From the IMG/VR virus record IMGVR_UViG_3300037196_000317, positions 1 to 22,484 of that record: a stretch of 22,484 nt of DNA, one strand, 5' to 3'. The position numbers and the translations under genes were made by a program. The stretch comes from a virus. The number at the start of each line of letters is the position of its first letter. Positions within the stretch are counted from its first letter, which is position 1. The notes under the pieces are model-generated. The model was not told the origin of the DNA and did no database searches. It saw nothing but the letters and a program-made list of their open reading frames with translations. This document shows positions 1 through 22,484 of this stretch, piece by piece.

Positions 1-186
1 AACGCCGGCAGTGGCTTGCCACTGGATATTGGTAGCAAGATTTACCACAATTGTTCCCACCGGTATATTAACTCCGAATGCTGTTGTGGCGTTTGCAATT
101 CTCAAAGCCCCGATAGGTGTTGCCTGGGGAAATGCGCTCAGTGCTTCTATGAGCACGATTGCGAAAACTAACATTAACTTTTTCAT
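1..186 (-). CDS. Secreted-looking phage protein, 3' end beyond window
   Basis: The reading frame starts at an ATG with an AGGAG ribosome binding site 9 bases upstream (196-200) and runs off the left edge, so 62 residues are visible. The first 20 or so residues form a typical Sec signal peptide: MKK, a hydrophobic stretch LMLVFAIVLIEALSA, then a small-residue cleavage region before FPQA. The following part, with ANATTAFGVNIPVG and ATNIQWQATAGV, resembles short beta-rich repeats seen in phage surface proteins, but I do not recognise the family. It is the last visible gene of the leftward late operon, downstream of the tail-fibre region. A role in host-surface binding or modification is only a guess. 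Confidence 0.7.
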   Translation of the reverse strand, partial: MKKLMLVFAIVLIEALSAFPQATPIGALRIANATTAFGVNIPVGTIVVNLATNIQWQATAGV

Positions 187-216
187 TGTTTTGATCTCCT
201 TTTGATTAATGAATAA

Positions 217-621
217 TTATTGAACTATTGAAATAAAATCATATAACCTTGTATCAAGTGATAGTGTGAGTGTGGAAGTCCCAGCACCTGACCACTGGCT
301 ATTCCGTAATACCTTTCCATTGAATACAACTTGTGAGGTAGTCTTTAATGGGAATGATACTGTGAACGTTGTTTGATTATCCATTCCTAATTCATAAGTC
401 CATATCAGAATCCCGGCACCCGATCCACTATTAACCGGCGAACCTTCCCACATGAGCTGATGATTTATAGCATATAAGCTATTGGTCACATTCGAAGGTG
501 GGACCGTTAAGCTGATAATGTTATATAATGGGCATTGAGTCAGCTTAAATACACCAATCTGTGTTTGCCCATATGAGCAAACACTTATCAGTAAAGCTAA
601 CACGATGAACATTCTTTTCAT
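217..621 (-). CDS. Hypothetical secreted protein of the tail-fibre region
   Basis: This 134-residue protein begins with a clear Sec signal peptide (MKRMFIVLALLISVCSYG, cut predicted near GQTQ). The rest is rich in Thr, Ser, Asn and Val, as expected for a beta-sandwich. The start ATG overlaps the stop of the gene before it as ATGA, so the two are probably translationally coupled; an AAGG lies a few bases upstream. A second ATG three codons on is an alternative start. I do not recognise a family. Its place in the tail-fibre end of the operon suggests a virion or adhesion-related accessory protein, but a Sec signal is unusual for a virion protein, which is assembled in the cytoplasm. Confidence 0.75.
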   Translation of the reverse strand: MKRMFIVLALLISVCSYGQTQIGVFKLTQCPLYNIISLTVPPSNVTNSLYAINHQLMWEGSPVNSGSGAGILIWTYELGMDNQTTFTVSFPLKTTSQVVFNGKVLRNSQWSGAGTSTLTLSLDTRLYDFISIVQ

Positions 622-1151
622 ATGGCCTTGAACAAAAAGTATAAATTAAGATTTGCATTATTCCAGGTATCACCAACCCCGGCATGATTCAGAAACACAG
701 ATAGGGCATCGGTTAAGCTAAATACATTATTGAGAGTTACCGTTGTCAACCCGTTCTTATCACCGACTTTCGGATTGATCGGAAGACTTGCAAAAATGTC
801 ATTTCCTCCTGGTGTGGTTCCCATGCTTAAAGTGGGGGAATTTGTGGTTGTATTCTCAATCAAAACTGAGAGAAACATGCAGCCGGCCCCGATTAAATTG
901 GCCCAGAAAGTATCCTGGGAAATATTCATTATGCGTGGATCTTCTTGAGGGCCTATTCCGAAAATCATAGATTTAATGACATTGTCCGGGGAATCATCAA
1001 AGTGGACATCAAGTAAAGTGATCTTAATACCTGATAACTGAGATTCATTATACAGGTTGGTGAATAGATCACGTTTGGTTGCTTCGCTCGAATGAATTTC
1101 AATCGAACGGGATGCCCGGTTTGGCTGATTCTTAAAAGTTATCTTATCCAT
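618..1151 (-). CDS. Hypothetical tail-fibre-region protein
   Basis: The 177-residue product starts MDKITFKNQPNRASRS and has no signal peptide or membrane segment. An AAGGA sits immediately before the ATG. The sequence is mixed alpha/beta, with a Gly/Thr/Asn-rich middle (TTTNSPTLSMGTTPGGND) and a C-terminus rich in Asn and Leu (WNNANLNLYFLFKAI) that could pack as a beta-strand-rich tip. It is 11 bases downstream of the larger fibre-like gene and overlaps the next gene by four bases. Position after the baseplate genes suggests a short tail fibre, fibre chaperone or receptor-binding accessory protein. No family is recognised, so function is inferred only from gene order. Confidence 0.7.
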   Translation of the reverse strand: MDKITFKNQPNRASRSIEIHSSEATKRDLFTNLYNESQLSGIKITLLDVHFDDSPDNVIKSMIFGIGPQEDPRIMNISQDTFWANLIGAGCMFLSVLIENTTTNSPTLSMGTTPGGNDIFASLPINPKVGDKNGLTTVTLNNVFSLTDALSVFLNHAGVGDTWNNANLNLYFLFKAI

Positions 1152-1162
1152 TTCCTTATGTT

Positions 1163-1987
1163 TTATCTATCAATACTCGGAAGGCCACCTCCGGTTGTCG
1201 GTAATGGGAACAAAGTCTCATCCACAAAGTTCATATAGAACTGGAATGTGATATAATTCGGGGAAGTGGTGGAAGCTCCAGAAACATACACATCCCCATT
1301 TTTCTTAATCTTCAATATTCCCGGAGCGACTGAATTATTATAGAAAAATCCTACCAGATCAGCCGACGGTCGCATACCAACCTCCAATGTGCATAATTTG
1401 CCCTCAGTAACTGTGGTATCGAAAGCAGCTTCAAGCATATAACCATTCAAAGCATTTCCCTGTAGGCTTATATAAGCAAAAGCTGTAGCCGGAGTAAAAC
1501 CAGTCAAATATGCATAATGTTGAACAACCGATAAATTAGCTGAAGGAAGATTGGAATTAACAATGCTATTAAGGATAGTAATTAAGGGATCAACTGTTGT
1601 AAAAAGAATGCCTGATCCCGGAACGGTATTTTGATAAAGGATCTGATATTCCCTATATGCCCATACATCATGTGTTGAAGCATCTTTGAAGGTCCGGTTC
1701 TCAGTGGTCGAAAAGTTTGGAGCGAAATAGAGCTCACAACCTGAAGAATCACTGAAATGTGCCGCAGGAACATAGAATATCTCCCCTGCAGCATATAGAT
1801 AACCTTCAGTAACTATAATGGCTGAGCCATCATCAGTCATTTTCAAACCGGACAGAATACATTGTGTATTACTGCCAATAAGACTGTTGATAATTGCTGC
1901 CAAAGCAATTACTTCCTGGTTCTGAATTAAAGCCCAATCATCAACATGAAGAGGCTGCCCACCGGCAATATTTAAGAGTTCGTCCAT
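1163..1987 (-). CDS. Putative tail fibre / baseplate-distal protein
   Basis: The 274-residue product opens with MDELLNIAGGQPLHVDDWALIQNQ, followed by a region (CILSGLKMTDDGSAIIVTEGYLYAAGEIFYVPA) of the kind seen at the N-terminus of tail-fibre or tail-collar proteins in Bacteroidota Mu-like prophages, which anchors to the baseplate. The C-terminal half is beta-rich (LYAAGEIF, ISLQGNALNGYMLEAAFDTTVTEGKLCTLEVGMR) and ends in a Gly-rich tail. The start ATG overlaps the stop of the upstream gene as TAATG, so translation is likely coupled. It lies directly after the gp48-like gene, where the fibre gene sits in Mu. The fibre assignment comes from gene order and recalled N-terminal similarity; the receptor is unknown. 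Confidence 0.65.
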   Translation of the reverse strand: MDELLNIAGGQPLHVDDWALIQNQEVIALAAIINSLIGSNTQCILSGLKMTDDGSAIIVTEGYLYAAGEIFYVPAAHFSDSSGCELYFAPNFSTTENRTFKDASTHDVWAYREYQILYQNTVPGSGILFTTVDPLITILNSIVNSNLPSANLSVVQHYAYLTGFTPATAFAYISLQGNALNGYMLEAAFDTTVTEGKLCTLEVGMRPSADLVGFFYNNSVAPGILKIKKNGDVYVSGASTTSPNYITFQFYMNFVDETLFPLPTTGGGLPSIDR

Positions 1988-2460
1988 TATGAGTAGAGTT
2001 GAATTATGAAATACTTACCTGCTAACTTATATTTCTGAACCATTGCTGCAATCTGCTGGGTAACCCCATTTAATGAGCGTGGGATATTTACAACAAAGCT
2101 GACAGTGACCATATCTGTATCAGCAAATACAAAAGAATCATCCGGATCATCCATGTAAAATTCCGGATTAGGAGTATCTGTATCGGCGAAGATCCAGGGG
2201 CCAAGAAAATATCCATCCGAGATGAAGATTGCCGTGCCGGTGCCATACCGTGCATTAAGCATATGCTCTAAGTAAATGACCTGTGGGGTCATCTTCGCAT
2301 CGAGCAGAGTTTCTTCGCGAAACTGTCTTAGATCATCCAGGATCATATGAAGATAGCTTAATGACACTCTCACCCAAGCAAGGAATTTAGCCTTGCGCAA
2401 GGAGGCTGGAATCAATAATCCAATTACCCGGTTAAGATTGAACCTGAACATTAACTGCAT
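1987..2460 (-). CDS. Baseplate-to-fibre protein, positional analogue of Mu gp48
   Basis: The 157-residue product starts MQLMFRFNLNRVIGLLIPASLRKAK and contains ILDDLRQFREETLLDAKMTPQVIYLEHMLNARYG, a pattern I associate with a small conserved protein after baseplate J in Bacteroidota contractile phages. In Mu this slot is gp48 (DUF2313), which caps the baseplate wedge. The start overlaps the upstream baseplate J gene by 29 bases; an in-frame ATG at codon 4 is an alternative. The C-terminal half (VSFVVNIPRSLNGVTQQIAAMVQKYKLAGKYFIIQ) looks like a compact alpha/beta domain. No membrane segments are convincing even though the N-terminus is fairly hydrophobic. Role is inferred from order. Confidence 0.65.
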   Translation of the reverse strand: MQLMFRFNLNRVIGLLIPASLRKAKFLAWVRVSLSYLHMILDDLRQFREETLLDAKMTPQVIYLEHMLNARYGTGTAIFISDGYFLGPWIFADTDTPNPEFYMDDPDDSFVFADTDMVTVSFVVNIPRSLNGVTQQIAAMVQKYKLAGKYFIIQLYS

Positions 2461-3328
2461 CTATATAAGTTATCGAACTTGCCACCCAATCCAGGCTGAT
2501 ATAACCTGAAACAGGAATAGCATAAAGATCAACTGGCACATAGCTCCCGTTATACGTTTTTATTTGTGCGGAATAAATCTTCACATCTACCACCCCTGGA
2601 GCGGCCTGAATCGCATCTAAAAGTTTTGATATACGGAAGATCCCTCCGAACTGAAGGTTATCTCCAAAAGCATTTATTGCATCATTAACCGGAAATACCG
2701 AAGAATCTGTAAGCAATGAATTATTGGCTGCCAGAACCAACCTGTCCCTGATTATTGTCATAGTGATCTTGACGATATCTGCCGGTTGTGAAACAATGCT
2801 GATCTTAACACCGGCATCTTTCCATTTGCTCCAAAAGAGAATGAATGCAGCAAGTTGTACAGAAGGCAATGGACCAACGACTCCATTGACGGAAGTTGCA
2901 ACCTTTAATAATACCTGGCCGTTACTTTCCGATGCTGCTGCATATTTAACGACTTGTGCTGAAGGATCTATCATTGAATAAGAGAAGATCCCATTCTGCC
3001 ATATCATCTTATAACCATACTGAAATAATTTTGATTGCTCAGCATACCAGCCCAATGTATGTGGTCTGTCTGCTGCCAGAATAGTATTGATTTCGGATTT
3101 ATGAGTGTCAAAAAGAGTCTGGATGATCCACGAAGCGGCTGCGAAGACCCAAAGCCAAAGCCTCCAGATGGAAACCTTTGAATTGGATGTTAGTGATTGT
3201 AGTAATGTCTCGGCATTATCCAAAGTAAAATTTGGGTTATTGGGATCCACAACCCATTCCTGCAACTCCTGCATGGAAGCCTTGGAGGTGCAAAGCGCAT
3301 TATAGATATCTGCTATCGATTGTGCCAT
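2432..3328 (-). CDS. Baseplate J-like protein (Mu gp47 type)
   Basis: This is the wedge protein that links the baseplate hub to the fibres. The segment RPHTLGWYAEQSKLFQYGYKMIW followed by VVKYAAASESNGQVLLKVAT and PLPSVQLAAFILFWSKWKDAGVKISIVSQPADIVKI is typical of the baseplate J-like family in Bacteroidota phages. The C-terminus GYISLDWVASSITYIDAV fits the end of that family. A longer frame begins four codons upstream, but I choose the ATG at 3328: it overlaps the previous stop as TGATG and has GGAGG (3334-3338) five bases before it, one of the best ribosome sites in the window. About 298 residues is a normal size. The Trp-rich hydrophobic stretch near residues 55-72 (VSIWRLWLWVFAAASWII) is usual for this group and need not be a membrane helix. 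Confidence 0.85.
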   Translation of the reverse strand: MAQSIADIYNALCTSKASMQELQEWVVDPNNPNFTLDNAETLLQSLTSNSKVSIWRLWLWVFAAASWIIQTLFDTHKSEINTILAADRPHTLGWYAEQSKLFQYGYKMIWQNGIFSYSMIDPSAQVVKYAAASESNGQVLLKVATSVNGVVGPLPSVQLAAFILFWSKWKDAGVKISIVSQPADIVKITMTIIRDRLVLAANNSLLTDSSVFPVNDAINAFGDNLQFGGIFRISKLLDAIQAAPGVVDVKIYSAQIKTYNGSYVPVDLYAIPVSGYISLDWVASSITYIDAVNVQVQS

Positions 3329-3912
3329 CAGACCCTCCATATAATTTCATCAATGGTTCCCGTGGTTGCTCCTGCCACTGCAATTCTTACCCGGCAATAA
3401 TCTGTCAGTAATCCTTCTATATTAAAGGTTATTGATGAGCTTCCGGAAACTACAGGAACGGCCTCTGAAATATTGACAATAGGATTATAATTAATACCAT
3501 CCAGGCTTTGTTCAATATAAGCTATAGCAGCCAGCGAGACATTTGAAAAGTTGATCTGGACTGTGAGCTTATGCCTGAGATTATACAATCTTTCACCAGG
3601 GAATGAGACGTTCCCTCCGGAGAGATCATAGGCCGTATTCTGAATTATTTCTACCATATTCTGAGGGTCTATAGTTGCGAAATGGCCATCACCTGTGGCC
3701 GGATAAATGTTATTTTTGACATAATAATCAACCACATCCGGTTTAATCACCAAACCATCCGGGATGAGGATCTGAACACCTGCAGGCAGGGTATAATCGA
3801 TACGCAAAAAAGCATTGGCAGCAAGAATATTAAAGATGCCTTCCACCGATCCTAAAGTCTGCAGGGTGATATCCCAAACAGTCTGATTTGCCTGACTGAT
3901 CACTATTGTCAT
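3328..3912 (-). CDS. LysM-like tail/baseplate protein with C-terminal beta domain
   Basis: The 194-residue product begins MTIVISQANQTVWDITLQTLGSVEGIFNILAANAF, which resembles the LysM-like repeat of contractile-tail hub proteins (a 'Q-x-x-W/F-D-I-x-L-Q-x-x-G-x-x-E-x-x-F-x-L-x-x-x-N' pattern). Residues 105-194 form a separate beta-rich domain (LTVQINFSN, AYIEQSLDGINYNPIV, CRVRIAVAG) resembling an Ig or jelly-roll fold. The motif S-x-DG-x-x-Y-x-P-V recurs in the small protein beside the capsid gene (14728-15171). It overlaps both neighbours (ATGA upstream, TGATG downstream), so it belongs to a tightly coupled baseplate block. Role: probably binds the hub-spike complex. The LysM call is from pattern only. 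Confidence 0.65.
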   Translation of the reverse strand: MTIVISQANQTVWDITLQTLGSVEGIFNILAANAFLRIDYTLPAGVQILIPDGLVIKPDVVDYYVKNNIYPATGDGHFATIDPQNMVEIIQNTAYDLSGGNVSFPGERLYNLRHKLTVQINFSNVSLAAIAYIEQSLDGINYNPIVNISEAVPVVSGSSSITFNIEGLLTDYCRVRIAVAGATTGTIDEIIWRV

Positions 3913-4208
3913 ATATATTCTGCTATAATGTTTAATTGTCCATTTGCATCCTGGTTAACCTGGCTAACATCCATTCCATCATTGGTAAATTGCTGACGGA
4001 CCTTTCGCGTGAAATTCGCGGGACCTTCGTCATCAATGAAGTTAATGGCTCCGACGCCGGTTGTCTCATTTTGCTTGAATTCCCCCTCTATGCTCAAGAG
4101 TAAATGTACCTGGTGCTGACGTGTTGAATCATCAATCACAAAATCTCCCTGGTAAGAGGTGACATCGCCTGAAGCTTCATCAATCAATATGTCTTTAACA
4201 ATCGTCAT
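3909..4208 (-). CDS. Baseplate wedge protein, gp25/Mu gp46-like
   Basis: The 99-residue product contains DIDEASGDVTSYQGDFVIDDSTRQHQVHLLLS-like spacing and then GEFKQNETTGVGAINFIDDEGPANFTRKVRQQFTNDGMDV, which fits the GpW/gp25-like small wedge protein: an N-terminal strand region, a Gln/His-rich helix, then a G-x-G-x-x-x-F loop and a helix. Length matches the family (about 100-130). In Mu-like phages gp46 lies between gp45 (spike) and gp47 (J); here a LysM-like gene is inserted between it and J. It overlaps the upstream gene as TAATG and the downstream one as ATGA. It would join the wedge to the sheath initiator. Assignment is by pattern and gene order. Confidence 0.7.
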   Translation of the reverse strand: MTIVKDILIDEASGDVTSYQGDFVIDDSTRQHQVHLLLSIEGEFKQNETTGVGAINFIDDEGPANFTRKVRQQFTNDGMDVSQVNQDANGQLNIIAEYI

Positions 4209-4762
4209 TAGTGTGTAACTTTTGTGTCCTCAAGATCGGACGCATGGGTATCTTGTAATTGTTGATCGCTCCAGGAAGCTGTTGCTGCTTTTAAAGCTGC
4301 ACCACCATCATTCGGTACTGGTGTCCATGCAGTAAAATCCTGCTTTAGAGTATTGATATCATCTTCAATTTTATTCAACCTGTCTGCAGTATTCTTTGAA
4401 ATCACCATTCCTCCATTCCGACCACCATTGAATTCTACCTTTGAATTATCGATCGCAATTGTGATATCATCGATAGAAAGCTTCACGGTTTCAATTATCG
4501 ATACCATGGCCATATAGAGTTCATCCGAGCCCCCGATCCTGGAAACAAGTACAAAGCTGTTGGCTGCAGGTGTTATAATCAATCCTTTTCCTCCGTCCAC
4601 CGTTGCACGTTTGCGTACATTATTATATGCTGTTCCCACCAGGTCTTCCACATCGATAAAATCATCATCCGGATGATTGTCGCTGACCGTTGCAATGAAC
4701 GATGAATGCGGCTCTTCCGAGAGTTGCTTCAGTCCTCTTATTATTTTTTCATTGTCCGTCAT
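4208..4762 (-). CDS. Baseplate assembly/spike protein (Mu gp45, gpV-like)
   Basis: The 184-residue product is the membrane-piercing spike. Residues 20-85 hold the OB-fold region (SSFIATVSDNHPDDDFIDVEDLVG, then GLIITPAANSFVLVSRIGGSDELYMAMV), followed by short repeated beta strands (LSIDDITIAIDNSKVEFNGG) that should form the triple-stranded beta-helix. A predicted coiled coil follows (TADRLNKIEDDINTLKQDF), then WTPVPNDGGAALKAATASW and a C-terminal DLEDTKVTH. This C-terminal layout is characteristic of spikes in Bacteroidota Mu-like phages as I recall them. The position directly after the hub gene is as in Mu (gp44-gp45). It overlaps the hub gene by four bases. No lysozyme domain is present. Confidence 0.8.
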   Translation of the reverse strand: MTDNEKIIRGLKQLSEEPHSSFIATVSDNHPDDDFIDVEDLVGTAYNNVRKRATVDGGKGLIITPAANSFVLVSRIGGSDELYMAMVSIIETVKLSIDDITIAIDNSKVEFNGGRNGGMVISKNTADRLNKIEDDINTLKQDFTAWTPVPNDGGAALKAATASWSDQQLQDTHASDLEDTKVTH

Positions 4763-5748
4763 TGCAATTTAATATCTATTTCAACTATTCTGCGGGCTCC
4801 CGATCTTCCAAACTCAACTTTGGTTGATACAATATAATAGGTGCCCGATCTTTCTTTATATACAGGATCTGTAAGTACTGCCTTCATACCCGGCTGGGCC
4901 CAGGGTTGTAAAAAAGCTGTTATCTTTCCTTCAAAGCCTGAATATTTATATTTCTGCAGCTCTTCATTTGCCACCTTCTTTAAAACATCCATCGAGGTGA
5001 TATTGTAAAAGAAAAGGGTGCGCAGTTGGCCGTCCTGATCACCGATATCAGCTTCCACCATGGTATTATTGCCACTTATCCCGATGGCTTTCACTTTAAG
5101 CTTTACATCATCGGCATCATGGTATTTTAACTGATCATCTTTAATGGTGTTGACCCCAAGGCTATAATTAACCGATCCAAGATCCGGGGTGTAGGCCATT
5201 CCTATATATAGGCTATTATCAACAAAATAAGCTACCAGGCCATATTTCTCCTTCAGTTCCTGTAATGCCTCCAGGCGCGACAATCCCACCTTTATAACAT
5301 AATTGGTCAAGTTTATTCCTAGTATATTATCTGATAAGCTTATCCCGCTTACATTGCATATATATTCAACTACTTCCTTCAGTGTAGTAGCCCCCCAGGT
5401 CTTCTTTCCCAATTGGCTTCGCAATAAATATTCGTAACCTTCGCATTCTATCTCGAGCGGGGTTGTATAATTGATCCGGTATATGAATCCGGTAAACTCT
5501 TCTTGGATATCATCGTTATATCCTAAGCAAATGGTGATCTTATCTCCCCGGTTGAATTGTTTTGCAGTTTGAACCGAATCGGTTTCCCGTCCCTGGACGA
5601 TCAGTCTACACGATGCCGGTATCTTGATCTTTGCTTTGCTCCCAAGTATATAGATGGATTTTTCAATCTCACAGTGGTTTAATGCTGTAAATTGCAGCGT
5701 CTTCCCAGGCTGTTCTATCGTTACCTTGCAATTCAAACTTACCAGCAT
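4759..5748 (-). CDS. Baseplate hub protein (gp27/gpD, Mu gp44-like)
   Basis: The 329-residue product fits the hub that sits between tail tube and spike. The early part (CRLIVQGRETDSVQTAKQFNRGDKITICLGYNDDIQEEFTGFIYRINYTTPLEIECEGYEYLL) is the usual beta-barrel of the family, where a G-Y-x-x-x-x-x-x-F-x-G-x-I motif is followed by an E-C-E-G turn. The middle (TLKEVVEYICNVSGISLSDN and SRLEALQELKEKYGLVAYF) matches the helical insertion, and the C-terminus (WAQPGMKAVLTDP, GTYYIVSTKVEFGRSGARRIVEIDIKL) returns to the barrel. Size is normal. It directly abuts the upstream gene and overlaps the spike gene by four bases, as expected for proteins assembled together. Confidence 0.8.
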   Translation of the reverse strand: MLVSLNCKVTIEQPGKTLQFTALNHCEIEKSIYILGSKAKIKIPASCRLIVQGRETDSVQTAKQFNRGDKITICLGYNDDIQEEFTGFIYRINYTTPLEIECEGYEYLLRSQLGKKTWGATTLKEVVEYICNVSGISLSDNILGINLTNYVIKVGLSRLEALQELKEKYGLVAYFVDNSLYIGMAYTPDLGSVNYSLGVNTIKDDQLKYHDADDVKLKVKAIGISGNNTMVEADIGDQDGQLRTLFFYNITSMDVLKKVANEELQKYKYSGFEGKITAFLQPWAQPGMKAVLTDPVYKERSGTYYIVSTKVEFGRSGARRIVEIDIKLQ

Positions 5749-6375
5749 TTAACTTACTATTAAATCAAATTTCAAATCCGATACACATTTCAGTTCAAAC
5801 CCTTGCGCGTTTTCAACCCCTCTCATCTCAGGAAAATTCAGTTCCTTTATCACTACAAGTTCTCCGTCCTGAAGGCAGATTGCAGTCAAGGCATTATGGA
5901 TATCAAGTGCATTGCCAAGCTTATACATGTCTTTAAGGTCCTTCACTGCTCCATCGGGATAGGCATTGTAATAAACCTTATCCGGGGAGACTATTATCCC
6001 TTTTATATCTATCTCCCAATCATCCATCGAAATGATCTCCTTGACGGTTCCCTGTCTGTTGACCAACGACGTTTCTACAATTGTTTTCTTTTGCCTTACA
6101 GAAATAATGGTATTTTCAAGCTGAAGGGATTTTCTGGACGTTTTATCTTCCAGGGTAATAGGCATAAATACTTCTATTCCAAGGGCATTCTTGGCATAAA
6201 AAGGTTCTCCCAGGTCTGACCTGGTTTTGAAGGTTGTATGCGGGATCATGAACGAAGGCCTTCCCAACGCCGCTGTCAGCTCTTCAGTCGGGTCAAGTAT
6301 CATTGCATAGGGCAACCGCTCATAGTTCCATATAAGCTTAAACAAGTCCTGTATGTTGTATTTGTTCGTTGCCAT
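5749..6375 (-). CDS. Hub-adjacent tail protein (probable DUF6046)
   Basis: The 208-residue product lies between tape measure and hub, the place of the Mu gp43 'circularisation' protein or of a LysM tail protein. Recognisable features are TTFKTRSDLGEPFYAKNALGIEVFMPITLE, then LENTIISVRQKKTIVETSLVNRQGTVKEIISMDDWEIDIKGIIV and LPYAMILDPTEELTAALG. The K-T-I-V-E-T-x-L-x-x-x-x-G-T-V-K-E pattern is typical of DUF6046 proteins of Bacteroidota phages as I remember them. It is a mixed alpha/beta protein without membrane segments. It starts one base before the tape-measure stop is complete and abuts the hub gene, so it is probably made with them and joins tape measure to hub. The family name is recalled, not searched. 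Confidence 0.65.
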   Translation of the reverse strand: MATNKYNIQDLFKLIWNYERLPYAMILDPTEELTAALGRPSFMIPHTTFKTRSDLGEPFYAKNALGIEVFMPITLEDKTSRKSLQLENTIISVRQKKTIVETSLVNRQGTVKEIISMDDWEIDIKGIIVSPDKVYYNAYPDGAVKDLKDMYKLGNALDIHNALTAICLQDGELVVIKELNFPEMRGVENAQGFELKCVSDLKFDLIVS

Positions 6376-8294
6376 TATTGTGTTCCTACCCTGTTTGCCG
6401 AATTAAGTACCCTGAGTAATTCTTCAGTAACTATCTCATTAACCTTCCTTCCACCCTCAGTCACCGAATTTGCATAAACTTTCACTTCTCCAACTAAATC
6501 CTTCAGGTTGATCGTGATGTTCGTCGCCTTAGATCCTCCGGAGGCTATCCCCCCTATCTCATTCAAGGGATCAGGAGCATCTCCGTTGCCTTCAGGCTTT
6601 GCTCCCCCCACTGGTTTTGTAGATCCATTAGGATTTACTCCCATCGTTGCCAACATATCCTCTTTTTCCTTATTCATTTGGTCATAAAACCCTTTTCCCT
6701 TTAGCACTTCTGAATTTAATCCTGGAAGTGTGTTTTGATATGATGCTAAATTCTTGAATGATTGCTGAGAAGGGGTAAGGTCATATCCAATAATTTGACC
6801 TTCTTTGTTCGTTAATGGAGCCCCATGTTTTCCACTGAAATTATCTTGTTCCGCTTGCAATTTAACTTTCTCAATTGCCATCCCTATTTTTCGATCAATG
6901 GGGATATTTAACGTTGCTATACCTGGGGCTATCTTCAATAATTCTTGTGAAGCTAAAAATTCTGTATTTCTAAGATCATTTTTAGCATCATTATAGAGAC
7001 TTAATTTATCTTTATATTTCTCATTTATCTTTTCTGCAATTATTTTATTATCTAGGCTCTTAACCACTGCATCAATATTCTCGCTCAATTGTTTATAATT
7101 CGTTGATTGAGCGTCAATGCCAGCTACAATAGATGGATCAATATCCTTCAACTCATTGTATATTTCCAAAAGGCGTTCATGGGATGTATTAGTATTTGTC
7201 ATTTCCACATGAAGTTCTTTAATTCGATCTACTTGACTTTGAATATTCTCCGATACTGGTAATTTGATCATATCCCTAAAATGTTCCAATATCCGTCCAA
7301 GCCCTTCTGCATATTTATTCATCGCCGGGGCCATTCTCTCTCCAATAGTTTCCCTTAACGTATGCCATTTATTTTCCAACTGCTGAATAGGCCCCATCCC
7401 TGCCTTCGCGGCAGCTTCGGCTGATCCTCCAAACTTCTCATTAAGCTTCGCTAATATGATCATTTGGGCTTCGTAAAGATGGCCTGTCTTGACAAGGTTT
7501 TTTATATTTTTGGTCTGGGAGTCACTAAACTGAATACCCATCCTGCGAAGATTGAGCAGAGCCTGTCCGGGTTCGTTCAAAGCTTTCCCTACCATACGGG
7601 CATTGGTAGCCAGATCACCCCCAAAACGTGTTGTAAGGTCCTGTATGGCCGGGATGGCCTCGTCATATATCTTACCTCTGATCTTGCTGAAGGTAAGAAG
7701 TACTGCCTCGGCTCCCATGGTCTGATCATGACGAAAAAGGGTTTTATTCTCCTGTCTTATGGCAAGGTCTTCCAACCCTTCAACGTTCTTACCGGATGCG
7801 AACCGGGTCGATACCAACCCGGCCTTTAGCTGTGCCCTGGCCTTGGCTTCTTCATCATATGCTTCCAGGCTTCCTTTTGCAAATGAGAATATCTGCTGCG
7901 CTCCAAAATATGCTCCCAAAGTTGCCAGCCCCTTTGTCAACAATGATCCCATTCCCCCTCCCAAAGATCCCGACAACTTCGATGTCAACCCGGATAGTTG
8001 CTGTTCAGTAGCCTTGATCTCCTTGCGAAGATTGATGAATGACTTTGAGGAATGGGTATTGTTTAATTCTGCATTGAGCAGCTTCAGTTTTTCCTGAATT
8101 TCAGAGATACTTCTGGGGATCCTGTCTGCGCTCCCTTTAAGCTTGTTTAACCCCTGAGCCTTGCCCACCCGGTCAAGTCCTCCCTGAACCTGACTAATAG
8201 TAGTATTGATGTTTTTAAACTTCGCAGCAATCTTCTCTGCGGGAGCGCTCATACGATCCACAAGGGCCATCAAATATGATACATTATGCTCCAT
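6375..8294 (-). CDS. Tail tape measure protein
   Basis: The longest gene in the window (639 residues) sets tail length and helps DNA pass into the cell. It opens with MEHNVSYLMALVDRMSAPAEKIAAKFKNINTTISQVQGG, typical of tape-measure N-termini. A long helical region (LNKLKGSADRIPRSISEIQEKLKLLNAELNNT, then LRKEIKATEQQLSGL) follows, then a Gly-rich hydrophobic stretch (GGGMGSLLTKGLATLGAYFGAQQIF) and the conserved region with DLTTRFGGDLATNARMVGKALNEPGQALLNLRRMGIQFS. The C-terminus has a low-complexity Gly/Pro linker and KATNITINLKDLVGEVKVYANSV, an end often found in these proteins. It lies nine bases after the frameshifted chaperone frame, the usual chaperone-tape measure pairing. It is short for the family, predicting a short tail. 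Confidence 0.9.
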   Translation of the reverse strand: MEHNVSYLMALVDRMSAPAEKIAAKFKNINTTISQVQGGLDRVGKAQGLNKLKGSADRIPRSISEIQEKLKLLNAELNNTHSSKSFINLRKEIKATEQQLSGLTSKLSGSLGGGMGSLLTKGLATLGAYFGAQQIFSFAKGSLEAYDEEAKARAQLKAGLVSTRFASGKNVEGLEDLAIRQENKTLFRHDQTMGAEAVLLTFSKIRGKIYDEAIPAIQDLTTRFGGDLATNARMVGKALNEPGQALLNLRRMGIQFSDSQTKNIKNLVKTGHLYEAQMIILAKLNEKFGGSAEAAAKAGMGPIQQLENKWHTLRETIGERMAPAMNKYAEGLGRILEHFRDMIKLPVSENIQSQVDRIKELHVEMTNTNTSHERLLEIYNELKDIDPSIVAGIDAQSTNYKQLSENIDAVVKSLDNKIIAEKINEKYKDKLSLYNDAKNDLRNTEFLASQELLKIAPGIATLNIPIDRKIGMAIEKVKLQAEQDNFSGKHGAPLTNKEGQIIGYDLTPSQQSFKNLASYQNTLPGLNSEVLKGKGFYDQMNKEKEDMLATMGVNPNGSTKPVGGAKPEGNGDAPDPLNEIGGIASGGSKATNITINLKDLVGEVKVYANSVTEGGRKVNEIVTEELLRVLNSANRVGTQ

Positions 8295-8303
8295 CGCTGT
8301 AGG

Positions 8304-8836
8304 TTAAAATTTAAACATGAAAGGCCGCTTTTCAGCAGCCTCTTTCTTACGGATATCAATTAAAAAGGCTACTTTGTTACTCCACTGTTCATCTGTAAGT
8401 TCATCTGCCTTGATACCCATATAATACTGTAAACAATCATTAGCGTATCCTATCCAGTTATCACCCACATGGGTGAGCGCTTCACTTAATTTTTTTTTAA
8501 ATAGGCATCCTTAAAGCTCACCAGGTAGGAAGCCTCGATAGCTGCAGCAAAGAACAAATCATCATTCTTGCGAATATCCTCCGATCCCCCGATCCAGCAA
8601 TTCTGCAACACCACTTCCCCGCTCTGTGCCATCTGCCCTAAGTTCATCTTCTTGCCCTGGTCGCTTATGCTGATATCAAGTTTTGATAAAGCATACATCA
8701 TCACCTTGCGCTCCATTGGCTTTAAATATCCGATATGGCCTTCCACTTCCACGCTGTAAACATCGCCATGAAGTTTTTTCCATGCGGCGAGCTGCTCCTC
8801 TGTTGCCTGACCTTTCAATACCACCTCTTCTTCCAT
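8304..8836 (-). CDS. Tail assembly chaperone, predicted -1 frameshift form (gpGT-like)
   Basis: If ribosomes slip back one base on the A run at 8490-8498, residues 1-115 continue into a -1 frame that stays open for 62 codons (8492 to 8307) and stops at TAA 8304-8306, giving about 177 residues. The extension reads KLSEALTHVGDNWIGYAN then DCLQYYMGIKADELTDEQW and ends RPFMFKF. In this frame the nearest upstream stop is TAA at 8511-8513, and no ATG occurs until 25 codons into the extension, so it lacks a good independent start. A perfect 6-bp hairpin (TCACCC/GGGTGA, 8461-8476) lies 15 bases after the slip site, farther than the usual 5-9. The gene sits between tube and tape measure, where lambda G/GT-type frameshifting is well known. 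Confidence 0.8.
8461..8501 (-). promoter_or_regulatory. Programmed -1 frameshift site: slippery run plus hairpin
   Basis: On the minus strand, bases 8501-8492 read T TTA AAA AAA in the zero frame, which allows tandem slippage at T_TTA_AAA or A_AAA_AAA. A hairpin TCACCC-ATGT-GGGTGA occupies 8476-8461. A weaker alternative stem (GTGA/TCAC around the AGCGC) would start closer to the slip site. No other sequence role is apparent for the hairpin. Confidence 0.7.
8486..8836 (-). CDS. Tail assembly chaperone, short form (gpG / Mu gp41-like)
   Basis: The 116-residue zero-frame product begins MEEEVVLKGQATEEQLAAWKKLHGDVYSVEVEG and includes HIGYLKPMERKVMMYALSKLD, a pattern I know from small tail chaperones between tube and tape-measure genes. 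It ends ...KDAYLKKN at a run of nine A. The start ATG overlaps the tube gene's stop (ATG at 8836). The last codons read TAT TTA AAA AAA AAT TAA and so contain both T_TTA_AAA and A_AAA_AAA slippery heptamers. The same mRNA probably also gives a longer protein by -1 shift (see the extended entry). The chaperone would coat the tape measure during tail assembly and is not expected in the virion. Confidence 0.85.
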   Translation of the reverse strand: MEEEVVLKGQATEEQLAAWKKLHGDVYSVEVEGHIGYLKPMERKVMMYALSKLDISISDQGKKMNLGQMAQSGEVVLQNCWIGGSEDIRKNDDLFFAAAIEASYLVSFKDAYLKKN

Positions 8837-9255
8837 TACCCTACGGTATTATAATTGATTGAAAGGCACTGAATCCCCATTGTGATCTCCATTGCCCCAT
8901 CGCCTTGCTTAGAATCCTTGTCAAAGTTGTTAAACTCTGCATTTTTCACAATATCGATAACTACCGGCAGGCCCTGGGTAGGAACATAAGCAATAACAAT
9001 ATCGAATGGAGGGATGTTCACAGGATCTCCGCCTCCCGATACCACGATCGCCTCGAGCTCACTCTGCAGAAGTTTAATCTCGCAGTTGAAGCTTTTGTTC
9101 TTACGCTCCATAAAGCGTGGAGAGTTTCCTTGCGCATAGCCAGGAGTCTTATCCCATTTCGAGCCATATTTAACAGCCCGTATCCCGGTAACTTCATTAC
9201 CAAACATCCTAACCTTGATGTCTGCCCAGCAATATTCTTCAGTGTTTTTATCCAT
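8836..9255 (-). CDS. Tail tube protein (Mu gpM-position)
   Basis: The 139-residue protein lies between sheath and tail chaperone, the fixed place of the contractile tail tube protein. It begins MDKNTEEYCWADIKVRMFGNEVTGIRAVKYGSKWDKTPGYAQGNSPRFMERKNKSFNCEIKLLQSE, with the beta-strand, turn, beta-strand pattern and G-Y-A-Q-G-x-x-P-R loop I associate with tube subunits. VIDIVKNAEFNNFDKDSKQGDGAMEITMGIQCLSINYN ends in strands, also as expected. Length is typical. There is no obvious ribosome site; it begins 14 bases after the sheath stop. Function follows from order and fold pattern. Confidence 0.8.
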   Translation of the reverse strand: MDKNTEEYCWADIKVRMFGNEVTGIRAVKYGSKWDKTPGYAQGNSPRFMERKNKSFNCEIKLLQSELEAIVVSGGGDPVNIPPFDIVIAYVPTQGLPVVIDIVKNAEFNNFDKDSKQGDGAMEITMGIQCLSINYNTVG

Positions 9256-9269
9256 TGTACTTTATGTAT

Positions 9270-10829
9270 TTAGGCTGCAAGAGCCGGGTTTTTAAAACCA
9301 AGGTTAACAACAATCTGTGTCAGGTATCCAACCGGGGTGATCTTCAGTACGATATTCAATGTCGGGCTTGAGAGAATGTTCTGATTGGGATCTATGTAAG
9401 AGCTGAAGGCGGAAATGTTATCAGCCATGTTGAGAAGTATGGCATTGTTGATGATTTCCTGTAGCTCACCAATTTTAACAGGGTCAAGTTTGCCATCCGC
9501 AGTAACTTTTATCTCATCTTCCACCTCCTGAACGTAGGTGTTATAGGTAATGATCAGGGCCTTGTCAACGGTTCTCACCCTTGGTGCCAGGCAAAGGTCA
9601 TCCGAAGGCGCAGCGCATGTCCCGTCGCCGTTAAAATAGAAACCGGTCAAAGTCGGGAATGTGCGGAATATAATATAACCCGCATCACTCATCGTTCCGA
9701 GCGCATTAGCATACATAGAAACCGGTTGGCCATCCATGAAGAATCCGGTAAGGGTTGGAAGTGCTCCATCCTTTACCCTGGAGATCTTTCGCTGAACCGG
9801 AATGGCTGCCTTGCGGCCAAGTGCCAGTCCTATTGCTCCAACTTTATTATTTTGTGTTGCAACAAGCAGGATCTGAACCCTGTCATTGCTCATCGAGGTG
9901 AGATTGGCAAGAAGTTCAGGATGACCATTAAAGCCGATTCCTTCAATGATAACTCCAAGAGGCATAATCAATGATGCAGATTGATTGGCAAAAGTCTGTG
10001 CTTTTATTGCTGCCGAACTGACCAGGGAATCAAGACCATTGAGGATCGTACCACTATAAGCAGTACCTGGAATTGCATTGGCTCCGTTAGCCAGGGCAGT
10101 CACGGTTGCAGTAACAGGTGTAGCACCTGTACTTTCAAAAGCCAGCACATAACTGTTTGAAGCAACTCCTCTTCCGATTGGAGCTGTGATTGTCAGAGTA
10201 TTTGTCAATACCGATATGTCATAAGAAATACTGCCGGCAGCTTTCCTTAACAGATAATCGGCATAAAGGGCAGCAGCTATTGCATTTGCATTCGGGCTTC
10301 CGGTCACAGCATATTCAGCCAGAAGGATCATCGGTGAACCACCTCCTTCATTGACCGTGATCATCACTACATCGGTATTAGCTCCGGCATTCGTAATGGC
10401 AACGCTTCCTGAAGCTCTCACCTCCGGAGTCGATGGTGTCCCGGTACCAGGTGTCCAGCAAGCTCCTAACCAGCGTATCTTGCCCTGTGCTGCGTCGCGA
10501 AGGACCTGAGCCTGGCAAATGGGTTGTGAAGGATCAAACTTATTATCGATCGTAACTGTGTTTGCAGATACAATTATCCACAGTTCCTGACCAACCGGTG
10601 CAGTTTCATAAAATTCAGATATCTGTTGAAAAGCGGATGGCATTGCAGATGATGTGATCCCAAGAGCAATAGCATCATTCACCGAATAGATCGTATAAGG
10701 AGTGTCCAGTACAAGTTTCCCTGCAACAGCAACGCCTGTAAGCAAAAGACCCATGATGGAATCATCGGTAATTGCAACGCCTCCCAGGCTGTCTTTAACG
10801 ATGTTTATTGTTACGTTTGGAAGTGCCAT
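9270..10829 (-). CDS. Contractile tail sheath protein (DUF2586-type)
   Basis: The 519-residue product polymerises around the tube and contracts. Its N-terminus (MALPNVTINIVKDSLGGVAITDDSIMGLLLTG) and C-terminal half (LLANLTSMSNDRVQILLVATQNNKVGAIGLALGRKAAIPVQRKISRVKDG..., then DAGYIIFRTFPTLTGFYFNGDGTCAAPSDDLCLAPRVRTVDKALIITYNTYVQEVEDEI) fit the sheath family of Bacteroidota Mu-like phages. Residues of about 128-255 form a Thr/Ala/Gly-rich insertion (SVAITNAGANTDVVMITV, YDISVLTNTLTITAPIG) that looks like an Ig-like beta domain, likely exposed on the sheath surface. The C-terminus (GYLTQIVVNLGFKNPALAA) provides the strand exchanged between subunits. It is followed directly by the tube gene. Confidence 0.9.
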   Translation of the reverse strand: MALPNVTINIVKDSLGGVAITDDSIMGLLLTGVAVAGKLVLDTPYTIYSVNDAIALGITSSAMPSAFQQISEFYETAPVGQELWIIVSANTVTIDNKFDPSQPICQAQVLRDAAQGKIRWLGACWTPGTGTPSTPEVRASGSVAITNAGANTDVVMITVNEGGGSPMILLAEYAVTGSPNANAIAAALYADYLLRKAAGSISYDISVLTNTLTITAPIGRGVASNSYVLAFESTGATPVTATVTALANGANAIPGTAYSGTILNGLDSLVSSAAIKAQTFANQSASLIMPLGVIIEGIGFNGHPELLANLTSMSNDRVQILLVATQNNKVGAIGLALGRKAAIPVQRKISRVKDGALPTLTGFFMDGQPVSMYANALGTMSDAGYIIFRTFPTLTGFYFNGDGTCAAPSDDLCLAPRVRTVDKALIITYNTYVQEVEDEIKVTADGKLDPVKIGELQEIINNAILLNMADNISAFSSYIDPNQNILSSPTLNIVLKITPVGYLTQIVVNLGFKNPALAA

Positions 10830-10850
10830 TATTATTCCCCTTTCTTTTTA

Positions 10851-11207
10851 TTATTTTTTTTTTGATTCTTCCTGCTTTGGTTCTTCTATCTTCGCAGGCT
10901 CTTCGGCGATAGTTTCCGGGACAACTTCCGGGACAGATTCCGGGATGTTTTCCACCTGTTCTTCCTTATCAGGCCCATCTTCTTTTCCAGGGTTTGTTTC
11001 TATATATTCACCCATTATAGAAGTCTCTTCGCAAAGATCCGAAGGTTCGAATTTGTATACATCCCCTTCAATATCCCTGGCATGTTGTTTTGCCAGGTTG
11101 GCATCTGTAAAGAAATATCCGTCATGCGTTGCATGAAGGTTGGTATGCCCTTCTTTATGCAGCTTTTTGGCTGTTTCTAAAAGGTCGCTTTTTGTCTTCT
11201 TTTCCAT
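10851..11207 (-). CDS. Small acidic hypothetical protein
   Basis: The 118-residue product has a folded-looking N-terminal half (LLETAKKLHKEGHTNLHATHDGYFFTDANLAKQHARD) and a very acidic, low-complexity C-terminal half rich in Glu, Pro and Val ending KQEESKKK, probably disordered. It lies just upstream of the sheath gene. The N-terminal part resembles small 'head-tail region' proteins found beside sheath genes of Bacteroidota phages, but no function is known to me. The codons end in a run of ten A (10854-10863), but shifting there gives only about 20 more codons before a stop, so frameshifting is not indicated. Confidence 0.65.
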   Translation of the reverse strand: MEKKTKSDLLETAKKLHKEGHTNLHATHDGYFFTDANLAKQHARDIEGDVYKFEPSDLCEETSIMGEYIETNPGKEDGPDKEEQVENIPESVPEVVPETIAEEPAKIEEPKQEESKKK

Positions 11208-11274
11208 TGTTCAAAAGTTATTAAGTTGTCCCCAGGTGGCTCCGATCACCACCTTACGGATTTTGGGGTTATTT

Positions 11275-11448
11275 TTAAGCTGTTACCGTTGCCAGTGCAA
11301 GAAGGTACTGAAGGCGCAATGCTCCGATACCCTGGAGGTTCTTGTATTGTGCCGATGTGGTATCAGTCTCTTTCTTCATGTCAGCTAAGACAAGTGGATA
11401 GATATCATCCGAAGCGATGAGATTATCCAGTTTTACAATGTCAATCAT
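11275..11448 (-). CDS. Small conserved-looking phage protein, 57 aa
   Basis: A short frame begins with ATG at 11446-11448 and encodes 57 residues beginning MIDIVKLDNLIASDDIYPL, containing ADMKKETDTTSAQYKNLQG and ending in LRLQYLLALATVTA before TAA. It is tucked between the holin-like gene and the acidic small protein, in a 280-base stretch otherwise without a gene. Regular amphipathic helices and an in-register position in the operon make it look real. I do not recognise a family. There is no clear Shine-Dalgarno, only AT-rich sequence before the start. Bases 11208-11274 that follow hold nothing convincing, only a weak 5-bp hairpin. Confidence 0.6.
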   Translation of the reverse strand: MIDIVKLDNLIASDDIYPLVLADMKKETDTTSAQYKNLQGIGALRLQYLLALATVTA

Positions 11449-11483
11449 TTTGCTTTTTGGTTTAAATGATACGAGAAACTACT

Positions 11484-11912
11484 TTACTTTAAAGATGGAG
11501 TACTCACAGAAACTGTTCCCTGGGAGTTGGTGAAGAGAGCTTTTAAGATATAGGTGCCAAAGGCCGAAACAGCTCCGCCAATAATAATCCACCAGTCGGT
11601 TGTAGCAAGTGGCCAATGTATCAGGGCAGGTATTACAGTGCCGACAACAAACCCGCCAGCAACAGTAGCAATTCCATGGAGAAAATCCGCCCAGTTAACA
11701 GATCCGAATGGATCCTGGTTGGTCTGAGCAGGCTTGATCATGTACATGATGAAAATACCGGCTGCTGTTTTAATAACCGTTAACCAGTTGTCAGCCGTAG
11801 GATGTCCGCCATTAGCGAAGAAGGTAATGATTACAGGAATGATTGCAGCCCCTAAGAGCATGATCAGTCCCTTAATCCATTTTGAAGTAGTTCCACTCGA
11901 GGTTGTTGTCAT
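11484..11912 (-). CDS. Putative holin-like membrane protein
   Basis: The 142-residue product has about four predicted membrane segments: roughly residues 15-32 (LIMLLGAAIIPVIITFFA), 43-57 (LTVIKTAAGIFIMYM), 75-93 (FLHGIATVAGGFVVGTVIPAL) and 104-122 (WWIIIGGAVSAFGTYIL). The ends are short and polar, the N-terminus being Ser/Thr-rich and the C-terminus TNSQGTVSVSTPSLK. This size and topology fit a holin, which would let endolysin reach the wall. It adjoins the spanin-like and endolysin-like genes, so together they look like a lysis cassette. Holins are too diverse to prove by sequence alone; a different small membrane protein is possible. Confidence 0.6.
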   Translation of the reverse strand: MTTTSSGTTSKWIKGLIMLLGAAIIPVIITFFANGGHPTADNWLTVIKTAAGIFIMYMIKPAQTNQDPFGSVNWADFLHGIATVAGGFVVGTVIPALIHWPLATTDWWIIIGGAVSAFGTYILKALFTNSQGTVSVSTPSLK

Positions 11913-11934
11913 TTGATATAGAATTTAAAATATG

Positions 11935-12447
11935 TTAAATCTTTGATTTTAATATTAGAAAAATACCAAACAGTATTGACGCTCCCAGTGCGATCATACC
12001 GGTGATCCCAAAGAACCACATCCATCCGGGGATATACTTTACTTGTACTGCAGGAGGTGTAATAATCACAGAGCTCTTTTCAGTGATCCTGGTTTCACGG
12101 TCTTTCAATATTGCATGGATCTTGGCCGAGTCACATTTGCAATCAATTGAAAGCATGTTAGCTTTAATAGTAAATGCTGGCACTTTTGCAATGGATGCTC
12201 CGGCTTTGGAATCCTGAAGCTCTTTAAGTGTTATCTGACCGTTCTTATCACACTCCAGCAGCTCCCTGATTATCGAGGAGTCGGCAGATGTTTTAAGGAT
12301 TGTATCATGCACGTATTCGCAAGTTGTAACCGTTATTGTATCACTCTTGGCAACCGAAGGCGGATAGAACTTCGCACAGCGTTCCTTGGTGATACAAGAG
12401 ACAACGAATAACAGAAATACCGGTAATAAGAAAATAAGTCGTTTCAT
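11935..12447 (-). CDS. Lipoprotein with C-terminal membrane helix, candidate unimolecular spanin
   Basis: The 170-residue product starts MKRLIFLLPVFLLFVVSC, a lipoprotein signal with the lipid-attached Cys at residue 18. The periplasmic region (about 20-138) contains several Cys (C24, C43, C66, C103, C105) and a helix-rich middle. It ends in a membrane helix (about residues 141-166, GWMWFFGITGMIALGASILFGIFLIL) plus a short KSKI tail. An outer-membrane lipid anchor at one end and an inner-membrane helix at the other is the topology of unimolecular spanins (phage T1 gp11), which fuse the two membranes at lysis. Its overlap with the endolysin-like gene (ATGA) and nearby holin-like gene supports this. 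No homologue is recognised, so this is a topology-based inference. Confidence 0.6.
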   Translation of the reverse strand: MKRLIFLLPVFLLFVVSCITKERCAKFYPPSVAKSDTITVTTCEYVHDTILKTSADSSIIRELLECDKNGQITLKELQDSKAGASIAKVPAFTIKANMLSIDCKCDSAKIHAILKDRETRITEKSSVIITPPAVQVKYIPGWMWFFGITGMIALGASILFGIFLILKSKI

Positions 12448-12890
12448 GCTACCTTCCTTTTGATATTGATAAAAATATCTTCCTGGCGATCTTTAGCGCG
12501 TGAGATGATATCCATGAATACGTCAAATTCTTCCTCGGAATGGTTAATAAAATCACTTCCTCCACCCCATAATCCAAGTAGTAAACAACCTTCCGTATCC
12601 ACATCGGTATTACCGCGATGGATGCGTATTCCTTCATAACCTGGAACATCAAGAACATGCGGCATATCCTTCTGAAAATGGTCTGAATAGTCGATAACGA
12701 CTTTATACCTTCCTGCAGGAATAGCTGTTTCATTCTGAACTTTCTTTTGAAGGATAACATTCAATGGGTCTGATTGATTAAGCATCCGGTCAAAATCCTC
12801 CAGACAATTACTCATAAGGTTGCCATTGATGACAAAATCCGAGATGGTCGACTTTGGCTGAAACTCATGTCTTATGACATCGATTTCCAT
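12444..12890 (-). CDS. DUF5675-type protein, probable endolysin or peptidoglycan-acting enzyme
   Basis: The 148-residue product contains AIPAGRYKVVIDYS, then VPGYEGIRIHRGN at about residues 82-94 and DVDTEGCLLLG at 96-106. An H-x-G-N ... D-T-x-G-C block (H91, D98, C102) is the hallmark of DUF5675, found near lysis genes of many phages. It resembles the H...S/T-x-G-C site of L,D-transpeptidase folds, so Cys102 and His91 are the likely catalytic pair. No signal peptide is present; it would need a holin. It stands next to the spanin and holin candidates. Peptidoglycan activity is inferred from the motif and context, not established for this protein. Confidence 0.7.
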   Translation of the reverse strand: MEIDVIRHEFQPKSTISDFVINGNLMSNCLEDFDRMLNQSDPLNVILQKKVQNETAIPAGRYKVVIDYSDHFQKDMPHVLDVPGYEGIRIHRGNTDVDTEGCLLLGLWGGGSDFINHSEEEFDVFMDIISRAKDRQEDIFINIKRKVA

Positions 12891-12893
12891 TGC

Positions 12894-13166
12894 TTATCCT
12901 TTTTTTGAACGTTTACATGTAGGGCAACCTTCAACGGCCAGCTCCATATCGCGCATCCTTGAGCTATAATTATTGAGTCTTTCTTTATTATCCTTGGTCT
13001 CCTCCTTCAGCGCTTCAATATCCTTTTTGGTACCTTCATTCTGGATTTCAACCCTTTTTAAAATTGCAGTTATTTCTTTGAGCTGATTTACTACTCCTTT
13101 ACAGAAGTATCCACAAGTCAGTAATAATGCTGAAACAACACCCCACCATATCTGAGCATCACTCAT
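12894..13166 (-). CDS. Small membrane-anchored coiled-coil protein with C-terminal CxxC
   Basis: The 90-residue product has one N-terminal membrane segment (about residues 6-24, IWWGVVSALLLTCGYFCKG), then a long coiled coil of heptad-like Leu/Ile and charged residues (about 25-75), and ends ELAVEGCPTCKRSKKG, with C81-P-T-C84. The design is like Rz-type or haemolysin XhlA-like lysis accessory proteins, which sit in the inner membrane and extend into the periplasm. It overlaps the upstream gene by four bases and precedes the endolysin-like gene. Alternatively it could be a holin-associated regulator. The terminal CxxC could bind metal or form a disulphide. Confidence 0.6.
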   Translation of the reverse strand: MSDAQIWWGVVSALLLTCGYFCKGVVNQLKEITAILKRVEIQNEGTKKDIEALKEETKDNKERLNNYSSRMRDMELAVEGCPTCKRSKKG

Positions 13167-13651
13167 AAAATAATTGAATTGATTTTTGAAGGAGGTAATT
13201 TTATCGTCTTTTCTTCGATATGATCATAGAGCATGGTCTGAAAGTCAATCCGGTATATCACCATCCTGTCACCGTAGCCCACAATCCGATCTTCAATACG
13301 TGTTAACCTTTGAAAGTAGTTTGATGATATCCCTGTCAGCTTTTGAAATATTTCATCCATATGATCAAGCAATTCAATGCTTTCATCTTCCGCTTCAGTG
13401 CCGGACAATGAATCTGCTGAATGATCCAGGTGAAGATAAAGGCTAACGGTCGTTGGTCCATTTTGCCGGTTGCTTTGAAGGGCTTCCCATTTGGTGGGCT
13501 GTATCTCCACAAGAACACAAGGAAGCGGTAAGGGATAGTTTTCCTTGATCTGTTTGAACTGCCCCTTTTGCAGGTCCGTCCATTTGATCCAGGATACCTC
13601 CGTTAGGAGCCTGTCCCTTATCGCTTCATATAATGCCCTGTGCGGTCCCAT
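13163..13651 (-). CDS. Candidate tail terminator / neck protein
   Basis: The product is about 162 residues beginning MGPHRALYEAIRDRLLTEVSWIKWTDLQKGQFKQIKENYPLPLPCVLVEIQ. This N-terminal helix and P-L-P-x-x-L-V-E-I turn, and the strand GPTTVSLYLHLDHSADS with the later helix IELLDHMDEIFQKLTG and strand DRMVIYRIDFQTMLYDH, resemble the small tail-terminator proteins that cap the tube (gpU-like) and are common after the capsid gene. A longer frame begins with TTG one codon earlier, but ATG at 13651 is the usual choice. No ribosome site is visible. The position between capsid and lysis genes fits. Family assignment is from pattern and order only. Confidence 0.6.
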   Translation of the reverse strand: MGPHRALYEAIRDRLLTEVSWIKWTDLQKGQFKQIKENYPLPLPCVLVEIQPTKWEALQSNRQNGPTTVSLYLHLDHSADSLSGTEAEDESIELLDHMDEIFQKLTGISSNYFQRLTRIEDRIVGYGDRMVIYRIDFQTMLYDHIEEKTIKLPPSKINSIIL

Positions 13652-13657
13652 CAAAAA

Positions 13658-14695
13658 TTAGATCTTTGCGGCATAGATGCCGAATGAATATTTTTGGTTG
13701 GTACGGAACAATCCTGCTTTAAACCTGTGCTGGAAGCCAAACTCGTAGGCACGTCCACGGGTATTGGTAAGAATGGGCCTGTCAAACATGGTCCATACTC
13801 CTGATGCCAGCCATGACTCTCTTGTGCAGAACCCAAATCCAAAGGGCACTACATTGTTTGCTATGATAGTGCCAAGAGCAGCTTTCTGGTTGGCTGTAAC
13901 GTCATATCCTAATCCGGAGTCATAACGATGTATCTGAAGACCATAATAATCCATGATAGGCTCAATTTTGCCTTTTAATGCCATCTGAAGTTCAAGGTAT
14001 TTATTTGATAATACCAGCTCCCACCACATTGAGGAAGGCAATACAAGATGCCTGCCGGTTTGTGTCTCCGGGAAGATCAACTGATCCATCAGCCTTTGCA
14101 AGAGGATAATATCTTCAATCCTTGCGCTTCTGTATCCCGATCCATTATCATCGCCGGTAGTAGGGATGATGATCTTCTTATAGGTCGCCTGTGCATCCAC
14201 ATCCGGGGCAATTGCATAGGCACAGGTTTTTGCCTCCTGTAACCTCACGGCAATGGATGACTGTTTGGTATAAGCCTCGATCCTGGGATAAGGAATGCCA
14301 TATAACCCGATTTTACGAAGGGTATAGTTTTGACTATCGTAAGTATCCAAGTTTACAGAATTAGGAGTATCTGTCGGCTCGACATTATCGATATCGGTCG
14401 TTTGGTTCAGGTAAACATTGGGATAAGCTCCCACTTCAGCAAAGTGAAGTACTGCGTTATCGTCAACGAATACCGAAAGATCGGACAATCCGATCATCCA
14501 GTCCCTGCTTTGGGTATATTGTTCCTGGATAGAGGGCAGCCATACTTCTCTCTGCAGGCCCATCATTGCAATCCCTTTTTCCTTAGGGATGCATCCGGAG
14601 ATAAAGGAAACCGCTCCCAGTACTGGCCCGAAAATGGTCGAGATCAGAAGGCTGAATAAGAGCGATGTAAACAGTGAAATTGCGAACTTTTTCAT
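13658..14695 (-). CDS. Major capsid protein, hydrophobic N-terminus
   Basis: The product is about 345 residues from ATG 14695; a start 16 codons upstream is possible but would overlap the previous gene. The sequence after residue 45 (REVWLPSIQEQYTQSRDWMIGLSDLSVFVDDNAVLHFAEVGAYPNVYLN, then NYTLRKIGLYGIPYPRIEAYTKQSSIAVRLQEAKTCAYAIAPD) is a typical major capsid protein of Bacteroidota Mu-like phages, and ends in the beta-rich DRPILTNTRGRAYEFGFQHRFKAGLF. It lies after the protease-scaffold, as in Mu (I/Z then T). Unusually, the first 36 or so residues (FAISLFTSLLFSLLISTIFGPVLGAV...) are strongly hydrophobic. Such a segment is presumably removed or folded inward during maturation; I cannot tell which. 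Confidence 0.85.
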   Translation of the reverse strand: MKKFAISLFTSLLFSLLISTIFGPVLGAVSFISGCIPKEKGIAMMGLQREVWLPSIQEQYTQSRDWMIGLSDLSVFVDDNAVLHFAEVGAYPNVYLNQTTDIDNVEPTDTPNSVNLDTYDSQNYTLRKIGLYGIPYPRIEAYTKQSSIAVRLQEAKTCAYAIAPDVDAQATYKKIIIPTTGDDNGSGYRSARIEDIILLQRLMDQLIFPETQTGRHLVLPSSMWWELVLSNKYLELQMALKGKIEPIMDYYGLQIHRYDSGLGYDVTANQKAALGTIIANNVVPFGFGFCTRESWLASGVWTMFDRPILTNTRGRAYEFGFQHRFKAGLFRTNQKYSFGIYAAKI

Positions 14696-14727
14696 GATAT
14701 TAAAAGGTTTTTGGTTGGTTTTTTTGT

Positions 14728-15171
14728 TTATCGGTCTATACAAATTTTCTTTTGAAGCGTCACCGTGGGAATTATTGTGGCTGTATGCAGATGTACAAAT
14801 TTGACCCCAAGATATTTAGAGCTCCATACAAGTGGCAAATTACCTGTCCCGCCGCTCCACACATAGTTGCTATCGGTTTTGAATAAGGGGGCGACACTGC
14901 CAACAACAGGTTGGTAGTGAACGCCATCATCACTCTCGGTGAGATAACAATAGGTGGAATCACTAGATCCCGATATGTGTTTAATAGCTACCTGAACAGA
15001 CCAATGCCAATTACCCAGGATAGTCTGGGTATAGGTTTTTGTCTGAACATTCTTGATGGTATCCAATCCGTTAAGGGTGGATGTCGGGTAGGGTTGGCTC
15101 TGACCATTTACCAGGGAGGTAAAAACGGCCATGAAAAATGCCAGAAAAATTATTTTTGAGATTGTTTTCAT
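14728..15171 (-). CDS. Small signal-peptide protein between protease-scaffold and capsid
   Basis: The chosen start is the ATG at 15171, with an AAAGGA ribosome site about 8-10 bases upstream. It gives 147 residues with a clean Sec signal peptide (MKTISKIIFLAFFMAVFTSLVNGQ). The rest is beta-rich (YTQTILGNWHWSVQVAIKH, STYCYLTESDDGVHYQPVVG, GTGNLPLVWSSKYLGVKFVHLH). It ends 32 bases before the capsid start, the slot where some phages encode a decoration protein. The stretch YLTESDDGVHYQPVV resembles part of the LysM-like gene at 3328-3912. Whether the signal peptide functions, or the protein decorates the head after processing, is unknown. No family recognised. Confidence 0.7.
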   Translation of the reverse strand: MKTISKIIFLAFFMAVFTSLVNGQSQPYPTSTLNGLDTIKNVQTKTYTQTILGNWHWSVQVAIKHISGSSDSTYCYLTESDDGVHYQPVVGSVAPLFKTDSNYVWSGGTGNLPLVWSSKYLGVKFVHLHTATIIPTVTLQKKICIDR

Positions 15172-15230
15172 TTTTTGATATCCTTTTAGGTTAATATTTT
15201 CCTTCGCAAGCATCTTCGCGAGCTTCGCAT

Positions 15231-16280
15231 TTAATCTTCATCCATCGAAAGGTCTACCTTACCCTCTTTGATTAAATTTGCCTTGTGCGCGTTTAAAAGG
15301 GCCTGATATTTATCCGGGGTTTCCTTCTTCATCTTCATGAGGCCCTCGAGGTCTTTTTTGTAATAGTCCAGGTAGTTCCATTTTGATGCATCTTTTGCAT
15401 CTTCCTGATTTTTGGCATCATTCTGGGCGGCTGCAGCCATCTGCATATCAATGACCTTTTTCCCGGGTCTTGCTTCCAGCATTGCCTTTGTGCCATCATA
15501 ATCCAGGGTAGCCACCTTTTCCATTTGAATCTTTTCCGTTGCCGGAATGACTCCGCGTTCAAAATGAAGTTCAATGAGGGTCTTTGCCTTTTCCATTGTC
15601 TCATTTTTAGGCTCTTCTTTCTTTCTGGCATCCAGCACCCTCTTGGCACCTTCATAATCCATTTGAGCAGATTTCTCAAAGAACTCGCGCTCGCTTTCGG
15701 CAACTACTCCACGGTTTACATGAAGGGAAACAAGTTCCTTTGCCATTGTTTGATGCAGAACATCCAGTTCTCCCTGGAGTTGTTCAACGGTCTTTTCAGG
15801 TTTTGACATTGTTGATTGATTTTGGTTTACATTGATTAATGATAGCTGAACTTCTTTGCCTTCCCTTATCAGTTTCACGGCATTGGTATGACCGGGAACG
15901 TTGCAAAACGAGATCTCAAGTAAATCGCTCTCCATTACAGTAGGGTACTTCTGGCCAGGTAACAAGTCTTTAGGGTTGTCAGACTCTTTGAGCGGATCTA
16001 CGCTCATAGATACTGCGTTCATGTACCCATTTTTGTACTTGTTATAAATTGCCTTTGCAACTTCATCTGCCTCGTCAAATTCTGCAATGCCTTTAAAATC
16101 ACCGTTACCTTCCTTCGTGAGGTTTTTCCATTTACCTACTGAAAGAATGGAACCGTTGTGAGAAACAAGCGCAACAGGGTTCCTGACAAAGTTGTCAGTC
16201 TTGATCCCTTCGGTAAGAATGCGGAATCCAAACCGGTTTAAAGTGTTGTCGCTTATTTTGAAAGGGAGTTCCAGTGCCAT
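15231..16280 (-). CDS. Prohead protease-scaffold fusion
   Basis: This 349-residue protein combines a head-maturation protease with a scaffold. Residues 1-150 fit the caudovirus prohead protease fold: RNPVALVSHNGSILSVGKW holds the candidate His41, NGYMNAVSMSV the candidate nucleophile (Ser91 or Ser93), and ESDLLEISFCNVPGHTNA a further conserved strand. From about 158 the sequence becomes a Glu/Lys/Ala-rich helical scaffold. Two 35-residue repeats (185-219 and 237-271), sharing LHxxRGV and DYxGxKxxLxAR, resemble the C-terminal motif of Mu protein I. The scaffold end (DASKWNYLDYYKKDLEGLMKM...) is where the shell binds. An in-frame ATG at codon 158 could start a separate scaffold, as in Mu I/Z, but it lacks a visible ribosome site. 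It is the first gene after the leftward promoter. Confidence 0.85.
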   Translation of the reverse strand: MALELPFKISDNTLNRFGFRILTEGIKTDNFVRNPVALVSHNGSILSVGKWKNLTKEGNGDFKGIAEFDEADEVAKAIYNKYKNGYMNAVSMSVDPLKESDNPKDLLPGQKYPTVMESDLLEISFCNVPGHTNAVKLIREGKEVQLSLINVNQNQSTMSKPEKTVEQLQGELDVLHQTMAKELVSLHVNRGVVAESEREFFEKSAQMDYEGAKRVLDARKKEEPKNETMEKAKTLIELHFERGVIPATEKIQMEKVATLDYDGTKAMLEARPGKKVIDMQMAAAAQNDAKNQEDAKDASKWNYLDYYKKDLEGLMKMKKETPDKYQALLNAHKANLIKEGKVDLSMDED

Positions 16281-16300
16281 CGCTTTGGTTAAAAAGAAGA

Positions 16301-16332
16301 CAAATATTCATTATTCGCTCCATAGCTGCAAA
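16301..16332 (-). promoter_or_regulatory. Bacteroidota-type promoter of the leftward late operon
   Basis: On the minus strand, TTTG (16332-16329) is followed after exactly 20 bases by AATATTTG (16308-16301). The Bacteroidota consensus is TTTG, 19-21 bases, TAnnTTTG, so the -7 box differs at one position. The predicted start of transcription is near 16295, leaving a leader of about 15 bases before the protease gene's ATG at 16280. It mirrors the rightward promoter exactly in spacing and box sequence. Confidence 0.65.
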
Positions 16333-16336
16333 TTGA

Positions 16337-16395
16337 CAATCCGTCATTGCATGAATTTCGTCCGTCATTGCATGAATTTCGTCCATGACGGATTG
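16337..16395. repeat. Divergent operator: inverted repeat with two 21-bp direct repeats
   Basis: Between the two -33 boxes lie a perfect 11-bp inverted repeat, CAATCCGTCAT (16337-16347) and ATGACGGATTG (16385-16395), and two identical, adjacent 21-bp direct repeats at 16341-16361 and 16362-16382, each beginning CCGTCAT. This gives three half-sites (two rightward, one leftward). Each end of the block is four bases from a TTTG -33 box, the place for a class II activator. A phage late-gene activator is the likely ligand, but none is encoded in this window. Confidence 0.7.
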
Positions 16396-16399
16396 ATGT

Positions 16400-16431
16400 T
16401 TTGTTTAATAACCTTTGATATCCAATATTTG
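16400..16431 (+). promoter_or_regulatory. Bacteroidota-type promoter of the rightward packaging operon
   Basis: TTTG (16400-16403), 20 bases, then AATATTTG (16424-16431) match the Bacteroidota promoter form with one mismatch in the -7 box. Transcription would begin near 16438, so the first usable start codon is the GTG at 16445, with almost no leader, or the ATG at 16481. A TTG at 16415 lies inside the promoter and is therefore an unlikely start. Confidence 0.6.
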
Positions 16432-16444
16432 TAAGAAAAATAAG

Positions 16445-16927
16445 GTGTCGAAATTCTCCCGCGAACAGCAACATCAGAAGATGCTTTCAGCAAAAGACCT
16501 TTATACTAAAGGTTTTGACTTGAGCATCATTGCCGATCTTATATCGGTCAGTCGTCTTACATTAAGCAAATGGGCAAAGGAAAATGATTTTGAAGGGGCA
16601 AAAAAGGCCAATATCATAGCATTATCTGCCATACGAAGCATCATCCTTCAAAGCTTCGCTGATGTATGCGAAGGAAAGACCCCGAAGATCTCCCCCGATA
16701 AAGCTGCAAAGTATGCTGCAGCCTTTGAGAAGCTCTCAGATAAGCGTAAAACACTCACCTTTATGTACGAGGCCTTTGAACTTCTTACATCAGATTATAT
16801 CAAAGACCTGGAGAAAGCAGTATCCAAGGAAGATAAAGACACATCCCTGGAAAACATCAAGGTGTTACGCGATCATATGGATAAGGTTGTCACCCGGCTC
16901 ACAAATGAAGTCCTGAACGATGAATAA
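16445..16927 (+). CDS. Terminase small subunit
   Basis: The product carries an N-terminal helix-turn-helix region (SAKDLYTKGFDLSIIADLISVSRLTLSKWAKENDF) like the small terminase proteins of Mu-like phages, which bind phage DNA ends. The rest is helical, rich in Lys and Glu, and suited to oligomer formation. I use the GTG at 16445 because upstream starts fall within the promoter; the ATG at 16481 would shorten the protein before the HTH. It overlaps the large terminase gene by 8 bases (16920-16927). The gene is first in the packaging operon. Its low similarity to well-known families means the assignment rests on the HTH and on gene order. Confidence 0.7.
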   Translation: MSKFSREQQHQKMLSAKDLYTKGFDLSIIADLISVSRLTLSKWAKENDFEGAKKANIIALSAIRSIILQSFADVCEGKTPKISPDKAAKYAAAFEKLSDKRKTLTFMYEAFELLTSDYIKDLEKAVSKEDKDTSLENIKVLRDHMDKVVTRLTNEVLNDE

Positions 16928-17696
16928 GAAAGAGCTTCAGCAGGCACGGGATTTATTCAAGGAGAATAGCGCCTTTATTAGAAGGTCAACCATAGAGAGT
17001 ATAATCGGGGAGAGCGAAGCTGCCAGAGAAAAAAGGATTGAACATCTTTTAAAGCCTGAAAATTATAAAGAGTTTTTTGATTATTACCTTGGCAAAGATA
17101 CTCCCATCCCCATGGCCGACTCCCCATGTGCCTGGTACCATCTTGAAACCTATAAAGAGCTTTATCGCAAACCATTCATTACACAGTTCCGTTTGGTCTT
17201 CAGAGGAGGAGCAAAGAGCATACATTCCGATGTTGGCAATCCTTTGGCTTTAAAACAATCAGGTATATTAAAATTCTTCCTGGTGATCGGTGCAAACGAA
17301 CTCCGTGCGAAGATGCTCCTGGCCGACCTTCAGGTACAACTTGAAAGTAACCAACGCATCATAAAAGACTTCGGATCACAAATAAGTTATGGCAATTGGG
17401 CTGATGGCATGTTTGAAACATCTGACCGCAGCTATTTTATGGCACTTGGTATAGAGCAGCCATTCCGGGGGCTTCGCCACTATGCCAACCGTATCGGGAT
17501 GGCAGTAGTAGATGATGTAGAAGATCGTAAAATTGCATTAAACCCAACCCTGGTTGAAGAAAGAGGGAATAAAATCACGGGTGATCTTGCCGGGGCCTTT
17601 GCCAAGGACTCAGGCAGGCTTGTCATTGCCAATAACCATATCACAAAAACCGGCATCGTAAATTACCTTTTAAAGAAGAAAGGATTTGAGTTATGA
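16920..17696 (+). CDS. Terminase large subunit, ATPase half
   Basis: This 258-residue protein powers DNA packaging. It has a variant Walker A (RGGAKS, residues 95-100), an IGMAVVDDVED Walker B segment with Asp198/Asp199 and a nearby Glu, and a coupling motif IANNH (236-240). The N-terminal region, including CAWYHLETYKELY before the P-loop, fits large terminases of Mu-like phages. It ends at KKKGFEL just after the ATPase domain, with no nuclease domain. The nuclease is encoded by the next gene, whose ATG overlaps this stop as ATGA. The usual single-chain TerL is about 500 residues, so the two genes together equal one normal enzyme. Confidence 0.85.
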   Translation: MNKKELQQARDLFKENSAFIRRSTIESIIGESEAAREKRIEHLLKPENYKEFFDYYLGKDTPIPMADSPCAWYHLETYKELYRKPFITQFRLVFRGGAKSIHSDVGNPLALKQSGILKFFLVIGANELRAKMLLADLQVQLESNQRIIKDFGSQISYGNWADGMFETSDRSYFMALGIEQPFRGLRHYANRIGMAVVDDVEDRKIALNPTLVEERGNKITGDLAGAFAKDSGRLVIANNHITKTGIVNYLLKKKGFEL

Positions 17697-18490
17697 TCCT
17701 TCGCAAGGAATTCTCTTCGGTTTACCTGGTAAATCTCACGGATGAAAATGGAAGGCCAGAGTGGCCAGAACGTTATAGCCTGGCAGATATCAAGCGTATC
17801 CATACTGAAAACGATCCTTTTACCCTTAAACGAGAGTATTACAACACACCGGTTGAAGAAGGGAAGATCTTTAAAGCCGAATGGCTTGTCTTTAGAAAAG
17901 CTAAAAAGCTTTCAGAATATCCATTACTGCTTGGCCATTGGGATCTCTCTTATAAAAAAGAGGGGGACTTCAAGGCCATGGCCCTGCTTGGCTTTGATGC
18001 CAAAGGGCTGATTGTTCTTGATATCTTTTGCCGTAAATGCGATATCGCCGATGCGGTAACTTATCATTATAACCTTCTGAGGCGTTTACGCTCTGAAGCA
18101 GCCATGCCGATTTTCCTTTATGATGCTACCGCAGCCCAGGAAGATGTATTCCGTCCGGTATTTGAACAGGAATCCATCCGGCAGAAGATCTACGAACTGC
18201 CGATGCCAGACCGAACTGCCACGGTTGATAAATACCTTCGCATCGAGGCGACTCTTACAAATGTTTTTTTTAACAAATCAATCGCATTTGCTGATCATCT
18301 CAAAGGAACTCCCGATTATAAGGCAGGAGAAGAACAGATCCTGGGCTTTGAAAAAGGATCACATATGCATGATGATTTCCCGGATACATTGGAGGCAGCA
18401 GTAAGATTGATAAATAAATATGCCTGGTCGGATACCAATGAACAAACTTTTAAACCACGGATAGTTAAACGCAAAAGGGGAGGATTTTAA
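17693..18490 (+). CDS. Terminase large subunit, nuclease half
   Basis: This 265-residue protein is the RNase H-like nuclease that cuts DNA during packaging. Residues 1-30 (SSVYLVNLTDENGRPEWPERYSLADI) match the linker that normally joins ATPase to nuclease. The catalytic acids are probably Asp84 (GHWDLSYKKEGDFKA), Asp144 (LYDATAAQEDVF) and Asp227/Asp228 (SHMHDDFPDTLEAA). It has its own AAAGGA ribosome site about 8 bases before its ATG, and the ATGA overlap couples it to the ATPase gene. The C-terminus is basic (KPRIVKRKRGGF). It is in the -1 frame relative to the ATPase gene, so a sequencing error there would also explain the split; the ribosome site argues against that. Confidence 0.85.
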   Translation: MILRKEFSSVYLVNLTDENGRPEWPERYSLADIKRIHTENDPFTLKREYYNTPVEEGKIFKAEWLVFRKAKKLSEYPLLLGHWDLSYKKEGDFKAMALLGFDAKGLIVLDIFCRKCDIADAVTYHYNLLRRLRSEAAMPIFLYDATAAQEDVFRPVFEQESIRQKIYELPMPDRTATVDKYLRIEATLTNVFFNKSIAFADHLKGTPDYKAGEEQILGFEKGSHMHDDFPDTLEAAVRLINKYAWSDTNEQTFKPRIVKRKRGGF

Positions 18491-18747
18491 TGATAGAGTT
18501 TATTCAGTTCATTCTGATGTCTTCAAATCTTTATATAAAACGTCATGAAGCAAACATCATGCATAAGCTCACCGGGCGCAGATATCATGTGGTAAAACTA
18601 TATGGCAAGCTGATTGTTACTGACCGCCTGGGCATTAAGCGTCTCAAGCAAAAGAAGATCCTTAAAAAGTCTTTCGATTATATCAAACTTACTGAAATTT
18701 CTCTTTACGATACCAAACAACAGAAAAATGTTCCTCTCTCAAAATGA
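18490..18747 (+). CDS. Small basic hypothetical protein
   Basis: The 85-residue product begins MIEFIQFILMSSNLYIKRHEANIMHKLTGRRYHVVKLYGKLIV and is basic and strongly charged (GIKRLKQKKILKKSFDYIKL). The start overlaps the terminase stop as TAATG. It contains an N-terminal hydrophobic helix and a beta-hairpin-like middle. It ends inside the next gene by 20 bases. I do not recognise a family. Because it sits between terminase and head-completion genes it may be a small head or DNA-binding protein. Confidence 0.65.
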   Translation: MIEFIQFILMSSNLYIKRHEANIMHKLTGRRYHVVKLYGKLIVTDRLGIKRLKQKKILKKSFDYIKLTEISLYDTKQQKNVPLSK

Positions 18748-19156
18748 ATTGAAAACGGTTGCCGATAAAGCCATCATCGTGCTGATAACCGATATGGATG
18801 AAGAGATAGTCGACCAGGTAATTGCCGAAAGTATCGATCTTATGTCAAGCTATCTCTCCCGGTATTATGATGTACAAAACATCTTCAATAAACAAGGTGC
18901 TGCACGTAATCTAACGGTATTGAAATATCTCAAAGATATTGTCATCTACGAGGTCTATATGCGCCATACCCGACAGATCAATGAAGCAGCCCAGAAACGC
19001 TATAACGAGGCAATGAACTTCCTGGAGAAGCTCAATACCGGAGATTTCTTCATCAGTACGCTTCCTTCAATCCCCGGAGAAATAACCTCGCCAAATAACC
19101 AGGAAGAACAGCAAACCCGCTTTGGAAGTAATTCACCTTATCAAACAATGTATTAA
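18728..19156 (+). CDS. Head completion/adaptor protein, Mu gp36-like (DUF1320)
   Basis: The 142-residue product starts at ATG 18728 (MFLSQNELKTVADKAIIVLITDMDEEIVDQVIAESIDLMSSYLSRYYDV) and has the acidic helix (MDEEIVDQVIAESIDLMSSYLS) followed by a Y-D-V segment typical of DUF1320 head-tail connector proteins. A longer frame from 18614 lies mostly inside the previous gene and lacks features. The middle (NLTVLKYLKDIVIYEVYMRHTRQINEAAQKRYNEAMNFLEKLN) is the conserved helical part. It overlaps the previous gene by 20 bases and ends one base before the portal ATG. Mu gp36 is placed after the capsid, so the location beside the portal here is a rearranged order. Confidence 0.75.
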   Translation: MFLSQNELKTVADKAIIVLITDMDEEIVDQVIAESIDLMSSYLSRYYDVQNIFNKQGAARNLTVLKYLKDIVIYEVYMRHTRQINEAAQKRYNEAMNFLEKLNTGDFFISTLPSIPGEITSPNNQEEQQTRFGSNSPYQTMY

Positions 19157-19157
19157 A

Positions 19158-20435
19158 ATGGATAACCCCGTAAAAAAATACCTGGATAAGTTCCTGGATC
19201 GTCGTATCGCCTTAAAAATGTCACCTGGTAAAACCCCTCCCATACCTATCGATGATCCGTTAAAGAAAGATCCCACTTCCTTTGTGATGGATTGGTTCAA
19301 GGTCTTTGAGCAGCTTTACCGCCATGAACTCAATGACTGGAATGAAGCACGCGCAGCGCGCCGATCTCCCATCAATCCTTATACCTGGCAATTGCAGCAG
19401 CTCTACAAGGATGCCATGGTCGACAATATCCTCTCGAGCCAGATCCGCTCCCGCATTCTTCGCATCACCAATAAATCAATGTTGCTTAAGAATGCCGGTG
19501 GTGAGATTGATGTTGAACGCAGCCTTTTTATCCAGGCAAAATGGTTTCGCAAGATCATGCGCCAGGCTCTTGAGTCGAGGTTCTTTGGTTATAGCCTGGT
19601 ATATATCAACGATTGGGAAAATGGAAAGATAAAAGATGTGAAGATCATCCCGCGCGAGCATGTGATCCCGGAGCGGGATCTGTTTCTTCGCAATGTCAAT
19701 AATTACTTTGATGGGTTGCATATTTCTGATTTTCCGAACTTCCTTATCTATATGCAGCTTGGGGATGATGCTGTCGGGATGCTTGAAAACATTGCTCCTT
19801 TGACAATTTTAAAACGACATAGCTGGGCATCCTGGGATGAGTTTGAACAAATCTTCGGAATCCCTCTTCGCGTTGCGAAGACTGCCAATTATACCGAGAA
19901 GAACCTTAATGAACTTGAAACCATGCTTCAGGGTATGGGATCAGCGGCTTATGCCATCCTTCATAATACCGATGAGCTTGACATTAAGCAAAACAACCAG
20001 ACGGATGCCTATGGGGTATTCAATGAAAAGCGCAAGGCTATCAATGAGGAGATCTGTATAGCGATCAATGGCCAGTCCATGACCTCCATCCAGGGATCGT
20101 CCCGGAGCCAGGCAGAAGTTCACGAACGCACCCAGGAGGAGATCACCGACGATGATATCATCGATATCGAGGATTGGTTCAACTCAGGTTTCATTGATGT
20201 TATGCGTAATCTTGGGTACGATATCCCTTCAGGTTATTATCTCAATATTACCGCCAACACTGAAATGGAGATTCAGGACCGTGCCAAGGTTGATTTGATG
20301 GTCTCTCAAATGGGTTTACAGTTGGATATAGATTATATTCAGGAAACATACAATGTCATCCTGGATAAAGCAAACCCGCGCAAAACACCATCAGCTCCGG
20401 GAGAACCACCCAACTCTTTAAGTTTTTTCGTCTAA
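19158..20435 (+). CDS. Portal protein (DUF935, Mu gp29-like)
   Basis: This protein, about 425 residues from ATG 19158, forms the ring through which DNA enters. A frame from TTG 19122 overlaps the upstream gene and is rejected. RRSPINPYTWQLQQLYKDAMVDNILSSQIRSRILRITNKSM and the VIPREHVIPERDLFLRN-like stretch, plus LKRHSWASWDEFEQIFGIPLRVAKTANYTE and QSMTSIQGSSRSQAEVHERTQEEIT, are strong matches to DUF935 portals. The C-terminal part (EEITDDDIIDIEDWFNSGFIDVMRNLGYDI) is helical. It ends NSLSFFV. The last codons contain T_TTT_TTC (20423-20429); a -1 shift there would fuse the product to the MuF frame. Conventional 425-residue termination is the main expectation. Confidence 0.9.
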   Translation: MDNPVKKYLDKFLDRRIALKMSPGKTPPIPIDDPLKKDPTSFVMDWFKVFEQLYRHELNDWNEARAARRSPINPYTWQLQQLYKDAMVDNILSSQIRSRILRITNKSMLLKNAGGEIDVERSLFIQAKWFRKIMRQALESRFFGYSLVYINDWENGKIKDVKIIPREHVIPERDLFLRNVNNYFDGLHISDFPNFLIYMQLGDDAVGMLENIAPLTILKRHSWASWDEFEQIFGIPLRVAKTANYTEKNLNELETMLQGMGSAAYAILHNTDELDIKQNNQTDAYGVFNEKRKAINEEICIAINGQSMTSIQGSSRSQAEVHERTQEEITDDDIIDIEDWFNSGFIDVMRNLGYDIPSGYYLNITANTEMEIQDRAKVDLMVSQMGLQLDIDYIQETYNVILDKANPRKTPSAPGEPPNSLSFFV

Positions 20436-20486
20436 GCCCCCTGGAGCGTAAGATTCAGCTTTCATTTACTGAAAGTGATCTGGGGG
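20423..20486 (+). promoter_or_regulatory. Possible -1 frameshift signal joining portal to MuF
   Basis: The portal frame ends AGT TTT TTC GTC TAA, which contains the canonical slippery form T_TTT_TTC (20423-20429). Seven bases later CCCCC (20437-20441) can pair with GGGGG (20482-20486), enclosing AGAT/ATCT and a perfect CTTTCA/TGAAAG hairpin (20459-20464 with 20470-20475). The -1 frame continues without a stop into the MuF gene. Spacing and structure are those of known frameshift sites, but the fusion has not been demonstrated. Confidence 0.4.
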
Positions 20487-20563
20487 ATGAGATCTTTAAT
20501 CTGTATTTCGGGAAACATCCTGATGGGTGCAGTTGCAACCTCCATAGTCTGCCTGTATTTTCC

Positions 20564-21742
20564 ATGGCCATTGGAAATCGCAGGAGCATAATTGATAATG
20601 CCCTCAATGATATCCATAGTGGCAAGAGCTCCCCGATCAATGCTGATCTTTTCAACCTTTATCATAAAAACTATGTAAAAGGAATTGACCAGGTGTTTAC
20701 AAAAGCTAAAGAGGGAAGTAAAGCCTGGGAAAAAGTCCGTCAGTTCAAACTGAATACGGCAAAACTTGCTGCAGCTAAGTCTTATAAACAAACTGCCGAG
20801 CTTCAAAAGTTGGCTGCTAATTCCGCTTCCCTTGCTGAATTCAAAAAGAATGCTGCTGGCATTATTAATCGCTATAACCGCTATCAGGCTGCCGAGTATA
20901 ATACGATCGTTGCACGTACACGTACGGCAGCTCAATTTGAAAGGTTTGAGGATGAGAGCAATGACTACCCAAACCTCGAATGGCTGCTTACAGTATCTGC
21001 TGATCCCAGGGAACTGCATCTGTCTTATGTGGGGATCATCCTTCCAATAGATGATCCTTTTTGGGAAGAAAACCAACCTGGAGATCTCTGGAACTGTAAA
21101 TGTGACTGGCGCACTACTGATAAAGAACCTACATCTCTTCCGGATAAGGTAGTCAGGCCTTCACGGGGACTGGAAGGAAACCCCTGGAAGACAGGAGAGC
21201 TTATTACTGAGCAGCATCCTTATTTTAAAGGAATACCAGGCTGGGTAAGCAACAATGCAATGCTGCTGATGCCTGATGACCTTGCCTTTATCAAGGTAGA
21301 AACCAAAGAAGGAACGCTCCTGGAACATGTTCTTATGGATGGTACGGAAGAATCTCCCGATAATAGAAGTATCGCAAAATCATTGCTTAAAGATGATTTT
21401 AAGGAGATAAAACTCTTGCCAAAGATATATGCTTCTGAAGTTGCACTTCGCGAAAGGTATTATGGAGAAAAATACAATGAAGAATTTCCTTCCACTACGC
21501 CTGATGCTAAAGTGGATGGAAAGATAATTGAATTTAAAAGAGGCAATATCAATACGCTAAGCATGCGTATTGGTGAAGGGGCAAAACAATCCGATATGGT
21601 GGTTATCAAATCAAAGGATAAATTAACTAAAGGTTATTTGAAAGAATTTATAGAAGGACAATGGCAAATTGAAAATAGAAATAACCTGAATACTATTATC
21701 ATAATAAATGGAGGAAAGACTTATGTTTTCAAAAGACCATAA
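20564..21742 (+). CDS. MuF head protein with C-terminal CdiA-like nuclease toxin domain
   Basis: From the first ATG (20564) the protein has 392 residues. Residues of about 80-185 are the MuF domain (FKKNAAGIINRYNRYQAAEYNTIVARTRTA, ending in the metal-binding-like W-N-C178-K-C180-D-W). From about 260 it carries a nuclease domain: PDAKVDGKIIEFKR (Asp314/Asp318, E323-x-K325) followed by an Ile-rich strand and AKQSDMVVI, a PD-(D/E)xK pattern like CdiA C-terminal tRNase toxins. MuF-toxin fusions are known polymorphic toxins of temperate phages, but the enzymatic target here is inferred. The toxin part looks more AT-rich than the MuF part. The frame is open upstream to 20369 with no ATG, GTG or TTG between 20369 and 20564, so the true start is uncertain: an ATT at 20453 has TGGAG before it, and frameshift from portal is possible. 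No immunity gene follows. Confidence 0.85.
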   Translation: MAIGNRRSIIDNALNDIHSGKSSPINADLFNLYHKNYVKGIDQVFTKAKEGSKAWEKVRQFKLNTAKLAAAKSYKQTAELQKLAANSASLAEFKKNAAGIINRYNRYQAAEYNTIVARTRTAAQFERFEDESNDYPNLEWLLTVSADPRELHLSYVGIILPIDDPFWEENQPGDLWNCKCDWRTTDKEPTSLPDKVVRPSRGLEGNPWKTGELITEQHPYFKGIPGWVSNNAMLLMPDDLAFIKVETKEGTLLEHVLMDGTEESPDNRSIAKSLLKDDFKEIKLLPKIYASEVALRERYYGEKYNEEFPSTTPDAKVDGKIIEFKRGNINTLSMRIGEGAKQSDMVVIKSKDKLTKGYLKEFIEGQWQIENRNNLNTIIIINGGKTYVFKRP

Positions 21743-21799
21743 AAAGTGATCAAGGCCCGCGACGATGGATTTACAGTCCACCACTGAATCCCTGATCAC
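21741..21799 (-). terminator. Terminator-like stem with U5 and an anticodon-arm-like hairpin
   Basis: On the minus strand GTGATCAGGG (21799-21790) pairs with CCTTGATCAC (21755-21746) over 10 bp, with one G-U, followed by UUUUU (21745-21741). Inside, GGTGGA and TCCATC pair around the 7-base loop CTGTAAA (21776-21770), the loop sequence of tRNA-Tyr anticodon arms. On the plus strand the same pairs would be A-C mismatches, so the RNA is from the minus strand. Its T-run overlaps the toxin gene's TAA stop. It probably ends transcription from the repeat array. Confidence 0.6.
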
Positions 21800-21808
21800 C
21801 TTAATAAA

Positions 21809-21873
21809 CCAAGGGGAAACAATAACTTTCATTATCATCTCCCCCTGGGGTCGTCCGAGCACGCAGCCCCGAC
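21809..21873 (-). ncRNA. Two-hairpin RNA element, copy 1
   Basis: On the minus strand, hairpin 1 (GTCGGGGC-TGCGT-GCTCGGAC, 21873-21853) is followed after four bases by hairpin 2 (21848-21809), an 18-bp stem with loop GAAA. All 18 pairs of hairpin 2 form, five of them G-U wobbles. The -7 box TATATTTG (21885-21878) lies a few bases upstream, but there is no second conserved upstream region, as the copy 2 hairpin is immediately adjacent. This copy may be fed by read-through from copy 2. No coding function is seen. Confidence 0.65.
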
Positions 21874-21877
21874 AATG

Positions 21878-21885
21878 CAAATATA
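21878..21885 (-). promoter_or_regulatory. Perfect TAnnTTTG -7 box, copy 1
   Basis: TATATTTG on the minus strand (plus CAAATATA). It is a perfect match to the Bacteroidota -7 consensus and lies 4-5 bases before hairpin 1, so RNA would start at the hairpin. A matching -33 box is not obvious. Confidence 0.5.
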
Positions 21886-21902
21886 CAACTAATTAAAATG
21901 AA

Positions 21903-21968
21903 CTAAGGGGAAATAATAACTTTCATCATCATTTCCCCTTAGGGTTTGCCCAAGCACGCAGCTCAGAC
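21903..21968 (-). ncRNA. Two-hairpin RNA element, copy 2
   Basis: Hairpin 1 (GTCTGAGC-TGCGT-GCTTGGGC, 21968-21948) differs from copies 1 and 3 at four arm positions, yet every pair still forms as Watson-Crick or G-U. Hairpin 2 (21942-21903) has 18 pairs, three G-U, with loop GAAA. The stem's second pair is U-A here and C-G in copy 1, a compensatory change. Five bases separate the two hairpins. It is followed by U-rich sequence and then by copy 1. Confidence 0.65.
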
Positions 21969-21972
21969 AATG

Positions 21973-22005
21973 CAAATATACAACACTTTTTTAGGAATTC
22001 AACAA
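21973..22005 (-). promoter_or_regulatory. Promoter of copy 2
   Basis: TATATTTG (21980-21973) with a TTG at 22005-22003, 22 bases upstream, longer than the usual 19-21. The whole upstream 35 or so bases are shared with copy 3. Confidence 0.45.
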
Positions 22006-22056
22006 TTTAATGAAAATATTAAGATGAGCCACGAATCCTTATTTCCTTAAATAACT

Positions 22057-22120
22057 CAAGGGGAAACAATAACTTACGTTATTACCTCCCCTTGGGATCG
22101 TCCGAGCACGCAGCCCCGAC
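22057..22120 (-). ncRNA. Two-hairpin RNA element, copy 3
   Basis: Hairpin 1 (22120-22100) is identical to copy 1 and hairpin 2 (22094-22057) has 17 pairs, three of them G-U, around loop GTAA, again a GNRA loop. A 37-base stretch covering hairpin 1 and the promoter box is identical to copy 1. It is the promoter-proximal copy for leftward transcription. Sequence between copies 3 and 2 (22020-22056) shows no further structure by eye. Confidence 0.65.
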
Positions 22121-22124
22121 AATG

Positions 22125-22157
22125 CAAATATACAACACTTTTTAAGGAATTTAACAA
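22125..22157 (-). promoter_or_regulatory. Promoter of copy 3
   Basis: TATATTTG (22132-22125) and a TTG at 22157-22155. The surrounding bases (22133-22171) match those of copy 2 with few differences, so a functional upstream region has been kept in both. Transcription would begin near hairpin 1. Confidence 0.45.
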
Positions 22158-22217
22158 TTTGATGAAAATATTTCTCAAAAACCACCTTCGCAACCCAATT
22201 CGTAAACTTCTCAAATT

Positions 22218-22484
22218 ATGACACCCGAAGAATTTATTATCCATTTAAGCCAGTTTCCGGAGAAAATACGCGAAGAGTTTGAAGCTGTTAAAGAACCTAT
22301 CGCGAAGGTGGCTATTGACCATTTTACAGAAAACTTTGAAAAAGAAGGCTTCGTGAATTCTACGCTGGAGCCATGGCAGGAAGTAAAACGTCGTATGGAT
22401 CCAAGGGTAAAAGGCGCAAGAGCGACCCGTAAAATACTGATTGGAGATACCGGCAACCTTAAAAGAAGTATTGACAAAGAGTTC
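22218..22484 (+). CDS. Virion morphogenesis protein, Mu gpG-like, 3' end beyond window
   Basis: The first 89 residues are present. They begin MTPEEFIIHLSQFPEKIREEF and include KVAIDHFTENFEKEGFVNSTLEPWQEVKRRMDPRVKG followed by KILIGDTGNLKRSI, the W-x-x-V-x-R-R ... I-L-x-x-T-G-x-L-x-x-S-I signature of Mu gpG-like phage morphogenesis (tail-completion) proteins. In Mu, G follows F directly; here it follows MuF after the 475-base RNA-element region. No clear ribosome site precedes the ATG, only AT-rich sequence. The gene runs off the right edge. Confidence 0.85.
   Translation, partial: MTPEEFIIHLSQFPEKIREEFEAVKEPIAKVAIDHFTENFEKEGFVNSTLEPWQEVKRRMDPRVKGARATRKILIGDTGNLKRSIDKEF

Follow-up and report, generated by a model that had tools for sequence, protein, structure and literature searches.

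Opposed late gene blocks and the gap between them

The window, which here means the whole 22,484-base viral contig that was analysed, belongs to a Mu-like phage of Bacteroidota, and the domains Portal_Mu, Phage_Mu_Gp36, and Phage_Mu_F were found in it. Two opposed late gene blocks are separated by a gap of 164 bases, and the predicted switch sits inside this gap. To the left of 16280 the genes run leftward and comprise a protease followed by presumed capsid, lysis, and tail genes, while to the right of 16445 the genes for the small terminase, large terminase, gp36, portal, and MuF run rightward. The early region is absent from the window record, and the phage's own regulator is outside view. 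The genes that flank the gap, together with the main members of the rightward operon, are as follows.

15231..16280, minus strand: head maturation protease/scaffold-like protein, first leftward late gene (phrog_3894, E 1.7e-8; weak TIGR01543)
16445..16927, plus strand: small terminase subunit-like DNA-binding protein, first rightward late gene (phrog_4151, phrog_7344; alignment)
16920..17696, plus strand: terminase large subunit, N-terminal half, rightward operon (phrog_38, E 1.5e-11; 58% to residues 1-258 of intact TerL)
17693..18490, plus strand: terminase large subunit, C-terminal (nuclease) half (phrog_38, E 1.3e-25; 34% to residues 268-545 of intact TerL)
19122..20435, plus strand: portal protein, rightward operon (PF06074, E 5e-61)

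Homologues of the head maturation protease-like protein in L005 and L065 are 51% identical to it. The mechanical ORF of the small terminase starts at TTG 16415, between the -33 and -7 boxes of the rightward promoter described below, and overlaps the plus-strand -7 box; by its homologues, the real start is GTG 16445. The annotated start of the small terminase of Elizabethkingia phage TCUEAP3 (L128 17223) falls inside the operator, and the real start is probably downstream. The large terminase (TerL) consists of two ORFs (258 and 265-266 aa) with an ATGA overlap in three phages that are about 50% identical (window 16920-18490; L090 693-2263; L065 3070-4643, minus strand), unlike the TerL of G002, which is a single 545-aa ORF.

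The predicted promoters and the repeats between them occupy most of the gap.

16301..16308, minus strand: -7 box AATATTTG of the leftward (protease-capsid-tail) predicted late promoter (pattern match; L007 has an identical box)
16329..16332, minus strand: -33 box TTTG of the leftward predicted promoter (pattern match)
16337..16347, no strand assigned: left arm CAATCCGTCAT of the perfect inverted repeat, outer element at about -21 from the dyad (repeat search; palindromy P = 0.0045)
16340..16360, plus strand: 21-bp direct repeat, copy 1 (repeat search)
16361..16381, plus strand: 21-bp direct repeat, copy 2; its TCCGTCAT (16361-16368) forms the central element, close to the dyad position 16366 (repeat search; lag-21 repeats also in relatives)
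16385..16395, no strand assigned: right arm ATGACGGATTG of the perfect inverted repeat, outer element at about +21 from the dyad (repeat search)
16400..16403, plus strand: -33 box TTTG of the rightward predicted promoter (pattern match)
16424..16431, plus strand: -7 box AATATTTG of the rightward (packaging) predicted late promoter (pattern match)

A preliminary description of this DNA had noted TTTG-N20-AATATTTG on both strands of the gap. Across all 22,484 bases there are just these two exact matches, one per strand (16332-16301, minus, and 16400-16431, plus) and both in the gap, where 0.02 would be expected, and none of 100 shuffles contained two. The sigma-ABfr promoter consensus of Bacteroidota combines TTTG at -33 with TAnnTTTG at -7 (PMC7366714), the two boxes being some 20 bp apart. 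On both strands of the gap the TTTG at -33 is perfect, the N20 spacing is exact, and the -7 box has five of the six fixed bases of TAnnTTTG (the first T is missing), for a match at 9/10 consensus positions. The L065 counterpart of the leftward -7 box is CATATTTG. The stretch from 16301 to 16431 is predicted to be a pair of divergent host-sigma promoters of the sigma-ABfr type and, given the 9/10 match, an activator is not demanded by the promoter sequence. Since the start codon follows the -7 box by 14 nt in the window and by 4 nt in L020, the transcripts would be nearly leaderless.

The two -33 boxes are 67 bp apart, and the repeats reported between them in the preliminary description were recovered exactly. 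An inverted repeat with perfect 11-bp arms stops 4 bp short of either TTTG (16333-16336 and 16396-16399), and two identical 21-bp direct repeats stand in tandem. All three of the proposed half-sites are present (TCCGTCAT at 16340 and 16361, ATGACGGA at 16385), with the middle one oriented such that it breaks the mirror symmetry, an asymmetry that had also been pointed out as one that may make the two directions unequally strong. The dyad of the inverted repeat, at 16366, is the midpoint of the two promoters, about which palindromy in the window is above that of shuffles (P = 0.0045). Other copies of TCCGTCAT in the window are found at 4755 and 11118 only, in or at the edge of genes. A search of viral contigs with TCCGTCATTGCATGAATTTCG returned a single other match, in a 99% relative, so no wider family was found through the element sequence. 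There was no Rfam match in the window.

Recurrence of the geometry in related phages

Protein searches located the divergent small-terminase/protease junction in IMG/VR contigs (35% to 51% identity), in the Bacteroidales MAG L065, in two other Bacteroidota chromosomes (G141 and G106), and in the annotated transposable phages hankyphage jmh43, Elizabethkingia TCUEAP3, and P. gingivalis phage006a, these annotated phages having similar intergenic lengths. In hankyphage (Bacteroides phage p00/jmh43) the intergenic region is 163 bp long and the promoter distance is 117 bp. The Winoviridae relatives FPSV-S1 and lotta8-2, as well as L027-L033, are without the divergent layout and were left out. Conservation in related phages, which had been suggested as a check on the original observation, was confirmed: the geometry and the repeats recur at the same gene order in relatives whose small terminases share 35% to 51% identity or show no relationship that could be detected. 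Between families the intergenic DNA is unalignable, but its plan is constant. Recurrence in such distant phages supports the earlier proposal that the junction of the packaging and capsid-tail genes carries divergent promoters with an operator built in between them.

Promoter distance was measured between the first bases of the two -7 boxes in 18 representative regions. It is 116-118 bp in 14 of these, 95 bp in three, and 74 bp in one, with manual selection of the -7 pair from tied or weak candidates in L118-L120, part of the L010-L031 group, and TCUEAP3. These classes differ by steps of 21 bp, equal to two helical turns, and the window, at 116 bp, falls in the first of them. When the best promoter pair was picked blindly in 18 divergent terminase/protease intergenic regions, 15 fell in the 115-118, 95, or 74 bp classes, compared with 0.43 on average, and never more than 2, for shuffled regions (200 sets).

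The spacers show the same period. Direct-repeat autocorrelation has a z of 9.9 at lag 21 and 3.5 at lag 22, and no other lag from 8 to 33 stands out. Palindromy about the promoter midpoint, combined over the 18 regions, has a Fisher P of about 1e-18, with a tolerance of +-1 bp applied to data and shuffles alike (the 117-bp regions had missed the exact midpoint by 0.5 bp). Taken individually, it is not significant in L112, L119, and G106, and the palindrome is weaker in hankyphage (P 0.035), where the element sequence is different. The repeat centre is exactly the promoter midpoint also in L009, L013, L015, L122, L124, and TCUEAP3.

In the 116-118 bp spacers, three elements are located at about -21, 0, and +21 from the dyad. 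These are TCCGTCAT, TCCGTCAT, and ATGACGGA in the window, TATGATACC twice and its inverse in TCUEAP3, AACCATT twice and its inverse in L122 and L126, and ATAGTTG, CAACTAC, and CAACTAT in L015. L020, a member of the 95-bp class, has two palindromes at -10.5 and +10.5. These positions put the outermost element at about the same distance from the -33 box (13 bp by the model) in all three classes. The window shares the repeat pattern of the group, having both an exact 21-bp tandem repeat and a perfect 11-bp inverted repeat on the dyad. The CCGTCAT half-sites of the preliminary description are present in the window phage but are specific to it, and other families have their own element sequence. 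Within the L010-L031 group, conservation is 0.89 in the elements versus 0.83 in the rest of the spacer.

Two tandem copies that are 100% identical could be the product of a recent local duplication without function, lying between ordinary divergent host-type promoters. L065 is consistent with such an origin, having both promoters at the same distance as in the window but no inverted repeat that could be detected (P = 0.94). However, repeats at lag 21 and palindromy about the dyad occur in many spacers that cannot be aligned, and the spacing is quantised. The comparative data largely refute a duplication of this kind, and we give it hardly any credence.

The repeat in the window also folds well as a single strand (z -5.5), and the block is in the middle part of complete relatives, with the junction at 17.1 of 42.8, 17.2 of 33.0, and 17.1 of 35.2 kb. 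Both properties would suit a block that were mainly a DNA-structural or replication element, such as a packaging site, a hairpin, or a central gyrase site like the SGS of Mu (which lies between genes G and I), placed by chance between the promoters. Such an element would, however, have no need for base-exact centring on the promoter dyad or for 21-bp steps with promoter spacing. Further, the inverted repeat is upstream of both starts and would therefore not be transcribed, and hankyphage packaging proceeds from the left end (PMC12135933). A mainly structural role is very unlikely on this evidence.

A predicted bidirectional late promoter

We interpret 16301-16431 as a bidirectional late promoter of a transposable Bacteroidota phage, at which a phage-encoded protein would bind the spacer elements and activate both operons. 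Judged from sequence comparison, the probability of this reading is roughly two in three. Two host-sigma promoters would fire outward, the left one into the protease, capsid, lysis, and tail genes and the right one into the terminase, portal, and MuF genes. The 67-bp spacer would serve as the operator, and its three elements (at about -21, 0, and +21) would be occupied, on one helical face, by a DNA-binding protein that the phage produces ahead of the late phase. Because the outer elements are just upstream of each -33 box, the bound protein could contact RNA polymerase on both sides, and all particle genes would be turned on together. Since the elements are two helical turns apart, the gain or loss of a 21-bp unit would keep both promoters in phase with the bound protein; relatives of the 95 bp class would have two elements and those of the 74 bp class one.

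In every member of the set the elements are confined to the space separating the -33 boxes and leave the -33/-7 cores free, a geometry that suggests an activator rather than a repressor. A repressor is nevertheless an alternative that deserves discussion. The elements may be operators of a repressor, either a CI-like/S24 repressor of lysogeny or one that acts late, under which the two strong late promoters would be shut off in the prophage and fire once it leaves. Promoters this near to consensus would suit such control, and silencing of the CI-like repressor of hankyphage raises the expression of most phage genes (PMC12135933). On the other hand, one would normally expect a repressor to cover the core promoter, and the elements in G002 are absent from the repressor/early control region, whose repeats differ. 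In transposable phages such as Mu, lysogenic repression is placed at the early promoter. Repression at these elements is unlikely in our view, and control by an activator is likely, acting on a two-way late promoter with a phased operator that appears real and conserved. It is probably one viral protein that switches on every particle-building gene together. The promoter pair, the repeats, the coincidence of the dyads, the quantised spacing, and the conservation come directly from the computation. We infer that a protein binds, that it activates rather than represses, when it does so, and what kind of protein it is.

The logic alone of this arrangement resembles late control in P2 and Mu, and membership in either class is not claimed. 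In P2, the late promoters PP and PO are divergent. Ogr activates both, PP driving PQ and PO driving ONMLKRS, and in the P2-like phage Smp131 they are on opposite strands at one shared TGT-N12-ACA site (PMC3931495). The likeness consists of divergent late promoters between packaging/portal and protease-capsid genes, together with (putative) activator sites through which a single (putative) activator serves both directions. Two further late promoters exist in P2, whereas the window-type elements repeat at 21 bp and the full element is found at this promoter alone within the genomes of the phages checked. The Ogr site TGT-N12-ACA is absent from the stretch that separates the two start codons in the window, and a search of ORFs in the regions covered in relatives found no Ogr-type CX2CX22CX4C motif.

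The Mu activators Mor and C have their binding sites at the -35 region or upstream of it (PMC4390567, PMC4461284). Mu is likewise a transposable phage, with inverted-repeat activator sites at or just upstream of the region corresponding to -35/-33. However, a single 16-bp Mor element centred at -43.5 replaces the -35 box of Mu Pm, whereas the -33 boxes of the window are intact, with a perfect TTTG 4 bp from the repeat on both strands. Four separate promoters (lys, I, P, and mom) respond to C, in contrast to one shared two-way promoter in the window. The window-type promoters also differ from those of Mu in having up to three phased elements, and no confident Mor/C homologue was found.

A broader generalization is tentative, and we hold it as possible rather than probable. 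The operator may be modular and helically quantised, with one to three two-turn units of a fast-evolving element placed between opposed RNA polymerases and bound by an unnamed, probably small, family of phage activators that co-evolves with the element. It would then be the sole late switch of a group of transposable Bacteroidota phages that includes hankyphage. In the literature searched, which left most subscription journals outside, there was no description of late promoters or late gene control for transposable Bacteroidota phages, hankyphage included. Hankyphage is widespread in the gut, and its lytic cycle stalls in the laboratory from a cause that is unexplained. A conserved two-way promoter with readable geometry provides a specific place to seek the late activator, as well as a DNA bait, and the quantised 21-bp spacing is a clean natural experiment on the helical phasing of an activator relative to two polymerases.

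Candidate regulators and elements beyond the MuF gene

The records of seven relatives encode a 61-79 aa HTH protein in the early operon, after MuA and MuB. Its similarity to Mor/C was below threshold in all comparisons (Pfam Mor, E 0.024; phrog_532/836, E about 0.01, with phrog_532 at E 0.0097), including hhalign against Mu Mor/C (P 0.0017, probability 15%, below the cut-off), and a search of relatives for Mor (PF08765) gave sub-threshold matches only. In a fold search with a model of the small HTH, Mor (1rr7) scored Z 5.5, below the DNA-binding domain of Mu transposase at 7.2, and all matches were at Z <8. No copy of the gene turned up in hankyphage, TCUEAP3, or the P. gingivalis phage. These similarities are only suggestive and make the small Mor-like HTH a lead for the regulator, not an identification.

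A GemA-like identity of the gene preceding the small HTH was unsupported by profile comparison against Mu GemA, and the argument that GemA is followed by Mor, as in Mu, was dropped as evidence. Covariation of the recognition helix with the element was also considered; an S-A-I helix goes with CAACTA and an S-T-I helix with AATGATTA, an agreement that is confounded by ancestry. The last early gene of hankyphage, the P. gingivalis phage, G141, and G106 belongs to phrog_17154 (the 'RYYYW' protein), which has no similarity to Mor and no known function; in hankyphage, TCUEAP3, and the P. gingivalis phage it is a candidate regulator by position only. The early regions of several relatives also contain retroelement reverse transcriptase-like ORFs, identified by eye (L090 9748-10698; L075 3650-4636; L076 9606-10619), as in hankyphage.

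At the other end of the rightward operon, the MuF head protein is fused to a CdiA C-terminal toxin-like domain (window 20564-21742; PF04233 and PF18451), and the C-terminal end of this fusion differs in the near-identical phage L155. Downstream of MuF, on the minus strand at 21745-22150, a unit occurs three times in tandem, at distances of 95 and 152 bp. It consists of promoter-like TTGTATATTTG and, after it, an RNA with strong folding (z about -5), and had no match in Rfam. L155 has one copy of this unit, and G002 has a similar element in the same place. The terminal hairpin (window 21745-21800, minus strand) precedes a T-run and carries GGACTGTAAATCC, which resembles the anticodon arm of tRNA-Tyr, and the equivalent hairpin of the L007 phage (L090 5505-5580, minus strand) carries GGATTGCAAATCC, like tRNA-Cys. 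As the hairpin adjoins a MuF gene with a CdiA_C domain, it is conceivable that its RNA is a tRNA mimic.
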